DNA of 64,000 nucleotides from NCBI GenBank assembly GCA_017484005.1, contig JAFUTY010000050.1, positions 1 through 64,000 on the forward strand. Reading direction: 5' to 3'. Position 1 is the first letter of the stretch. Each line of letters begins with the position of its first letter. Origin of the DNA: Selenomonadaceae bacterium. Its GTDB lineage: Bacteria > Bacillota > Negativicutes > Selenomonadales > Selenomonadaceae. The notes beneath the pieces are model-generated. The model ran no database searches. It saw nothing but the letters and a program-made list of their open reading frames with translations, and was not told where the DNA came from. Positions 1-64,000 of the stretch are shown here, piece after piece. The position numbers were made by a program, and so were the translations under genes.

Positions 1-1287
1 AAAGTTGTTGGCGATGAAGAAACTGATTTGAATCGTCATGATAAATGGCTGTGCATGATGTATCCTCGATTGAGATTGTTGCAGGAGTTGTTGAGTGATG
101 ATGGTGCGATATTTATTTCGATCGATGATAATGAAGTTGCAAATCTCAAATTGATCTGCAACGAGATTTTTGGAATCAATAATTTTGTTGATAGAATCAC
201 TGTCATTGTCAAGCCGGAAGGTAGAAGATATGGATTCTTTGCCAAAACTCATGAAAATATTTTGGTATTCGCGAAAAAAATCGGATCGCTGTCTCTCAAT
301 GAAATCGAAGTCGAAGGGAAAAAATATGATTATCAGGATGAACTCGGTGGATTCAATTTGCGAGGCTTGCGAAATCGAAACGTTCGAGCATTCAATTCTT
401 CGAATCGTCCAAATTTGAGATATCCATTCTATGTTGATGTTGATCATCCGAATTCAAATGATCTTTTCGAAGTGAGCACAGAAAATCGCGATGGATTTTT
501 GGAAGTTTGGGCGCAGACGATCGATGGATTGGAAAGCGTTTGGAGATGGGGAAAAGAAAAATCAACTCGTCAGATTCAAGATTTGTGTGCGTATCGAGGA
601 CGTGATGGAGTCATTCGAATTTTTCAGAAGGAGCGAAAATTGACTGAGATGCCCAAAACTGTCTGGAATGATAAAAATTTTGCATCAATCGTTGGAACTC
701 GAGAAATCAAAAATATTTTTGGAAAGAATGTTTTTGATTATCCAAAACCAATTGGACTCCTCAAGCAAATCATGACAATCGCAACCGATCCCGATTCGAT
801 TGTGCTCGATGCATTTGCAGGATCTGGAACGACTGCTCAATCAGTTATCGAGTTGAATCGAGAAGATTCTGGATCGCGGAAATTTATATTGATCGAATCC
901 ATGGATTATTGCGAATCGATCACAGCGGAAAGAGTTCGTCGAGTTCATGGAGATTTTTCATTTTATGAATTAGGAGATCCAATTTTTATCGAGGACGAGA
1001 TCAATCCAGATCTATCGAGAGATCAATTGCACCGATATTTATATTTCTCGGAAACAAAAAAAGCGATCCCACCAATGAATCCCGATGAATCAACATTGCT
1101 CGGAATCAATGATGGAATCGCTTATCATTTGATCAATGGAGATTTGAATTTCAATTCGTTAGCACAGATCAAAACTCGATCTGAATCGTATGTGATCTTT
1201 GCAGAGTCATGCACGATTTCTCAAGAGACTCGCGATCAATTCAAAATTATTTTTAGAAAAATTCCTCGAGATATTCGTCGAATTTGA
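1..1287 (+). CDS. Type III-like DNA-methyltransferase (Mod), 3' part
   Basis: The reading frame is open from the first base, so the 5' end lies outside the window; 428 residues are visible. The visible part runs from a region typical of beta-class adenine methyltransferases (RHDKWLCMMYPRL, then DDGAIFISIDDNE) to the SAM-binding motif AFAGSGTTAQSV near residue 270. In this class the DPPY motif lies N-terminal to the SAM motif, so it should be upstream of base 1. The end (IIFRKIPRDIRRI) looks like the normal C-terminus of the family. It probably methylates adenine as the modification and specificity subunit of a restriction system. No restriction subunit follows: the next gene is fprA. The partner may be upstream or absent. 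Confidence 0.82.
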   Translation, partial: KVVGDEETDLNRHDKWLCMMYPRLRLLQELLSDDGAIFISIDDNEVANLKLICNEIFGINNFVDRITVIVKPEGRRYGFFAKTHENILVFAKKIGSLSLNEIEVEGKKYDYQDELGGFNLRGLRNRNVRAFNSSNRPNLRYPFYVDVDHPNSNDLFEVSTENRDGFLEVWAQTIDGLESVWRWGKEKSTRQIQDLCAYRGRDGVIRIFQKERKLTEMPKTVWNDKNFASIVGTREIKNIFGKNVFDYPKPIGLLKQIMTIATDPDSIVLDAFAGSGTTAQSVIELNREDSGSRKFILIESMDYCESITAERVRRVHGDFSFYELGDPIFIEDEINPDLSRDQLHRYLYFSETKKAIPPMNPDESTLLGINDGIAYHLINGDLNFNSLAQIKTRSESYVIFAESCTISQETRDQFKIIFRKIPRDIRRI

Positions 1288-1355
1288 TCGAGATATTTCA
1301 ATTGAAGAAATCTCCCGCTCGAAATATAATCAAAAAAAATCGAGGAGGAGATTCC

Positions 1356-2531
1356 ATGCAGGCAGTTCAAATTCGTCCAAATATCTATTGGGTCGGCGCG
1401 ATTGATTGGTCGATGCGAAATTTTCACGGCTATCAAACTGGACGCGGCTCAACTTACAACGCCTATCTGATTATCGACGGCGAAAATGTCACGCTCATCG
1501 ATACAGTCAAAGCGGAATTCGCTGATGAATTGATTTCGAGAATTTCGAGCGTCATTGATCCCGCAAAGATCAATTTGATCGTTTCAAGCCATGTCGAGCC
1601 GGATCATTCGAGCGCACTTCCGATCGTTGCAAAAATTGTTCCGGATGCAAAAATCGTGACGAGCAATCCCAACGGTTTGAAAGGACTCACCGCGCGATAT
1701 GGAAATCTCAATTATCAACCGGTTAAAGCTGGCGATGAAATCAAAATTGGATCTCGCACGCTGAAATTTGTTCCGACGCCGATGCTTCATTGGCCGGATT
1801 CAATGGTGACTTATTGTCCAGAAGAAAAAATTCTATTTAGCAACGATGCATTCGGTCAGCATCTCGCGACGTCTGCAAGATTCGATGATGAAAATGATCT
1901 CGAAACGATTCTATTCGAGGCAAAAAAATATTACGCAAATATTTTGATGCCTTTCGGAAAACAGGCTCAAGCGGCGATTCAAACTCTCGGCGGGCTTGAA
2001 ATTGAAATGCTCGCGACAGGACATGGAATCATTTGGCGCAAAAATATCTCGACGATCATTGAATGTTATAAAAAATGGTCGGCGGGAGAAGTTGAAAATC
2101 GAGCGGTGATCGTTTTCGATTCGATGTGGCATTCGACGGAAATCATGGCTCGCGAAATCACTGAAGCATTTCAATCTAAAAACATTCCCGCACAATTTTT
2201 CGATATCAAACACAATCATCTCTCTGATATCGTCACGGAAATTTTCACGAGCAAATATTTAGCAGTGGGATCTCCAACAATTAACAATGGAATGATGCCG
2301 ACAATTGCATCGCTCCTCTGCTATTTGAAAGGTCTTCAGCCGAAAAATCATCGAGCATTTGCGTTTGGATCTTATGGATGGGGCGGGCAGTCAATTGGGC
2401 TCGTCGAGGATGAATTGAAATCGATCGGCTGTGAAATTTTTGTGGATAAAATCAGAATCGCAAACGTTCCAACGAAAGAGCAGCTCGATGAAATGTCGAA
2501 GAAGATTCAAGATGCATTGGGAGCTGAATGA
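1356..2531 (+). CDS. fprA: FprA-type flavodiiron protein (oxygen/NO reductase)
   Basis: 391 residues. The N-terminal half is a metallo-beta-lactamase-like diiron domain with the ligand series HVEPDH near residue 80, MLHW near 147, NDAFGQH near 166 and GHGIIW near 229. The C-terminal half is a flavodoxin domain (VIVFDSMWHSTEIMA, later SPTINNGMMP and GSYGWGG) that binds FMN. Such enzymes reduce oxygen or nitric oxide in the cytoplasm of anaerobes, usually with rubredoxin as donor; no rubredoxin domain is fused here. The frame stays open further upstream, but the ATG at 1356 follows a perfect GAGGAGGAG site, so this start is chosen. The next gene overlaps by 4 bases (ATGA). Confidence 0.93.
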   Translation: MQAVQIRPNIYWVGAIDWSMRNFHGYQTGRGSTYNAYLIIDGENVTLIDTVKAEFADELISRISSVIDPAKINLIVSSHVEPDHSSALPIVAKIVPDAKIVTSNPNGLKGLTARYGNLNYQPVKAGDEIKIGSRTLKFVPTPMLHWPDSMVTYCPEEKILFSNDAFGQHLATSARFDDENDLETILFEAKKYYANILMPFGKQAQAAIQTLGGLEIEMLATGHGIIWRKNISTIIECYKKWSAGEVENRAVIVFDSMWHSTEIMAREITEAFQSKNIPAQFFDIKHNHLSDIVTEIFTSKYLAVGSPTINNGMMPTIASLLCYLKGLQPKNHRAFAFGSYGWGGQSIGLVEDELKSIGCEIFVDKIRIANVPTKEQLDEMSKKIQDALGAE

Positions 2532-3079
2532 TTTTGTTTGAATCAATCAAAAAAGTTTTTCAGAAACAGAAAGATCTCGTGCCGGTTGAAGTTGTATCGA
2601 GCACAAATCCAGTAAATCTCAAGCAATTGGAAGATACAAAATTTTATTTCCAAAATTCGAGCGAGATCAGTGATTGGCGAGAGGATTTGGAATTTGAATC
2701 TGCTTTCGAGATTGAACATGCTGAGCGTAATGGAATCAAGGATCTAGTTTTCAAAGTTCGCGGCAGACAGTTCACAGATTTGAGTTTTGTATCGGGCGAG
2801 GATGTAGAAGTTTTTGAAAAAGAAGAAGGAAAATTTTCCAACAAGCTTCGTGAATATGAGGATGGCAAGCGATTTTTTCATCATTATCATTCCGTTCCGA
2901 CGTTTGACAGCGACGATCGCAGTTGGGATGGAGATTGTGTCGTCGATATGTTCAAAGATGATGCTGGAATCCATTTGATCACTTCGCAATTTGGTTATAG
3001 CATTCCGCGAATCTCGATCTATTTGACGCTCAAAAATATTCCTGATCGTTTAAAGAATTGGCTCGAATTTCTGAATTAA
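2528..3079 (+). CDS. Hypothetical protein coupled to fprA
   Basis: 183 residues, no family recognised. Its ATG overlaps the fprA stop codon (ATGA), so translation is probably coupled. The protein is rich in acidic and aromatic residues (RDDRSWDGDCVVDMF-like stretch near 130-145) and has no signal peptide or membrane segment. The C-terminal half reads like a small beta-rich domain (HLITSQFGYSIPRISIYLTL). The coupling suggests it is made with the flavodiiron protein; a functional link is inference only. Confidence 0.7.
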   Translation: MILFESIKKVFQKQKDLVPVEVVSSTNPVNLKQLEDTKFYFQNSSEISDWREDLEFESAFEIEHAERNGIKDLVFKVRGRQFTDLSFVSGEDVEVFEKEEGKFSNKLREYEDGKRFFHHYHSVPTFDSDDRSWDGDCVVDMFKDDAGIHLITSQFGYSIPRISIYLTLKNIPDRLKNWLEFLN

Positions 3080-3080
3080 A

Positions 3081-3129
3081 TCAAAAAAAGAGATCCACCG
3101 ATCAATTTCAGATCGATGGATCTTTTTTA
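3081..3129. terminator. Bidirectional intrinsic terminator
   Basis: A 13-bp stem (AGATCCACCGATC at 3091 and GATCGATGGATCT at 3111, one mismatch) flanked by A7 on the left and T6 on the right. It lies between convergent genes and can stop transcription from both sides. It belongs to the GATCC/GGATC terminator family seen through the window. Confidence 0.85.
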
Positions 3130-3873
3130 TGCAAGTTCATAATCATTATCGTCTAACATCTGCCAGGTTTCATCGGCAGAATCAGAATCTCTCAACACTC
3201 GCTCGACGTTATGACTGTCGCTCGATTCATAGAATGCAGTCGCATCTTCAATCGATAAACCGCCTTGAACTTTTCGCTGAATCAATCGATCTCTCAACAT
3301 CGCGGGATCAGATGTTATCATTAAAGTATAATCAGCAAATCGTCGAAGATCTTTCCAATTTTGATCTTTCAACAATAACCAATTTCCCTCGAATAGAATG
3401 ATTTTTCCATTCACTTCCAAAGCGTCATCGATAACGTCATGGATTTTTCGATCGTAGATTGGAAATTTAGCGTCAGAATTTTTCAACTCTGATAATTTCT
3501 CCGCGATTTTTGCAGCGTCGAAAGTTTCTGGACATCCCTTCACTGCAGACATTGGAATCGATTTGCCGCCGCGATTTATCGAATGAGTTTTGATGAAATC
3601 GGATCGATAATGAAATCCATCCATTCCCACCGCTTGAACTGGAATCAATTCATCGATTTCTCGCGAAAGTTTTTCGAAAAATAGAGTCAATGTAGATTTT
3701 CCAGTTGCAGGTGCGGCGACGATGAAACAAATCACTCGACGATTATCGAGCTTTTGAATTTCTGTCAGACGTTTTAAAAATGGAATGAACAGATTATCGA
3801 TTGTCGCTTGATTGTATTGAATTTTCTCCAGCAAACCATTGACTTTGAATTGATACTCGCGCCAATTTTTCAT
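3127..3873 (-). CDS. P-loop nucleoside/nucleotide kinase family protein
   Basis: 248 residues. A Walker A motif (AAPATGKST) near residue 55 is followed by DGFHYRSD and KGCPETFDA, and by the segment ILFEGNWLLL near 160, all typical of the uridine kinase/pantothenate kinase-like superfamily. Related proteins are often annotated as fructose-transport kinases; the true substrate cannot be read from sequence. The start ATG at 3873 follows a GGAG. It reads in the same direction as the AraC and ACT genes, 15 bp downstream of the ACT gene, and probably shares their transcript. Confidence 0.75.
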   Translation of the reverse strand: MKNWREYQFKVNGLLEKIQYNQATIDNLFIPFLKRLTEIQKLDNRRVICFIVAAPATGKSTLTLFFEKLSREIDELIPVQAVGMDGFHYRSDFIKTHSINRGGKSIPMSAVKGCPETFDAAKIAEKLSELKNSDAKFPIYDRKIHDVIDDALEVNGKIILFEGNWLLLKDQNWKDLRRFADYTLMITSDPAMLRDRLIQRKVQGGLSIEDATAFYESSDSHNVERVLRDSDSADETWQMLDDNDYELA

Positions 3874-3888
3874 CGAATCAACTCCAAA

Positions 3889-4524
3889 TCAGTCAGAATC
3901 ATCGTCAGAACCTTCGAGCATTCGATTCGCTTGATTCTCGAGAAACTCGATTCGCGCCATCTCCTCCTCAATTTCCGATTCAAACTCCATCCACTCCTCC
4001 GGATCAACTCGCGAAATTGCATCGTTGAATTCCGGCGTTGAGATGAATCGCTCCAATTCTTCAAGCCGCTGATTGATTTCTTCGAGCGTCACATCCTCAA
4101 AATCGCGCTCCTCTTTCGATACCAGCGGCACAACATTCGCGTGAGACTTGACTCGCCCTTCGACTTCATAATCTGACTCGACGAGAATATCCAGTGCTCG
4201 ATTGAAATTTTCTTCCTTGACGAGAATATAATCGGTGTTGAATGTTGACACTGCAAAAATTCCGATTGAATTATCAGCTAAAATTTTGGAAATTCTCGCC
4301 AAAATTCCAGTCAATGAAAAATCGAGCGTCCCAGCGATTCGAAATGCCCGCCAATCATCGGAAGAATTTTCTTCGAGCAAATCGCGCGGAACTTTGTCAG
4401 TCTCGCAAACCATTGAGATTTCTTCATCTGTCCGAGCGTAGAAAACGAAATCGCTGGTTGAAGTTGGCGGGATCTGTTTCAGTTTGCAAATTGAGAATTT
4501 TTGTTTGAGCGGTTTAATTTTCAT
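3889..4524 (-). CDS. ACT domain-containing protein with acidic C-terminal extension
   Basis: 211 residues. The first about 125 residues hold paired ACT-like modules: CETDKVP in the first half and the signature GILARISKILADNSIGIFAVST with YILVKEENF in the second. ACT domains bind small ligands, often amino acids. The last 70 residues are strongly acidic and helical (EEINQRLEELERFI, EEEMARIEFLENQANRML), probably coiled coil, and are not part of the usual fold. The start at 4524 follows AAGAGGTG and overlaps the upstream araC-like gene by 11 bases. A ligand-sensing role is inferred. Confidence 0.72.
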   Translation of the reverse strand: MKIKPLKQKFSICKLKQIPPTSTSDFVFYARTDEEISMVCETDKVPRDLLEENSSDDWRAFRIAGTLDFSLTGILARISKILADNSIGIFAVSTFNTDYILVKEENFNRALDILVESDYEVEGRVKSHANVVPLVSKEERDFEDVTLEEINQRLEELERFISTPEFNDAISRVDPEEWMEFESEIEEEMARIEFLENQANRMLEGSDDDSD

Positions 4525-5272
4525 CTTGAGCACCTCTTTCGATTGGACAGAAAAATTTTTGTCTGAATGATAGCGGCGTGAATCCAGTTTTAGATTTGAA
4601 AACTTTTGTGAAATGACTCTGCGAGCTGAATGATAAAATCTCCGCGATTTCTTCGAATGGAATTTTTGAATGCTGAAGCATATTTTTCGCAACTTCGATT
4701 TTCTTTTCCATAACAAAATTTGAGATTGTCATTCCTGTCTCGCGCTTGAAAATTGTTGAGAGGTAGTTGGGATTCAAATCGATATTTTCGGCGAGATTCT
4801 GAACTGTGATTTTTTCATGCAAGTGGTCGAGGATGAAATCGATTGTCAAAACGATCGGCTTTGAAAAAATTTTTCGTCGATGCAAAGTCGCCATGTGCTG
4901 AGTGAAAAATGTAAACATCTCGAGATTCAGCGATTTGCATTCCTCAATCGATTCGAGTTTATCGAGTGCCTGGATGAAAAGATCGCTCGCATTGTATGCA
5001 TCCTCTTCAAACATCCCGCCTTGAATTGCTGCTCGAGTCGCAAGTGTTATCGACGCGACGATCAGATATTTGAAATTTCGCAGCGGATCATCTGAAACAT
5101 GCCCCACGAGATTCTGCTGATAAATTTTCTGATTCTCCTCAATCGCCCGCATATCTCCAACTCGAAGAAGATCATACTGCAGCATTTCCTCATCATACCG
5201 ATGATGTCGAATTGAACTTTCTCGATTCAAAAACGCGCGATAATTGATCTGATTATCTGTGACCGTCGCCAT
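4514..5272 (-). CDS. AraC-family transcriptional regulator
   Basis: 252 residues from ATG 5272; a GTG three codons upstream (5281) is an alternative start. The C-terminal 100 residues are a double helix-turn-helix: LAENIDLNPNYLSTIFKRET then IAEILSFSSQSHFTKVFK and TGFTPLSFRQKF, the standard AraC signature. The N-terminal 150 residues are a helical sensor region with no recognised ligand-binding family. It is divergent from the alcohol dehydrogenase gene across 121 bp and overlaps the ACT gene downstream, so it may control either neighbour. Confidence 0.88.
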   Translation of the reverse strand: MATVTDNQINYRAFLNRESSIRHHRYDEEMLQYDLLRVGDMRAIEENQKIYQQNLVGHVSDDPLRNFKYLIVASITLATRAAIQGGMFEEDAYNASDLFIQALDKLESIEECKSLNLEMFTFFTQHMATLHRRKIFSKPIVLTIDFILDHLHEKITVQNLAENIDLNPNYLSTIFKRETGMTISNFVMEKKIEVAKNMLQHSKIPFEEIAEILSFSSQSHFTKVFKSKTGFTPLSFRQKFFCPIERGAQDEN

Positions 5273-5393
5273 GAATCTCACTCACTTTCTGTTGAGAATT
5301 GTAACATTCAGAAAAGATTTGTGTTAGATTCGAATCGCGAATTGATCTAATATTCTCCGCGTTGACAGAAAAATTTTTTGAAGGAGAGATTCG

Positions 5394-6557
5394 ATGTATC
5401 AGTTCATTTTTGATAACAGTGCTCGAGTTTTATTCGGCGCAGGACAATTAAATCATCTTCACGAGGAAAAATTGCCGGGGAAAAAAGCATTGATCGCGAC
5501 TTCAAATGGAAGCTCGACGAAAAAATTTGGATATCTCGCTCGCCTCGAAAAAGAATTGGATCTTGCGGGAGTCGAGCATGTCTTGTTCGATCAAATTCGT
5601 CCAAATCCAACTGATAAAAATGTCATGGATGGCGCGAAGATCATGCGCGATCAAAATTGCGATTTCATCATTGCACTCGGCGGCGGATCTGTCATGGATG
5701 CCTCGAAATGTATTGCTTTGATGGCGGCGAATGATGGAGATCTTTGGGATTATTCATTCAACAAACTCGGCGGAAAGAAAAATCCAGATCATGACGCTCT
5801 GCCGATTGTATGTATCACGACTTCCGCAGGAACAGCGAGCGAAGTTGATATCGGTGCAGTGATTTCTCGCGACGATACTCAAGAAAAATCTGCAGTCTTT
5901 CATCCGTCAATGATGCCGATGCTGTCAGTTGTCGATTCAGATTTAATGATGAGCGTTCCTCCAAAATTCACAGCGTATCAGGGAATGGATGCATTCTTCC
6001 ATGCCTCGGAAACTGTCGTCAATCGAAAAGTTCATCCAATGGCTGAAATGTTCGCGCTCAAGACAATCGAGCTCGTCGCAAAATATCTTCCGCGTGCTGT
6101 GAAAAATGGAAATGATCAAGAGGCTCGCGAGATGATGGCTTATGCAAATACATTCGCGGGATATTACATGCTCTGCACATCAGCTCACACGATGGAACAC
6201 ACGATGGGATCATTTCATCCAAATCTGATTCACGGCGCGGGATTGATAATGATTGCGCATGCATATTACAATTTCTTCGCGGAGAAAAAAGCCGCTGAAA
6301 TTCCAATGATCAAGATGGCTAAAGCGATGGGCGTCGAAAATGCATCGAGCGGCAAAGATTTTATCAGGGCACTCGATAATTTGATTGCTGAAATCGACTG
6401 CGCGGATCTCAAAATGTCTGACGAGGGAATTACTCGCGATGAATTGAAACTTTATCCGCAGAAATTGCATGAAGTTCTCGGCGGCGATATCACTGCAGAT
6501 CCACTTCCGCTGTCAGATTCAGATTATCTTGAGATTTTCGAGGCGGCTTTTAAATAA
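5394..6557 (+). CDS. Iron-containing alcohol dehydrogenase
   Basis: 387 residues, the normal length for group III alcohol dehydrogenases. The nucleotide-binding GGGSVMDASKC lies near residue 95, TTSAGTASEV near 140, and metal ligands in DAFFHASE near 196-200 and in AHTMEHTMGSFHPNLIHG near 263-280. It probably reduces aldehydes such as butyraldehyde with NAD(P)H. The start follows GAAGGAGAG. It is monocistronic: the next gene has its own leader 71 bp downstream, and the AraC regulator is divergent. Confidence 0.92.
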   Translation: MYQFIFDNSARVLFGAGQLNHLHEEKLPGKKALIATSNGSSTKKFGYLARLEKELDLAGVEHVLFDQIRPNPTDKNVMDGAKIMRDQNCDFIIALGGGSVMDASKCIALMAANDGDLWDYSFNKLGGKKNPDHDALPIVCITTSAGTASEVDIGAVISRDDTQEKSAVFHPSMMPMLSVVDSDLMMSVPPKFTAYQGMDAFFHASETVVNRKVHPMAEMFALKTIELVAKYLPRAVKNGNDQEAREMMAYANTFAGYYMLCTSAHTMEHTMGSFHPNLIHGAGLIMIAHAYYNFFAEKKAAEIPMIKMAKAMGVENASSGKDFIRALDNLIAEIDCADLKMSDEGITRDELKLYPQKLHEVLGGDITADPLPLSDSDYLEIFEAAFK

Positions 6558-6628
6558 AATTTGCAAGCGATGAATTTCAAATATAGAATTCAACTCCCGC
6601 GAAATTTTGGAAAGTGAGTTGAGTTGTA

Positions 6629-7360
6629 ATGTTTGATTTTCTGGAAGATGCAGATCAATCTCCAGTTCGAATTAAAATCGTCGGCAGTGGAGATTTTGGC
6701 GAAAAAGTTCTAAATTCCATTAATCAAAGCGATGTTGCAGATTCCGAGATTCTCTATGTTTCGAGCGAGGATGAAGCTGCCGATGTTGAAGAAATGCTCG
6801 AAGAAACTGAATTGTTGATTTTGATATCGCGGGCGGAAGATGAATTTTCACGAAGAATTTTGAAACGTGCCAAGGATCTCGAAGTGAGATTGATCATTGG
6901 ATTTTTCGATTCAGACTGCTCGGAAGATGTTCAGGAAAATCTCGATGTGTTTGCAGTTGAAGATCCGATTGAATCGGTGCAGGCGATTATCACGATTGTC
7001 GAGAGCATTAAATCAGATGCAGTTGTCAGTCTGGAGTTTCGAGATGTTCAATACATTCTCAAGGGAAATCGCGATAAGAAAATGTTTGTCGCGACAAATA
7101 CAGATTCTGACGCTGAATCTACAGCTCGCGCGATTGTCGATTCTCCTCGATGGAAAGGCAGACTCGCCAATGCTAAAAAAATCATGATGAGAATTGTCGG
7201 CGATACTGATAAAGTCTCGATGGCTGATGTTTACATGGCGAGCACAGCTGTTCAAGAAGCAGTAAATCCAGATTCAGAAATTATCTGGGGCGCATCGATT
7301 GACGATTCGCTCGAAGATAAAGTTATCGTGACAATTATAACAATTGGATCTGAGCAATAA
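6629..7360 (+). CDS. Degenerate FtsZ-like protein lacking the GTPase signature
   Basis: 243 residues. The opening RIKIVGSGDFGEKVLNSI resembles the first strand and loop of FtsZ. The second half aligns by eye with the FtsZ C-terminal domain: LEFRDVQYILKG (T7 loop region), STARAIVDSPRWKG, AKKIMMRIVGD, and SEIIWGASIDDSLEDKVIVT. The tubulin signature GGGTGTG is absent: where it should be the sequence is LLILISRAEDEFSRRIL. The T7 loop reads S-x-E-x-x-D instead of N-x-D-x-x-D. It is therefore probably a non-hydrolysing FtsZ relative, much shorter than a true FtsZ. The start follows GAAAGTGAG. Role unknown. Confidence 0.68.
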   Translation: MFDFLEDADQSPVRIKIVGSGDFGEKVLNSINQSDVADSEILYVSSEDEAADVEEMLEETELLILISRAEDEFSRRILKRAKDLEVRLIIGFFDSDCSEDVQENLDVFAVEDPIESVQAIITIVESIKSDAVVSLEFRDVQYILKGNRDKKMFVATNTDSDAESTARAIVDSPRWKGRLANAKKIMMRIVGDTDKVSMADVYMASTAVQEAVNPDSEIIWGASIDDSLEDKVIVTIITIGSEQ

Positions 7361-7405
7361 AAAAGATCGGGGATCAAAATCGATCCTCGATCTCTTTTTT
7401 TGTTC
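7361..7405. terminator. Bidirectional intrinsic terminator
   Basis: A 12-bp stem (AGATCGGGGATC at 7364 with GATCCTCGATCT at 7382) preceded by A-rich and followed by T-rich sequence and then GTTCGG. It ends the FtsZ-like gene on the plus strand and the WcbI-like gene on the minus strand. Confidence 0.85.
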
Positions 7406-7411
7406 GGAGAT

Positions 7412-8452
7412 TTATTCAGTGAATTTTTCAGCCCAACACTGTTTGATATACTCACGCATGTATTCTCGAAAATTTCCTTTGAAATCCCAAACAAACCGAT
7501 TTGCGTAGTATATATCAAGTTTTTCGCGCAAATCGAAGAATTTAATCACGCTCGCATACACTGGAACATCCTGTCCGATCAAAGCAATTTTTAAATTTGA
7601 ATCATCAAGAAGAGCATGTATATTCAAAAAATTGTCCGAATGCATTCCAATCATCCGCAGAATCCTCTTTGCAACTTCCATCATCACTTGAAGACTAGGA
7701 TGATTTCCTGCATAGAAAATCTGTTTACCAAAAAGATTTGTCTCAATATAGTCGGAAATTTTCACATCACAAAACCATTCGCGACTCTTCAATTCCGTAA
7801 GAGAATCCTCAGTCACATTTTGAATTTCTCTTGCTGGAATGAAATTTGGATCACAAATTTTATCTAGAATTGCATCGATATCCGGATTCATGTCAGATTT
7901 TTCCATGATTTCATTGACATATTTATCTCCGTGAAAGAATCGATAAGGAAACTCCCTCACATAGTGAGAGTTATTAATTCGCTGAGGGAAGTATCCATCA
8001 AAATATGTATTTGGAATCCAAACAATTTTGCAATTCTCATTCAATTTGCTCGAAATATTTTTTGTCGCCAGAATTTTTCCGAATTTATTGGTTTCCTTTA
8101 CACGTTGAGAAATGAAGAGGTCGACGAGCTGTAAAAACTGCCCCCCCCCCCCGAAAATCGATCTCACAAGATCATCATTATATTGACACACTGCTGGAAT
8201 TCTCAAAAAGAAATATTCCTTTTGAAATTGAAAATGACTCGACAACATTTGTTGCAAAGCTCCCATTTGGCAATTTCCATAGAGCATCACAATTTTTTTC
8301 CCAGATTCTTTTTTGATTTTTTCGATCGCATCGATGCAAGTTGATTCAGGCAATTTGTGTCTCAGAAAGTAATAGTAGTCAATGAATTGGTCATTCAATG
8401 TGACTTCGAAATTTTTGCCGTCTAAATCGATCGCCGCAAATTTGAATTCCAA
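7412..8452 (-). CDS. WcbI-family polysaccharide-modification protein, phase-variable, ON
   Basis: 346 residues from TTG 8452, which follows GAGGAGTGAG. The segment KKIVMLYGNCQMGALQQML carries the GNCQ motif of WcbI-type putative acetyltransferases, which act on capsule or other glycans; the fold is SGNH-like. A run of 12 G (8141-8152 on the plus strand as C) lies inside the frame and encodes Gly4 in SIFGGGGQF. With 12 G the frame is open to the stop at 7412. Slippage by one base would truncate it. The open frame runs further upstream, but that part overlaps the end of the next gene and is not conserved with the paralogue. The upstream neighbour at 8460-9499 is a same-length paralogue. Confidence 0.75.
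   Translation of the reverse strand: MEFKFAAIDLDGKNFEVTLNDQFIDYYYFLRHKLPESTCIDAIEKIKKESGKKIVMLYGNCQMGALQQMLSSHFQFQKEYFFLRIPAVCQYNDDLVRSIFGGGGQFLQLVDLFISQRVKETNKFGKILATKNISSKLNENCKIVWIPNTYFDGYFPQRINNSHYVREFPYRFFHGDKYVNEIMEKSDMNPDIDAILDKICDPNFIPAREIQNVTEDSLTELKSREWFCDVKISDYIETNLFGKQIFYAGNHPSLQVMMEVAKRILRMIGMHSDNFLNIHALLDDSNLKIALIGQDVPVYASVIKFFDLREKLDIYYANRFVWDFKGNFREYMREYIKQCWAEKFTE
8141..8152. repeat. Poly-C/G tract, 12 bp, in-frame
   Basis: Twelve consecutive C on the plus strand, read as 12 G in the WcbI-like gene. The length is in frame (ON). Homopolymers this long are prone to replication slippage. Confidence 0.9.
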
Positions 8453-8459
8453 AATTAAC

Positions 8460-9499
8460 TCACTCCTCGAACTTGTCTGCCCACCACTGCTTGATATATT
8501 CCCTTTGAAACTCTCGAAAATTGCCGTGAAAATCCCACAATCCTCGATTCGCGAAATAGACATAGCGTTCATTTCGAATATCAAAGAACTTCGTCACGCT
8601 GGGATACAGTGGAATATCTTGTCCAATTAACGAGAAATTGACGTTTGTCCAATCGATAAGTTCTCTGTATTGAAAGAAATTATCTGAACGCATTCCAATG
8701 GCTCTGAGAATTCGCCGTGCAACTTCCATCAAAACTTGCGGTGTTGGATGATTTTGCGAGTAAAACAGACGATTTCCAAAGATGTTATCTTCAACATAAT
8801 CGGCGATTTTAACTTCACAAAAATATTCACGCCTTCGAAGTTCAGCAATAGATTGCTCGACTTTATCCTGAATCGTTTTTTTAGGAATGAAATCCGGCGA
8901 GCTTAACTTATTGAGAAACGCCTCGATATCCGGATTCATTTGCGATGCGCTCATAGTTTCATCGATGTACCGATCGGCTAGAGGGAATCGTTTGGGAGTT
9001 TTTTCAGGCATGCGTTGTCTAGCAGCTAACTGTGGAAAATAACCGAGAAAATAAGTGTTTGGAATCCAAAGAATTTTACATTTTTCGAGGAGCTTTCCAG
9101 AAATTTTTCGAGTTGCAAGTTCTGGACTGAATTTATTGTTTGAATCCACATGTTGCGAAATGAAAAGATCGACTAGTTGTAAAAACTGCCCCCCCCCCCG
9201 TAAATCAAATCTACTTTATCGACATACTGACATACAGCTGGAACAGTTAAAAAGAAATACTCTTTTGGAAATTGAAAATGCTTAAGTAAAATCTTTCGAA
9301 GTGATAGCGTCTGACAATTTCCAAAGATCATTGCACATTTCTTTTTTGATTCTCGTTTGATCTTTTCAATTGCATCAATACAAACTGATTCTGAAACGTG
9401 ATTGCGAATAAGTCTATAATCAATTTCGGAATCGTTGAGTTTGAATTGAAAAGGGCTACCGTTAGAGTTTGCGGCAGTGAATTCAATTTCCAAAACCAA
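8460..9499 (-). CDS. WcbI-family paralogue, phase-variable, OFF in this sequence
   Basis: Two open frames, 9499-9173 and the rest to 8460, join across a poly-G tract. The first encodes VCIDAIEKIKRESKKK and the GNCQ motif (IFGNCQTLSLRK), then runs into Gly4-Ser-Phe-Tyr-Asn and stop. The second begins directly after the tract as QFLQLVDLFISQHV and continues to the end (KQWWADKFEE). With 12 G instead of 11 the gene would encode 346 residues, exactly the length of its downstream paralogue. It starts at TTG 9499 after AGGAAAGG, 3 bp after the DUF815 gene. A sequencing error in the tract is the alternative to real phase variation. Confidence 0.72.
9189..9199. repeat. Poly-C/G tract, 11 bp, out of frame
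   Basis: Eleven C on the plus strand, at the same codon position as the 12-bp tract of the neighbouring paralogue. One base more (or two fewer) restores the reading frame. Confidence 0.9.
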
Positions 9500-9502
9500 A
9501 AC

Positions 9503-10750
9503 CTACCTTTCCTGCGAATTGTTGAGTTGCCCGATATAATTTGTCACGAATTGCTGCGCAGTTCTTCCATTGCGTCCGGAGTGAGTCATTTCCCATCGCA
9601 ATGCTTCGATTCTCAAAGTTTCATCGTCAAGATCGATTCCAGATCCAGCGAGCATGTGTCTAATTATCGCGAAAAATTCATCTTGATCCGGCGCGTAATA
9701 ATGGACAATCAATCCAAATCGATCCGCTAATGATATCGTTTCATTCGCGCTATCGTCTCGATACAACTCGCCCTTAGATTCATCTCGATCCTCGAAATCC
9801 TCGCGAATCAAATGACGTCGATTCGATGTTGCATATATCAAAACATTTTCCGGACGAATCGATGCTCCTCCCTCGATTGCAGATTTCAAAAATTTGAATT
9901 CTGGATCTTCTCGCTCGAATGATAAATCGTCGAGGAAAATGATGAATCGTTTGCTCGGAAATTCTCTGAGCATCTCAAAAATTTTGGCGAGATCTTTCAA
10001 TTGCGGTTTATTGAGCTGCAGCAATCGAAGTCCCTCTGGATAAAATTCATTGATCAACGCTTTCACTGATGACGATTTTCCAGTTCCCCGTGCACCGATC
10101 AATAAAACATTATTCGCCGGCTTTCCATCAACAAAAGCGCGAGTGTTGGATCGCAGCATTTCTTTCTGTGATTCATAACCGACGAGATCAAAAAATCGAA
10201 TTGGATCAAAATGCTCAATCCCGACGAGTTTCTGCTTTTCATCATGCCAGCGAAATGCTCGATACACCGCCAAATCTCCATAACCATAGCGGCAGTAATA
10301 AGCGATCAATGCATCAGCGATTTCATCATAACTCGTGACTTTCGACAGCATGTTTTCCAAAAACAATTCCGGCTCGTCATGTTTTTCAAGCGTCGGCTGA
10401 TAATCTGAAATCAGTGGAAATGTTGAGACGAGATCATAATCAGAAATCATTGGCTCGATTATCTCGATGTCATGAACAAACGCCGCATGCAGACTTGTCC
10501 CGATCGATCCTCGATTTTTTTCCACAGTTTCAGACACGAGATTTGGTTTTCTTGTCAATAAATATAATGCATACTCGCGAATCACATTTCCGCGAAGTCC
10601 AAGAGTCTCCGCTTTCTCGATGAAAAGTGAAACTACCAGCGAAATATTTTCCGGCGATGGATCATAAAATACATCTTGAAACGCGCAAATCGCTGGATCA
10701 GTTTGCAATGATTGACAGACATATAGATCATTGACGTTCAAATTCGGCAT
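9503..10750 (-). CDS. DUF815-family AAA+ ATPase
   Basis: 415 residues. An N-terminal helical region of about 190 residues is followed by HFDPIRFFDLVGYESQK, a Walker A motif (GARGTGKSSSV) near residue 221, a Walker B motif (FIIFLDDLSF) near 275, and YATSNRRHLIRE, the sensor region. This is the DUF815/COG2607 pattern of predicted AAA+ ATPases. Its biological role is not established. The start ATG 10750 follows AGGAG. It sits between aroH and the two WcbI-like genes with only 3 bp to the next gene, so it is probably co-transcribed with them. Confidence 0.85.
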   Translation of the reverse strand: MPNLNVNDLYVCQSLQTDPAICAFQDVFYDPSPENISLVVSLFIEKAETLGLRGNVIREYALYLLTRKPNLVSETVEKNRGSIGTSLHAAFVHDIEIIEPMISDYDLVSTFPLISDYQPTLEKHDEPELFLENMLSKVTSYDEIADALIAYYCRYGYGDLAVYRAFRWHDEKQKLVGIEHFDPIRFFDLVGYESQKEMLRSNTRAFVDGKPANNVLLIGARGTGKSSSVKALINEFYPEGLRLLQLNKPQLKDLAKIFEMLREFPSKRFIIFLDDLSFEREDPEFKFLKSAIEGGASIRPENVLIYATSNRRHLIREDFEDRDESKGELYRDDSANETISLADRFGLIVHYYAPDQDEFFAIIRHMLAGSGIDLDDETLRIEALRWEMTHSGRNGRTAQQFVTNYIGQLNNSQER

Positions 10751-10761
10751 TGAATCAACTC

Positions 10762-11037
10762 CTAATTTTTTAAATCTGGACGAAGTTTTTCAGCTCCACG
10801 CAGATAGACATGCTGAATCTCGCGCTGAGATTTTTCAGTTTCCACTAGCAACAAGACTCGAATGCATTTTTCCAAACTTCCATCGATTGCCAATTGACGC
10901 GCATCGAACAATGGTACAAATTCGAATCCAGAAATTTTTCGAACTCCAGCTGTTGGAAATGCTGCCGTGAGATCTTCAGTCATTGAAAAAATCGTTGCAC
11001 CGATATCTTCCGTCGCGATTTGATTTCGATTCAAAAT
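10762..11037 (-). pseudogene. Duplicated 3' part of aroH
   Basis: A 276-bp near-copy of 11044-11320, encoding the aroH part from ATEDIGATIFSMTEDL to RGAEKLRPDLKN and a stop. It lacks the first about 30 residues, including the RGIRGA start, so it should be inactive unless a TTG at 11034 is used. It keeps what was probably the original stop: its T-run is 6 long, against 7 in the upstream copy. Six bases (11038-11043) separate the two units. Confidence 0.85.
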
Positions 11038-11404
11038 CCATGACTAATTTTTTTAAATCTGGACGAAGTTTTTCAGCTCCACGCAAATAGACATGCTGAA
11101 TCTCGCGCTGAGATCTTTCAGTTTCAACCAATAACAAGACTCGAATGCATTTTCCCAAACTTCCATCGATTGCCAATTGACGCGCATCGAACAATGGTAC
11201 AAATTCGAATCCAGAAATTTTTCGAACTCCAGCCGTTGGAAATGCTGCCGTGAGATCCTCAGTCATTGAAAAAATCGCCGCACCGATATCTTCCGTCGCA
11301 ATTTGATTTCGATTCAAAATTTCCGCGACCAGCTCTCGAGCCGCCGCATGAATTTCATCTTTGGAATTTTTTTCAACAGTTATTGCTCCACGAATTCCTC
11401 GCAT
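10976..11404 (-). CDS. aroH: Chorismate mutase, AroH class, with read-through tail
   Basis: 142 residues against about 127 for Bacillus subtilis AroH. It converts chorismate to prephenate for Phe/Tyr synthesis. MRGIRGAITVEKNSKDEI, DLTAAFPTAGVRKISGFEFVP, KCIRVLLLVET and QHVYLRGAEKLRPD match the family, including Arg of RGIRG, Arg of CIRV and Tyr of HVYL. By a rough alignment the residues equivalent to Cys75 and Glu78 of the B. subtilis enzyme are Asp and Gln here, which should be checked. The last 24 residues after RPDLKK come from a one-base longer T-run at the original stop, which lets the frame run into the duplicated copy. The core is intact and probably active. Confidence 0.85.
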   Translation of the reverse strand: MRGIRGAITVEKNSKDEIHAAARELVAEILNRNQIATEDIGAAIFSMTEDLTAAFPTAGVRKISGFEFVPLFDARQLAIDGSLGKCIRVLLLVETERSQREIQHVYLRGAEKLRPDLKKLVMDFESKSNRDGRYRCNDFFND

Positions 11405-11528
11405 TGTTAAATCCTTTCAACAAAAAATTTTTATCGATTCTACACGACGCAATTGAAAATCTCAACTTGCTAGACGGTGCGATGAATTTTTGCTAGAATA
11501 TCGCGAATTTTAGAAATAGAGGTTGAAT

Positions 11529-12497
11529 ATGAATCAAAGCCGATTGACTCCAATTTCAGAATGTGGATTGCTCATTGCGATTTCAATTCTGCTCGGTGCA
11601 ATTTCAATGTATCTCCCGATTCTCGGAACGATTGTCGAATTTTTTTGGACGTTTCCTCTGCTCGTGATAGTCGTGCGCCATGGAATTTCGCGCGGATTGA
11701 TTTCATGGTTTGCCGTGACAATTCTATTTTCACTGTTCGTTGGACCTCTAACAGCTGTGAGAATGTCAATTTCATACGGCGCAGCATCGATCGCTTTGGG
11801 ATTTGGAATTGTGAAAAATTTCCGCCCGACGATTTCAATTGCAATATCGATGATAGCTGGATTTGCGGCTCAGATATTGACAGTCGCAATTCTATTTTTC
11901 TTTCTCGATATCAACATTATCACGATGCAATTGAAACTCGTTCAAGAATCGTTCGATCAAACTTTCGCGATGTATGAAAGTCTTGGCGTCGATCCTAAAA
12001 CAATTTCTGAAGCTAAATCGCAAATCAATCCGGCTCTCGAAATTGTCGCTGTGATTATGCCGCTGATTTTCACATTCGTTGCCGCGATTAACACTCTGAT
12101 TTCATACAAAGCGATCAAATGGATTTTTCCAAAAATTGGATTGGGCTCAAAAATCATCGATCTGCCGGCGTTCAAAGACTGGAGATTCCCCAGCGCATGT
12201 CTATATCTCCTTGCATTTTCATTAATCGGTTTGTATTGGGGAACGACAAGGCAGATTCTTCCGCTGTATCAAGTCTCGCTGAATGTGAATATCTTGACGA
12301 TGTTTATCGGTTTATTTCAAGGAATGTCAGTCGTTGCATTTTTCATGGATTGGAAAAATATTTCAAAAACGATTCGAAACATTTTCTTCATTATCATGTT
12401 TTTCCAATTGATTCTGATGGAAATTGTAGCATTCATCGGGCTTTTCGATATGATTTTTGATTATCGAAAAAGATTCACTGAAAAATTTCGGAAATAA
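11529..12497 (+). CDS. yybS: YybS-family (DUF2232) membrane protein
   Basis: 322 residues, strongly hydrophobic, with about eight membrane segments (for example GLLIAISILLGAISMYLPIL at the start, VEFFWTFPLLVIVV, TVAILFFFLDINIITM, ILTMFIGLFQGMSVVAFF). It resembles the YybS/DUF2232 proteins encoded next to gdpP and rplI in many Firmicutes. The ATG at 11529 is preferred over an upstream TTG because it follows GAGG at proper spacing. It is normally directly linked to gdpP; here two minus-strand small genes sit between. Function unknown. Confidence 0.85.
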   Translation: MNQSRLTPISECGLLIAISILLGAISMYLPILGTIVEFFWTFPLLVIVVRHGISRGLISWFAVTILFSLFVGPLTAVRMSISYGAASIALGFGIVKNFRPTISIAISMIAGFAAQILTVAILFFFLDINIITMQLKLVQESFDQTFAMYESLGVDPKTISEAKSQINPALEIVAVIMPLIFTFVAAINTLISYKAIKWIFPKIGLGSKIIDLPAFKDWRFPSACLYLLAFSLIGLYWGTTRQILPLYQVSLNVNILTMFIGLFQGMSVVAFFMDWKNISKTIRNIFFIIMFFQLILMEIVAFIGLFDMIFDYRKRFTEKFRK

Positions 12498-12527
12498 AAA
12501 ATGATCCCTCGATGTGAGAGATCAAAA

Positions 12528-12701
12528 TTATTCTTCGTCGAGAATATCGCGATGCATTTCTTCAGCACTTGTATAAACTTTTCTCGAGAGATGCATTCCG
12601 GCTTGAACTTCACGAAGATATTTTTCAAGCTCTGGAGTCATTTCAATTTCTTGATATTCCTCGTCGAGATTTTCTTCTTCGATTTTTTTCTGAGTTTCCA
12701 T
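12528..12701 (-). CDS. Acidic antitoxin-like microprotein A1
   Basis: 57 residues starting METQKKIEEENLDEEY behind a GAGGAGGAA site. It has an acidic head, then a helix (TPELEKYLREVQAG), a spacer and a short helix (YTSAEEMHRDIL). This plan recurs in the genes at 12715, 23634, 24099 and 45359. The pattern resembles the C-terminal toxin-binding part of RelB/DinJ-like antitoxins (helix, Gly, then Y-S-x-E-E-x), but no DNA-binding domain is present. No toxin gene is adjacent. The first 20 residues are identical to those of its neighbour A2. Confidence 0.62.
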   Translation of the reverse strand: METQKKIEEENLDEEYQEIEMTPELEKYLREVQAGMHLSRKVYTSAEEMHRDILDEE

Positions 12702-12714
12702 TATCAATTCCTCC

Positions 12715-12933
12715 TCAAAAACTTTTTTCAACGGCGTCAGCATTTTTGAAATGATCCCTCCAATTGTCCCCGAAGATACTCTGCCACAATTCAGCCGTCG
12801 AATGATAAACTTCATCGACAACATCTTCGCCGCGCATGACTCCGAGCAGATATTGTTCAAGTTCCGGAGTCATTTCGATTTCTTGATATTCCTCGTCGAG
12901 ATTTTCTTCTTCAATTTTTTTCTGAGTTTCCAT
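12715..12933 (-). CDS. Acidic antitoxin-like microprotein A2
   Basis: 72 residues from an ATG behind GAGGAGGAA. It shares its first 20 residues and the following TPELE with A1, then differs: YLLGVMRGEDVVDEVYHSTAELWQSIFGDNWRDHF. The SIFGDNWRDHF end matches the DIFGDRWREVM end of the putative antitoxin at 23634. A1 and A2 probably arose by tandem duplication and then diverged at the C-terminal end, where a partner would be recognised. No toxin gene is next to them. Confidence 0.62.
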   Translation of the reverse strand: METQKKIEEENLDEEYQEIEMTPELEQYLLGVMRGEDVVDEVYHSTAELWQSIFGDNWRDHFKNADAVEKSF

Positions 12934-13001
12934 TGTGATTCCTCCTCAAAATTTTTTCAAAAAATATCTCACGCTAAAAATTCTGTCAATAGAGGTGCAT
13001 C

Positions 13002-15032
13002 ATGCCGCGAAATCTTTCAGCGTGGATTGATTTGTGCGTTCATTTGACAATTATGCTCGTGCTAATCGGTCTGCTCGCCTGCTATCATCGAAACCTTGCA
13101 GCGATGGCATTCGTTGTCTGGCTCATGCTTGCATTTTTCGCTAGAGATAGGTCAATTCATCGCGCACGGAGATTTCGTCATTACTTCGAATCGATAATCG
13201 CCGGCGTCAATGAATCGATGAAAGTTGCATCGCGAGATCTTCCAATCGCGATAATTATTCTGGATATCGATGGGCGCGTTCAATGGTCAAATAAACGTGC
13301 ATCGAAAATCATCGGTAAAAAATTGGTTCAAGATTTGAGTTTCAGCGATATTTGGGAGGACTTCGATCTCGATAAAATTTTTGGAGTCGAAGGGGAATTT
13401 CAAACTCGGCAGGAGGATAAGACTTTCCATATTTTCCACACGCCGGTCGTTGTGAAAAATACAAAGATGATCGCGCTGTATATTCGCGATGTGTCAGACG
13501 TCGAAGAACTCAAGACGGAATATTTAATGAGCCGAACGACGTTGATTTATGTTCAAATCGATAATTATGATGAAGTGACTTCCGGATTGAGTGAAGCTGA
13601 ACTTGCCGCATTGATGCTCGCGGTGAATCAACAGCTCGAGGCATGGAGAGAATCGCTCGGAGGATTTTTGCGTCGAGTTTCAGACGATCAATATGTAGTG
13701 ATTTTGGAGCGGGCGATGCTCGATAAAGCGATTGAACAGAAATTCGATGTTCTCGACAAAGTTCGGCAGTTGACTGGAGCTCGAAAAATCCCCGTGACTT
13801 TATCGATGGGAGTTGCAGTCGCTGAAAAATCGCCGTTTGAAAATTCCATGTCTGAACTCGATGCCCGCGCTCAAGCTGGATTGGATTTAGCATTGGGACG
13901 CGGGGGAGATCAAGTCACAGTGTCAATCGATGGCAAGAATCAATTCTTCGGCGGCAAAACTAAGGCTGTCGAAAAACATTCGAGGGTCAGAGCGCGAGTC
14001 ATTGCTCATGCGCTGCGAGAAATCATGGAAGGCTCGGACGAAATTTTCATCATGGGACACCATAACGAGGATTTCGACTGCTTCGGTGCGGCGATGGGAG
14101 TGGGACTCATGGCGCGGCATCTGAAAAAAAACTTCCATATAATATTGAGCGACATGAATTCTGGAATTGATAAATTCGTTGACGTGTTGAAATCCGCGGA
14201 AAATTATCCCGATGAAATTATTCGCGTTGGAGAAATCACACTCGGCGCGTCAGTCTCACCATTGTTGATTGTTGTCGATACACACATTCCACATCTCGTA
14301 GCAGCTCCAGGGCTGTTGGAAAAAATCTCGCGAGTTATCGTGATAGATCATCATCGCCGTTCAGAAAAAGTGATCAAAAATACATTGCTTTTTTATTCCG
14401 AGACAGCGGCGAGCTCTGCATCTGAACTTGTCACGGAGTTATTGATGTATTTCAGCGACGAATTGAAATTCTCGAAATTCGATGCGACTGGACTTTATTC
14501 CGGAATTGTTGTCGATACAAAAAATTTCTTAGTCAATGCTGGCGCACGAACTTTCGATGCAGTGGCATATCTTCGTCGAAACGGCGCAGATCCAGTTTTG
14601 GTCAGCGAATTATTCCGAACTGATTTTGAGACAACAATGACTTTATCGCGAGCTGAAGGTCGGGCTGAATATTACGAGGGAGGATTGCTAGTCTCGACGA
14701 TTCCAACAATCACGCCGAACGTTCAAATCATTGCCGCGCAAACTGCCGATGCATTGCTTAGAATCGAGGGCGCGCAAATGACGATTGTCTGTTTCCAGTT
14801 GCAGCCGGATGTTGTAGGAATTTCTGCGCGATCGACTGGCGAATGCAATGTTCAATTCATAATGGAGCAATTTGGCGGTGGAGGGCATCAAAACGTCGCG
14901 GGAGCTCAAGTCAGGGGCGAGCATTTGGATGATGTTAAGGATCAAGCGATTTTGCTCGGTCGAAAAATGATTGCCGATCTCGAAAAGGAGAAACAGGCTC
15001 AAAAAAATTCGAAGGGAGAAATTAGACAATGA
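13002..15032 (+). CDS. gdpP: GdpP-type c-di-AMP phosphodiesterase
   Basis: 676 residues. Two membrane segments (residues about 10-30 and 32-50), a PAS domain (about 75-170; LDIDGRVQWSN), a degenerate GGDEF domain (about 175-310; the signature is replaced by RVSDDQY) and a DHH/DHHA1 phosphodiesterase (about 335-655). Catalytic motifs are GHHNEDFDCFG, VVDTH, IDHHRR and the C-terminal FGGGGHQNVAGAQ. It hydrolyses c-di-AMP and so influences wall and osmotic control. The ATG follows GAGGTG. The rplI start overlaps its stop (ATGA), which matches the usual gdpP-rplI order. Confidence 0.94.
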   Translation: MPRNLSAWIDLCVHLTIMLVLIGLLACYHRNLAAMAFVVWLMLAFFARDRSIHRARRFRHYFESIIAGVNESMKVASRDLPIAIIILDIDGRVQWSNKRASKIIGKKLVQDLSFSDIWEDFDLDKIFGVEGEFQTRQEDKTFHIFHTPVVVKNTKMIALYIRDVSDVEELKTEYLMSRTTLIYVQIDNYDEVTSGLSEAELAALMLAVNQQLEAWRESLGGFLRRVSDDQYVVILERAMLDKAIEQKFDVLDKVRQLTGARKIPVTLSMGVAVAEKSPFENSMSELDARAQAGLDLALGRGGDQVTVSIDGKNQFFGGKTKAVEKHSRVRARVIAHALREIMEGSDEIFIMGHHNEDFDCFGAAMGVGLMARHLKKNFHIILSDMNSGIDKFVDVLKSAENYPDEIIRVGEITLGASVSPLLIVVDTHIPHLVAAPGLLEKISRVIVIDHHRRSEKVIKNTLLFYSETAASSASELVTELLMYFSDELKFSKFDATGLYSGIVVDTKNFLVNAGARTFDAVAYLRRNGADPVLVSELFRTDFETTMTLSRAEGRAEYYEGGLLVSTIPTITPNVQIIAAQTADALLRIEGAQMTIVCFQLQPDVVGISARSTGECNVQFIMEQFGGGGHQNVAGAQVRGEHLDDVKDQAILLGRKMIADLEKEKQAQKNSKGEIRQ

Positions 15033-15475
15033 AAGTAATTCTGCAGCAGGATGTCAAAAATTTCGGCAAGAAGGGAGATATCGTCGAGGCAAAAGATGGA
15101 TATGCCCGCAATTTTTTACTTCCGCGGAAATTGGCGATTCCTGCAACGTCTGAAAATCTCAACGTCGCAAAATCTCAAGCGGGAGCAGCTGAACGTAAAA
15201 AGCAGCAGGATGCCGATGAAGCTAAATTGCTCGCGTCGCAATTGGAAAAAGTTTCAGTGACTGTGCCAGTTCAAATTGGTGCGGGCGGAAAATTATTCGG
15301 TTCTGTCGGTGGAAAGGATATCGCCGAGGCTTTGAAACGTGAGAAAGGAATTGAAGTCGATCGACGCAAAATCTCGATTCCGTCAGAAGTTACAGCTCCA
15401 GGAACTTATGAGGCGATCATCAAAGTTCATCCTTCAATCACGAGCAAAGTTCAATTTACGGTTGTCGAAGCTTAA
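15029..15475 (+). CDS. rplI: 50S ribosomal protein L9
   Basis: 148 residues, standard length. The N-terminal domain MKVILQQDVKNFGKKGD with DGYARNFLLPRKLA is the L9 signature, followed by the long connecting helix and a C-terminal domain (GAGGKLFGSVGGKDIAEAL). It binds 23S rRNA. Translation is coupled to gdpP by an ATGA overlap. The replicative helicase gene often found next is absent; a terminator and the convergent AIM24 gene follow. Confidence 0.97.
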   Translation: MKVILQQDVKNFGKKGDIVEAKDGYARNFLLPRKLAIPATSENLNVAKSQAGAAERKKQQDADEAKLLASQLEKVSVTVPVQIGAGGKLFGSVGGKDIAEALKREKGIEVDRRKISIPSEVTAPGTYEAIIKVHPSITSKVQFTVVEA

Positions 15476-15482
15476 TCACAAA

Positions 15483-15533
15483 TAAAAAAAGAGATCCATC
15501 GATCTGAATTTTGATCGGTGGATCTCTTTTTTT
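15483..15533. terminator. Bidirectional intrinsic terminator
   Basis: Stem GAGATCCATCGATC with GATCGGTGGATCTC, flanked by A7 and T7 and followed by GTTCGG. It separates rplI from the convergent AIM24 gene. Confidence 0.87.
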
Positions 15534-15547
15534 GTTCGGAAAATTTT

Positions 15548-16291
15548 TTATCTGAAAAGATCTGTGAGTGGATTTGAATTGTTATCACTGAAATTTGAAG
15601 TCGAGGGATTATTCGCGCCAGGCAGCATCGATTGAAGCCAGCCGCTGAAACTATCTGGATTCCTCGTCTGAATCAAAACGATTCCTGGACCTCTGAATCT
15701 GCAAACCAATCCCTCGCCCGATGTGAAACTCGAAATCCAGCCAGTCGCCGCTTTCTCGATATTGTACTGCATATAATCCGGCCATGCGACTAGATGTCCA
15801 TTATCAACGATAACTTCCTCGCCCGCCTCAAGATTGATTGGATGAATCACGCCGAAGCTGCTCAGAAAAACTGTTCCGCGACCTTTAACGTTCAAAATGA
15901 AAAATCCTTCGCCTGATAGAAATCCTTGCGAGAGATTCTGCATTTTTGTCTCGACTTCGATTCCTTCAGTCCCCGCCATAAATCCATCTTTTTGAACTCG
16001 TAGCCCATATGATCCATCGAGCTCAACATCCAAAATTCCACCGATCTGCTGATGTCCGAGCAACACTTTTCCATCGCCGCGAGTTGCCGCTAATTCTTGA
16101 AAGAAAAAACTCTCGCCCGCTAAAAATTTCCGCATGAGTCCCTTGAGAACTCCTCCATCCATTTTTCCCTCGAGCGTGATATTCGGCGACATTGCTATCA
16201 TTGCATCGGATTCAGCCTTGATTCTTTCACCGCGTCTCAACGAACATTCGAGAATTGGAAACGCTTCCGGATATAAAATTTTGTAATTCAC
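15548..16291 (-). CDS. AIM24/TIGR00266 family protein
   Basis: 247 residues. The beta-rich pattern with MSPNITLEGKMDGGVLKGL near 35, EGFFILNVKGRGTVFLSSFG near 130, DNGHLVAWPDYMQYNIEKA near 165 and GEGLVCRFRGPGIVLIQTR near 200 is the TIGR00266/AIM24 tryptophan-RNA-binding-attenuator-like fold. Bacterial members are of unknown function. It lies 27 bp downstream of holA on the same strand. Confidence 0.85.
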   Translation of the reverse strand: MNYKILYPEAFPILECSLRRGERIKAESDAMIAMSPNITLEGKMDGGVLKGLMRKFLAGESFFFQELAATRGDGKVLLGHQQIGGILDVELDGSYGLRVQKDGFMAGTEGIEVETKMQNLSQGFLSGEGFFILNVKGRGTVFLSSFGVIHPINLEAGEEVIVDNGHLVAWPDYMQYNIEKAATGWISSFTSGEGLVCRFRGPGIVLIQTRNPDSFSGWLQSMLPGANNPSTSNFSDNNSNPLTDLFR

Positions 16292-16318
16292 AATCTCACC
16301 TCAAAAAATTTTTGAAAT

Positions 16319-17326
16319 TCACCGGCACAATTTTAGCACAACTTCTTCGAGCAATTCAGCTCCAGCTCCGCCAGTTTTGAAAAGATAATCAGCGTCGCAA
16401 AGTTTCAAATATGAATCTTCGAGCGTCTGCATTTCAAATTTCTCGGAAGTCTGTCCCAATTTTTCAGCAACATATGGATTCATTTCCAGCGGTTTTCCGA
16501 GATTTTTCCCGCGAGTTCCCCGCTTGATCCAAATTTTTGTCTGAATCAACTGCCGAACATATTTCGCGAGCATCCCGACAATCAATGGTAAAAACACTCC
16601 ATCATGAATTTGTCGGCGCAATAATTCAATCGCTCGATTTGCATTCTTCTTCGAAATCTCCTCGTTCAATGCAAAATTTGAAATCTCTGGAAGTGTTGAA
16701 AAAATTTCCTCGAGATTCTCGCGAGTCACCAAGTTTCCTTCAATAAATAGTGGTAATTTCTCAAGCTCACCGCTCAAAAAATTCAGCGAAATTGGATCGA
16801 GTCCCGCAATCGCTGATAAAAAATATTCCCGCGCGTCTTTATTGAAATTCAAATTCAACTCGCGAATTTTCTCATTGAACCACGGCTCGATTTCCCATGG
16901 ACGAAGCGGATCTGATTCCAAAATTGCACCAAATTTATCGACAGCTTTATAGATTTTCTTCCGCTTATCTGGTTTCGAATCTGTTACAAATATTATGAAT
17001 GTTGACGTTGGAATTTTCTCGAAAAATTTTGTGAGTCGATCGATTGATTTGTCTTTGGAGTCTGAATCTTTGAATAGAGTTGTATGCTCAAGCAAAATAG
17101 CGATTCGACTTGAGAAAAATGGAACTGTCTGCGCTGTGATAATCAAGTCTGCAGGATTCATATCGTCAACGCGCGTCAATCCTACTTCGATTTCAGATTT
17201 ATCGGGAAAGATTTTTTCGAGGATTTTTGATTTTGCTCGATCGATGAAATATCGCTCCTCGCCGCCGAGCAAAAAGATCTGCGATGAATTCTTATCAAGT
17301 GTTTTCATGAATTCTGGAAATTTCAT
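16319..17326 (-). CDS. holA: DNA polymerase III delta subunit
   Basis: 335 residues. FLLGGEERYFIDRAKSKI near residue 17 is the nucleotide-binding-fold start typical of the clamp-loader delta subunit; TFIIFVTDSKPDKRKKIYK near 100 and the all-helical C-terminus with FALNEEISKKNANRAIELL are also characteristic. It loads the beta clamp as part of the clamp loader. The second ATG (17326) is chosen because AAAGG is about 8 bases upstream; the first ATG (17335) touches it. Confidence 0.9.
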   Translation of the reverse strand: MKFPEFMKTLDKNSSQIFLLGGEERYFIDRAKSKILEKIFPDKSEIEVGLTRVDDMNPADLIITAQTVPFFSSRIAILLEHTTLFKDSDSKDKSIDRLTKFFEKIPTSTFIIFVTDSKPDKRKKIYKAVDKFGAILESDPLRPWEIEPWFNEKIRELNLNFNKDAREYFLSAIAGLDPISLNFLSGELEKLPLFIEGNLVTRENLEEIFSTLPEISNFALNEEISKKNANRAIELLRRQIHDGVFLPLIVGMLAKYVRQLIQTKIWIKRGTRGKNLGKPLEMNPYVAEKLGQTSEKFEMQTLEDSYLKLCDADYLFKTGGAGAELLEEVVLKLCR

Positions 17327-17439
17327 TGAATGCATCCTTTCGAAAATTTTTATACTAACACGCTCGAGTTTTGTTAAAATGCTCGCGTTTCGAAATTGAA
17401 ACTGAATTTGAATTGGTTGAATCTGAGGGGAGAGAAATT

Positions 17440-18459
17440 ATGTTCGGCTCTATAGATATTGGAATCGATCTCGGAACGGCAAATGTGCTTGTCTATGTCA
17501 AAGGCAAAGGCGTGGTTTTGAGAGAACCATCTGTCGTTGCAATTGATCGCGACACTGGGAGAGTTCTTGCGATTGGTGAAGATGCCCGCCAGATGATTGG
17601 GCGCACTCCCGGCAACATCATTGCGATTCGTCCGCTCCGCGATGGAGTTATTGCCGACTATGATATCACTGAAGGCATGCTCCGTCATTTTATCGATAAA
17701 GTTGTCGGAAAATCTTTTGTATTCCGTCCGCGAATCATGATTTGCATTCCGTCGGGAGTTACAAGCGTCGAACAGCGTGCAGTTCAAGAAGCAGCTGAGC
17801 AGGCTGGAGCAAAATACACTCAATTAATCGAAGAACCGCTGGCGGCAGCATTGGGAGCAGGGCTCGATATTTCTGAACCATATGGCTCAATGGTTGTAGA
17901 TATCGGCGGTGGAACGACTGATATTGCAGTGATTTCGCTCGGCGGCATCGTTGTGAGTGACAGTTTGAGAATTGCCGGCGATCGTTTCAATGAAGAGATT
18001 ATCAACTATGTTCGTCGAGAATTCAATCTGATGATTGGCGAGCGGACTGCTGAAAATATCAAAATCGAAATTGGAGCAGCATATCGAGGCGCGCGAGATG
18101 ATTCCATGGATATTCGCGGGAGAGATCTTTTGACTGGACTTCCTAAAAATGTTCAAATCACTTCAGACGAAGTTGCTGGCGCAGTTGAATCGTCAGTGAT
18201 GCAGATTGTCGAGCATGTCAAAAATGTTTTAGAAGATACTCCTCCAGAACTCGCGTCAGATATCATGGATCACGGAATTATCATGACTGGCGGCGGAGCG
18301 ATGCTCTATGGACTCACGGAATTGATTCGCCATGCAACAGATATCCCGACAGTTTTAGCTGATGATCCGATGTCATGCGTTGCAATTGGAACTGGAAAAG
18401 CTCTCGATGTTTTCGATCGAATGGATGGCAAGGCGATTCACATGGAATTCAAAGATTGA
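17440..18459 (+). CDS. mreB: MreB/Mbl-type actin homologue
   Basis: 339 residues. Phosphate-1 motif DIGIDLGTANVLVYV, IGRTPGNIIAIRPLRDGVIADYD, PSGVTSVEQRAVQEAAEQAG, phosphate-2 motif VVDIGGGTTDIAVISLGG and the adenosine motif MTGGGAMLYGL are all present. It organises cell-wall synthesis for rod shape. A longer upstream frame exists, but ATG 17440 follows GAGGGGAGAG. It precedes the flgF-flgG block, an arrangement also known from other Firmicutes (mbl-flhO-flhP). Two palindromic elements follow its stop codon. Confidence 0.93.
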   Translation: MFGSIDIGIDLGTANVLVYVKGKGVVLREPSVVAIDRDTGRVLAIGEDARQMIGRTPGNIIAIRPLRDGVIADYDITEGMLRHFIDKVVGKSFVFRPRIMICIPSGVTSVEQRAVQEAAEQAGAKYTQLIEEPLAAALGAGLDISEPYGSMVVDIGGGTTDIAVISLGGIVVSDSLRIAGDRFNEEIINYVRREFNLMIGERTAENIKIEIGAAYRGARDDSMDIRGRDLLTGLPKNVQITSDEVAGAVESSVMQIVEHVKNVLEDTPPELASDIMDHGIIMTGGGAMLYGLTELIRHATDIPTVLADDPMSCVAIGTGKALDVFDRMDGKAIHMEFKD

Positions 18460-18494
18460 AATTTGTACTAAAAACTCAAATCGAGTATAAATTT
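18459..18494. repeat. TTTGTACT/AGTATAAA hairpin element, copy 1
   Basis: Stem AAATTTGTACT with AGTATAAATTT around a 14-base loop. It begins at the last base of the mreB stop codon. Copy 2 follows after one base. Confidence 0.75.
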
Positions 18495-18495
18495 C

Positions 18496-18533
18496 AAAAT
18501 TTGTACTAAGAATCAATTTTGAGTATAAATTTT
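18496..18533. repeat. TTTGTACT/AGTATAAA hairpin element, copy 2
   Basis: Stem AAAATTTGTACT with AGTATAAATTTT and a different 14-base loop. The stems are conserved between the copies while the loops differ, which points to selection on the paired structure or to a palindromic binding site. Confidence 0.75.
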
Positions 18534-18570
18534 AGAAAATCAAATTGGAAATCTTCATCGGTAGGAAAAA

Positions 18571-18667
18571 TTTTTCAAATGCAGAAATTCTCCTCGGGAA
18601 AATTTTAAGCTTGAGTGAAATTTTGACGATCGATCTGCAGAATTTTCTCGAGGAGGGATTTGAAAAA
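18571..18667 (+). promoter_or_regulatory. Long hairpin covering the flgF ribosome-binding site
   Basis: CTCCTCGGGAAAATT (18590-18604) pairs over 15 bp, one G-U, with AATTTTCTCGAGGAG (18641-18655), which is the flgF Shine-Dalgarno region. TTTTTCAAAT (18571-18580) pairs over 10 bp with ATTTGAAAAA (18658-18667), reaching the A of the flgF ATG. The two helices are separated by a 9 x 2 internal loop and closed by a 36-base loop. Folded this way, ribosome access to flgF is blocked. It could be a thermosensor, a protein- or RNA-controlled switch, or a structure opened by coupled translation. Confidence 0.65.
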
Positions 18668-19485
18668 TGTGGAGGGGACTCTACACTGCCGCGATTGGCA
18701 TGATGTCTGAAATGAAACGCACCGATGTCATTTCGAACAATCTCGCCAACGCAAATACAAATGGCTACAAAAAAGATATCACTGTCCACGGCGAATTCGA
18801 ATCGATGTTGATTCGTCGAGCGTATGATTCGCGGGATGATGATGCGCTGGTCAATTGGGATGTGACTCGATTCCGTCAATTCACGGTTGAAGATGACAGA
18901 GATCCAGCGATCGGGCGGCTCGGAATGGGAGATTATATCGATGAAATTGCTCGCGATGAATCTCAAGGCGCACTCGAGACTACTGGAAATCAGCTCGATG
19001 TTGCGATAATTGGAAATGGATATTTCGCAATTCAAACTGATAGAGGAGTTCGATACACTCGCGACGGTGCATTTTTCCGAAATTTTCAAGGCGTTCTGCA
19101 AAATGTTCGAGGACAAAATGTTCTCAATACTCAAGGACAGCCGATAACAATTCCGCCCGGAACTTCAAACATTGCATTCGATGAAGCGGGAGGAGTTTAT
19201 GCAGACAATCAATTGATCTCCCAACTTCAACTCGTGGAATTCGATGATTGGCGTGCATTGCATAAAGAAGGAGACAATTTATTAGTCGCTCAAGACGGTG
19301 CAAATCCTCAGCCTGCAACTGGAACGGTTCAGCAGGGAGTTTTGGAAAAATCTAACACTCAAATCGTCTCGGAAATGGTTGAATTAATCGCGAATCAAAG
19401 ACAGTACGAGGCGAATTCCAAAGCTGTCACAACTCAAGACGAAATGCTCGAGAAATCTGTCAACGAAGTCGGAAATCCAACGTAA
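18667..19485 (+). CDS. flgF: Flagellar rod / hook-basal body protein FlgF (FlhO-like)
   Basis: 272 residues. N-terminal rod motif MWRGLYTAAIGMMSEMKRTDVISNNLANANTNGYKK, split by no insertions, and C-terminal motif SNTQIVSEMVELIANQRQYEANSKAVTTQDEML define the axial family. The central part (GNQLDVAIIGNGYFAIQT) is shared with FlgG. It forms part of the proximal rod. Its ribosome-binding site GAGGAGG lies in the 3' arm of a long hairpin. flgG follows after 19 bp with its own GAGGAGG. Confidence 0.9.
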   Translation: MWRGLYTAAIGMMSEMKRTDVISNNLANANTNGYKKDITVHGEFESMLIRRAYDSRDDDALVNWDVTRFRQFTVEDDRDPAIGRLGMGDYIDEIARDESQGALETTGNQLDVAIIGNGYFAIQTDRGVRYTRDGAFFRNFQGVLQNVRGQNVLNTQGQPITIPPGTSNIAFDEAGGVYADNQLISQLQLVEFDDWRALHKEGDNLLVAQDGANPQPATGTVQQGVLEKSNTQIVSEMVELIANQRQYEANSKAVTTQDEMLEKSVNEVGNPT

Positions 19486-19504
19486 TTTGAGGAGGTAATT
19501 TTTT

Positions 19505-20296
19505 ATGATGCGTTCACTCTGGTCTGCCGCGTCAGGAATGAAAGCGGAACAGACAAACATGGATATCGTGGCTCACAATATCGCAAACGTCAATTCATAT
19601 GGAAACAAAAAAGTCCGTGCAGAATTTCAAGATTTGATCTATCAGACCTTGCGAGATGCTGGAGCAGTCAGCGGTGCAGATTCTCAATATCCTACCGCGA
19701 TGCAGGTTGGACTTGGAACTCGAGTCGCGGCAACACATCGAGTTTTCACTCAAGGACCTCTTCAAACTACGGAAAATCAATTGGATCTAGCGATTTCCGG
19801 CGATGGATTTTTCAGAATCACTTTGCCCGATGGAACAACTGCATACACTCGTGACGGCTCTTTCAAATTGGATTCCGATCGTCGAATCGTAACATCAGAC
19901 GGTTATCCTCTCGCCGATGGAATTACAATCGATGAATCCGCGCCATATTCTTCGATAGTCATTTCGAGCGATGGGCGAGTTTCATACACTCCAAACGGCG
20001 GAACTCAAACTGAAGCTGGACAAATCACTATCGCGCGATTCGTGAATCCTGAAGGCTTGACTTCGATGGGCAAAAATCTATTTCTAGTCTCGGAAGCATC
20101 CGGAGATCCAATCGAAAGCAATCCTGGAACTGACGGCGCAGGTGAAGTTGTTCAAGGAACTCTCGAGATGTCCGGCGTTCAAATCGTCGAAGAAATGGTC
20201 AATATGATTGTCGCTCAGCGTGCTTATGAATCGAATTCCAAAGCAATCATAACTTCCGATTCAATGCTTGAAACTGCAAACGGCTTGAAACGATAA
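19505..20296 (+). CDS. flgG: Flagellar distal rod protein FlgG
   Basis: 263 residues. The start MRSLWSAASGMKAEQTNMD and VAHNIANVNSYGNKK, the middle ENQLDLAISGDGFFRI and the end VQIVEEMVNMIVAQRAYESN are the canonical FlgG signatures. It builds the distal rod through the peptidoglycan and P/L rings. Two ATGs stand in tandem at 19505 and 19508, behind GAGGAGG. Confidence 0.94.
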   Translation: MMRSLWSAASGMKAEQTNMDIVAHNIANVNSYGNKKVRAEFQDLIYQTLRDAGAVSGADSQYPTAMQVGLGTRVAATHRVFTQGPLQTTENQLDLAISGDGFFRITLPDGTTAYTRDGSFKLDSDRRIVTSDGYPLADGITIDESAPYSSIVISSDGRVSYTPNGGTQTEAGQITIARFVNPEGLTSMGKNLFLVSEASGDPIESNPGTDGAGEVVQGTLEMSGVQIVEEMVNMIVAQRAYESNSKAIITSDSMLETANGLKR

Positions 20297-20317
20297 AAAT
20301 TTCGTGAGGTGAGGATC

Positions 20318-21082
20318 GTGTTGAGTTTCCTTCCATATAATACGGCTCGATCGATCATTTTCTCACTAATTATCGTCTCGAGCCTTCTTATCGCAACGGA
20401 AGTCTCGGCAAAAATCAATACTCAAGCCGAGCGGTATCCTCAAATTATCACCGGCGATTATCTTGAACAAATCGGACGTCAGAAAATCGAGGAAACTTTG
20501 ATTGAGCGTGGGGAGATTCGCCGATTCGAAATCGATCTGAATCGCGTGATTCAAGATGTCAGAGTTCCAATCGGTGCATTGACTTATAAAGTGATTCTTG
20601 GACGCGGAATCCATTACGGTGGATTGACTCCCGCGGCAGTTCAGATTTTCGTCGGCGGAAAATTATTCCGTGCAGTAAATTGCTATTTCAATGTCCATGT
20701 TTACGATACGATTCTAGTCGCGACTCACGATTTGAAACTCGAAACTCCAGTTGTCGCGTCAGATTTTGCATTGGAAGAGAAAGAGATTTTCAATGCATCT
20801 GAACAATTCATGCTCGATTCCGAACCGATTCTTGGAAAAGTTCCGGTGCGAGTCATTCGAAGCGGCTCACCAGTTTCCGAACGGCTTTTTCAAAATCCAA
20901 TCGTGATTGAAGTCGGCTCACCAGTTCAAATCGTCGCAACTTTCAACGGCGTCTCGGTTAGAACTGAAGGCGTCGCGATGCAAAGAGGACGTGTCGGTGG
21001 ATTTATCAAAGTCAAAAATGTTCTTTCATCGAAAATTTTGCGTGTGAAAGTGATCGATGAACACACTGTCGAGGTTGCTTGA
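20318..21082 (+). CDS. flgA: FlgA, P-ring assembly chaperone
   Basis: 254 residues from GTG 20318, chosen for the GAGGTGAGG just upstream; an in-frame GTG 9 bases earlier is possible. An N-terminal signal (IIFSLIIVSSLLIATEVSA) exports it. The C-terminal SAF-like domain reads DTILVATHDLKLETPVVASDF, GSPVSERLF and PVQIVATFNGVSVRTEGVAMQRG. FlgA assists FlgI assembly in the periplasm, consistent with flgI downstream. Confidence 0.88.
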   Translation: MLSFLPYNTARSIIFSLIIVSSLLIATEVSAKINTQAERYPQIITGDYLEQIGRQKIEETLIERGEIRRFEIDLNRVIQDVRVPIGALTYKVILGRGIHYGGLTPAAVQIFVGGKLFRAVNCYFNVHVYDTILVATHDLKLETPVVASDFALEEKEIFNASEQFMLDSEPILGKVPVRVIRSGSPVSERLFQNPIVIEVGSPVQIVATFNGVSVRTEGVAMQRGRVGGFIKVKNVLSSKILRVKVIDEHTVEVA

Positions 21083-21103
21083 TTTTTTGGGAGATTGATC
21101 AAA

Positions 21104-22675
21104 ATGGATTGTAAGAAAAAAATTCTTGGATTGACTGCCCTTTCAATGATTTTCAGTGGAGGAAATTTTGTTTCGATGGATATTCCGCAATCGGTTTATG
21201 CTGCCGCTAAAACTCCAAGATTCACCGTCGAAAAAGCGAATGACTATATTCAAGCGCACAAATCTGAAGTCAATTCGCGATGGTATCCGACTTATCACAT
21301 CGCTGCGCCATATGGCTGGGTGAATGATCCGAACGGTTTCAGCTATTTCAACGGCGAGTATCATTTTTTCTATCAACATTATCCATATGAATCGAAATGG
21401 GGGCCGATGCATTGGGGACATGTTGTCAGTAAAGATTTAGCGCATTGGAAACATTTGCCAGTCGCGTTAGCTCCGGATCAAAAATATGATGTTGATTATA
21501 CTGGCGGCTGTTTCAGTGGCAGCGGAATCGAGAAAGATGGCAAGCTCTATCTGATTTATACCGCGCACCATGAAACTATGAGCGGCAAGCGGACTGAAAC
21601 TCAAGCTTTGGCAGTCAGTTCAGACGGAATCCATTTTGAGAAATCGAAGAAGAATCCAATCATAAAAGTTCCAAAAGGTAATGATTTTTCAGCAGTCGAT
21701 TTTCGCGATCCCAAAGTTTGGGAGCATGATGGAAAGTATTATCTAGTTGTCGGAACGAAAACTACTGATAAGCCGAGTCTCGGTGAGATCATGCTTTTCG
21801 AATCGGACAATCTTGAAAAATGGACTTATCGAGGAATCGCGGCGAAGAGTGACAGCGTCGAAAATGGATTTATGTGGGAATGTCCAAATTTCGCGGAAGT
21901 TGATGGGCGCGATGTATTGATTCTTTCGCCAATGATTTTTGCAGATGGACAAGAATCTCACAAAGTTGTATATACGATCGGCGAGATGAATTATGAAACT
22001 GGAAAACTTTCTCACGGCGATTATGACTTGCTAGATTATGGATTTGATTTTTATGCTCCTCAAGTCATGCAAGCTCCAGATGGACGCTGCATCATGATTG
22101 GCTGGATGGATAATTGGGACATTCCGATTTATGATTCGAAATCCGGCGATGGATGGGCATGCATGATGACTGTTCCGCGCGAATTGCATATTAAGGATGG
22201 AAAAATTATCAGCACGCCAGTAAAAGAATTGGAAAGCTTGCGTCAGACTGAAACGCGTTATCAAAATTTGAATCTGAATCAAGAAACTCAACTCGACGGA
22301 ATCCATGGATCGGTCGGAGAACTGCTGCTCGATGTTGATACGAAGGCAAGTCAATCCTTCCAAATCAAATTGAGATCCTCTGCTAAGGAAGAAACAATTT
22401 TGTCTTATGACAACGGAATTTTTAAAGTTGATCGATACAAATCCGGCGTTGGTCCTGGTGGAATGAGTGAGGTTCAATTAGCTCCGAGCGACAAATTGAA
22501 AATGCAGATCTTTTTGGACAAATCTTCCGTCGAAGTCTTTTTGAATGATGGCGAGGCAGTTATCTCGACGCGAATTTATCCGGATGAATCATCGCAGGAT
22601 ATCGTTTTCATTCCGAACGGAAATCTTAAAATTGACAACGTAGCTTTCTACACTTTAGATAAAGGATTGGAATGA
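21104..22675 (+). CDS. Secreted GH32 fructan hydrolase (levanase/inulinase type)
   Basis: 523 residues from ATG 21104, with signal peptide (KKKILGLTALSMIFSGG, cleavage near VYAAA). The five-bladed catalytic domain shows WVNDPNG near residue 73 (Asp nucleophile), FRDPKVW near 202 (transition-state stabiliser) and WECPNF near 254 (Glu acid/base). A C-terminal beta-sandwich follows (LDKSSVEVFLNDGEAVIST). It should cleave fructans or sucrose outside the cytoplasmic membrane. It sits inside the flagellar gene block, 21 bp after flgA, with a terminator hairpin behind it. No fructose transporter or sugar regulator is adjacent. Confidence 0.92.
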   Translation: MDCKKKILGLTALSMIFSGGNFVSMDIPQSVYAAAKTPRFTVEKANDYIQAHKSEVNSRWYPTYHIAAPYGWVNDPNGFSYFNGEYHFFYQHYPYESKWGPMHWGHVVSKDLAHWKHLPVALAPDQKYDVDYTGGCFSGSGIEKDGKLYLIYTAHHETMSGKRTETQALAVSSDGIHFEKSKKNPIIKVPKGNDFSAVDFRDPKVWEHDGKYYLVVGTKTTDKPSLGEIMLFESDNLEKWTYRGIAAKSDSVENGFMWECPNFAEVDGRDVLILSPMIFADGQESHKVVYTIGEMNYETGKLSHGDYDLLDYGFDFYAPQVMQAPDGRCIMIGWMDNWDIPIYDSKSGDGWACMMTVPRELHIKDGKIISTPVKELESLRQTETRYQNLNLNQETQLDGIHGSVGELLLDVDTKASQSFQIKLRSSAKEETILSYDNGIFKVDRYKSGVGPGGMSEVQLAPSDKLKMQIFLDKSSVEVFLNDGEAVISTRIYPDESSQDIVFIPNGNLKIDNVAFYTLDKGLE

Positions 22676-22688
22676 TTCGAAATTAATG

Positions 22689-22721
22689 GAGGTCGTCTGA
22701 TGTGGCGATCTCTATTTTTTT
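22689..22721 (+). terminator. Terminator-like hairpin directly before flgH
   Basis: GAGGTCGTC (22689) pairs with GGCGATCTC (22704) over 9 bp with two G-U pairs, followed by TATTTTTTT. The flgH ribosome-binding site begins 3 bases later. It can end the GH32 transcript or attenuate read-through into flgH. Confidence 0.7.
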
Positions 22722-22739
22722 AGAGGGGAGGCTCTCGAA

Positions 22740-23333
22740 TTGAAACTCAAGACCAAAATTTTCATGGCGACTCTTTTAACTTCAATCGCAATGAGTTCAA
22801 TTGCTTCGAATGTTGACGCGAGATCTCTTTGGGTCGAGCATCCAAATCACAGTTTGTATTCGGAACGCAAAGCAAATTCAGTCGGCGATATTTTGACGAT
22901 CGTGATAAATGAATCAACGACCGCGACAGCTACAAAAGCTCATTCGAATTCGAAATCTGGAAGTACAAGTCTCAGCGCAGGAACTGGAATTTTTCACTTT
23001 TTAGCAGCCGCAGCAGCCAGCGGATCAGATAGTTTCACTGCGAACGGCTCAGCCAGCGATATCAATCGAGTCACAGGGCGAGTCACCGTTACAGTTGTCG
23101 AAGTTTTGCCGAATGGAAACATGGTTATCGAGGGATCTCAATCGATTTGGCAGCTCAAAGATGAGCATAAAATCACAGTTCGCGGCGTCGTTCGAAAAGA
23201 TGATGTCCTTTCAGATAATACAGTTCCTTCGACGCAAGTTGCAGATGCGACAATTCACATCGATGGCAGAGGTCCTCTCAATGCTAAACAGCGTCAAGGA
23301 ATCCTCACACAAATTTTCAACTTCCTATTCTGA
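22740..23333 (+). CDS. flgH: Flagellar L-ring protein FlgH
   Basis: 197 residues from TTG 22740 after GAGGGGAGG. Signal peptide KIFMATLLTSIAMSSIASNVDA is followed by the FlgH core: KANSVGDILTIVINESTTATA, VTGRVTVTVVEVLPNGNMVIEGSQ and ITVRGVVRKDD. It forms the outer-membrane L ring. There is no cysteine in the whole protein and so no lipobox, unlike proteobacterial FlgH, which is a lipoprotein. The next gene overlaps the stop (TGATG). Confidence 0.92.
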   Translation: MKLKTKIFMATLLTSIAMSSIASNVDARSLWVEHPNHSLYSERKANSVGDILTIVINESTTATATKAHSNSKSGSTSLSAGTGIFHFLAAAAASGSDSFTANGSASDINRVTGRVTVTVVEVLPNGNMVIEGSQSIWQLKDEHKITVRGVVRKDDVLSDNTVPSTQVADATIHIDGRGPLNAKQRQGILTQIFNFLF

Positions 23334-23620
23334 TGAATATTTTACAAACTCTAAAAAAGATCCCATCCAAAGCAAAATCACTCGGTTCGAGAATTTTGAC
23401 AGCGATCAAAAACAATTTCTTCGTTCGTCATTTCAAAAAAATTCTGATCGGAATCATTGTGATAATCGCGCTCCTATTTTTCATTCGATGGATTATCGTT
23501 GGAGTTATCACAAAACTGATTATCACTTTGGCGGCGAGCATGTTTCCAGATTTCAATCTCGCTGAATTCGTCTCAAGTACAATCGATCAGATCAAAAATT
23601 TTTTCTCGAATCTGTTTTGA
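23333..23620 (+). CDS. Small membrane protein between flgH and the TA genes
   Basis: 95 residues. Positively charged N-terminus (KKIPSKAKSLGSRIL, VRHFKK) followed by one long or two short membrane segments (ILIGIIVIIALLFFIRWIIV and ITKLIITLAASMF) and an amphipathic tail (STIDQIKNFFSNLF). Its ATG overlaps the flgH stop codon, so it is translated with flgH. Not recognised as a known flagellar protein. Confidence 0.65.
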   Translation: MNILQTLKKIPSKAKSLGSRILTAIKNNFFVRHFKKILIGIIVIIALLFFIRWIIVGVITKLIITLAASMFPDFNLAEFVSSTIDQIKNFFSNLF

Positions 23621-23633
23621 GGAGGAATTTGTA

Positions 23634-23816
23634 ATGGAAGATCCAAAACAGAATCAAAATGAAGAAGAATATGAAGAGATGTCTCCGAAACTCTCGGCAT
23701 ATATTCGTGAAATTGAAGAAGGTCGCGAGCCTGTTTATGGCGACTATAAAACTCCCGATGAAATGTGGGAGGATATTTTTGGAGATCGATGGCGCGAGGT
23801 CATGAAACAATGTTGA
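23634..23816 (+). CDS. Putative antitoxin of the YafQ/RelE-like toxin (acidic microprotein B1)
   Basis: 60 residues from ATG behind GAGGAGGAA. Acidic head MEDPKQNQNEEEYEEM, helix SPKLSAYIREIEEGRE, then YKTPDEMWEDIFGDRWREVM. The helix-G-Y-x-x-x-E-E-M plan resembles the toxin-binding end of RelB/DinJ antitoxins, but the ribbon-helix-helix domain usual for a YafQ partner is missing. The toxin gene overlaps its last 7 bases, the classic arrangement of a type II pair. The family also includes 12528, 12715, 24099 and 45359. Confidence 0.68.
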   Translation: MEDPKQNQNEEEYEEMSPKLSAYIREIEEGREPVYGDYKTPDEMWEDIFGDRWREVMKQC

Positions 23817-24082
23817 TTCAACGCCGCACCAAGCAATTCACTCGCGATATTCGTCGAATGGAATCGCGCGGCAAAGATCTATCGAAACTCAAAACGGTTA
23901 TCGATGTACTTTGCGAGGGACAGCCACTTCCTGAACAATATCGAGATCATCCATTACGAGGAGATTGGGAAGGTTATCGTGAATGTCACATCGAGTCAGA
24001 TTGGCTGCTCGTTTATAAAATCGAGGAGAAAAAATTGATCCTCGTTTTGACTCGAACGGGATCTCACGCTGATATTTTTTGA
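23810..24082 (+). CDS. YafQ/RelE-family toxin
   Basis: 90 residues from ATG 23810, inside the end of the antitoxin-like gene. MLIQRRTKQFTRDIRRMESRG, then LPEQYRDHPLRGDWEGYRECHI, SDWLLVYKIEEKKLILVLTRTGSHADIF: this is the YafQ-type mRNA interferase pattern, with the conserved HPL-x-G-x-W-x-G-x-R-E-C-H segment and the C-terminal R-T-G-S-H. These toxins cut mRNA on the ribosome. The pair lies inside the flagellar gene block between flgH and flgI. Confidence 0.87.
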   Translation: MLIQRRTKQFTRDIRRMESRGKDLSKLKTVIDVLCEGQPLPEQYRDHPLRGDWEGYRECHIESDWLLVYKIEEKKLILVLTRTGSHADIF

Positions 24083-24098
24083 AAGGAGGCAATTCTCA

Positions 24099-24305
24099 AT
24101 GGAAGATCCAAAACAGAATCAAAACGAAGAAGAATATGAAGAGATGTCTCCGCGACTCTCAGCATATATTCGTGAAATTGAAGAAGGTCGCGAAAAATTG
24201 ATAGGTCCTTCCAAATCTCGTGCAAAAATGTGGGAGGAAATTTTGGGAGAAAACTGGAGAGATGCCTTCGAGAATCCCGATGTTGTTTCGAATGAAAAAT
24301 TTTGA
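24099..24305 (+). CDS. Second antitoxin-like microprotein after the toxin (B2)
   Basis: 68 residues from ATG behind AAAGGAGG. The first 18 residues are identical to B1 at 23634 except for none up to EEMSP, and SAYIREIEEGRE is also shared; the end then differs (KSRAKMWEEILGENWRDAFENPDVV). It is an extra copy without its own toxin, placed directly downstream of the toxin. It could be a decoy, a second antitoxin, or the remnant of a duplicated pair. Confidence 0.65.
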   Translation: MEDPKQNQNEEEYEEMSPRLSAYIREIEEGREKLIGPSKSRAKMWEEILGENWRDAFENPDVVSNEKF

Positions 24306-24378
24306 TCAAACATCGAATTGATTCAAATACCAATTGGATGTTTTGAATCTCGGAAGTTTTTTGAAAGGAGGAACAGAT

Positions 24379-25515
24379 TTGAAAAAATTCTTCACCAAAA
24401 TTTTCACGGCGATCTTTGCATTATCGATTTTCATTGTGCCAATGCAAAACGCTGAAGCAGTTGCATCGACAACGCGAATCAAGGATATCGCCAAAGTTCA
24501 AGGCGTTCGATCAAACCAACTCTTGGGCTATGGATTGGTCGTCGGTCTGAATGGAACGGGCGATTCTGATGATACGATTCAAATGATTCGCTCGACGATT
24601 AGTCTGCTCAAAGAATTTGGAATCACTGTTGCGGAATCGGATATTGATATTGATAACACCGCAGCAGTCATTGTCACAGCGACTTTGCCGCCATTCGTTC
24701 GAGAAGGCGATACAATCGATGTAACGATTTCATCGATGGGCGACGCCTCGAGCATTCAAGGCGGAACATTGCTGCAAACTCCACTTCGAGCAGCAGATGG
24801 CGAGGTTTATGCAGTTGCTCAAGGAGCAGTGTCAACCGGTGGATTCGCTGCGGGAGGAGGCGGCGGTGGTGGAAACAATCGAGCCACGCGAAATTTTCCA
24901 ACCGTCGGAATGTGTCCAAATGGAGCGATAGTTGAGCGGACAGTCGAAGATGACGATATAGGCAGTGATGGAAGAATTTCTCTTTCATTGATGCAGTCTG
25001 ATTTCACGACGGCGACTCGAGTTGCATCGGCAATCAATGCTCGATTTGGAGCGATCGCTCGTCCAGCAAATCCAGGGAGAATTGACATTCGAATTCCGAA
25101 TTATTATCGCGGAAATGTTGTTGCATTCATCGCGGGAGTCGAAGAATTAATGGTGACGCCGGATAATGTTGCGAAAGTTGTCATGAATGAAAGAACTGGA
25201 ACGATTGTCATGGGCGGCGATGTTTCAGTCGATGAATGTGCAATAACTCAAGGCGGTTTGACAATTCGAGTTCGCCGCGATGAAAATGCATTTATGCCTG
25301 CGCCGTATAGCTATGGAAGCTCTCTCACGACGGAAAGCACGGAAATCGAAGTCGAAGAGGAGATGGGCAACACTGTGATTCTCCCTGCGACGGCGAGCAT
25401 CAGTGATATCGTTGGCGCACTGAATGCAGTCGGTGCAACGCCTCGCGATACAATTTCGATTCTTCAAGCGATGAAAGCCGCTGGAGCTATCCACGCAGAA
25501 ATTCAAATCATTTAA
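24379..25515 (+). CDS. flgI: Flagellar P-ring protein FlgI
   Basis: 378 residues from TTG 24379 after AAAGGAGG. Signal peptide FFTKIFTAIFALSIFIVP...AEA, then TRIKDIAKVQGVRSNQLLGYGLVVGLNGTGD, the family signature, VTATLPPFVREGDTIDVTISSMGDASS, and C-terminal ILQAMKAAGAIHAEIQII. A Gly-rich loop (GGFAAGGGGGGG) replaces the shorter loop of most relatives but is not a homopolymer in DNA. It forms the ring in the peptidoglycan layer, with FlgA as chaperone. Confidence 0.95.
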   Translation: MKKFFTKIFTAIFALSIFIVPMQNAEAVASTTRIKDIAKVQGVRSNQLLGYGLVVGLNGTGDSDDTIQMIRSTISLLKEFGITVAESDIDIDNTAAVIVTATLPPFVREGDTIDVTISSMGDASSIQGGTLLQTPLRAADGEVYAVAQGAVSTGGFAAGGGGGGGNNRATRNFPTVGMCPNGAIVERTVEDDDIGSDGRISLSLMQSDFTTATRVASAINARFGAIARPANPGRIDIRIPNYYRGNVVAFIAGVEELMVTPDNVAKVVMNERTGTIVMGGDVSVDECAITQGGLTIRVRRDENAFMPAPYSYGSSLTTESTEIEVEEEMGNTVILPATASISDIVGALNAVGATPRDTISILQAMKAAGAIHAEIQII

Positions 25516-25534
25516 TCGAAAGGAGGATGTTTAG

Positions 25535-25963
25535 ATGAATATTTCTCCGATAATACAGAATTCGATAATCGGAACGAATTCAAATGTTCAAGCGACTCAA
25601 GCGCGAGCTGAAGGAATTCAATTCGATCAAATGCTCGAAGAGGCTCAGCGAAATGCTGAATCTGCAACTCAATCGACTCAAAAATCCGCACACATCAAAA
25701 CTCCGGAGGAACTTGAACTCGAGGCTCAGCAGCTTCGCGATGCTTGTCAACAATTCGAGGCGATGTTTCTCGATTTAATGTGGCGGGAAATGCGAAAAAC
25801 TGTTCCGAAAGATGAATTAATCGGCAATTCGAACGCTATCGATATGTTCCAGGAAATGCATGACACTGAAATCATGAAAAATATTTCCAAGGCGGGCGGA
25901 ATTGGAATCGCCGATATGATGGTGCGACAGCTTTCTCCTCAAAATCCAATTCGATACGAGTGA
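25535..25963 (+). CDS. flgJ: FlgJ-type rod-binding protein, single domain
   Basis: 142 residues. The rod-binding domain lies in the second half: LRDACQQFEAMFLDLMWREMRKTVPK and MFQEMHDTEIMKNISKAGGIGIADMMVRQL. It lacks the muramidase domain of proteobacterial FlgJ, so wall opening needs another enzyme; the lytic transglycosylase at 52570 in the other flagellar block is a candidate. The start follows AAAGGAGG. Confidence 0.9.
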   Translation: MNISPIIQNSIIGTNSNVQATQARAEGIQFDQMLEEAQRNAESATQSTQKSAHIKTPEELELEAQQLRDACQQFEAMFLDLMWREMRKTVPKDELIGNSNAIDMFQEMHDTEIMKNISKAGGIGIADMMVRQLSPQNPIRYE

Positions 25964-25968
25964 TTGAA

Positions 25969-27255
25969 ATGAAAAAATCCATGAAAAAATCTTTGACGGT
26001 CGCGATTAGTCTCGCGATCTTTTTTTTGCCTAATCTTGTTTCAGCGGAAGCGAGCGTCAATACAAATCCAAATGAGAGAATTTTTTTCAAACATCCAGAT
26101 CCTCAAGCGGAATTTTCGGCGAAAATGCAGCGTCGATCTAATAGAGCTAGAAAAAAAATCTCGCCGGATATAATTGAAAAGATCAAAAAAATCGAGCCGC
26201 CCAATATCCAAAATTCTCCGGAAATTGAAACTCCTTCGGAATTTTGGGAAATGGAAATCGCGCCGGGATTGATCGAAAAAATTTACACACATTCAGCTCG
26301 CGGCGATCGAGTCAAGGCTTATTGTTTGATTGCGGATCACGATCGATATGAATTGACGCCGATGTTAGCTCTTGGAAAAGTTCAAGGGCGAGCGACAGTG
26401 TCAGACATGTATCGCGACTTCAATGCATGGTCAGATAATTCAGCGGTCGGAGCGATTAATGCATCGTATTTCGCGGTGACTGGAGATTTGATTGGCGTCA
26501 CGAAAATCGATGGGCTTGCCGCTGGAACGACTTATTTCGAGCGATCTGCAATTGGAATAATGCCCGATGGAACTGCAGTCTTTGGAAAAAATTATTACGA
26601 CGGACACGTGACGCTCGGCAATATGACTTTGCCAGTGTCGGGAGTCAATCACGAACGCAGCGATAACAATCTGATTATTTACAATCGCTGGTTTGGTGAA
26701 TCAACTCGCACGAATGAATTTGGTTTGGAATTTGTCGTTGAGAATGGTTATGTCACGGCGATAAATCAAAACAATTCGCGAATTCCTGCCGATGGAATTG
26801 TCGTCTCAGTTCATGGAACGGCTAAAGATGCATTCATGAACGTGAAAATTGGAGATCGAGCGATAATTTCCGAGGATTTTGGAAATCCATGGAACGATGC
26901 GATTCATATTGTCGGCGCAGGACCTCGATTAGTCTCAAGCGGGATGGTTTATGTCACAGCGGACGAGGAGGAATTTCCGAGCGATATTCAAATCGGAAGA
27001 GCTCCTCGATCTGCAGTTGGAGTCACGAGCGATGGAGATTTTTTGATTGCGGTTGTCGATGGGCGTCAATCTTTGAGCCGAGGATGCACTTTGACTGAAT
27101 GGGCGCAATTGTTGATCGATTTTGGCGCAGTCGATGCAATTAATCTCGACGGCGGTGGATCTTCAGCGCTAGTTATCAATGGCGAGCTGATGAATTCTCC
27201 TTCAGATGGCAGTGAAAGACCTGTTGGTTCTTCAATTATCATTTCACGGAAATAA
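25969..27255 (+). CDS. Exported phosphodiester glycosidase (NAGPA domain) protein
   Basis: 428 residues. Signal peptide KKSLTVAISLAIFFLPNLVSA, a charged linker to about residue 100, then a NAGPA-like domain: ALGKVQGRATVSDMYRDFNAWSD, GAINASYFAVTGDLIGV, GRAPRSAVGVTSDGDFLIAVVDGR and NLDGGGSSALVINGELMN near the end. Related domains remove GlcNAc phosphodiesters or act on wall and exopolysaccharide; the substrate here is unknown. Its start lies 6 bp after flgJ without a strong ribosome-binding site, suggesting translational coupling. A terminator follows, ending the block. Confidence 0.85.
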   Translation: MKKSMKKSLTVAISLAIFFLPNLVSAEASVNTNPNERIFFKHPDPQAEFSAKMQRRSNRARKKISPDIIEKIKKIEPPNIQNSPEIETPSEFWEMEIAPGLIEKIYTHSARGDRVKAYCLIADHDRYELTPMLALGKVQGRATVSDMYRDFNAWSDNSAVGAINASYFAVTGDLIGVTKIDGLAAGTTYFERSAIGIMPDGTAVFGKNYYDGHVTLGNMTLPVSGVNHERSDNNLIIYNRWFGESTRTNEFGLEFVVENGYVTAINQNNSRIPADGIVVSVHGTAKDAFMNVKIGDRAIISEDFGNPWNDAIHIVGAGPRLVSSGMVYVTADEEEFPSDIQIGRAPRSAVGVTSDGDFLIAVVDGRQSLSRGCTLTEWAQLLIDFGAVDAINLDGGGSSALVINGELMNSPSDGSERPVGSSIIISRK

Positions 27256-27299
27256 AAAAAGATCCGAACCTCGTTTTGAGATTCGGATCTTTTCTTTAT
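27254..27299. terminator. Intrinsic terminator after the flagellar block
   Basis: Stem AGATCCGAACCTC with GAGATTCGGATCT (one mismatch), flanked by A7 and a T-rich tail, followed by ATTCGG. Confidence 0.83.
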
Positions 27300-27336
27300 T
27301 CGGATTCAGTTAGCAAACGGTGAGATTAGTAGCCAC

Positions 27337-27358
27337 AAAAACGGGTCAAGCGTCACGC
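27337..27358. repeat. GGGTCAAGCGTCACGC repeat at the end of lysC
   Basis: AAAAACGGGTCAAGCGTCAC followed by GCTGG. The core CAAGCGTCACGCTGG is nearly palindromic. On the minus strand it supplies the last codons and the stop (TGA) of lysC. Related copies occur at 43922 and 51515-51592. Confidence 0.7.
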
Positions 27359-28582
27359 TGGTGGGAAAAATTCTTTGTGAATTGCGTTGACAGCTTGCAT
27401 CATTCTATCGCTTGCAATCAAGCACGAGATACTGATTTCCGATGTGCTAATGATATCAATATTGATACTTTCATCTGCGAGCGCACCGAACATTCTCGCA
27501 GCAATTCCAGGACTTCCGAGCATTCCTGCGCCGACGATTGAAACTTTGGCGACATTTTCTTCGATAACAAGATCCATCGCATCGAGTTTCGCGACAATCG
27601 GTTTGAGAACTCGACGCGCCGCGGAAAGATCCGTCGATGCAATTGTGAAAACGATATCGGTGACATTTTGATCGATGTTGCGGATGCTTTGAACAATCAT
27701 ATCAACATCGACATTTTCTTTTGCGAGAGCTGAGAAAACTTGATGCGCAATTCCTGGGCGATTTGGTACGCCGATTAGAGCCATTTTTGTAACTTTCGAA
27801 TCGTGTGCAACTCCACGAATCACAAAACCTTTTTCGTCCATTGTATATTCCTTTCGAATAAATGTGCCCGGTTTCGATGTGAAAGTCGAGCGGACGTGAA
27901 TTGGAATCTCAAAATACTGCCCCATTTCGACGGAGCGCGGCTGCATGACTCCAGCACCGAGCCGAGCCATCTCGAGCATTTCTTCGTAAGTGATTTCTTG
28001 CATTTTGCGAGCATCGGGACAGATTCGCGGATCTGCAGAAAAAATTCCTTCGACGTCTGTGAAAATCTCGCAGGAATCGGCTTTCAACGCTCCAGCCAGC
28101 GCGACGGCTGAAGTATCAGATCCACCGCGTCCGAGAGTCGTTGGATCTCCAAGCGAATCGACGCCTTGGAATCCTGCAACTACAACGATTTTCCCTTCAT
28201 CGAGTTCCTTTTTGACTCGCTCCGGCAAAATTTCCATGATCTTGCCTTTGGTATGTGCAGAATTCGTTTGCATTCCAACCTGTGCGCCGGTCAACGATAC
28301 AGCTTTCTGTCCAAATCGTTCAAACGCCATTGCGAGGAGCGCAATTGAAACCTGCTCGCCGGTCGTGAGGAGCATATCCATCTCGCGAGGATATTTGTAC
28401 GGATCTCGATCAATCCCGCGTGCAAGTTCGATGAGATCGTCAGTCGAATCTCCCATTGCCGAGACAACGACGACTATTTTGTCGCCAGGCTTTTTTTCAT
28501 CGAGAACTCTTTGGGCGACGGCAATAATCTTCTTCGTCGTGGCGACGGAGCTGCCGCCGAATTTTTTGACAATAAGAGCCAT
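27353..28582 (-). CDS. lysC: Aspartate kinase
   Basis: 409 residues. KKFGGSSVATTKKI at the start binds ATP, then MDMLLTTGEQVSIALLAMA, GGSDTSAVALAGALKAD, and two C-terminal ACT domains (ALIGVPNRPGIAHQVFSALAKENVDVDMIVQSI and KVSIVGAGMLGSPGIAARMFGAL) that usually bind Lys and/or Thr. It phosphorylates aspartate, the first step to Lys, Met and Thr. ATG 28582 follows AAAGGAG. No lysine riboswitch or T-box is visible in the 151 bp before it. The C-terminal end runs into a palindromic repeat. Confidence 0.96.
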   Translation of the reverse strand: MALIVKKFGGSSVATTKKIIAVAQRVLDEKKPGDKIVVVVSAMGDSTDDLIELARGIDRDPYKYPREMDMLLTTGEQVSIALLAMAFERFGQKAVSLTGAQVGMQTNSAHTKGKIMEILPERVKKELDEGKIVVVAGFQGVDSLGDPTTLGRGGSDTSAVALAGALKADSCEIFTDVEGIFSADPRICPDARKMQEITYEEMLEMARLGAGVMQPRSVEMGQYFEIPIHVRSTFTSKPGTFIRKEYTMDEKGFVIRGVAHDSKVTKMALIGVPNRPGIAHQVFSALAKENVDVDMIVQSIRNIDQNVTDIVFTIASTDLSAARRVLKPIVAKLDAMDLVIEENVAKVSIVGAGMLGSPGIAARMFGALADESINIDIISTSEISISCLIASDRMMQAVNAIHKEFFPPA

Positions 28583-28733
28583 TCAATCGGACTCCTTTCA
28601 AAATCTGGAGGATTCAACGCGCGAATTCTATTTGAGATTTTCACGAGTGTCAAGGAGTTTCAATCTAAATTCAGAGTCTGCTTGATAAAAAATCCATCAC
28701 TTAAATCAAGACGATCAAATCGAGATTTTCAAT

Positions 28734-30755
28734 TCAATCATTGAGAGTTCGTTTGATAAAAAATCCAATTACTCCAATCAAGACGATTAATCCTAAAATT
28801 TCTGGAGCGGCTGAATTTGAAAATTCTTCACTCACCATATTCAACGGCGATTCACTTCCACCGTTTGAAACTGAAATCACAATCAACGCGGCAATCAAAA
28901 CTCCAGTGATGCTTTCGCCGACAATAAATCCCGATGAAATCAATGTCCCGCGTCTTCGAGCATCCTGCAATTTTTCTTCGACAACATCGGCGGAAGATTT
29001 TTGGCGAATTTTTTTATCGATGAAATATCCAATCAACGCGCCGACAACCAATGGAGTTTGAAGTGAGGGCGGAAGATAAATTCCCATGCCAACTGCTAAC
29101 GGCGGCAGAGCGAATCGAGTGTTGCGAGTCAAAAATACATTCAACGCGACTAAAATTATTCCTAAAACGATTCCGATTTGAATGTACTGCCAATCGAGAG
29201 ACGATGAAAAAATTCCTTGCGCGATTGTTGTCATCAATGCAGCTTGAGGAGCGGCTAATGCATCGTCAGGATTCATGTCTGGACGCGGCAGAGCTCCAGG
29301 AAATCCATACGCCTCGTATAAAAGATTCATGACTGGCGCGATGACAAATGCTCCAACAACGCATCCAATTATCAACGCGATCTGCTGTCGAGCTGGAGTT
29401 GCACCGACTAAAAATCCAGTCTTGAGATCTTGAATGTTATCGTTGGAAATGCATGCGACGGCTAAAATTATCGATGTAATGAAAATCGCTGTGGCTGTTG
29501 CGAATTTTGATCCTCCATCGATTTCAAAAATTCCAAATGAATCGCAAATCGCAAAAACTACAATAGATGATAAAATTATCGCCAAAATTCCAATTCCAGA
29601 AATCGGGCTCGATGAAGATCCAATCAATCCTGCCATGTATGCACATGCCGCGGCGACTAAAAATCCAGTCAAAACGGCTGTCACAACTCCAACCAAAATT
29701 ATCGCGAAAGTTTGATTGAATGGAAGCCCTACTGGACTCACGAATGAATAAAATACTCCAAAAATTCCGAGGAGAGTTATCAAAAATGTTGCTATGATAC
29801 TTTTAAATGACATATCGGAATCAGTTCGATGTGTTGATCTTTCATCTTGAGACATTTTGACTGACGCGAATGATTCTTTCATACCATCGATAACTGGTTT
29901 TGCGAGAGTCAACAGTGTCCAAATCGCTGCAACTCCCATCGCTCCCGCACCGATTAATCGAACGCGCTCGGAATAAACTGCCTTTGCGAAATCTTGAATC
30001 GACTGTCCATCTGCAGGAATTTCTGTCAATGTGAAAAATGGAACAAATCCTGCCCATGCGATCAAAATTCCAAATAACAGAGCCAATCCGCTCGTGATTC
30101 CAATCAAATATCCCGCGCCAATCAATGCAGTTGAATATCCCAGCGGCATTTGAGTCATTCCGCGCCCGATCGGAATCCAAATTGATAAACTTTCCGCCAA
30201 AAATCTGAATCCATTGGTACAAAGTGAGATAATCGATGCAATGATTCCGCCGCTCAAAATCGATTTCAATCCAGAATTCGAATCGTCAGCATTGCTTCCG
30301 ACTTTCAAAATTTCTGCCGCTGCAACTCCTTCAGGATATGGCAAGTCGCTATGAACGACCATCGCGCGTCGAAGTGGAATCGTGAAAATGACTCCCAAAC
30401 ATCCGCCGCAGGCCGATACAAGCAGAGTCTGCCAAAATTCCAGATGCTGCCAATATCCAATCATTAACATTCCTGGAATTATGAAAATGATCGCCGATAA
30501 CGTTCCAGCCGCCGATGCTTGAGTCTGAACCATGTTGTTTTCAAGAATGTTGGAATCTTTATACATTCGCAAAATCGCCATGGAAATTATCGCCGCGGGA
30601 ATTGCTGATGAAAATGTCAATCCGACTTTTAAGCCAAGATAAACATTCGACGCGGTGAATATGATTGTTAAAATCGCGCCGAGAATTATTCCTCGAAGAG
30701 TCAGTTCCGGCAGTTTTAAATCGTGATTGAAAAATTCTGAGTGATTGTCTTTCAA
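28734..30755 (-). CDS. OPT-family oligopeptide transporter
   Basis: 673 residues with about 15 membrane segments. The start LPELTLRGIILGAILTIIFTASNVYLGLKVGLTFSSAIPAAII and LPYPEGVAAAEILKVG near residue 150 mark the OPT family; DLKTGFLVGATPARQQIALIIG and GALPRPDMNPDDALAAPQAALM follow in the C-terminal half. It imports oligopeptides or metal chelates by proton coupling. TTG 30755 is chosen because GGAGG lies 9 bases upstream. It is 151 bp upstream of lysC on the same strand. Confidence 0.9.
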   Translation of the reverse strand: MKDNHSEFFNHDLKLPELTLRGIILGAILTIIFTASNVYLGLKVGLTFSSAIPAAIISMAILRMYKDSNILENNMVQTQASAAGTLSAIIFIIPGMLMIGYWQHLEFWQTLLVSACGGCLGVIFTIPLRRAMVVHSDLPYPEGVAAAEILKVGSNADDSNSGLKSILSGGIIASIISLCTNGFRFLAESLSIWIPIGRGMTQMPLGYSTALIGAGYLIGITSGLALLFGILIAWAGFVPFFTLTEIPADGQSIQDFAKAVYSERVRLIGAGAMGVAAIWTLLTLAKPVIDGMKESFASVKMSQDERSTHRTDSDMSFKSIIATFLITLLGIFGVFYSFVSPVGLPFNQTFAIILVGVVTAVLTGFLVAAACAYMAGLIGSSSSPISGIGILAIILSSIVVFAICDSFGIFEIDGGSKFATATAIFITSIILAVACISNDNIQDLKTGFLVGATPARQQIALIIGCVVGAFVIAPVMNLLYEAYGFPGALPRPDMNPDDALAAPQAALMTTIAQGIFSSSLDWQYIQIGIVLGIILVALNVFLTRNTRFALPPLAVGMGIYLPPSLQTPLVVGALIGYFIDKKIRQKSSADVVEEKLQDARRRGTLISSGFIVGESITGVLIAALIVISVSNGGSESPLNMVSEEFSNSAAPEILGLIVLIGVIGFFIKRTLND

Positions 30756-30808
30756 AATTCATTCCTCCATAAAAATTTTCGAGCGATTATCTCACATTTT
30801 CGATTTTC

Positions 30809-30837
30809 TTGACAAAAATTTTTCGGAATGCTAGGAT
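30809..30837 (+). promoter_or_regulatory. Sigma-70 promoter of tRNA-Leu
   Basis: TTGACA at 30809 and TAGGAT at 30832 with a 17-base spacer; the tRNA begins 10 bases after the -10 box. Confidence 0.85.
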
Positions 30838-30846
30838 TCATTTCGC

Positions 30847-30933
30847 GCCGGAGTGGCGGAATTGGCAGACGCAGCAGACTCAAAATCTGCCGCTGGCAAC
30901 AGCGTATCGGTTCAAGTCCGATCTTCGGCACCA
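30847..30933 (+). tRNA. tRNA-Leu (anticodon CAA)
   Basis: An 87-base class II tRNA with long variable arm. Acceptor GCCGGAG pairs with CTTCGGC (one G-U), the anticodon loop is CTCAAAA between GCAGA and TCTGC, the T-arm contains GGTTCAAGTCC, and CCA is encoded. It reads UUG. A strong promoter lies upstream and a hairpin with T-run downstream. Confidence 0.95.
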
Positions 30934-30964
30934 ATTTCGATTTCAATTTCCATTTTCCATATTT

Positions 30965-30995
30965 AGACTGTCGAGATTTCGGCAGTCTGTTTTTC
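30965..30995 (+). terminator. Terminator of tRNA-Leu, directly before the MmeI-like gene
   Basis: AGACTG pairs with CAGTCT around a short loop with an additional CG/CG pair, followed by GTTTTTCGTTCGG. The ribosome-binding site GGGAG of the next gene overlaps the end of this tail, so that gene depends on read-through or on a promoter inside the hairpin region. Confidence 0.68.
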
Positions 30996-31012
30996 GTTCG
31001 GGAGTGATTTTT

Positions 31013-33661
31013 ATGGATGAATTTATTTCTGAATGGAAAAATCGCGGCAATGAAAAATCTGATTCACATCAATTTTGGGATGCAATGTTTCGAACGTTTT
31101 GGAAAATCTTGAATCCCAATGAGTTAATGAAATTCGAAGTTCCTGTACAAGTCGGAGATTCTCAATGCTACATCGATGTTTGGATTCCAAAAACGCGAGT
31201 GATCATTGAACAAAAATCGAGGGGTCGAAAGCTCGATAAAGTTGAAAAGCAGTCTGATGGATCAATGTTAAATCCATTCGGTCAAGCAAAACGTTATGAC
31301 GATCATCGAAAAACTTCCGAGAAAGCTCGATGGATTATAACTTGCAACTTCGATGAATTCTGGATCTACAATCTTGAGGCAGATCGCCCTGAACTTCATG
31401 TTCGGAAGATCAAACTCGAAGAATTGCCGGAGCGATTCGGTGAGCTCGATTTTCTTGTCGATGAAAAGCAATCTGAAATCAAGACGGCGGAATATGTATC
31501 TGCATCGGCTGGATCTCTCGTTAAAGATTTTTATGATCTATTTCGCGATTCAGTTTCGACAATGACTCCAGCGGAAATTGTCTCGCTGAACAAATTTTGC
31601 ATTCGATGTGTCTTCTGCATGTATGCCGAGGACTCTGGAATTTTTGAACGAAAATCATTTCTGAATTACTTGAAAGAGTCTCGGGATAAATCTTTGGAAG
31701 ATGTAAAAAATGATCTGGCGAATCTGTTTTGGAGACTCAATACTAAAGATCTTCCAAAACGCGGAATCGATCCTCGATTGTTGAAATTTCCATATGTCGA
31801 TGGCGAATTGTTTGAAGGAGAGTCTCTCGAAATTTTGGATCGACTCGATGGGAATTTTGATTTTCGAAAGATGATCGATAAATTGATTGATGCATCAGAG
31901 AAAAATATCTGGTCAAAGATCTCTCCGACGATTTTTGGAAGTATTTTTGAATCGATAATGAGTGAAAATACTCGTCGAGGCGGCGGAATTCATTACACAT
32001 CTCCGGAGAATATTCATAGAGTGATCGATCCATTGTTTCTTGACGAATTGAATTCTGAATTTGATCGCAACGAGAATCTCGATGAATTGCATGACAAGAT
32101 CGCTCAATTGAAATTTTTTGATCCTGCATGCGGATCTGGAAATTTTTTAACTGAAACATTTATCTCGTTGAGAAAATTGGAAGATCGAATCATTGCAAAA
32201 ATTGGCGGATCAATCAAAGTTTCGATCGAGAATTTCTATGGGATCGAGATAAATGATTGGGCGGTTCAAGTTGCAAAATTGGCGTTATGGATTTCCGAGC
32301 ATCAGATGAATGGAGGAGATCATTTTCTTCCATTAAAAAGAAATGCAAATATTATTGAGGGAAATTCATTGATGATCGATTGGAAATCTGTGATTCCGAA
32401 CGCCGATTTCATAATGGGAAATCCTCCATATATTGGATATTCGATGCAAAATCCGGATCAAAAATCAGAAATGAGATCGATCTTCGAGGGATATCGAGCC
32501 GCTGGAAAAATGGATTATGTCTGTGCATGGTTCAAAAAGGCTTCCGAATATATAAGAGATTCGAAAACTGAAGTTGGATTCGTCGCGACAAATTCAATCT
32601 GTCAAGGCGAGCATGTTGGATTTCTATGGAAAGATCTTTTCGAGGATGGAATCAAGATCAATTTTGCATGGAGTTCTTTCAAATGGAGTAATGAATCTCC
32701 AGATAAAAAATCGATGGCTCAAGTTCATTGTGTAATTGTTGGATTTTCAAGATTCGATCGATCGAAAAAATTTATCGATGGAGTTGAAGTGAATCAGATC
32801 AATGGATATTTGAAAGACGCGCCGAATGTTTGCATCGAAAGTCGAAAAGATGCAATCGATGATCGTCCAAACATGATTTATGGAAGCAAACCAACAGATG
32901 GTGGAAATTTGATCATTGAGGCAGAAGATCTCGATTCATTTGTTGAAAGAGATCCTCGATCAAAAAAATTCATTCGAAAATTAATTGGCGCAGAAGAATT
33001 CAATGATAATCGTCCTCGATATTGTTTATGGCTTGTCGATGCTGAACCGAATGAAATCAAATCGATCAAACCAATTTATGAAAGAGTTCAAGCTTGTAAA
33101 AAATTTCGAGAATCGAGTAAGAAGGAACAGACTCGAGAATCTGCAAAAACTCCATGGCTTTTTCAAGAAATCAGACAACCGATCGATGGAAATTTCATCA
33201 TCGTTCCAGCTCACACTACAAAGCGTCGCAAATATATTCCATTCGGATTTCTCTCACATGACAAAATTGTCTCGAATGCAAGTTTACTCATTCCGAATGG
33301 ATCATTGGAAGTTTTTGGAATATTGACGTCGAGCGTTCACATGGCATGGACTCGAGTTGTTTGCGGAAGACTTGGAGATGCTTATCGATATTCTGCTCAA
33401 GTTGTATATAACAATTTTCCATTTCCAAAACCGAATCCAAAGATCGAATCAACCGCTCAAAAAATCCTCGATGCAAGATCAAATCATCCAAATTCAAGTC
33501 TCGCTGAATTATATGATCCCAATCTCATGCCTCAAGATCTTCGGAAGGCTCATGATGAAAATGATCGAGCAGTTTTAGATTCATATGGATTCCCAAAAAA
33601 TATTTCCGAATCTGAAATTGTTGCGAGACTCTTTGAAATGTATCAATCTCTCACAAAATAA
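31013..33661 (+). CDS. MmeI-like type IIL restriction-modification enzyme
   Basis: 882 residues, one polypeptide with nuclease, methylase and target-recognition regions. The N-terminal part has a PD-(D/E)xK-like site: YIDVWIPKTRVIIEQKSRG near residue 45-65. A helical spacer follows, then FFDPACGSGNFLTE near 373 (SAM binding) and MGNPPYIGY near 470 (catalytic NPPY). The C-terminal 350 residues include TTKRRKYIPFG and GRLGDAYRYSAQVVYNNFPFP, typical of the recognition and C-terminal domains. It should methylate adenine on one strand and cut about 20 bp away. Codon use looks more AT-rich than in neighbouring genes, and it is placed behind a tRNA gene, so it may have been acquired horizontally. 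Confidence 0.88.
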   Translation: MDEFISEWKNRGNEKSDSHQFWDAMFRTFWKILNPNELMKFEVPVQVGDSQCYIDVWIPKTRVIIEQKSRGRKLDKVEKQSDGSMLNPFGQAKRYDDHRKTSEKARWIITCNFDEFWIYNLEADRPELHVRKIKLEELPERFGELDFLVDEKQSEIKTAEYVSASAGSLVKDFYDLFRDSVSTMTPAEIVSLNKFCIRCVFCMYAEDSGIFERKSFLNYLKESRDKSLEDVKNDLANLFWRLNTKDLPKRGIDPRLLKFPYVDGELFEGESLEILDRLDGNFDFRKMIDKLIDASEKNIWSKISPTIFGSIFESIMSENTRRGGGIHYTSPENIHRVIDPLFLDELNSEFDRNENLDELHDKIAQLKFFDPACGSGNFLTETFISLRKLEDRIIAKIGGSIKVSIENFYGIEINDWAVQVAKLALWISEHQMNGGDHFLPLKRNANIIEGNSLMIDWKSVIPNADFIMGNPPYIGYSMQNPDQKSEMRSIFEGYRAAGKMDYVCAWFKKASEYIRDSKTEVGFVATNSICQGEHVGFLWKDLFEDGIKINFAWSSFKWSNESPDKKSMAQVHCVIVGFSRFDRSKKFIDGVEVNQINGYLKDAPNVCIESRKDAIDDRPNMIYGSKPTDGGNLIIEAEDLDSFVERDPRSKKFIRKLIGAEEFNDNRPRYCLWLVDAEPNEIKSIKPIYERVQACKKFRESSKKEQTRESAKTPWLFQEIRQPIDGNFIIVPAHTTKRRKYIPFGFLSHDKIVSNASLLIPNGSLEVFGILTSSVHMAWTRVVCGRLGDAYRYSAQVVYNNFPFPKPNPKIESTAQKILDARSNHPNSSLAELYDPNLMPQDLRKAHDENDRAVLDSYGFPKNISESEIVARLFEMYQSLTK

Positions 33662-33712
33662 AAAAATCCCCGACCGACTCTCGAATTTGAGAATCGATCG
33701 GGGATCTTTCTT
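33661..33712. terminator. Intrinsic terminator, near-identical to the one at 51402
   Basis: Arms of 17 bases (33667-33683 and 33690-33706) with two mismatches, flanked by A and T runs. The arms are identical to those of the terminator at 51402; only one loop base differs. Confidence 0.85.
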
Positions 33713-33716
33713 ATAT

Positions 33717-34232
33717 TCAGATGAATTTTTTAGCGAATGATTTGGTTTGAGATTCAGCTCTCGATGCTTCCGCTCCATGAATCGATAAACCTTCCGCGAT
33801 TTTTGAATTCTTCAAGACGTTTCGAAGGCTCGATATACTTCCACCGAATCCACTGCCCTCGTGAGTTGTGAATGGAACAATCGTCTTGCCGCTGAAATCA
33901 TAATGCTCGAGGAATGTATAAACTGCCATCGGAGGAAGTCCCCACCAGCATGGAAATCCCAAAAAGATCGTATCATATTCGGAAATCGAATCGAGATATT
34001 GTTTGAGCTCCGGACGAGATTTTTGACGCAATTCATCCTTCGCGACGTTTGTACATTCCGTGTAATCGATTGGATAATCTTTCACAGTATCGATTTCGAA
34101 AAGATCTCCTTGAGTTGCCTCGTGGATAAATTCTGCGAGGCGTTTTGTATTTCCGATTTTGAGATTCTCAATTGAGCCGTTGACATAATTCTGTCCCGCC
34201 CGAGAATAATACGCGATCAAAATTTTCGACAT
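33717..34232 (-). CDS. Flavodoxin
   Basis: 171 residues. MSKILIAYYSRAGQNYV is the FMN phosphate-binding start, LGFPCWWGLPPMAVYTFLE near 85 and PFTTHEGSGFGGS near 120 the flavin-flanking loops, as in the flavodoxin_4 family. It carries electrons, or acts as an NAD(P)H-type flavoprotein. The open frame extends further upstream, but ATG 34232 follows GGAAGTG. It is the last gene of a seven-gene minus-strand run. Confidence 0.87.
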   Translation of the reverse strand: MSKILIAYYSRAGQNYVNGSIENLKIGNTKRLAEFIHEATQGDLFEIDTVKDYPIDYTECTNVAKDELRQKSRPELKQYLDSISEYDTIFLGFPCWWGLPPMAVYTFLEHYDFSGKTIVPFTTHEGSGFGGSISSLRNVLKNSKIAEGLSIHGAEASRAESQTKSFAKKFI

Positions 34233-34245
34233 CAAATCACTTCCA

Positions 34246-35073
34246 TTAATTCGCAGGATCTGGACGCAATTCGCCGTAGAAGAATGATGCAGTTGCGCCG
34301 CCGTCAATCAAAAAGTCCGCGCCAGTTATGAATGCGCCGCGATCGCTCATTAAAACTTCCGCGACATTTGCAACTTCATCGGCAGTTCCAGGGCGTCCCG
34401 CTGGACATTTTGCAAACATGTTTTTGTAGAAATCGCCGCGAGGTCCATTGAATTCATCGAGTGCTAACGGTGTCACGATGATTCCAGGCGAAATCGAATT
34501 GATTCGAGCTCCTCGATGTCCCCATTTAACTGCTTCAGACATGACTCGCTTGACGTTGCATCGCTTTGCCATTTGATAAGCGTGAAGAGTGTCTCGAATA
34601 TTTTCCGGCTTCAAAAATTCCAGTGCGAGCAATTCATCAGCCGGAGTCATTGCAAGTTCAAAATCTTGGTGAGGAGTCAGAGCCAGCATCCGATGTCCCG
34701 ACTGACTCGAAATCGTGACTCCAACTCCTCCGCGTTTGATAACTTTTCCAACTTCTTCGAGAATCATTGCAGTTCCGACGAGATCGACTTTCAAAATGAC
34801 TTCGATTGGTGCTTGCGATGGAGAAACTCCCGCGGCATTGACAAGCATCGAAATCTCTCCGGCTTGATCGATGACTCGCTTAATCGAATCGCGATTCGAG
34901 ATGTCACATTCGACGGCAACTGTATCAAATCCAGCTTCCGCCATGATTTTCGCGATGTTTTTAGCGTTTTCGATTTTCTTATCCGCAACAAAGATTTTTT
35001 TATCTGCGCCAACTCGGCGAGCAATTGCCATTCCAATTTGTCCTGCGCCGAATAATAGTAGTGAATCTTTCAA
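34246..35073 (-). CDS. Short-chain dehydrogenase/reductase
   Basis: 275 residues from TTG 35073 after GAGGAGG. Cofactor loop LLLFGAGQIGMAIARRVG (GxGxxG), VNAAGVSP near 82, ISSQSG near 123, and YQMAKRCNVKRVMSEAVKWGHRGARINSISPG with the Tyr-x-x-x-Lys pair. The end GAFITGADFLIDGGATAS is typical. It reduces an unknown carbonyl with NAD(P)H. Relatives occur in similar clusters with flavodoxin, acetyltransferase and aldo/keto reductase genes. Confidence 0.88.
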   Translation of the reverse strand: MKDSLLLFGAGQIGMAIARRVGADKKIFVADKKIENAKNIAKIMAEAGFDTVAVECDISNRDSIKRVIDQAGEISMLVNAAGVSPSQAPIEVILKVDLVGTAMILEEVGKVIKRGGVGVTISSQSGHRMLALTPHQDFELAMTPADELLALEFLKPENIRDTLHAYQMAKRCNVKRVMSEAVKWGHRGARINSISPGIIVTPLALDEFNGPRGDFYKNMFAKCPAGRPGTADEVANVAEVLMSDRGAFITGADFLIDGGATASFFYGELRPDPAN

Positions 35074-35085
35074 ATCAAAGCCTCC

Positions 35086-35625
35086 TCACTTCAATTCATC
35101 GGAGATATCGCGAATGATTTTTGCAGGAACTCCAGCGACCAAAGTGTTCGGTGGAACATCTTTCGTTACAACTGCTGCGGCTGCAACGATCGAATTTTCT
35201 CCAATTGTCACGCCTGGAAGAATCGTCGCATTTGCACCAATCCAAACATTTCGCTTAATCACAATCGGTTTGCATGTGAGAATCTGGCGATCTTTGAAAT
35301 CATGACTGTTTGAAATCAGTGAGACATTCGCCGCAATCAAAACATCATCCTCGATTGTCACTCCGCCGCCCGACATGCAGAAAAAATTGTACATGATCGA
35401 GCAGTTTCGACCGATTTTGATTTGATTTCCCAAATTCACTTGGAGCGGTGGATTGATCTTTGTTCCCTCGCCGATATCTGGAAAAAGTTCATGAATCAAT
35501 CTTTCACTCTCGTCAGTGTTTGGCATCGTCGAATTGATTTTGAAACACAGCTCGCGAGTTCTTCGACCTTCAGCCTTGCGTTCTGGACTTTCAACTCGCA
35601 AATCGATTCGCGTCTCTTCCATCAT
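35086..35625 (-). CDS. Maltose O-acetyltransferase-like LbH protein
   Basis: 179 residues. The C-terminal left-handed beta-helix has hexapeptide repeats (IKIGRNCSIMYNF, VTIEDDVLIAANVSLIS, KRNVWIGANATILPGVTIGENSIVAAAAVVTKDVPPNTLVAGVPAKII). The catalytic His is in SNSHDF. The N-terminal part is short and acidic compared with Maa. It acetylates a sugar or other small molecule using acetyl-CoA. The start overlaps the aldo/keto reductase stop by 4 bases (ATGA). Confidence 0.85.
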   Translation of the reverse strand: MMEETRIDLRVESPERKAEGRRTRELCFKINSTMPNTDESERLIHELFPDIGEGTKINPPLQVNLGNQIKIGRNCSIMYNFFCMSGGGVTIEDDVLIAANVSLISNSHDFKDRQILTCKPIVIKRNVWIGANATILPGVTIGENSIVAAAAVVTKDVPPNTLVAGVPAKIIRDISDELK

Positions 35626-36635
35626 TTAACCTCCACGCTCTTGATGAATGTTGTCGAATTCGATTCAACAATTCCGCGATGTCCTTTGACTTCGAACGTC
35701 TCAAGGAATTTTTCGATTCGATCAAATTCTGAATCCGAGAGTTCAACATTCCACGCGCCGAGATTTTCCAAAATTCTCTCGCGATTTTTTGATCCAGGAA
35801 TTGGAATCACGTTTGGATATTTTTTGAGCATCCATGCGAGCGAGATTTGAGCATTCGTCGCATGTTTTTGATTTGCGAGATCCGTCAACAAATCGATCAA
35901 CGGCTGATTCGCCTCGATGTTTTCCTTCGTCAATTGGGGAACAAAATTTCGAACGTCATCGACTTTCTCGAATTGAGTTTGAGTTGAAATTTTTCCAGAT
36001 AACAAGCCGCTCGAAATCGGTGAGAATGGAATCACTGCGATTTTATGCTCGAGTGAATATGGAAAAACATTTTTCTCACAGTCACGCTCTACGAGATTGT
36101 AAAGATTTTGAACTGCCGCGACTGGAGCGATTTTGCATGCGCGCTCGATCGTATCAGTTTCGACTTGCGATAATCCCCACTCGCGAATCAATCCCTCGTC
36201 GATGAATTTTTTGTAAATCTCTGCAAATTCTTCAATCGGAATATCATCGTGAGTCCGGTGGAGATAGTAGATATCGACGAAATCAGTTTTGAGTCTCAAC
36301 AGCGAGGCGAGGAGTCTTTCACGAATGAAGTTGTAGAGTTTTTGTCCGGTGAGAGTTTCAGGCAGTGCTCGAGGATTAAATTTCGTCGCGATAACTACAT
36401 CTTTGCGAAAATCTTGAACTGCCTCGCCGAGAATCTCCTCATTGTGTCCAGTATAGAAAAGCTGTTCACCATAACCTTCTGCCGTGTCGAAGAAGTTGCA
36501 TCCAAAATCGTGAGCTGCTCGAATTGCCGCGACGCTGTAATCATGCTCCGGAATTTTTCCATAGCCGTGAGAAAATCCCATACATCCAACGCCGATTGGA
36601 GTGACTTTCAATTGACCGATTGATCTCTTTTCCAT
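35622..36635 (-). CDS. Aldo/keto reductase
   Basis: 337 residues. LKVTPIGVGCMGFSHGYG, NFFDTAEGYG (Asp and Tyr of the catalytic tetrad), VVIATKF (Lys) and DIYYLHRTH (His), then IREWGLSQVETDTIERAC and IPIPGSKNRERILENL identify the family. The second of two close ATGs (36635) has GGAGG at correct spacing. It is 2 bp from the alpha/beta hydrolase gene and overlaps the acetyltransferase gene. Confidence 0.93.
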   Translation of the reverse strand: MEKRSIGQLKVTPIGVGCMGFSHGYGKIPEHDYSVAAIRAAHDFGCNFFDTAEGYGEQLFYTGHNEEILGEAVQDFRKDVVIATKFNPRALPETLTGQKLYNFIRERLLASLLRLKTDFVDIYYLHRTHDDIPIEEFAEIYKKFIDEGLIREWGLSQVETDTIERACKIAPVAAVQNLYNLVERDCEKNVFPYSLEHKIAVIPFSPISSGLLSGKISTQTQFEKVDDVRNFVPQLTKENIEANQPLIDLLTDLANQKHATNAQISLAWMLKKYPNVIPIPGSKNRERILENLGAWNVELSDSEFDRIEKFLETFEVKGHRGIVESNSTTFIKSVEVK

Positions 36636-36637
36636 AT

Positions 36638-37276
36638 TCATTCCTCCAAATTCTTCGATTCCCAAATCTCGAGAAGTTTGAGTTGATTGTCGGTATGAAA
36701 CCAATGCTCACCGCCATCGATGATTTCAAGCTCACATGAATTTTTCATCGCGAAATTTTTCGATTCATCGAGCGGAATCACTTCATCGCCGCTGCAATGC
36801 AGAATTCGAGTCTTGGAACTGATCGATCGCACTGGATTTTTTCGAACGAATTCGAGATATTTCCATGACAACCGAACTCCAAATTTCGAATCGATCTCAC
36901 CTTCGCGCTTGAGATCTTCTTCTGAGATCGATTCGAGTTTCATCAAATTCAGAATGAAATTTTCCATATTCAGCAGCGGAGATACAAACAGACATCGATC
37001 GAAAGTTTTATCGCGGAATGAAATCAGACTAAGCCATGCGCCGAAACTATTTGCTCGAATCGAAATCGTTTTCCATTGAGACTCGAGAAATTCCATTGTT
37101 GATTGAAGTTTTGGAATCAGAATTTCCGGACGAATTTCATCGCGCGGCAAAGTGATTCCATAAACCTGCCAGCCAAATTTTTCAGCGACTTTTGAAAATC
37201 GAATCGCGCCAGATCCATCGCCGTTCAATCCATGAATGAATAGAAAAATTTTGTCTGATTTCTCACCGAGCAGCAT
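36638..37276 (-). CDS. Small alpha/beta hydrolase
   Basis: 212 residues. FLFIHGLNGDGSG is the oxyanion-hole strand, RANSFGAWLSL near 75 holds the nucleophile Ser, HCSGDEVIPLDES near 160 the acid, and GGEHWFHTD near 189 the His. The fold is that of a small esterase. Substrate unknown. Directly upstream of the aldo/keto reductase gene. Confidence 0.8.
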   Translation of the reverse strand: MLLGEKSDKIFLFIHGLNGDGSGAIRFSKVAEKFGWQVYGITLPRDEIRPEILIPKLQSTMEFLESQWKTISIRANSFGAWLSLISFRDKTFDRCLFVSPLLNMENFILNLMKLESISEEDLKREGEIDSKFGVRLSWKYLEFVRKNPVRSISSKTRILHCSGDEVIPLDESKNFAMKNSCELEIIDGGEHWFHTDNQLKLLEIWESKNLEE

Positions 37277-37338
37277 GATTGAAACCTCACCGACAATTTT
37301 TTGGAAGAATTCTGCAAATTCGAAATCGAATCCTTCTT

Positions 37339-37365
37339 AGAGTTCAATTCAGAGTTCAATTCAAC
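37339..37365. repeat. Tandem 12-bp repeat at the SnoaL-like gene end
   Basis: GAGTTCAATTCA occurs twice in a row and a third, partial copy forms the end of the gene on the minus strand. The extra copies lie just after the stop codon. Confidence 0.7.
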
Positions 37366-37787
37366 GGATGTTTGTCAGTGATTACGAAGTGAGATGTGCG
37401 AGCTTTAATCAGCCAGCGACCATTTTGCTTTTCATAAACATCCTTGTACCAGATGAAATTGTCAGCGATGAATTCTTGCCCATTTTCTTCAGTCACCAGA
37501 GCGGCTCGACAATACAAAATCCCCGTCGCTTGATCTCCATTGACTTCAATAACATGTTGCCCGTTCATGTGATGCGAGCGTTTGACTGCCGCTGTGAATT
37601 GCGAAAAGATCTTTTCGAGTTCAGCTTTGCCATGGATATCGAATGCTTTGTTCTCGCCGAGATAAACTTGAACGTGAGTGTCGTCAGTGAAGAGATCCAT
37701 TTGCGGCGGAACATTGACTTCGAGATTTGAAAACTTCCCAGCCAATTCCTGGATTTCCATTTTTGCCTGCATTTCTTCAACTGTCAT
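37356..37787 (-). CDS. SnoaL-like/NTF2-fold protein
   Basis: 143 residues. KMEIQELAGKFSNLEVNVPP, VQVYLGENKAFDIHGKAELEKIF, AVKRSHHMNGQHVIEVNGDQATGILYCRA and VYEKQNGRWLIKARTSHFVI are the pattern of the nuclear-transport-factor-2 superfamily (SnoaL-like). Members are enzymes or ligand binders; no catalytic residue can be assigned. Part of the minus-strand run. Confidence 0.8.
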   Translation of the reverse strand: MTVEEMQAKMEIQELAGKFSNLEVNVPPQMDLFTDDTHVQVYLGENKAFDIHGKAELEKIFSQFTAAVKRSHHMNGQHVIEVNGDQATGILYCRAALVTEENGQEFIADNFIWYKDVYEKQNGRWLIKARTSHFVITDKHPLN

Positions 37788-37806
37788 TTAAATCATCCTC
37801 CAATTT

Positions 37807-38355
37807 TTAAATTGATTTGATAACTCGGGCGGGATTTCCAACTGCAATTGAATTCGCCGGAATATCTTTGGTGACAATTGATCCCGTGCCGACGATTGCA
37901 TTTTCTCCAATTGTCACGCCTGGAAGAATCGAAACTCGTGCGCCAATCCATGCATTTTTCTTGATAACAATTTCCTTCGTCTTGATCACTCGAATATTTT
38001 TCGGCTCGTGATTGACTGTCAGCATCGCAACTTCCGGCCCCATCATGACTCCATCTTCGATTGTGATCGTTCCGACGCTCATGACTGTTAATCCATGATT
38101 TGCAAAAACATTTTTACCGATGAAAACTGATTTCGCTGAATCGATTTGAAATGGAGGAGTCAAAAAGCTCGATGGATCAAGTCGTCCTTCGAATAGATCG
38201 TTTTCCAATTTTCGAATCAATTCAACTTCATCTGGATCTGTCGAATTGATCTTGAAACATATATGACGGCAGCGATCGATTTCGCCATGAACTTCTTCGA
38301 GATATTTTGGATTGCGAATGTCATAAGACTTTCCATTTCGAAGATCTTTCAATAC
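37807..38355 (-). CDS. Maltose O-acetyltransferase-like LbH protein, second copy
   Basis: 182 residues from TTG 38355, chosen because GAGTGAG precedes it and KDLRNGKSYDIRNPKYLEEV matches the Maa start; a longer frame with an ATG at 38379 is possible but has no ribosome-binding site. Beta-helix repeats include VGTITIEDGVMMGPEVAML, NAWIGARVSILPGVTIGENAIVGTGSIVTKDIP. The catalytic His is in TVNHEP. It is first in the minus-strand run and partly paralogous to the protein at 35086. Confidence 0.83.
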   Translation of the reverse strand, partial: VLKDLRNGKSYDIRNPKYLEEVHGEIDRCRHICFKINSTDPDEVELIRKLENDLFEGRLDPSSFLTPPFQIDSAKSVFIGKNVFANHGLTVMSVGTITIEDGVMMGPEVAMLTVNHEPKNIRVIKTKEIVIKKNAWIGARVSILPGVTIGENAIVGTGSIVTKDIPANSIAVGNPARVIKSI

Positions 38356-38397
38356 ACTCACTCTACCAGCTCCAATCATTTGCAAAGGAGAATAATC

Positions 38398-38829
38398 ATG
38401 AAACAAAAATTCGACGAGACTCAATTTCTCACAGATCTCATGGATTCCCCGCAATTCATATTCACGTCGCGAGATCTTGCAGCATATTTTGGAAGACCTC
38501 ACAGCATCATTGTGCGAAAAATCGAGCAGACTATCGATGATATTCTCGAGAAAAAATCGGATCTCAAATCAACCATGCGATTTATTTTTTGCAAGGCAAG
38601 ATTTGTAACGCGGGGCAGGAAATATCGAATTTATATTCTGACGCGGACGAGTTTATTCTTTCTGATTCCAAAACTGAAACGCATGAAAAAATTTCACAGA
38701 CTTTGGAGTATCTATCAATCGATGATGTGTGAAACTTGCGTCAAAATGAAACTCAAAATGAAAATTGATGATCCATGTTTCGCAATTGTATCGAAAGATT
38801 TTCAACGCCAAACGAGAAGATACATGTGA
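38398..38829 (+). CDS. Rha-like phage regulatory protein
   Basis: 143 residues from ATG 38398 after AAAGGAG. FTSRDLAAYFGRPHSIIVRKIEQTIDDI resembles the N-terminal half of the Rha family, and RKYRIYILTRTSLFFLIPKL with FHRLWSIYQSM the second half. Rha proteins are phage-encoded regulators. No other phage gene is near, so this is probably an isolated relic or a domesticated regulator. It is the only plus-strand gene in this minus-strand region and abuts the next gene's stop. Confidence 0.55.
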   Translation: MKQKFDETQFLTDLMDSPQFIFTSRDLAAYFGRPHSIIVRKIEQTIDDILEKKSDLKSTMRFIFCKARFVTRGRKYRIYILTRTSLFFLIPKLKRMKKFHRLWSIYQSMMCETCVKMKLKMKIDDPCFAIVSKDFQRQTRRYM

Positions 38830-39936
38830 TTATCTTTTATCCAATCCTTTCGATTTCAGCCATGACTCGACGAGATTTGCGAGCTCAACATTGTTCAAAT
38901 CTGCCATGAGAAAATGTGTATTTCCTTTCAATCCAACTTTTGGAAGTTCAACGAGTTCAGCCTGTCCTCCATGGCGATTGATCGTCTCGACAAATTTTTT
39001 CGCCATTTGAAGTTCAGTGTACCATTTATCTGGACCTACGAGCGTTTCAGATTTTTGAATGTTGTCGCCGTAATAGAGAACGATTGGAATTTTGGTCAAT
39101 TTCATGAAATCTTCGAGTGGAACAGCCATCGCGCTAGCTCCGAGAGGTTCGAATGTTGCTTTTTCTGCGACTGGAACTTCTCCTTCTGGAAATACAAATG
39201 GAGTTCCGCCAGGCTCAAATGCAACAATCGCCTTGACGTTGTCAGTTCTGAAAACAGTTCTCCAGCAGACAGTTCCACCCATGCTGTGTCCAAATAAAAT
39301 ACTCGGTCCAACTCTATCAAACAGCGCGGCGAGTGAATCTGCATTTAAATCGTTATCGAGCTCGCCAGTGTAATTTGTCCAGCTGCGTTGAAATTGATTG
39401 ATCGATTCGTCGTCATTTGGAAAAGCTGCATTATCAAAAACCTGAGGAGTATCTCCATCATATAGCCCGACTCGCGATAGCATGAATAAAGTTTTATCGG
39501 CGTATAGAGGATTTCCTGCCCATGGATTTGCATCGCCTGCCGCTTGAGTTGAAAGTCCTGCCTCGCCGATTCGCGGCTGATCGACTAGATAGACTGAAAA
39601 TCCTTTCTTCAAAAACAAATTCTGGAATCCGTCGCGCCCATCTGGAGTTGATTCCCATGTCCGTTTCGACTGTGCTCCTCCATGCTGAAAAATGATTGGA
39701 TATTTTTTCGCTTTGACTGGAATCTGATAAAATGTGTAGAGATGATCTCCATAAGCATACTGTCCATCCGGCGATAGAAAATTTTCAGTCGAGAAAGTTC
39801 CTGAATGTTTGACTGTCGATCCTCCAATTGCAAAACTTCCTTGATCTTCAAGAATGATTTTTGCGTCGGCTGTCGAAAACGAAATCAAGCTTGCCGATAG
39901 AATCGATGCCAATAAAAATTTTTTGATCAAAACCAT
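38830..39936 (-). CDS. Exported alpha/beta hydrolase
   Basis: 368 residues with a signal peptide (LIKKFLLASILSASLISFSTADA). PIIFQHGGAQSKRTWES is the oxyanion strand, ILFGHSMGGTVCW near 212 holds the nucleophile, VLYYGDN near 291 may hold the acid, and GNTHFLMAD near 341 the His. It is probably a secreted esterase; relatives occur in gut and rumen bacteria. Substrate unknown. Confidence 0.85.
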   Translation of the reverse strand: MVLIKKFLLASILSASLISFSTADAKIILEDQGSFAIGGSTVKHSGTFSTENFLSPDGQYAYGDHLYTFYQIPVKAKKYPIIFQHGGAQSKRTWESTPDGRDGFQNLFLKKGFSVYLVDQPRIGEAGLSTQAAGDANPWAGNPLYADKTLFMLSRVGLYDGDTPQVFDNAAFPNDDESINQFQRSWTNYTGELDNDLNADSLAALFDRVGPSILFGHSMGGTVCWRTVFRTDNVKAIVAFEPGGTPFVFPEGEVPVAEKATFEPLGASAMAVPLEDFMKLTKIPIVLYYGDNIQKSETLVGPDKWYTELQMAKKFVETINRHGGQAELVELPKVGLKGNTHFLMADLNNVELANLVESWLKSKGLDKR

Positions 39937-40021
39937 CGCCCCTTCCGATTGACTTGTAAAAATTATAAATCAAATCGAAGTCATGAATCCAATTGCGAAA
40001 TTCGATTTTTGATAGAAGAAA

Positions 40022-40074
40022 CAAAAAAGATCCCCGACAGATCATTTTCGATCTATCGGGGATCTTTTTTTCGT
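40022..40074. terminator. Bidirectional intrinsic terminator in the 39937-40176 gap
   Basis: Arms AGATCCCCGACAGATC (40028) and GATCTATCGGGGATCT (40050), one mismatch, with A and T runs and a CGTTCGG tail. It lies between the divergent hydrolase and chemoreceptor genes, where no gene obviously ends, so it may insulate the two directions. Confidence 0.82.
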
Positions 40075-40128
40075 TCGGAATCAAAACTTGATCGATCGAG
40101 AATTTAATCAATCGAGAATGAATTTTTG

Positions 40129-40161
40129 CTCCTCTGTCGAATTGATAGAGGAGATTTTTTT
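40129..40161 (+). terminator. Attenuator-like hairpin before the FIST chemoreceptor
   Basis: CTCCTCT (40129) pairs with AGAGGAG (40147), followed by ATTTTTTT. The ribosome-binding site GGGAG follows within a few bases. Confidence 0.72.
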
Positions 40162-40176
40162 CGGGAGATGATTTTG

Positions 40177-42231
40177 ATGTTCAATTTTTTCAGTCGCAAG
40201 AAGGAATCTGAAAATCGCGACAATCATATCGATAACGATCAGAAATCGAATCGAGATTCTCGACCAGATATCAAAGTTGCATATCTCGGCGCAAATGAAA
40301 TCAATTCGGAAAAATTGAAATCACTTTGCGATTTGCCAGAGGGAGTTGCTCTGATTCTTGGATTTCTATCGCCCGATTTAAACATGGATAGCGTTGCAGG
40401 ATCGCTTCAGAGATCTCTTCCACCAAAAACAAAATTCATACTTCTCACGACAGCCGGCGAGCTCTGTCGATTGCCAAATTCATCGACGGTTTATTGTCCA
40501 GATACTCCAAATCGATCCAAAATTTTACTGCAGGCATATTCAAATCGAATGATCGAAAATATTCATACGATGAGCATCCCTCTCCATAACGAGGATCTTC
40601 GTCGTGAAGAAGTTTCAATGACTGTCAATCAGCGCGTCAATTTGATTCAGCAGGAAATCAAAAAACAGCGAATTCCATTTCGAATCAGCGCGAATCATAC
40701 TTTCGCTTTGATTTACATCGATGGAATTTCTGGCTGCGAGACTTTCGTTCTGCAGGCGTTATATGAATCTGAGATTTTGCCATGCCCATTCATCGGTGGA
40801 TCTGCGGGCGGAAAAAATTCTCACACATATATTTTCGATGGAAGACGCGCGCTCGAAAATCATGCAGTTATCACGGTCGTTCGATTGAAGAAAGATTATC
40901 GATATGGAATTCTCAAAACGCAGGCAGTCGATCGCACCGGAACGAGTTTCACTGTGACTCAAGCCAATACAGCTCTTCGATACATTCGCGAAGTTGCAGA
41001 TCCTTCCAATCCCTCGAATTCGATAAGTTTTCTCGAGGCGTTGAAAAATCATTTCCGAGTCAATTCGACTTCTGAACTCGAAAGTATCATGAGGAATCAC
41101 ACTTTCGCGGCGGACATTCATGGTGAGGATTACATTCGAACGATTTCGCGAATCGATGCGCAAAATGATCGAGTCTATTTTTTCTGCGATGTTGTCAGCG
41201 GCGAAACTTTGTATCTACTGCGACGCGTTGCATTGAAAAAGACTCTCGCTGATGCAATCAATAAATACAATCGAAACAAACCAAATCCAATCGGTGGAAT
41301 TTTGAATGACTGCGTCACGAGACGATTGGGAAATCCCGATGAAATTCGGAGTGCAGATTATTTTCGAGATATTGCGGTTGCAGGATTTTCAAGCTTTGGA
41401 GAAATCAGCGGCTTGCATATGAATGAAACTCTCACAGCGATATTTTTCTATTACGTCCCGCATGATGTTGGATTCAAAGACGAGTATATCGATAGATTTG
41501 TCACGACTTACGCGAATTGTCGATCGTTTTTCTTCCAGCGCGTTATCGATCGTCAGCGGCAGACTGAAATTCTGAAAGATCGACTCATTGCGATCTTCCG
41601 CGATTATCAATCCAAAGTTCCAGCGATGATCGAATCATTTTCTCACATTTCTGAGGAGATTGATCAAATTCAATCTTCAATTCAACAGCTTGAGAGTGGA
41701 CTCGATGAACAGAGTGGACTTTTCGAACAATTAATGGAGCGAAGCAATTCAATCACGCCGAAGCTCGATATGTTGAATCAGAGCACGAAGAAAATCAGTG
41801 ATGTTATGAAAATGATCAATGATATCGCGAGTCAGACGAATCTTTTAGCTCTCAACGCAGCGATTGAGGCAGCTCGAGCGGGAGAAGCTGGTCGAGGATT
41901 TGCAGTTGTCGCCGATGAAGTTCGAAATCTTTCGGAAAATACTCAACAGGGAGTCAAGGCGTCTGATGATGCAATTAAAATTTTGATTCGAGACGTCGAG
42001 GAGATCGATTCGATTCTCGAGAAAAACGAGGATTTTGAATCGCGAATCGATGACTTTGGTTCAGATTTCAACGAGCAGATCAAAACACTCAATAAAAATT
42101 TGAACGAGGGAATTGCTCGAATCAAAGAATCAGCAAGTTCAATCAGCGATTTGGAAAAGATCAATGATTCGGCGCATGAACAAATGGAATCGATCGCGAA
42201 ATTCATCCATAGTATCGAGATGGGAACTTGA
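40177..42231 (+). CDS. Soluble FIST-domain chemoreceptor
   Basis: 684 residues from ATG 40177 after CGGGAG; an ATG 9 bases upstream is less well spaced. Residues about 40-230 form a FIST N-like domain ([49 protein letters not shown]), about 235-450 a FIST C-like domain ([31 protein letters not shown]). The rest is an MCP signalling hairpin with [39 protein letters not shown]-type tip. There is no membrane segment, so it senses inside the cell, probably small ligands such as amino acids. It would signal to CheA/CheW, which are not in the window. Confidence 0.9.
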
Positions 42232-43188
42232 TCAGACTTTCACGACGATTCTGTGATGATAAAAAAATTCAGCGAGCGGAATCCAAATCAAGCACCAAAT
42301 CACTGCAAACATTGCGGAACTCAATCCCGAGATTTGCCAAATCCAAACGTACAAATCGATTTTCCAAAGCAGAATCAGAATCAAATTTGTCGCGAGGAAA
42401 AAGAATAATGGATTCTGTCCAAATGCAATGAGTGATTCGAAAATTTTATCCGGCAAAAATTTAATCAGTGCGAGGAGAATCGAATCGAATCCGGCATTGA
42501 GAAGTGCAAATGGAGATGTCCACAGCGGTTTGCTGATTATATCGATTGAACTCCATGCGAATCCAAGGAGAATCAGAATCAAACCGAATTGAATGAGCGA
42601 TCGATTTTGATCTTTGATAAAATTTCCAGCGCAAAATCCTAATAACATCGATGCAGTGCTCGGAATCGTTCCAAAAATTCCTTCTGGATCGAATCCGCCG
42701 AGATACATGTAATTTTGTCCGATCAATGTGAGATCGATCGCAAAACTCAAATTCTGATTTGCGTTGAATGGATCTTGCGGCGCGTATAAATGAAAGCCGA
42801 GCGATGTTATTGCGAGGAGAATCATTGACGCGCTCAAGATTTTTCGAGGCGACTCGAGCCATCGAATCAAAAGAATTCCGAATAAATAGGTCAGCGCGAG
42901 TCTCTGCAGAATTCCAAATATCCGAATTTGTCCGCAAATCAGATTGAATCCAATTCCGAGGAGGAATAAAATTCCTGCTCGACGCCAAATATTCCGCCGC
43001 GATGAAAATGCAGCTGATGCTCCCATCGCAAAAACGAATCCAGGAAACGCAAGATCGGCGATTGTGATTCCTTCCCAAGTCGAATGTTTCAGAATCGGCA
43101 CAAGCGTTTCAAAATCGGGCGGCGAATCGACGAGGATCATTGTGAGAATCGCGAGCCCTCGAAACGCGTCGAGCGATAGATTTCGCAT
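42232..43188 (-). CDS. NagX/DUF5009-like acyltransferase membrane protein
   Basis: 318 residues with about ten membrane segments. NLSLDAFRGLAILTMILVDSP at the start, LAFPGFVFAMGASAAF near 55 and ILQRLALTYLFGILLIRW near 100 match heparan-alpha-glucosaminide N-acetyltransferase-like proteins (COG4299). These transfer acetyl groups across the membrane to sugars. ATG 43188 follows GGAGGAA; the longer open frame upstream is ignored. Its stop abuts that of the chemoreceptor gene; its start is only 18 bp from that of queE. Confidence 0.78.
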   Translation of the reverse strand: MRNLSLDAFRGLAILTMILVDSPPDFETLVPILKHSTWEGITIADLAFPGFVFAMGASAAFSSRRNIWRRAGILFLLGIGFNLICGQIRIFGILQRLALTYLFGILLIRWLESPRKILSASMILLAITSLGFHLYAPQDPFNANQNLSFAIDLTLIGQNYMYLGGFDPEGIFGTIPSTASMLLGFCAGNFIKDQNRSLIQFGLILILLGFAWSSIDIISKPLWTSPFALLNAGFDSILLALIKFLPDKIFESLIAFGQNPLFFFLATNLILILLWKIDLYVWIWQISGLSSAMFAVIWCLIWIPLAEFFYHHRIVVKV

Positions 43189-43206
43189 AAAAATTCCTCC
43201 AAGCTG

Positions 43207-43872
43207 GTGATAATTTTGAAGTTGGTTGAAATTTTCCATTCGATTCAAGGCGAGGGAAAATATGTTGGAGTGCCGCAGATTTTCGTGAGATTTCCAAATT
43301 GCAATCTGCATTGTCGATATTGCGATACAAAATTCGATCGCGCGGAAGAAATATCAATCGATGAAATTTCCAAAATCCTCGCAGCGAATCGAGTGCATTC
43401 GATATCATTGACAGGCGGTGAGCCGCTTTTACATGTCGATGAAATCTTGGAACTCAAACAAAAATTTCCGAATGAAAAATTTTTTCTAGAGACAAATGGA
43501 TCTCTCTCGAATGAGTTAGAAAAAATCATTGATTCAATTGATATCGTGAGCATGGATTTCAAAATGCCGAGCGTTATCAATCAAAATTTATTCGAGACGC
43601 ATGAAAAATTTCTTCGAATCGCGAATCAGAAAGATTGTTATGTCAAAATCGTTTTATCGAATGAAACGACGATCGAAGAATTTTCCATGGCGATCGATAC
43701 GATTGCGAGAGTTGATCCAAAAATTTTATTGATACTTCAGCCGGTTGATCCTCGAAATGGAATTCAGCCGATCAAATCTGAAATGATCATCGAATTTCAA
43801 AATCGAGCTCTCAATTTTTTGAACGATGTAAGAATAATCCCTCAAACTCATAAAATGCTAAGAATTCCATGA
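43207..43872 (+). CDS. queE: 7-carboxy-7-deazaguanine synthase
   Basis: 221 residues. SIQGEGKYVGVPQIFVRFPNCNLHCRYCDTKFD near residue 12 carries the Cx3Cx2C radical-SAM cluster; SLTGGEPLLH follows near 68. Length and the end of the protein (LNDVRIIPQTHKMLRIP) match QueE. It makes CDG for queuosine or archaeosine-type bases. The GTG at 43207 lacks a good ribosome-binding site; TTG 43216 is an alternative. queC and queD are not adjacent. The 35 bases covering its end are repeated downstream at 43942. Confidence 0.9.
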   Translation: MIILKLVEIFHSIQGEGKYVGVPQIFVRFPNCNLHCRYCDTKFDRAEEISIDEISKILAANRVHSISLTGGEPLLHVDEILELKQKFPNEKFFLETNGSLSNELEKIIDSIDIVSMDFKMPSVINQNLFETHEKFLRIANQKDCYVKIVLSNETTIEEFSMAIDTIARVDPKILLILQPVDPRNGIQPIKSEMIIEFQNRALNFLNDVRIIPQTHKMLRIP

Positions 43873-43918
43873 AAAAAAGATCCATCGATCGAAAAATGAT
43901 CGGTTGATCTTTTTTAAA
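43872..43918. terminator. Intrinsic terminator after queE
   Basis: Arms AGATCCATCGATC (43878) and GATCGGTTGATCT (43898), partly G-U or mismatched, with A and T runs. Confidence 0.75.
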
Positions 43919-43976
43919 ATTGGGTCAAGCGTCACGCTTGCTCATAAAATGCTAAGAATTCCATGAAAAAAGATCC
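43919..43976. repeat. GGGTCAAGCGTCACGCTTG repeat plus duplicated queE end
   Basis: The palindromic core CAAGCGTCACGCTTG lies at 43926-43940. Directly after it, 43942-43976 repeats the last bases of queE and the first bases of its terminator (CTCATAAAATGCTAAGAATT and on, as at 43847-43882). Confidence 0.78.
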
Positions 43977-44007
43977 GAAGATCGATTTGATCTCCGGATC
44001 TTTTTTG
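43965..44007. terminator. Terminator between queE region and the NlpC/P60 operon
   Basis: Arms AGATCCGAAGATC (43971) and GATCTCCGGATCT (43989), A run before and T run after. On the minus strand it ends the small membrane peptide gene. Confidence 0.83.
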
Positions 44008-44085
44008 TTATCTCGTGAAAATTTTATCCCAAAGTGAAAAATAGATCATCGCGAAAATCAGAATTCCAATGAAAATATCGCTCAT
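44008..44085 (-). CDS. 25-residue membrane peptide after the NlpC/P60 gene
   Basis: ATG overlaps the stop of the endopeptidase gene (TGATGA). The peptide begins MSDIFIGILIFAMIYFSLWD and ends with KIFTR before TAA: one hydrophobic segment with a basic tail. It lies exactly between the upstream gene and a terminator. Composition and coupling suggest it is real; no homologue is known to me. Confidence 0.42.
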   Translation of the reverse strand: MSDIFIGILIFAMIYFSLWDKIFTR

Positions 44086-44765
44086 CACATCACTCTGCGC
44101 GAACCGATGTAGGTCTGCATGTAGTATGGCTGCGAAAGCGGTGAGATTGTGACTCCGCGGCTTGACGATGCATGGATGAAATTGCCGTCGCCAACATAAA
44201 TTCCGACGTGCGATGCTCCATAGGTGTAAGTCGAAAAGAAAACCAAATCTCCAGGAACGAGTTCTGATTTGCTCACCGCCATGCCGACTTCGTATTGAAC
44301 ATCAGCAGTTCGCGGGAGAGAAATTCCGGCGTTCGCAAAAACATATTGAACGTATCCCGAGCAGTCAAATCCATATGGAGTCGTTCCGCCGAAAACATAT
44401 GGCACGCCGAGATACTGCATTGCATTTTGAATCACGCGGCGATAGATGTAATTCGAGCCGCGGCTGACTTCCGGCATCGATTTGCCGAGGAGAGCTGCAT
44501 AAGTCGCTTCACCGACATTTCCATCCGGCTCAAGTCCCTGCGAAATCTGAAATGCTTTAACCGCTTCAACCGTCGCGATTCCATAATCTCCGTCGGCGGC
44601 AACATCGTATCCGAGCGAGGCGAGCTGCCCTTGAATTTCTGCGACTTCGATTCCTTGATCTCCCATTTGAAACGCGGCAGCATCAGCGACTGAATTTGAC
44701 ACTGAAAAAGATGAAACTGCAACCATCGAGGCAACTAGAAATTTGGAAAAACTCTTGAACTTCAA
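44085..44765 (-). CDS. Exported NlpC/P60 endopeptidase with peptidoglycan-binding domain
   Basis: 226 residues from TTG 44765, where a typical signal peptide begins (KFKSFSKFLVASMVAVSSFS, cleavage near ADAAA); a GTG at 44786 is less likely. Residues about 35-95 form a PG_binding_1 domain (GIEVAEIQGQLASLGYDVAADGDYG, DGNVGEATYAALLG). The NlpC/P60 domain has PYGFDCSGYVQYVFANAG (Cys), ASHVGIYVGDGNFIH (His) and a third polar residue. It cleaves wall stem peptides. Confidence 0.92.
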   Translation of the reverse strand: MKFKSFSKFLVASMVAVSSFSVSNSVADAAAFQMGDQGIEVAEIQGQLASLGYDVAADGDYGIATVEAVKAFQISQGLEPDGNVGEATYAALLGKSMPEVSRGSNYIYRRVIQNAMQYLGVPYVFGGTTPYGFDCSGYVQYVFANAGISLPRTADVQYEVGMAVSKSELVPGDLVFFSTYTYGASHVGIYVGDGNFIHASSSRGVTISPLSQPYYMQTYIGSRRVM

Positions 44766-44837
44766 TACATAGGCACATCCTCTCACATTTTTTATTGGAT
44801 TGTAAAACTCGGCGCACCGAGATCAATCTCTGTTTAA

Positions 44838-45187
44838 GCGAGGCAGAATATAAGCCGGGTTCTGTACATTTCCATGCAGCAGTCATTTATCTAGATCGAG
44901 AATTGCTCCTCGACTCAAGCGACACACCCGAGAGATCGCAGGGCTCGTCAACTCTCTCCTATTCGGTCTTGCTCCGCGTGGGGTTTATCAAGCCGACGAA
45001 TCACTTCATCGCTGGTGAGCTCTTACCTCGCCTTTCCACCCTTACCATGGATTCATGGCGGTTTTCGTTTCTATGACACTTTCCTGAGATTCGCATCTAC
45101 TGGACGTTATCCAGCACGCTGCCCTGTGGAGCCCGGACTTTCCTCGTAATCGAATCGATTCCGCGACTGCCCATCTGCCTCGCAACG
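44838..45187 (-). ncRNA. rnpB: RNase P RNA, class A
   Basis: Read on the minus strand it contains GAGGAAAGTCCGGGC (45131-45145, the P4 5' strand and J3/4), AAGGGTGGAAAGGCGAGGTAAGAGCTCACC-type central region, GGCTTGATAAACCCC and the 3' P4 strand ACAGAACCCGGCTTATA. GCGAGGCAG and CTGCCTCGC at the two ends form helix P1. It trims tRNA 5' leaders. A consensus promoter precedes it. Confidence 0.95.
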
Positions 45188-45193
45188 TTGCGA

Positions 45194-45222
45194 ATTCTAG
45201 CACCGTGAAAAATGCTCGTCAA
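45194..45222 (-). promoter_or_regulatory. Sigma-70 promoter of rnpB
   Basis: On the minus strand TTGACG (45217-45222) and TAGAAT (45194-45199) are separated by 17 bases; the RNA begins about 7 bases downstream. Confidence 0.83.
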
Positions 45223-45265
45223 GAAAGCGCACCGTGATTAAAATTTTCAAAACTTTTTATTTCGA

Positions 45266-45308
45266 ACAAAAAAAGATCCTGCTGAATAGATTTCAACAGG
45301 ATCTCTCG
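45266..45308 (-). terminator. Terminator of the acidic microprotein gene C1
   Basis: GATCCTGCTGAA pairs with TTCAACAGGATC (one mismatch); A7 on the plus-strand left side is the U-run of a minus-strand transcript. The 45223-45358 gap otherwise holds nothing that I can identify. Confidence 0.8.
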
Positions 45309-45358
45309 AATCGAAGGAAAAATAAATAAATCGATCTCAATAAATTTTCTACCAATGA

Positions 45359-45529
45359 TCAGATACCCAATGATTTAAATAGATCATCCAAATTATGAAA
45401 AGCTCCAATCAGATCTTTTCCATCGATAATATCCTGGAGATCTTGTTTCACTTCGTCAGAAAGTGGAAAATCATCATCGCAATCCTCGGAATTCGAAGAT
45501 CCAGCATTCAAATTTTCAAATTCATTCAT
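45359..45529 (-). CDS. Acidic microprotein C1, remote member of the antitoxin-like family
   Basis: 56 residues from ATG 45529 after GGAGGAA. Acidic head (NLNAGSSNSEDCDDDF), then LSDEVKQDLQDIIDGKDLIG and LDDLFKSLGI. The helix-G-K spacing and the DDLF-type final helix parallel those of the genes at 12528, 12715, 23634 and 24099, though identity is low. It has its own terminator and no toxin next to it. It is divergent from uvrB across 40 bp. Confidence 0.5.
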   Translation of the reverse strand: MNEFENLNAGSSNSEDCDDDFPLSDEVKQDLQDIIDGKDLIGAFHNLDDLFKSLGI

Positions 45530-45569
45530 AAAAAATTCCTCCATATAAATTTTAAAAGGAGTTGAATCC

Positions 45570-47525
45570 ATGAAATTTCATGTCGCTGCACCATTTGAAC
45601 CGATGGGAGATCAGCCGCGCGCGATTGACGATCTTTCGAGCGGAATTGAAAATGGTCAGCAGTCTCAAGTGTTACTCGGTGCAACTGGAACTGGAAAGAC
45701 TTTCACAATTGCAAAAGTTGTCGAGCGAGTTCAAATGCCGACTCTAGTTATCGCGCACAATAAAACTCTAGCGGCGCAATTGGCGAGCGAGTTCAAAAAT
45801 TTTTTCCCTGATAATTACGTTGGATATTTTGTCAGCTATTACGATTATTATCAGCCGGAAGCATATTTGCCGGCAACTGATACATACATCGCCAAAGACG
45901 CGGCAATCAATGACGAAATCGATCAAATGAGACACTCGGCGACCTGTTCATTGTTCGAGCGGAAGGATGTTCTAATCGTCGCGTCAGTGTCATGCATTTA
46001 TGGACTCGGCTCGCCTGAAAATTATTCAAAACTCGTTGTTTCGATTCACGAAGGAGATCAAATTCCGCGGGATAAAATTTTGGAAAAGCTTGTATCGATT
46101 CGTTATGAGCGGAATGATCTATCTTTCGAGCGCGGAAAATTCAGAGTGCGGGGAGATCGAGTCGAAGTTTTTCCGGCGGGATATCAGAATCGAGCGATTC
46201 GAATCGAGATGTTTGATGATGAAATCGAAAGAATCTCGGAATTTGATCCAACAACTGGAAAAATTTTTGGAACGCGAAAGCATGCAATGATCTTTCCAGC
46301 GTCGCACCATGTCACGCTCGATACTGCATCAGCCCGCAAAAAAATTTTGGAGGAGATGAATTCTCAAATCTCGAAATTCCAGAATGAGGGAAAATTGATC
46401 GAGGCACAGAGAATCGAGGAAAGAACGCGCAATGATCTCGAAATGATTGAAGAAATGGGATATTGTTCCGGAATTGAAAATTATTCGAGACATTTTGATC
46501 GTCGAAAACCTGGCGAGCCTCCATTCACACTGCTCGATTATTTTCCAAAGGATTTTTTATTGGTCGTCGATGAATCTCATGCGACAATTCCGCAGATTCG
46601 AGCGATGTACAATGGAGATCACGCGCGAAAGTCAGTGCTCGTCGAAAATGGATTCAGACTTCCATCGGCATTTGACAATCGCCCGCTGAAATTCGAGGAG
46701 TTTTATTCGCGAATCAATCAAGCGATTTATGTTTCAGCGACTCCCGCGCAGTTCGAATTGGATCAAGCGCAGCAAATCACTGAACAGATAATTCGACCGA
46801 CTGGATTGCTCGATCCGATTGTCGAAGTCAGACCGCTCGAGGGACAGATTGACGATTTGATTTCCGAGATTCGAATCCGAACAAAAAAACGTGAGCGAGT
46901 CTTAATCACTACACTCACGAAAAAATTTGCCGAGCATTTGACTGAATATCTCGAAGAGGAGGATATCAAAGTTCGATATATGCATTCAGATATCGCGACG
47001 CTGGATCGGGCGGAAATAATTCGATCGCTTCGAGCCGGCGAATTCGATGTTTTAGTTGGAATCAATTTGCTCCGCGAGGGATTAGATCTGCCGGAAGTTT
47101 CATTGATTGCGATTCTCGATGCAGATAAGGAAGGATTTTTGAGATCCGATACATCACTGATTCAGATAATCGGTCGGGCAGCTCGAAATCAAAATGGAAT
47201 GGTGATTTTATATGCAGATCGAGTGACTGATTCGATGAAACGCGCGATGAATGAAACTCAAAGACGCCGGCAGATTCAAGAAAAATTCAATCTTGAACAT
47301 GGAATCATTCCAAAGACAATCGAGAAACCGATCAGACCACTGCTCGAATCAACTCTCACGGCTGTCGATTCTAAGAAAAAAATCTCGAAGAAAGATCGAA
47401 CAAAATTGCTCGATGAATTGATGCGCGAGATGAAATCAGCGGCGAGTGAAATGAATTTCGAGAGAGCCGCTGAACTTCGAGATGCTATTTTTGATCTTGA
47501 TCCGACTTTCAAAAATATGAAATGA
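45570..47525 (+). CDS. uvrB: Excinuclease ABC subunit B
   Basis: 651 residues, complete. Walker [17 protein letters not shown] near residue 36, the beta-hairpin region [28 protein letters not shown] near 90, [19 protein letters not shown] near 335, helicase motifs [31 protein letters not shown] and QIIGRAARN, and the C-terminal UVR motif [22 protein letters not shown]. It loads onto damaged DNA handed over by UvrA. uvrA is not in the window. The ATG follows AAAGGAG. Confidence 0.97.
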
Positions 47526-47535
47526 GGCGAAGTTA

Positions 47536-48732
47536 TTGAAACAAATCGAAACACTCGATCCATTTTTGAGCGAATGTTATCACGTCTTTAAAACAGTTCA
47601 GAATCGAGACAGCATTTCCGCGACGAAATACGTGCTTGATATAGAGCAAAAATTCCCACAACAATGCACGAGATTTTGGGAGTCGCGATTTCTATTTGGA
47701 TTGGCGTTCTATGAGGCGAATCAAATCGAGGAGGCACGGAAGAGATTTTTTCAAGCGTTAAATTTTTATCCGCAAAATGAGCTCACAAATTTTTATCTCG
47801 CAAATTGTTATCTTAGAGCAATTAATCTATCCGAGGCAAAAAATTATCTAGACAATGCATTGAAAATTCGTCGGGAGTTTCCAGAGGCTCGAAAGAATCT
47901 CACAATCACGATCAAATCTATGTTACAACGACATATCAAACGTTTCGATTTGGAAAATATTGCGTGGGATGTATCGCCGGATATTGGAATTGACGTCGAA
48001 GATTCTGACGCCTGTCTAGACATTCCGATTTTCATCAACAATCGCGACCATATTGGATGCTTGAAAAATTTGCTCGATTGGTTGCTCGGAGCTGGTTATC
48101 GAAAAATTTTTGTGCTCGATCAGGAATCAACTTATCCGCCACTGCTAGAATTTTATGATTCACTTGCGAAAGATCAGCGAGTAAATATCTTGAAAATGGG
48201 CAATTTAGGATTTCAGAGCATATGGCTTTCGAAAATTTTGGAGGATCTTGATATTCGAACGCCATATGTTTATACCGATTCAGATGTTATTCCAACGCGC
48301 AAAGTCAATATAGTTCAAGAATTACTTCGAACGCTCAAACAAAATCGGCTCGCAAAAAAAGTCGGTGCAAAATTGATCGTGGACGATATTACATGTCAAA
48401 ACGCCGATTATTACAAGGAAATTCAGGCGAGTTATTATCAAGAATCGCGACGAATATCAGCTCACGAATTTTTTATGCCGAACGATACGACATTTTCAAT
48501 TTATCGAAACGTTCGGCATTATAATTGCGTATTTTCAATTGTGCGGACAGATTTAGAGATTCGACATCTGCCGTGGTATTATGACTCTAACAATCTTCCG
48601 GAAGACGAGAAATATTACGTCGAGCATGCTAATAAATCATCGACATTCGCGCAGGATATCAAAGAGCAAGTTTCATCGATTTTTGCAGATGAAATCAATT
48701 CCATTCCCGCCGACGGAAGTCAATCCTCATAG
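47536..48732 (+). CDS. TPR protein with glycosyltransferase-like domain
   Basis: 398 residues from TTG 47536. Residues about 45-130 are TPR-like (FLFGLAFYEANQIEEARKRFFQAL, LANCYLRAINLSEAKNYLDNALKI). The second half resembles a GT-A glycosyltransferase: DIPIFINNRDHIGCLKNLLDWLLGAGY, IFVLDQESTYPPLLEF and YTDSDVIP, the probable DxD metal site. It could add sugars to surface glycan or flagellin. It follows uvrB by 10 bp. The SDR and acetyltransferase genes at 49996-51387 are in the same neighbourhood. Confidence 0.75.
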   Translation: MKQIETLDPFLSECYHVFKTVQNRDSISATKYVLDIEQKFPQQCTRFWESRFLFGLAFYEANQIEEARKRFFQALNFYPQNELTNFYLANCYLRAINLSEAKNYLDNALKIRREFPEARKNLTITIKSMLQRHIKRFDLENIAWDVSPDIGIDVEDSDACLDIPIFINNRDHIGCLKNLLDWLLGAGYRKIFVLDQESTYPPLLEFYDSLAKDQRVNILKMGNLGFQSIWLSKILEDLDIRTPYVYTDSDVIPTRKVNIVQELLRTLKQNRLAKKVGAKLIVDDITCQNADYYKEIQASYYQESRRISAHEFFMPNDTTFSIYRNVRHYNCVFSIVRTDLEIRHLPWYYDSNNLPEDEKYYVEHANKSSTFAQDIKEQVSSIFADEINSIPADGSQSS

Positions 48733-48875
48733 CTACTTCGATGAAGTTTCGAAATTTTCACTTCGAACTTTGAGATTCTCGAATTGAGTTTTAAAAATTT
48801 CCGAAAGTGATTGGAAAAATTCACTATCACTTTGATTCTTGAAAAAGTCGAGCATTGATTTTGCGAGTTGATCTC
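48733..48875 (-). pseudogene. Duplicated 3' part of the ProC-like gene
   Basis: Encodes GDQLAKSMLDFFKNQSDSEF, FQSLSEIFKTQFENLKVRSE and NFETSSK before a stop at 48733-48735, a near-copy of the residues shortly before the C-terminus of the gene at 48930. No start codon or ribosome-binding site is present. It lies directly downstream of the intact gene, on the same strand. Confidence 0.83.
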
Positions 48876-48929
48876 CTATGCGGACAGGCATTCAAATTCA
48901 AACTCTACATTTTCCGAGCAATTGAAATA

Positions 48930-49856
48930 TCATTCTTCTTCATCTTTGAATTTGTGATAATATCCCCCGAATTTTCCATCATTCACTGGAACTTCAACGA
49001 GCTCTTCCTTTGGCGGTTGAAATGGTTTTTCGAAATTTTCACTTCGAAGTTTGAGATTCTCGAATTGCGTTTTGAAAATTTGAGAGAGCGATTGGAAAAA
49101 TTCACTATCACTTTGATTCTTGAAAAAATCGAGCATGGATTTTGCTAGTTGATCTCCTTCTTCAATCGCAATGATCTTCATTTCCTGCAATGGAGTATGA
49201 CCAGCTTGCGCTTGAATCGATGTTCCAATTTTTACCTGCGTGAAGATCATCATTGCATCTTCTTCCGAGATTCCATACTTTTTGAGGAGCTCGACTTCTT
49301 TCTGCAGAACGAGATTTTGGAAAAACGTTGCACCATAAACGATTGTCGATGCAATATCCATGACTTCTTCACTGACTCGAAGCATCTTCCCACCGTCATG
49401 AAATAGAGTCATCAGCGGCGCAATGTTTTCGATTTCTTCAATTTCATCATTTCCAACTGTCGAAAAAACAATGATCCCCTGTTGATCAATCAATGGAAAA
49501 TTCAACGCGATTCGAACGATTGTCGCCTGTGGAAAATATCGCTCGACAGTTGAGATTTGAAGTCCAGGGATCATTGTGACAATCAGCATCGAAGTTTTGA
49601 CATACGGAATCATTTTTTCGAGAGTTGAATTGAGATTCTCGAGTTTTTCAGACAGGAAAACGACATCCATGTTTTGAACGAATTGCAAATTTGGATATGG
49701 AATTTGAACTCCATAGGTCGCGCGCAATTCATTTCGACGATACTCGCTGTCCTCGTAGACGTAAATCAAATCCATATCCGCGATTTTGAAATATCTTTTG
49801 ATGTAGACAATCACGACTTCAGATTCGATTCCACCGCCGATAAATCCAATTTTCAT
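48930..49856 (-). CDS. Pyrroline-5-carboxylate reductase-like protein
   Basis: 308 residues from ATG 49856 after GGGGTG. MKIGFIGGGIESEVVIVY has the Rossmann start, MDVVFLSEKLENL near 72, SMLIVTMIPGLQISTVERYFPQATIVRIALNFP near 98 and a C-terminal dimer region with EVELLKKYGISEEDAMMIFTQVKIG are like ProC. The cofactor loop is GGGIES instead of GxGxMG and the C-terminus has about 50 extra residues (LRSENFEKPFQPPKEELVEV), so it may not be a proline-pathway enzyme. Confidence 0.68.
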   Translation of the reverse strand: MKIGFIGGGIESEVVIVYIKRYFKIADMDLIYVYEDSEYRRNELRATYGVQIPYPNLQFVQNMDVVFLSEKLENLNSTLEKMIPYVKTSMLIVTMIPGLQISTVERYFPQATIVRIALNFPLIDQQGIIVFSTVGNDEIEEIENIAPLMTLFHDGGKMLRVSEEVMDIASTIVYGATFFQNLVLQKEVELLKKYGISEEDAMMIFTQVKIGTSIQAQAGHTPLQEMKIIAIEEGDQLAKSMLDFFKNQSDSEFFQSLSQIFKTQFENLKLRSENFEKPFQPPKEELVEVPVNDGKFGGYYHKFKDEEE

Positions 49857-49995
49857 TGAAATCACCCCGACGGGAATATAACACACGAGCGATTTATATC
49901 TCAAAAAATTTTTTAATTCGGGACAAATCATTATTGCTCGAGTTAAACTCTTACAAGCAAAATTTAATCGATTGGGATTAGGAGGAATGGAAAGC

Positions 49996-50745
49996 ATGCC
50001 ACAAGTCACTTACAGTTTTCCGGGGATGAATTTTGTAATCACCGGCGCAGCATCTGGAATTGGAAAAAAAATCTCGGAAGAATTATTAACAGCCGGCGCG
50101 TCAGTTCTTGGAATTGACAAAAATCCAGAACCGTTGAATCAACTTGCCGCGATGAATCCTAATTTTGTTCCTGCCGCAGTTGACGTTCGAGACACTGACG
50201 GCGTCAAAAAATTCGTCGATGGATATGCTGCTGCCCGCGGAAAAATCAACGGCGCAGTTCATTCCGCTGGAATTATGATTGCATCTCCTCTTACGAGTTA
50301 CGATGAAGTGCAGGCACGTGAAATTATGGATATCAGTTTTTGGGCTGGAGTTAGATTGATTCGCACGACACATCGCAAAAAAGTTGTCGCACAGAAAGCA
50401 TCGAGCGTTTTGATTTCGTCAATCGCTGCATACAGCGGCGACAAATCGAATTTTGCATATTCTGGAACGAAAGCCGCGATTCAAACTGCAGTGCGATCCA
50501 TTGCGAAAGAAATTATTTCCGTCGGTGCAAGAATCAATTCTGTCAGTCCTGGATGGGTTAGAACTTCAATGACTAAAGAGAATCTCGAATCGAATTTGAT
50601 TCCGAAACGACTGCTCGAAAGAAGTTTTTTGGGAATCGGTGAGACTGAAGATGTCAGTGGAATCGTTCTATTTTTATTGAGCGAGCGTGCACGATGGATC
50701 ACTGGACAGGATTTCGTCGTTGACGGAGGATATTTGATTGGATGA
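49996..50745 (+). CDS. Short-chain dehydrogenase/reductase next to the PglD-like gene
   Basis: 249 residues from ATG 49996, where AGGAGG lies about 10 bases upstream; the ATG at 49987 touches it. FVITGAASGIGKKISEELL is the cofactor loop, HSAGIMIA near 88, SSIAAYSGDKSNFAYSGTKAAIQ with Ser and Tyr-x-x-x-Lys, and ARWITGQDFVVDGGYLIG at the end. It overlaps the acetyltransferase start by ATGA, so it probably makes the substrate modified next, for example in legionaminic or other sugar synthesis; that pathway is inference. Confidence 0.85.
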   Translation: MPQVTYSFPGMNFVITGAASGIGKKISEELLTAGASVLGIDKNPEPLNQLAAMNPNFVPAAVDVRDTDGVKKFVDGYAAARGKINGAVHSAGIMIASPLTSYDEVQAREIMDISFWAGVRLIRTTHRKKVVAQKASSVLISSIAAYSGDKSNFAYSGTKAAIQTAVRSIAKEIISVGARINSVSPGWVRTSMTKENLESNLIPKRLLERSFLGIGETEDVSGIVLFLLSERARWITGQDFVVDGGYLIG

Positions 50746-51387
50746 AACTCGGAATTTACTGTGCAGGCGGACTTGGGCGCGAAAGTTTTGAACTTGCAAA
50801 TCGATTGAATGATCGAGTTCCTCTTTGGGATGAAATTTTTTTCGTGAGTGACATTGATCTCGGGGGGGGGGGCAACATTGACAGCTCGACAATTTCATCT
50901 CGAAGATCTGAATCCTGATGACGTTGAGATTGTTGTTGCGAATGGAACTCCTCGATATCGCCGCGAAATTTTTGATCGAGCTGCATCTCGAGGATTCAAA
51001 TTTCGAACTTTGATCGATCCTTCAGCGAGCATTTCACCGACTTCGAAAATTGGTCGAGGCGTTTTGATTTTCCAAAATGTCATTGTCTCGAGCAATGCGG
51101 TTATCGGTGACAACGCCGCGATTCAACAAAGTACAGTCATTGGGCACGATGATTCGATTGGAAAAAATTGTGTCTTTGGATTGAATGCGGTGTTGAGCGG
51201 AAATGTTTCGATTGGCGATGAAAGTTTTATCGGTGTGAATGCATCGATTCGTGAAAAAATTTCGATCGGATCGCGCGTGATTATTGGGATGGGATCAGTC
51301 GTGATTCGATCGATTGAAAATGATCTCGTTGCAGTTGGAAATCCAGCTAGAGTAATTCGAAAAAATATTGATGGAAAAATTTTTTGA
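50742..51387 (+). CDS. PglD-like sugar acetyltransferase, phase-variable, OFF in this sequence
   Basis: The N-terminal frame begins at ATG 50742 (MKLGIYCAGGLGRESFELAN) and is closed at 50916 by a shift at an 11-G tract. The downstream frame continues as TLTARQFHLEDLNPDDVEIVVANG, then hexapeptide repeats (SISPTSKIGRGVLIFQNVIVSSNAVIGDNAAIQQ, GHDDSIGKN, IGSRVIIGMGSVVIRSI) to 51387. With 10 or 13 G the two halves join to 214 residues, the usual size of PglD-type N-acetyltransferases, which acetylate UDP-amino sugars for protein or flagellin glycosylation. The catalytic His is in VIGHDD. Sequencing error in the tract is the alternative. Confidence 0.77.
50862..50872. repeat. Poly-G tract, 11 bp, out of frame
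   Basis: Eleven G after CTC in the PglD-like gene. One fewer or two more restores the frame. Confidence 0.9.
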
Positions 51388-51399
51388 GCGGAAATAGAA

Positions 51400-51450
51400 A
51401 AATCCCCGACCGACTCTCTAATTTGAGAATCGATCGGGGATCTTTTTTTA
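51400..51450. terminator. Intrinsic terminator, near-identical to the one at 33667
   Basis: The arms at 51402-51418 and 51425-51441 are the same as those at 33667 and 33690; the loops differ by one base. A T7 run and ATTCGG follow. Confidence 0.86.
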
Positions 51451-51504
51451 TTCGGTAATAAAAATGTTCAATCTGATAACTGAAATATCGTGAGATAAGC
51501 TCGC

Positions 51505-51592
51505 AATCGATGGATAACGCAACCCAACAATGGATGCAACGCCCTCAATAATGGGTCAAGCGTCACAACAACGGATCAAACGTCACGTTTGT
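51505..51592. repeat. Degenerate 20-21 bp tandem repeats ending at tRNA-Ser
   Basis: About four units: AATCGATGGATAACGCAACCC, a unit from AACAATGGATGCAACG, AATAATGGGTCAAGCGTCAC and AACAACGGATCAAACGTCAC, then GTTTG abutting the encoded CCA of the tRNA. The last palindrome reads CAAACGTCACGTTTG: compared with CAAGCGTCACGCTTG at 43926 both arms changed together. The rest of the 51451-51591 gap holds nothing else that I can identify. Confidence 0.68.
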
Positions 51593-51682
51593 GGCGGAGT
51601 GGGAGAGATTTGAACTCTCGCTGCGGTTACCCACACTAACGATTTAGCAAACCGTCCTCTTCAGCCACTTGAGTACCACTCC
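51592..51682 (-). tRNA. tRNA-Ser (anticodon GCT)
   Basis: A 91-base class II tRNA: acceptor GGAGTGG with CCACTCC, D-arm CTCAAGTGGCTGAAGAG, anticodon loop TTGCTAA, long variable arm (TAGTGTGGGTAACCGCAGC), T-arm GAGAGTTCAAATCTCTC, discriminator G and encoded CCA. It reads AGC/AGU. Confidence 0.95.
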
Positions 51683-51701
51683 GTGCCTTGCGACGAGGGG
51701 A

Positions 51702-51730
51702 ATTGTAACAAATCAATTTTTAAGTGTCAA
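51702..51730 (-). promoter_or_regulatory. Sigma-70 promoter of tRNA-Ser
   Basis: On the minus strand TTGACA (51725-51730) and TACAAT (51702-51707) with a 17-base spacer. It lies between the flagellar operon end and the tRNA. Confidence 0.87.
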
Positions 51731-51736
51731 TAAAAA

Positions 51737-52540
51737 TTATTCTCCGCCCTCGATTTGAGCCATCGCAGCAGCCTCTTCAGCAGCCTCGCGGCGAAGATCT
51801 CGAGCAATTTCAGTCGGCAAAACTACAGTCGTTCGAGTTCCATCATAAATTATCTGAGTCAATCGAGCGGCTCTGGCTGGATCCATTTTAGAAAGAGTCT
51901 GCGCCGCAGCATCCTCATCCATTCGCTGGAGAATCGCGACAGCTGTATCATCCGGCAGCGAATTCATTGCATCGGCAGCATTTTGAGGTTTCATACTGCT
52001 GTAAACCCGCGCGAGCTTTGTGATTCGTTTCTTTTCAGCTTCCTCGCGCTCCTTCATTCGATCTTCGATGTCTTTCTTCGTTAGTTTGATTTCATTTTTC
52101 TTTTCCGGCTTAGTCAATCCCGCAATTTCAGCCAATCCCCGCGCTTTATCAACTGCATCACTCAATTTTCCCGCAACATCAGCCTCTTTAATCGTCTCGC
52201 GAGTCTGATCGAAAATTTCTCCGACTGTTGCACGCTGATATCCTTCCGGCGTCGTGAAATTCTCACCGACAACTGGAAGTCGATACAGTCCCAATGCCTG
52301 ATTGACTTCTTCGACCTGCTCCGGAGTCAAAAATCCAAATTTCATTCCGGCGGCAAATCCTGCAATCGCTAAAATGATAATTGCAATGACTGAATAAATC
52401 GCGATTTTGATCTTCCAGAAAAAATGCATGATACTGCGAAAGATTCCAACGAAGAATCCAAAAAATCCCTTGATTCCTTTCACGACGGGATTAGTACTTC
52501 CACCACCGCCGCCTGCCGATTTTTTCTTCTCGGCCAACAA
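51737..52540 (-). CDS. motE: MotE/MgtE-N-like flagellar protein
   Basis: 267 residues from TTG 52540 after TAGGTGAT; a GTG at 52546 is possible. One membrane segment (IKIAIYSVIAIIILAIAGFAAG near 47-68), a coiled-coil stretch (LTKKDIEDRMKEREEAEKKRI) and an MgtE intracellular N-like domain (LARVYSSMKPQNAADAMNSLPDDTAVAILQRMDEDAAAQTLSKMDP). This is the plan of MotE/FlaA-type chaperones found in flagellar operons with FliI, FliJ and FliK. It is the last gene of the minus-strand flagellar operon. Confidence 0.75.
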   Translation of the reverse strand: MLAEKKKSAGGGGGSTNPVVKGIKGFFGFFVGIFRSIMHFFWKIKIAIYSVIAIIILAIAGFAAGMKFGFLTPEQVEEVNQALGLYRLPVVGENFTTPEGYQRATVGEIFDQTRETIKEADVAGKLSDAVDKARGLAEIAGLTKPEKKNEIKLTKKDIEDRMKEREEAEKKRITKLARVYSSMKPQNAADAMNSLPDDTAVAILQRMDEDAAAQTLSKMDPARAARLTQIIYDGTRTTVVLPTEIARDLRREAAEEAAAMAQIEGGE

Positions 52541-52569
52541 TATCACCTACTTCGTTAGAATCCAAAATT

Positions 52570-53403
52570 TCATTCATAAAGATCGATAACTCTTCGAACG
52601 TAATTTTGAGTCTCGCTGTATGGAGGAATTCCGCCGTATCTTTGAACTGCGCCTGGTCCAGCGTTATATGCTGCAACGGCGCGGCGAACATCTCCATTGA
52701 AAGTCGTGAGCATTTGCGAGATATATTTCGCGCCGCCCTCGATATTTTCCGCTTCGACGTATGGATTTACTCCCAATGCAGAAGCAGTTCCAGGCATCAG
52801 CTGCATAACTCCAATCGCGCCGGCTGATGAAATCGCATATTGATTTCCATTGCTTTCGACTTCAGCAATCGCCGCGACTAATCGAGGATCAACTCCATAT
52901 TTTTCCGCGGCATCTCGAATCAATTCATCGATGTTGTGATTTGAAACTGGGAGCTCGAGAATCTCGGGAGCATCATCTTCAGCTGAATCTGAAACTTCGA
53001 TCTCACTGTTTGTAATTTCTCTCAAACGATTAATATCGATCGTCAATTTATTCGTCTCTGGATTTACTGAAACGATATCAGCTAAAAGTCTTGGATCGAT
53101 TTCTGCATCGCCGAGAGTTATTGTTGGATTTTCGAAATTTATATTGAAAACATTTTGTGGCTGAGTTGATTGAGCTGGTGGATTTGATTGAGCAGCTCGA
53201 GGCTGGATTCGAGTTTGAGTCTGAGTTTGATCTTGAGATTGCTGCGATTGATCGGAAGGTTTTGCATTGGCTTCCGCGGATCTCATTGCATCCTCTAGAT
53301 GTCTATCGAATGAAAGCCCTGGCATGATATCCGGCAGATTCAATCGCGTTTGAATATCGCTGATTCGTCCTTGAAGTTCCGATATTCGATCTATGGAGAA
53401 CAC
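52570..53403 (-). CDS. Lytic transglycosylase (SLT) in the flagellar operon
   Basis: 277 residues from GTG 53403 after AGAGGG. The N-terminal half is a low-complexity linker rich in Gln, Thr, Pro and Ser (QSQQSQDQTQTQTRIQ). The C-terminal 110 residues are an SLT domain: ICVDPRLVAAIAEVESNGNQYAISSAGAIGVMQLMPGTA-type motif with the catalytic Glu in AEVES, then AVAAYNAGPGAVQRYGG. No signal peptide is visible, which fits export through the flagellar apparatus. It may replace the muramidase domain missing from FlgJ. Confidence 0.87.
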   Translation of the reverse strand: MFSIDRISELQGRISDIQTRLNLPDIMPGLSFDRHLEDAMRSAEANAKPSDQSQQSQDQTQTQTRIQPRAAQSNPPAQSTQPQNVFNINFENPTITLGDAEIDPRLLADIVSVNPETNKLTIDINRLREITNSEIEVSDSAEDDAPEILELPVSNHNIDELIRDAAEKYGVDPRLVAAIAEVESNGNQYAISSAGAIGVMQLMPGTASALGVNPYVEAENIEGGAKYISQMLTTFNGDVRRAVAAYNAGPGAVQRYGGIPPYSETQNYVRRVIDLYE

Positions 53404-53417
53404 TATAATCCCTCTTT

Positions 53418-53735
53418 CTAATGCAATTCTCTGTCGTTCATGATGTCGTCAATGACTTCGAAGAGCAGATTTTGAAATTTGATTGCGCACTCATTGACCA
53501 GCACTGTCATCGATTTTTTCCCATTGCGCTCGTGCAGTGTGAAGATCAAATACGCAACGTCTTCAGTATCTGTATCCTCGTTTTTGAAGACGACGCTGTA
53601 ATTTCGATTTTTGTGAGTTTCGAGAAAATCCTCGAATCGTTTCATTGTAAGAATTTCTGCGCGAATCGTCCCTTTGGATTTATATTTCGCGCCGCGATTT
53701 GAAATCTTACGCAATAGCTCTTGAACTTCCTGCAT
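53418..53735 (-). CDS. Hypothetical protein of the flagellar operon
   Basis: 105 residues, unrecognised. Basic N-terminus (LLRKISNRGAKYKSKGTIRAE) and an alpha/beta region (YSVVFKNEDTDTEDVAYLIFTL, SMTVLVNECAIKFQNLLFEVIDDIM). ATG behind AAGGAG. Position between fliJ and the transglycosylase gene suggests a flagellar role. No signal or membrane segment. Confidence 0.65.
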   Translation of the reverse strand: MQEVQELLRKISNRGAKYKSKGTIRAEILTMKRFEDFLETHKNRNYSVVFKNEDTDTEDVAYLIFTLHERNGKKSMTVLVNECAIKFQNLLFEVIDDIMNDRELH

Positions 53736-53747
53736 ACGAACGCTCCT

Positions 53748-54197
53748 TCAGTTTTTCCTTGTATAAAGCTGCAAACCAATTTCATCGAGCATTTTTTGTT
53801 CCTCGTACATCAATTCTTCTTTATACTCACGGAATCGCTTTTCTTTGAGCTGTTCAATCGATTTCAAATAGCTCATGACTTCCATTAATTCCTTGAGACG
53901 CTTTTGCTTATCGCCCTGAGCCATCAGCACAACCTGTTTTTGATTTGCGATTTGCATGCGTTTCCAATTGAAATAATCGTTGTACATGACAATCTGCCCG
54001 ACGTTGATACTTTTTCCGACTCCAGTCATCTGTTCGTACTCGAGCTGCACCGATTTGAGTTCATTATTGAGTTCATCCTGACGCTGCAGAGCCTCTTCCA
54101 ATTTTCGAGACGCCTCGGCAAATCGAAGTTCTGCATCATCTTTTTTTCGTTTTGTAACTCGAAGGAGCGTTTCGAGCTGAAATCGGAATTTTTTCAT
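53748..54197 (-). CDS. fliJ: Flagellar export protein FliJ
   Basis: 149 residues, nearly all helix. FRFQLETLLRVTKRKKDDAELRFAEASRKLEEALQRQDELNNEL is the typical start, followed by a second long helix (QMQIANQKQVVLMAQGDKQKRLKELMEVM region). FliJ joins FliI and FlhA in the export gate as a coiled-coil stalk. It follows fliI, as in most flagellar operons. Confidence 0.85.
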   Translation of the reverse strand: MKKFRFQLETLLRVTKRKKDDAELRFAEASRKLEEALQRQDELNNELKSVQLEYEQMTGVGKSINVGQIVMYNDYFNWKRMQIANQKQVVLMAQGDKQKRLKELMEVMSYLKSIEQLKEKRFREYKEELMYEEQKMLDEIGLQLYTRKN

Positions 54198-54240
54198 TTA
54201 CATCTTCTCCGATATCTTTTCGAGTTGAATCAGATCCCCG

Positions 54241-55560
54241 CTACATTTTTCCAGAGATCTTTTCGAGTTTAGATTCGGTAGTTTTGTAATCATCGACTTC
54301 ATAAATTCCCTGACAGAGAAATTCATTTATTGAATCGATCTTTGCAATTGCGGAATCGATTCGTTTGCTGGATCCTTTGACATACGCGCCGATATGAATC
54401 AAATCCTCGGCATCTTTATAAACTGCCATCAATGCTCGCATGTTTTGAGACGCTGTTAGATGTTCCTTCGAAACAACTTCATTCATAACGCGGCTGACGC
54501 TGGCTAAAACATCGATCGCTGGAAAATGATTTTGAGCAGCTATCGCTCGGCTTAAAACTATGTGCCCGTCGAGAATCGATCTAACTGCATCAGCAACTGG
54601 TTCAGTCATATCGTCGCCGTCAACCAAAACTGTATAAATTCCAGTGATTGATCCCTTGTCACTAGTTCCAGCGCGCTCGAGCAATCGAGGTAACATCGAA
54701 AAAACTGAAGGAGTGTATCCTCGAGTTGCAGGAGGCTCGCCGATAGTCAATCCAACTTCACGCTGCGCCATTGCGAATCGAGTTACAGAATCCATCATTA
54801 AAATGACTTTGTGTCCCTTGTCGCGAAAATATTCAGCGATCGCAGTAGCAGTTTGAGCACCTTTGATTCTGACTAACGCCGGCTGATCTGATGTCGCAAC
54901 TACTACGACGGATCGTTTTAATCCTTCCTCGCCGAGATCTCGTTCGATGAAATCTCGAACTTCGCGGCCACGTTCGCCGACCAATCCAATCACTGAAATA
55001 TCAGCTTCAGTGTTTCGAGCGATCATCGATAAAAGAGTCGATTTTCCAACGCCGGAGCCTGCCATGATTCCGATTCGCTGACCGTCGCCCATCGTTATCA
55101 ATCCATCGATTGCTCTAACTCCAACGTAAAGCGATTCATGGATTCGCGGGCGGTCGAGAGGTGAGGGCGGTGCGGCTTGAAGAGGATATTCTTCCTTCGA
55201 GAGAATTGGACCTTTTCCATCCATAGGATTTCCCAAACCATCCAAAACTCTCCCGAGCAATTCATCACCGACTTTGACTTGCAGCATTTTTTGAGCCGCG
55301 GCGACTTCACATCCAGGACCAATTCCCTGCATTTCGCCAATCGCCATGAGCATTACAAATCCCTCGCGAAATCCTACAACTTCTGCAGGAATCGGCGGGA
55401 CATTCGGCATTTTCGACGATACATAACAAAGCTCGCCAACACTAACCGCTGGACCTTGCGATTCAATGACTAATCCAATGACTTGCGTGACTTTTCCGGT
55501 TAATTTTATTGGATGCGATTCGTCAATTGCATCGAGATATTTTTGAAAATCTATCTGCAT
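54241..55560 (-). CDS. fliI: Flagellum-specific ATP synthase FliI
   Basis: 439 residues. Walker A RIGIMAGSGVGKSTLLSMIA near residue 165, VIGLVGERGREVRDFIERDLGEEGLKRSVVVV, Walker B VILMMDSVTRFAMAQREVGL near 250, and GEPPATRGYTPSVFSMLPRLLERAG. It energises flagellar protein export. The start follows AGGAGTGA; 6 bp separate it from fliH. Confidence 0.96.
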   Translation of the reverse strand: MQIDFQKYLDAIDESHPIKLTGKVTQVIGLVIESQGPAVSVGELCYVSSKMPNVPPIPAEVVGFREGFVMLMAIGEMQGIGPGCEVAAAQKMLQVKVGDELLGRVLDGLGNPMDGKGPILSKEEYPLQAAPPSPLDRPRIHESLYVGVRAIDGLITMGDGQRIGIMAGSGVGKSTLLSMIARNTEADISVIGLVGERGREVRDFIERDLGEEGLKRSVVVVATSDQPALVRIKGAQTATAIAEYFRDKGHKVILMMDSVTRFAMAQREVGLTIGEPPATRGYTPSVFSMLPRLLERAGTSDKGSITGIYTVLVDGDDMTEPVADAVRSILDGHIVLSRAIAAQNHFPAIDVLASVSRVMNEVVSKEHLTASQNMRALMAVYKDAEDLIHIGAYVKGSSKRIDSAIAKIDSINEFLCQGIYEVDDYKTTESKLEKISGKM

Positions 55561-55566
55561 TGCGAA

Positions 55567-56667
55567 TCACTCCTGTGTCATTCCAGTTTCATCGACGTCA
55601 ACATTGAGATCGAGATTATCGAAATCGATTTTGTCCAGATTTTCATAGAGCTTTTTGACTTCCGGATCTTCTTCTTCCGGCGGAGATTCAGATTTAGGCT
55701 CTTCGACTTGTTCATGAACTGTTGTCGGCGGCGTTGAAAGATCAATCGGCAGACTTCCGATGTATTGATTTTCCTTCGGAAGCATGTTGAGAATTGCCTG
55801 CTTAACGATTTCAATTTGAGTTTGAAGTCTCGCATCGACTCCGCCGTTTGGAGTTTCAATGACACAATCGCCGGGCTTTAAACTGTCGTCAGATTTGATT
55901 TCCAGATGCGCCGTTCCATCAGTCAGCATCGCGCGAAATTCATCCTGCGCCATCAAAACTAGATCGTACGCTTCAGTTGGAACATGAACGATAACCTCTT
56001 TTTGATCGCGAACTTTTTGAATTGCGTTTTGAACAAATGGAAGAATGACCTGCGGAACATCCAAAAAATGTTGAGGAAGAATTTTTTCGATCGCCGTCAA
56101 AACTACTCGAACTATATCCTGCTCTGCCTGCTTGACATAATCATCTGCCGCGGCTCGAGCAGTTTCGAGAGTGTGCTGCGCTTGAGCATTAGCTTTTTTG
56201 ATCGTCTCGGCTAATTCACGCTGAATCTGTTCTCGAGCGACCTCCTCGCCATGCTGACGACCTTCTTCTTCACCTTTTTTGAATCCTTCATCGTGACCCT
56301 CTTTGCGAGCTTGTTCTCGATCATGCTTGATATCTGTTTCGATTTCCTTGAGACGCGCTTGAATTTTTTCTTCCGTCTCGTCAATCATTTTCTGCGCGAC
56401 TTCAGCTCCGCCTTGAATCATGCCTTTCTTTTCATCTTCCGCAGATTTCAGAATGACTTCAGCCTGTTCTTCAGCTTCCTTGATCCGCTCTTCGATTGAT
56501 CGTTCTTTTTCCTCGAGTTCATTCAGACGCGTCAAATAATCTTCTTCACTGTAATATGGCAAATGACTTGTATCAACGTGAGAAGATTTTCCGCCGCGAT
56601 TCTGTCCGCCAATGACAACTGGCTCTGCACCATAATATTGAGATCGAATGATTCTTCCACCGCTCAT
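55567..56667 (-). CDS. fliH: Flagellar assembly protein FliH
   Basis: 366 residues, longer than the usual 230-270. A long helical region (residues about 45-175; NELEEKERSIEERIKEAEEQAEVILKSA, EEGRQHGEEVAREQIQRELAETI) with GxxxG-like spacing, then the FliH/V-ATPase E-like domain (QAEQDIVRVVLTAIEKILP, LEIKSDDSLKPGDCVIETPNGGVDARLQTQIEIVKQAIL). The C-terminal 70 residues are an unusual acidic, Pro-rich tail. It regulates FliI and links it to the switch complex. Confidence 0.88.
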   Translation of the reverse strand: MSGGRIIRSQYYGAEPVVIGGQNRGGKSSHVDTSHLPYYSEEDYLTRLNELEEKERSIEERIKEAEEQAEVILKSAEDEKKGMIQGGAEVAQKMIDETEEKIQARLKEIETDIKHDREQARKEGHDEGFKKGEEEGRQHGEEVAREQIQRELAETIKKANAQAQHTLETARAAADDYVKQAEQDIVRVVLTAIEKILPQHFLDVPQVILPFVQNAIQKVRDQKEVIVHVPTEAYDLVLMAQDEFRAMLTDGTAHLEIKSDDSLKPGDCVIETPNGGVDARLQTQIEIVKQAILNMLPKENQYIGSLPIDLSTPPTTVHEQVEEPKSESPPEEEDPEVKKLYENLDKIDFDNLDLNVDVDETGMTQE

Positions 56668-56687
56668 AACTTCGATCTCCTCTCGAA

Positions 56688-57716
56688 TTAAACGAGTTGG
56701 TCATCGCCCTGTCCGCGTGAGATAACAACTTCGCCTTTCTCTTCGAGGACACGAATGACATTGACAATTTTGGACTGAGCTTCTTCGACGTCGCGAATTT
56801 TGACTGGCGGCATATATTCGATTTCTTCTTTGAGCATATCTGCCGCGCGTTTTGACATATTTTTGAAAACTTTGTTGGAAACTTCCGGAGTTGTCGCTTT
56901 GAGTGCAAGTGAAAGATCCTTTGTATCGACTTCGCGAAGAACCATCTGCATTGAACGGTCGTCGAGGAGAATGATATCTTCGAAGACGAACATGAGCTTT
57001 TTGATTTCGTCTGCGAGCTCTGGATTGTCTCCTTCGAGGACTTCGACGATTGATTTTTCTGTTGCACGGTCGACCATATTGAGGACTTCGACAACAGCTT
57101 TGACGCCGCCGGCTGAAGTGAAGTCTTGAGTCATTAATGCAGAAATCTTCTTTTCCAAAACTCGTTCAACCTCGCGAATCATGTCTGGCGATGTGCGATC
57201 CATCAGCGCGATTCTTTTGGCGATATCCGGCTGCAAATTTGGCGGAAGTGCTCCGAGAATTGCTGCGCCTTGAGCCGGCTCGAGATATGCAATGACCAGC
57301 GCGATTGTCTGTGGATGCTCGTTTTGAATGAAGTTGAGAAGCTGTGCGGGATCTGTTCGACGCAGGAAATCGAAGGGACGAACCTGCAGACTCGAAGTCA
57401 AGCGGTTGATGATTCCCATTGCACGCTCTGCACCGAGTGCCTGTTCCAAAACTCCTTGAGCATATTCCAAACCGCCGGTCGAGATATATTCGCTCGCCAT
57501 TGCGATTTGATAAAATTCCGAGACAACTGCATTTTTCTGCTCGATTGTAACTTGGCGATGATTTGCGATTTCCATCGTGATTTGCTCGATATCATCGTCA
57601 TCCATATGCTTGAAAAGTTTTGCGGAATACTCTGGTCCTAAGGCGATCATCAGAATTGCGGCCTTTTCAACATGGCTCATTTCCTCGTCGCCGCTTTGAC
57701 CGTACATGTCTCCCAC
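56688..57716 (-). CDS. fliG: Flagellar motor switch protein FliG
   Basis: 342 residues from GTG 57716 behind GAGAGGTG; a GTG at 57725 is possible. VEKAAILMIALGPEYSAKLFKHMDDDDIEQITMEIA near 18, PAQLLNFIQNEHPQTIALVIAYLEPAQGAAIL near 120 (EHPQ motif), and LMFVFEDIILLDDRSMQMVLREVDTKDLSLALK near 240 with the charged C-terminal torque helix. It forms the rotor part of the switch. Confidence 0.95.
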   Translation of the reverse strand: MGDMYGQSGDEEMSHVEKAAILMIALGPEYSAKLFKHMDDDDIEQITMEIANHRQVTIEQKNAVVSEFYQIAMASEYISTGGLEYAQGVLEQALGAERAMGIINRLTSSLQVRPFDFLRRTDPAQLLNFIQNEHPQTIALVIAYLEPAQGAAILGALPPNLQPDIAKRIALMDRTSPDMIREVERVLEKKISALMTQDFTSAGGVKAVVEVLNMVDRATEKSIVEVLEGDNPELADEIKKLMFVFEDIILLDDRSMQMVLREVDTKDLSLALKATTPEVSNKVFKNMSKRAADMLKEEIEYMPPVKIRDVEEAQSKIVNVIRVLEEKGEVVISRGQGDDQLV

Positions 57717-57780
57717 AATAATCACCTCTCAATTTCTCCCAATGAAAAACTAGCGGAGAGATTTTGAATCCCTCCGTTAG

Positions 57781-57830
57781 TCGAATTAATTTTTGAACGA
57801 ATCTTTGAATAGATCTTTGAACAAATTTGA
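57781..57830. repeat. Short tandem repeats between fliF and fliG
   Basis: On the minus strand GTTCAAAGATCTATTCAAAG is followed by ATTCGTTCAAAAATT: about three copies of TTCAAAgAT with 3-5 bases between, starting right after the fliF stop codon. Probably an expansion in the intercistronic gap. Confidence 0.6.
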
Positions 57831-59426
57831 TCAATCTTCCGCAAGCCATGTTTTGAGCAGCATTGCAACTTCCTGCGGACGCTGATCGATAAGCGATTGA
57901 ATGAGCTCTTTCTCGTTGCGGCTCTGACGTTCTTCCGGAGTCATCTTCTCTTCTGCCGCACGCTGTTGTGCCTCGAGATCGCGACGTTCTGCTTCCAAAC
58001 GCTGACGCTCCTCTTCCTCGCGGCGGGCAATTTCTGCTTCGATTTCGCGTTCTCTGAGTCGTTTGTTGCGATACATCAAGAAACCGCCGGCGATGAATGA
58101 GAGCAGCAATAACAAGAATCCAAGTTCCATATAGAAAGTTCTCGAACGAAGTTCTTCCGCTTTGATTTCCTCGAGAGTCTTGCGCTCGCGGACATCTGTG
58201 CTGAATGGCAAAACTTCGACGCTGACTGTATCACCGCGGTCAAGATCAATTCCTGCCGCGGAACTGACTAATCTAACTAAACCTTCCTGCTGTTCCTCTG
58301 TGATTGAATCATCGACGAGAACTGCGACTGTCAATCGTTTGATTGATCCGTGCGAGGCGATAATCTTTTGATTTTCTTCATTGATCTCATAATTCTTGGT
58401 AGATTCTTTGCGTTCATATTCAGCGTTAGCTTCGCCTTCTTCTTCAACATATCCCGGGACGTTTGATTCAACTCCCGCAGCACCTCCAGGCGTTGTTGAA
58501 GTTCCGTTGTAACTCTCGCTGACATCTTGTTGAGATCGAATAATTCCGGCGTCATCTACGACGGGAGTAAATGTTTGACGATTGATTTCCTTGTCATCGA
58601 AATCAAGCTCGACGCTGACTCTGACGTATGCATTTCCTTCACAGAGCGCGTCATCGAGCATTGATTGGACATTATCTTGAAGATTATCGCGAACTGCTTT
58701 GGTCAATTTCAATTGAAGATCTGACTGCATCGACATGCGTTTTTGTTTTTCCAGATCTTCATCCTCTTCTTCGTTGAGGATTTTTCCAGTTTCATCGACA
58801 ACAGTAATATTGTTGGGAGTTAAAGTCTGAACGCTGTTTGCAACTAGATTGACGATGCCGTTGACTTCGCGGCGTTTGAGAGGTTCATCCCCGCGAATCA
58901 CAAGCATAATCGATGCGGTTGCAGGTTTTTCATTCTTTTTGTACAGGGAATCTTCGGGCATAACGATGTGAACTCTAGCTTTTGCGACTTTATCAAGCTG
59001 TTCAATCGTTCTGGCGAGTTCTCCTTGAATTGCTTGTAAATAGTTGACGCGATTTTGAAATTCCGTAGTTCCAATTTTAGAATCGTCGAAGATCTCGAAT
59101 CCTTTATTGCCTCGCGGAAGTCCGGCAGTTGCAAGATTCATTCGAGTCTCTAGAACATTTTTCGGCAGAACATAAATTGTAGTTCCATCACGTGTTTCTT
59201 CTAGAGAATACTCGATGCCGGACTCTTTGAGGCTGGCGACAATCTCGCCGGCGTCTTTGGATTCCAAATTGGTATACAGCGGCACCATCTCCGGTTTGCT
59301 ACCGTACCAGAAGCTTATACCGACGATTAGAGCAATAAGCGCTAAAAATCCACCGATCAGCGCGTATTTCTGTCGTCCTTCGAATCGATTCCAGAACTGA
59401 AGAAGCCGCTCTCTCCAATCTGCCAT
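57831..59426 (-). CDS. fliF: Flagellar MS-ring protein FliF
   Basis: 531 residues. First membrane segment YALIGGFLALIALIVGISFWYG near 21, the ring-building motifs YTNLESKDAGEIVASLKESGIEY, GNKGFEIFDDSKIGTTEFQNRVNYLQAIQGELARTIEQLDKVAKARVHIVMPE-type region near 100, LTPNNITVVDETGKILN near 210, second membrane segment LGFLLLLLSFIAGGFLMYRN near 440, and the C-terminal FliG-binding tail (QSLIDQRPQEVAMLLKTWLAED). It anchors the rotor in the inner membrane. Confidence 0.96.
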   Translation of the reverse strand: MADWRERLLQFWNRFEGRQKYALIGGFLALIALIVGISFWYGSKPEMVPLYTNLESKDAGEIVASLKESGIEYSLEETRDGTTIYVLPKNVLETRMNLATAGLPRGNKGFEIFDDSKIGTTEFQNRVNYLQAIQGELARTIEQLDKVAKARVHIVMPEDSLYKKNEKPATASIMLVIRGDEPLKRREVNGIVNLVANSVQTLTPNNITVVDETGKILNEEEDEDLEKQKRMSMQSDLQLKLTKAVRDNLQDNVQSMLDDALCEGNAYVRVSVELDFDDKEINRQTFTPVVDDAGIIRSQQDVSESYNGTSTTPGGAAGVESNVPGYVEEEGEANAEYERKESTKNYEINEENQKIIASHGSIKRLTVAVLVDDSITEEQQEGLVRLVSSAAGIDLDRGDTVSVEVLPFSTDVRERKTLEEIKAEELRSRTFYMELGFLLLLLSFIAGGFLMYRNKRLREREIEAEIARREEEERQRLEAERRDLEAQQRAAEEKMTPEERQSRNEKELIQSLIDQRPQEVAMLLKTWLAED

Positions 59427-59513
59427 GATCTCAATCCCTTCACTCTAGAAGACGTAATGGAGTCTTTTACTAAGCATGAATTTTCTCAACTGAACTTGAA
59501 AATTAATTGAGAA

Positions 59514-59837
59514 TCAGACTTGCATACGAATGATTTCTTGATATGCAGAGACTGCCCTGTTTCTAAGCTGAAGGGTAAGCTGCAGGGCGATATCTGCTTT
59601 TTGAGCGGCAATGACTACTTGAGACACATCATCAACTCTTCCAGCGGCGAGTGCTGCACTCCATGCGTCGGATTCGAGTTCGAGCTGATTTGTGTCTTTG
59701 AGAGTCGTCTTCAATGCATCGGCGAGATATTCTCCGAATGTTTGAGACGATGCATCTTCGACATCCTGAACTTCTTCTGTCAAATGGCTTTGAGCATGCA
59801 TTTGAACTGGAGTCATTTGGAGCGGTGCAATTTCCAC
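59514..59837 (-). CDS. fliE: Flagellar hook-basal body protein FliE
   Basis: 107 residues from GTG 59837 behind GAGGTG. FGEYLADALKTTLKDTNQLELESDAW, then DDVSQVVIAAQKADIALQLTLQLRNRAVSAYQEIIRMQV, which is the FliE C-terminal signature. It connects the MS ring with the rod. Confidence 0.92.
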   Translation of the reverse strand: MEIAPLQMTPVQMHAQSHLTEEVQDVEDASSQTFGEYLADALKTTLKDTNQLELESDAWSAALAAGRVDDVSQVVIAAQKADIALQLTLQLRNRAVSAYQEIIRMQV

Positions 59838-59868
59838 TGCTGTCACCTCACTAACTTACTTAAATTTT

Positions 59869-60321
59869 TTATCGATTTCCACCGATTTCGAGGGCTTTGG
59901 TTATCATTGATTTCGCCGCGTTGATAACAGTTGTATTAGCTTCGTACGCTCGAGACGCAGTGATCATATCAACCATTTCCGCGACGACATTGACGTTGGA
60001 TTTTTCGACGTAGCCATCGGCATTTGCGTCGGGATGTCCTGGATCGTAGACCATGATTCCCTCGCTTTGATCTGCTTCAATTGCGACAGCTCTGACTCCA
60101 GTGCCGGGAGTTGGACGATTTGTGATTCGCGACAAAACCGATTCAAAACTGGTTGGATCTGCTTCGCGCGGTTTAAAGACGACATATTTGCGTTTGTATG
60201 CTCCGCCTTCTTCGGTGCGAGTGGTATTGATGTTTGCCAAATTGTTTGAGATAACATCCATGCGCAGACGTTCAGCGGTGAGTCCTGACGCTGCAGCATC
60301 GATTCCGAGGAACATTCCCAC
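59869..60321 (-). CDS. flgC: Flagellar proximal rod protein FlgC
   Basis: 150 residues from GTG 60321 behind GGAGGA (an ATG two codons later is possible). FLGIDAAASGLTAERLRMDVISNNLANINTTRT and the end VEKSNVNVVAEMVDMITASRAYEANTTVINAAKSM are the FlgC signatures. Proximal rod component. Confidence 0.95.
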   Translation of the reverse strand: MGMFLGIDAAASGLTAERLRMDVISNNLANINTTRTEEGGAYKRKYVVFKPREADPTSFESVLSRITNRPTPGTGVRAVAIEADQSEGIMVYDPGHPDANADGYVEKSNVNVVAEMVDMITASRAYEANTTVINAAKSMITKALEIGGNR

Positions 60322-60338
60322 ACAAAATCCTCCTTCCG

Positions 60339-60374
60339 AATTTGTACTAAAAAATTTTTCCGGTATAAATTTTA
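60339..60374. repeat. TTTGTACT/AGTATAAA hairpin element, copy 3
   Basis: AATTTGTAC pairs with GTATAAATT around a 15-base loop. On the minus strand it directly follows the flgB stop and precedes the flgC ribosome-binding site. It matches the two copies after mreB at 18459-18533. Confidence 0.72.
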
Positions 60375-60800
60375 ACCTTGTCCGCTCGTGATAACTGTAT
60401 TCAAGCGGCTTGTGTAAGCTCGGAGTTCAGTCACCATTGCATTGTACCAAAGTTGATTCTTCGTGAGCGATGCCATTTCGATATCGATATCGACGTTATT
60501 GTCATCGGTTCGCATGTTCCGCGTTTGATCCTGCTGAATGATCGTGTCAGCTTTGAATGGAAATGGTTTGAATGGAAGATGAGCATCGTGAGTTCTAGCC
60601 ATCTCGAGACGCCCTTCATTCGGATCAGTTCCATAGAGTTCATATGCTAACAGATCCTCAAAAATCACGTCACTCTTTTTGAAATGTGGAGTGTTGACGT
60701 TTGCAATGTTATTCGCGATGACTTCATTCCGGACATTTGCAGCAGTGATTCCGCGCTGGAGATAATTCCATGTCGCGCCGCTAACCACATTTTCAAGCAT
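60372..60800 (-). CDS. flgB: Flagellar proximal rod protein FlgB
   Basis: 142 residues from ATG 60800 behind GAGAGGTGG. ITAANVRNEVIANNIANVNTPHFKKSDVIFEDLL near 20, and NVDIDIEMASLTKNQLWYNAMVTELRAYTSRLNTVI at the end are canonical. It is the first gene of the flgB-flgC-fliE-fliF... operon. The gap to tmcAL upstream is 94 bp and AT-rich, and probably holds the promoter, though no clear consensus is visible. Confidence 0.95.
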   Translation of the reverse strand: MLENVVSGATWNYLQRGITAANVRNEVIANNIANVNTPHFKKSDVIFEDLLAYELYGTDPNEGRLEMARTHDAHLPFKPFPFKADTIIQQDQTRNMRTDDNNVDIDIEMASLTKNQLWYNAMVTELRAYTSRLNTVITSGQG

Positions 60801-60894
60801 GCAATCCACCTCTCTCGATTCAAATCAATTCTCGAAAATTTAATTCTACGTATAAATATGATATCCTTTTTCATGAATTTACTTTTATGTTTTC

Positions 60895-62043
60895 TCAATA
60901 TTCAAGATAAATCGGGGAGTTGAAGAAATCTTGAAATGGCGGAAGAATTTTCGACAAGCTCAATCCCCACAAATTCGCTGCAGTTATATCCAACTCTAAA
61001 AGTTCTCGATGCCCAGAAATCTTGGTGATGATTGGAATTGATGAAGATTTTTTCAAGTCTCGAAGAATTTTCCGCCCGCGTTGATTGAATGCCAAAATTC
61101 GAGCGTATTGAATCTCGTCGAATCGATCGCGATCAATTCCCAACATTATATTGAGGAGGATTCGAGCAATTCGAGTTCGAGTGTATCGTTTAGATCTCAC
61201 GCGCTCAATCAAATCTAAATAGCTCGAGGATTTTTGAGACGCCTGCAAAATTCGATTCTCGATTCCCTCGTTGACTCCTCGAATTCGCCGCAGTTGATTT
61301 TGATCCATCGTCCAAAGTTTCGCCAATAATATTCGGAAGAGATTTTCGAGATTTGGAAAATTTTTCATGGATTTTTGCAATTCCAAAACTAAATTTTGAT
61401 CTCCGGCGGATTCGATTTTATTCCAGTCCGGAGATTTTTTTGTGACTTCAAGTCGAATCGATTTCGCGGAAGAAATTCCATTTCGCAAATTCGCTTCATT
61501 ATAATAAGCATCAATTCGCGGAATCAAAATCGGCTTGATCGAAGTTTTTTTGAGAGATCGAAGATACTCAATCGCTAAAAGATTATTCGGCTGATGAAAA
61601 ATCTGATCCTCGAAGGCTGAATCGACTGCCGCGGCATATGATAATCCAGATTCAATTCCGCGTCGAATTCGATCCTGTCCAGATTTTGAATCGATTCCCC
61701 GAGCGATTTTTTCGAGCGTCGCAAGATCATCGATTTCAGCTCCAAATGCTAGATTCGAAATCGATCCGAGTTTAGAAAACAATTCGACTCCGCCGCGAGC
61801 AAAATCCTGCGCACTTCGAATTACAAAATTCGTTGGGAGTTCAAAAATCAAATCAACTCCGCCGAGAATTGCTAATCGAGCTCGAATCCATTTATCGAGA
61901 ATCGCCGGCTCTCCGCGCTGAGTGAATGATCCGCTCATTGCAGCGACTATAGATTGATCTCCAAATCGGCGGCGAATCTCCGTGATTTGATATCGATGTC
62001 CGCGATGAAATGGATTGTATTCTGCGATTATTCCGATTGCCAC
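60895..62043 (-). CDS. tmcAL: tRNA(Met) cytidine acetate ligase
   Basis: 382 residues from GTG 62043. AIGIIAEYNPFHRGHRYQI holds the HxGH nucleotidyltransferase motif; SGSFTQRGEPAILDKWIRARLAILGGVDLIFELP, SISNLAFGAEIDD and QPNNLLAIEYLRSL match the TmcAL (YlbM) family. It makes N4-acetylcytidine at the wobble base of elongator tRNA-Met using acetate and ATP. Transcribed toward the flagellar operon with 94 bp between. Confidence 0.93.
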   Translation of the reverse strand: MAIGIIAEYNPFHRGHRYQITEIRRRFGDQSIVAAMSGSFTQRGEPAILDKWIRARLAILGGVDLIFELPTNFVIRSAQDFARGGVELFSKLGSISNLAFGAEIDDLATLEKIARGIDSKSGQDRIRRGIESGLSYAAAVDSAFEDQIFHQPNNLLAIEYLRSLKKTSIKPILIPRIDAYYNEANLRNGISSAKSIRLEVTKKSPDWNKIESAGDQNLVLELQKSMKNFPNLENLFRILLAKLWTMDQNQLRRIRGVNEGIENRILQASQKSSSYLDLIERVRSKRYTRTRIARILLNIMLGIDRDRFDEIQYARILAFNQRGRKILRDLKKSSSIPIITKISGHRELLELDITAANLWGLSLSKILPPFQDFFNSPIYLEY

Positions 62044-62072
62044 CTAATCCCCGCCCGATTAAATTTCGACTT

Positions 62073-62078
62073 ATTATA
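62073..62078 (-). promoter_or_regulatory. Possible -10 box upstream of tmcAL
   Basis: A perfect TATAAT on the minus strand, 30 bases before the tmcAL start; the -35 hexamer at a 17-base spacing (TTAAAC) is weak. The rest of the 62044-62267 gap is AT-rich and probably also contains the promoter of the divergent methyltransferase gene. Confidence 0.4.
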
Positions 62079-62267
62079 GCGCAGTGAAATTCGATGTTTA
62101 AAGGAAATTTTCGAGAGGGAATTTTCTCTTTGGAGCGAAAATTTAAACAATAATTTTGGAGTTTGAAAATTTGGCGCGAGTTGATTCGAGATTTCAATTT
62201 GACTTTTTGAATTTGTCGAGAGATTTCAAAATTTTTTGCGTTGAAAGATTTTCGTGGAGGCTCAAAG

Positions 62268-63041
62268 ATGAAATTGATCGTGACAACTGGAAGAAAATCT
62301 CGAGAATCAGATCTCAAATTGGCAATCGATTCAGCTCAAAAACTCTCGATAAATTTCCATCCTCGACTCGATGATTCATTCGAAAAGATCTTCCGAGATT
62401 CAAACGTCGATGGAATTCTTGTCGTGAATCGAAATTCGATGCGGCTTCAAACTCCTCACGATGAATTTTTCTTTCATCCAAGTCTCGCGCATGTAAGAAT
62501 CAAAAATCTTCGCGAGGGACGTGGAGATCGAATGATCGATGCGATGAAACTCAAATCTGGAATGTCAGTGCTCGATTGTACATTGGGATTGGGAGCTGAT
62601 TCAATCGTCGCGTCATTTGTATCTCAAACTCAAGTTGTGGGGATCGAATCCTCGCCTGCAATCGCTTTGATTGTCGAGCATGGATTTCAAAATTTTTCCG
62701 ATGAATCTCCCGCGATAATCGAATCAATGCGCCGAATCAAAGTTATCAACATGAATCATAAACAATATCTCGAGACTCTCGAAAAAAAATCTGTCGATGT
62801 GATTTACTTCGATCCAATGTTTCGGCATCCAATTACAAAGAGTCAATCGATTGGAACATTTAGATCTTTTGCGAATCCAGATCCTCTCGATTTGGAAACG
62901 ATAGAGCTTGCAAAATCGATCGCTCGATGCCGTATTATAATGAAGGAAAATTCTCGATCGCTCGAATTCGCTCGGCTTGGATTTCAAATTTTATCGGGCG
63001 GAAAATATTCATCGGTAGCATATGGAGCAATCGAATTGTGA
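62268..63041 (+). CDS. RsmJ-like class I SAM methyltransferase (PF04445-type)
   Basis: 257 residues from ATG 62268 behind GTGGAGG. MKLIVTTGRKSRESDLKLA, then HPSLAHVRIKNLREGRGDRMIDAM near 80, SAM loop DCTLGLGADSIVAS near 112, and VIYFDPMFRHPITKSQSIG near 177, the DPMF catalytic motif of RsmJ-like rRNA guanine-N2 methyltransferases. It likely modifies rRNA; the exact site is unknown. The last 246 bases and 17 bases of flanking sequence are tandemly duplicated at 63059-63322. Confidence 0.82.
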   Translation: MKLIVTTGRKSRESDLKLAIDSAQKLSINFHPRLDDSFEKIFRDSNVDGILVVNRNSMRLQTPHDEFFFHPSLAHVRIKNLREGRGDRMIDAMKLKSGMSVLDCTLGLGADSIVASFVSQTQVVGIESSPAIALIVEHGFQNFSDESPAIIESMRRIKVINMNHKQYLETLEKKSVDVIYFDPMFRHPITKSQSIGTFRSFANPDPLDLETIELAKSIARCRIIMKENSRSLEFARLGFQILSGGKYSSVAYGAIEL

Positions 63042-63058
63042 TCTAGAAATTGATTGAG

Positions 63059-63322
63059 GATGTAATTTACTTCGATCCAAATGTTTCATCATCCAATTAC
63101 AAAAAGCCAGTCGATTGGAACATTCAGATCTTTCGCAAATCCAGATCCTCTCGATTTGGAAACGATAGAGCTCGCAAAATCGATCGCTCGATGCCGTATT
63201 ATAATGAAGGAAAATTCTCGATCGCTCGAATTCGCTCGGCTTGGATTTCAAATTTTATCGGGCGGAAAATATTCATCGGCAGCATATGGAGCAATCGAAT
63301 TGTGATCTAAAAATTGATTGAG
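63059..63322 (+). pseudogene. Tandem duplicate of the methyltransferase 3' end
   Basis: 264 bases nearly identical to 62796-63058, beginning exactly after GATTGAG and ending with GATTGAG again. It carries the DPMF region with one extra A (CCAAATG for CCAATG) that shifts the frame, then HPITKSQSIGTFRSFANPD to GAIEL and stop. No ribosome-binding site. The few differences are spread along the copy. Confidence 0.9.
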
Positions 63323-63395
63323 TTTGAAAATGATCAATGTTAAAATTCGACAGCGAATGAATTGAACGGATGGCTTTCTCCAAAAATTTCTCAGA

Positions 63396-63445
63396 GAGGA
63401 ATTTCTTCCGCGGAACGTGCACGGAGGAGATTCCTCAAATTTTTA
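63396..63445 (+). terminator. Leader hairpin upstream of RNase J
   Basis: GAGGAATTTCTTCCG (63396) pairs with CGGAGGAGATTCCTC (63422) over 15 bp with two G-U pairs, followed by AAATTTTTAT. The RNase J ribosome-binding site GGAGG lies about 24 bases after the stem. It may be an attenuator, or a target for autoregulation of the nuclease. Confidence 0.62.
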
Positions 63446-63475
63446 TATCCAGAAAAGATTGGAGGTTGTTGCTTG

Positions 63476-64000
63476 TTGACCAAAACTCCTACCGCGCAAA
63501 AAGTTCAGATCATTCCTCTTGGCGGGCTCGGTGAAATCGGCAAAAATATGACTGTGATTCGCGTAGAGGATGAAATGATTTTAATCGATTCCGGTTTGAT
63601 GTTTCCAGATGAAGACATGCTCGGAATCGATCTCGTCATTCCAGATATCACGTATTTGATTGAGAATCAAGACAAACTCAAGGCGATCGTTCTGACTCAC
63701 GGACATGAAGATCACATCGGCGCACTTCCATATATATTGAAGCAAATTTCAGTTCCGGTTTATGGCACAAGACTCACGCTCGGAATTCTCGAAGGGCGTC
63801 TCAAAGAGAATAATGTTGATTCGAGCCAGCTTCACACGGTGATGCAGGGGGACATCGTCAATATTGGATGTTTTTCCGTCGGATTCATTCGCGTCAATCA
63901 TTCTATTCCAGATGCAGTTGGGCTTTCGATTCGAACTCCCGTCGGAATGATTGTTCACACCGGCGATTTCAAATTCGATTATACTCCAGTCGATGGAAAA
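63476..64000 (+). CDS. rnj: Ribonuclease J, 5' part
   Basis: 175 residues up to the window edge, frame open. It starts at TTG 63476 (another TTG directly before it at 63473) behind GGAGG. VQIIPLGGLGEIGKNMTVI and ILIDSGLMFPDEDMLGID lead to the metal site LTHGHEDHIGALPY near residue 73; VNHSIPDAVGL and VHTGDFKFD follow. This is the beta-lactamase half of RNase J, which degrades and matures RNA from the 5' end. Confidence 0.93.
   Translation, partial: MTKTPTAQKVQIIPLGGLGEIGKNMTVIRVEDEMILIDSGLMFPDEDMLGIDLVIPDITYLIENQDKLKAIVLTHGHEDHIGALPYILKQISVPVYGTRLTLGILEGRLKENNVDSSQLHTVMQGDIVNIGCFSVGFIRVNHSIPDAVGLSIRTPVGMIVHTGDFKFDYTPVDGK

Follow-up and report, generated by a model that had tools for sequence, protein, structure and literature searches.

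Two adjacent WcbI-family genes in a window of 64,000 nt, taken from a 2.44 Mb genome assembly (72 contigs, 100% complete), each carry a long poly-G tract at the same codon, and these tracts are very probably simple-sequence contingency switches belonging to a phasome that extends over the whole genome. By sequence comparison, phase variation of the pair through slippage is well supported. In the mechanism that we propose, slipped-strand mispairing during replication, a process that we infer for living cells, would add or remove a G, and each WcbI gene would flip independently between the full 346-residue enzyme and a peptide ending just past residue 104; the state captured in this assembly would be gene 1 ON and gene 2 OFF. 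On the genome scale, a phasome of about 88 tracts would act by frameshift on genes that include those for glycan-making enzymes and TonB receptors, and through altered hexamer spacing on about a dozen promoters, and the device would be used by the whole genus. The features of the pair and of the gene upstream of it are as follows (window coordinates).

7412–8452, minus strand: WcbI-family gene 1, 346 aa, open frame (ON), with a start and a ribosome site; PF18588 at 113.4 bits, 4bqn at E 2e-8
8141–8152, minus strand: poly-G tract of gene 1, 12 G, codons 101–104 (Gly4)
8460–9499, minus strand: WcbI-family gene 2, closed frame (OFF), ending after GGGGSFYN; PF18588 at 100.1 bits past the tract
9189–9199, minus strand: poly-G tract of gene 2, 11 G, with nucleotide 301 as its first position, like that of gene 1
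9503–10750, minus strand: DUF815 AAA ATPase gene, separated by 3 bases from gene 2, which it precedes; PF05673 at 313.5 bits

Gene 1 runs from a TTG start at 8452, preceded by a GAGGAG ribosome site, to a stop at 7412, and gene 2 likewise begins with TTG, at 9499, where AGGAAAGG precedes the start. Nucleotide 301 (codon 101) is the first of the tract in both genes, and on the plus strand the two tracts read as C12 at 8141–8152 and C11 at 9189–9199, corresponding to poly-G on the coding strand. The reading frame is set by a difference of one base at this common codon, 12 G leaving the frame open and 11 G closing it. Past the tract of gene 2, 242 further codons are open in the homologous frame, and each gene encodes 346 residues when read through. 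The initial annotation had described two read-through proteins of 346 residues, G runs at a corresponding Gly4 site, and a frame open with 12 G but closed after Gly4-Ser-Phe-Tyr-Asn with 11 G; the gene coordinates, the shared tract start and the reading frames bear out all of this. Runs matching G8 occur 13 times in the window, compared with 0.06 in window shuffles.

Only 7 bases separate gene 1 from gene 2. Since the DUF815 gene, gene 2 and gene 1 lie on the same strand with gaps of 3 and 7 bases, the three may share one transcript, and if they are co-transcribed, the early stop in gene 2 could lower gene 1 as well by polarity. No obvious polysaccharide cluster was found around the WcbI genes. 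Beside the pair, at 6629–7360 on the plus strand, lies a gene for a 243-residue protein whose sole Pfam match is an FtsZ C-terminal domain (1.9e-11).

Assignment of both genes to the WcbI family, as initially annotated, holds by a wide margin, with PF18588 (Pfam WcbI) scores of 113.4 bits for gene 1 and 100.1 bits for gene 2 past its tract against a curated cut-off of 29.2 bits. The sole solved relative found for gene 1 is WcbI of Burkholderia pseudomallei (4bqn, E 2e-8). The structural report (4bqn/4bqo, PMC4104973) places the CoA sulphur at Cys14, which together with His201 bonds the acetyl carbonyl. Cys61 and His251 of gene 1 align with these two residues, and the Cys and His of the CoA site are invariant in a WcbI paralogue and in the congener protein. 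The Burkholderia enzyme thus belongs to the same PF18588 family and has the same CoA-site Cys/His as gene 1, but it lacks the Gly4 stretch (residues 101–104), which is an insertion relative to 4bqn lying between Cys61 and His251; phase variation is not mentioned in the available part of that report (PMC4104973).

A frameshift at the tract would retain Cys61 and remove His251 together with most of the fold. The short form, ending just past residue 104, should be inactive because His251 and the remaining fold are missing. From their family, these enzymes most likely O-acylate a surface glycan; for the solved WcbI, the authors saw no acetyltransferase activity with the substrates tried (PMC4104973). 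The initial annotation had proposed a phase-variable glycan modification. Its ON/OFF switch is strongly supported by the comparative evidence given below, while the glycan role is one that we infer from family membership.

The pair is part of a much larger set. The genome contains 88 G/C tracts of at least 9, with lengths of 9–19 and a mode of 12, and only 6 tracts of 7–8 (88 at 9 or more against 94 at 7 or more), which indicates that the long tracts are a class of their own, not just the far end of one continuum. Among intragenic tracts, 21 of 69 are in frame (19 of 59 by strict criteria), a share indistinguishable from one third that fits a freely drifting length. The genes read around the tracts encode, among others, glycosyltransferases (GT2, GT4, GT8, GT11, GT61 and DUF4422), FkbM and other methyltransferases, hexapeptide acyltransferases, WbqC, TupA ATP-grasp and radical SAM proteins, as well as TonB receptors, RTX-repeat proteins and a type ISP restriction-modification enzyme. 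By this annotation, the putatively switched genes fall into categories already familiar from phasomes elsewhere. The genome has many tandem arrays of paralogues with tracts, and the WcbI pair is one of them; like the pair, the arrays at L040, L048, L050, L056, L062, L067, L087 and L090 hold two to four tract-bearing paralogues each.

Several individual loci deserve mention. Four TonB-dependent receptor paralogues (L044, L047, L053 and L059) have a poly-C tract at the same signal-peptide site. The type ISP restriction-modification enzyme contains a tract of 10 G, in frame (L094:834-843), and a phase-variable methylome via this enzyme is possible. A tract of 14 G (L078:2084-2097) is found within a short leader reading frame, shortly before a flagellin gene starts; the genome also carries flagellar P- and L-ring genes and a YlbM-like gene. 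At L042, L064, L072, L079 and L089 the contig end is no more than about 100 bases away from a poly-G tract, and such assembly breaks mean that some assembled lengths may be inexact and that more tracts may be hidden.

About a dozen further tracts each sit in the spacer, 14–22 long, that separates a TTGACA-like from a TATAAT-like hexamer (14 matches listed, of which L049 is probably due to chance and L076 falls inside a reading frame). From this placement between −35-like and −10-like hexamers, the tracts are probably promoter-spacing switches. Loci of this kind are L035, L065, L070, L071, L079, L088, L089, L092, L098, L099 and L100.

Within the window itself, a third phase-variable candidate that the initial annotation had overlooked lies far from the WcbI pair, in a PglD-like gene whose ATG overlaps the stop of the preceding short-chain dehydrogenase gene.

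49972–50745, plus strand: short-chain dehydrogenase (SDR) gene, directly upstream of the PglD-like gene; PF13561 at 5e-46
50742–51387, plus strand: PglD/NeuD-like sugar O-acyltransferase gene, out of frame here; PF00132 hexapeptide repeats at 2e-18 past the tract
50862–50872, plus strand: poly-G tract of the PglD-like gene, 11 G, after 40 codons, shifting the gene out of frame

Long tracts extend to all relatives of this genome that were compared within the genus. Tracts of at least 9 were found in 36 of the 36 congeners examined (3–44 each), as against 0–6 in 23 genomes from other families of the class, some of which have more than 100 runs of 7 or more. Near-identical recent duplicates in congeners differ in tract length (13 vs 10 and 10 vs 14), and the tract-bearing WcbI paralogues of this genome have 12, 11 and 11 G.

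Loss of mismatch repair was considered as the cause of the tracts and rejected, as mutS and mutL are present in the window's own genome (and in most congeners) and the MutS mismatch-binding motif GDFFEMF is intact; slippage is thus not due to lost mismatch repair. Neisseria and Haemophilus phase-switch despite having repair genes. MutS of seven congeners (L262, L263 and L265–L269) is missing 5–6 residues in the mismatch-binding domain relative to other families of the class. MutS of the window's own genome keeps these residues, so the congener deletion does not explain its tracts.

The varying lengths also bear on how complete the switch is. Slippage of RNA polymerase or of the ribosome on 11–12 G might give some full-length protein whatever the tract length, in which case the tract would tune dose. 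Transcriptional slippage on long homopolymers is known and could act on top of replication slippage, but dose tuning leaves unexplained both the different DNA lengths of near-identical copies and the tracts in promoter spacers, and we regard it as an unlikely account of the system.

The sequence next to the tracts is, unexpectedly, non-random. Across the 88 tracts of this genome (L035–L104) the flank consensus is roughly GA.TT.ATTCTC-Gn-CA..TTTTT, with the information mainly in the roughly 7 bases on either side of the tract. Flank information amounts to 7.4 bits, whereas 500 draws of control runs of 3–6 G never exceed 2.2, and in matched controls with C on both sides it reaches at most 1.9, compared with 7.3 for the tracts. 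A general context of G runs was rejected as the source, since runs of 3–6 G have different neighbours. The signature persists in a non-redundant subset of tracts, and paralogy artefact was rejected by leave-family-out tests in six genomes of the genus, which separated tracts from short G runs with AUC values of 0.84–0.95. A protein motif was likewise rejected, given that none of the three reading phases lacks the signature, which occurs in G-sense and C-sense genes alike. When a matrix was derived from G-sense genes, C-sense genes scored a mean of 3.4 on the poly-G strand, compared with −6.6 for the control and −0.7 on the other strand. The signature is therefore tied to the poly-G strand, whatever the phase or gene direction, and is a property of the tract DNA and not of the protein. 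Matrices mostly fail across species (0.18–0.54 from and to this genome), and those of three congeners resemble one another; the flank signature differs by species among the six species tested. The idea that the flanks are inverted-repeat arms was rejected, as pairing between matched flanks does not exceed that between shuffled flanks (p 0.66).

A signature that follows the poly-G strand, ignores gene direction and phase, and differs by species would be expected if the tracts existed for a reason of the DNA itself, for example as a protein-binding or structure-forming element, with switching as a by-product. This explanation is improbable, because surface-glycan and receptor genes make up most of the genes with tracts, one third of the intragenic tracts are in frame, and the flanks are without inverted-repeat coupling. 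The strand-oriented flanks, shared by unrelated genes yet species-specific, could reflect a sequence-specific process that writes or maintains the tracts, such as a tract-making enzyme or a binding factor. Alternatively, flanks could pass between scattered tracts by short-patch conversion, with concerted evolution as the outcome. Either way, new switches would have a dedicated origin instead of depending solely on chance mutation. We put this forward tentatively, and selection on slippage rate, happening to differ by species, could instead be the source of the signature. A literature search that reached few subscription papers found no description of such a flank signature, which seems undescribed; this part of the finding is the least explained, and it bears on the open question of how tracts arise and spread to new genes.

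There are four WcbI paralogues in the genome, and three of the four have a tract at the same codons, the third being located elsewhere in the genome and overlooked by the initial annotation. These three are only 56–58% identical, indicating that the tract has outlived much change. In the fourth paralogue, GGAGAAGGA replaces the tract and the gene is locked in frame. Motif-like bases are nevertheless found at its site (TTAATTTTT-GGAGAAGGA-CAACTTTTTCA), lending some support, from sequence, to a site preference for tract formation, although the site may be the remnant of a tract that eroded. Only 1 of the 36 congeners has a WcbI gene, where a run of 10 G lies in frame at a different codon; by this comparison the family has acquired poly-G twice.

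The paralogues also bear on whether the length in gene 2 is real. Short-read data are prone to errors in long G runs, and the ends of several contigs fall less than 100 bases from a tract, so the 11 G of gene 2 might be an assembly or consensus miscall with the true lengths equal. However, 11 G is also found in the third WcbI paralogue, and a single wrong length would do away neither with the 88 tracts and the gap at 7–8 nor with the matching pattern in the independently assembled genomes of 36 congeners; with 12 G in both genes, the loci would be slippery all the same. We consider such an error very unlikely. Comparison of the two OFF paralogues past the tract gave mismatches of 0.32, 0.22 and 0.54 at codon positions 1, 2 and 3, indicating that purifying selection still acts on these copies although they are OFF in this assembly. 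That gene 2, out of frame in this assembly, is a decayed pseudogene with a fixed frameshift, leaving gene 1 alone to matter, is extremely unlikely, because decay is expected to bring stops and equal change across codon positions, in contrast to the 242 open codons past the tract and the purifying selection seen against the second OFF paralogue.

For mucosal pathogens of the Proteobacteria and Campylobacterota, poly-G phase variation is textbook knowledge. Here it would be relied on by an entire genus that seems not to have been studied; its members are probably Gram-negative Firmicutes, as the flagellar P- and L-ring genes, the TonB receptors and the YlbM-like gene of this genome suggest. With switching throughout the genus and 88 tracts in one genome, surface diversity in such communities may far exceed what gene content suggests. 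In Neisseria, promoter-spacer phase variation is brought about by homopolymer length between the −35 and −10 hexamers, which alters their spacing. About a dozen loci here resemble that system, to which they are unrelated by descent, but unlike Neisseria promoter switching, the spacer tracts accompany a much larger intragenic set. A close comparison is with the poly-G phasome of Campylobacter, in which 5–81 genes per strain are phase-variable (18–39 in C. jejuni; PMC6321876). Both systems combine intragenic frameshift with promoter tracts and have a large accessory component, and in both the G/C tracts are numerous and fall mainly in surface and glycan genes (PMC6321876). The present genome differs in its unrelated lineage, its 88 tracts and its mode of 12 G against 9–10 in Campylobacter, and in contrast to phasomes of the Campylobacter/Helicobacter type, it has kept its mismatch repair genes. 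The species-specific flank signature, established in genomes of this genus, may be a further difference. The WcbI pair as poly-G switches is thus of a known kind, and what is new is the size of the system, its lineage and, above all, the flank signature.
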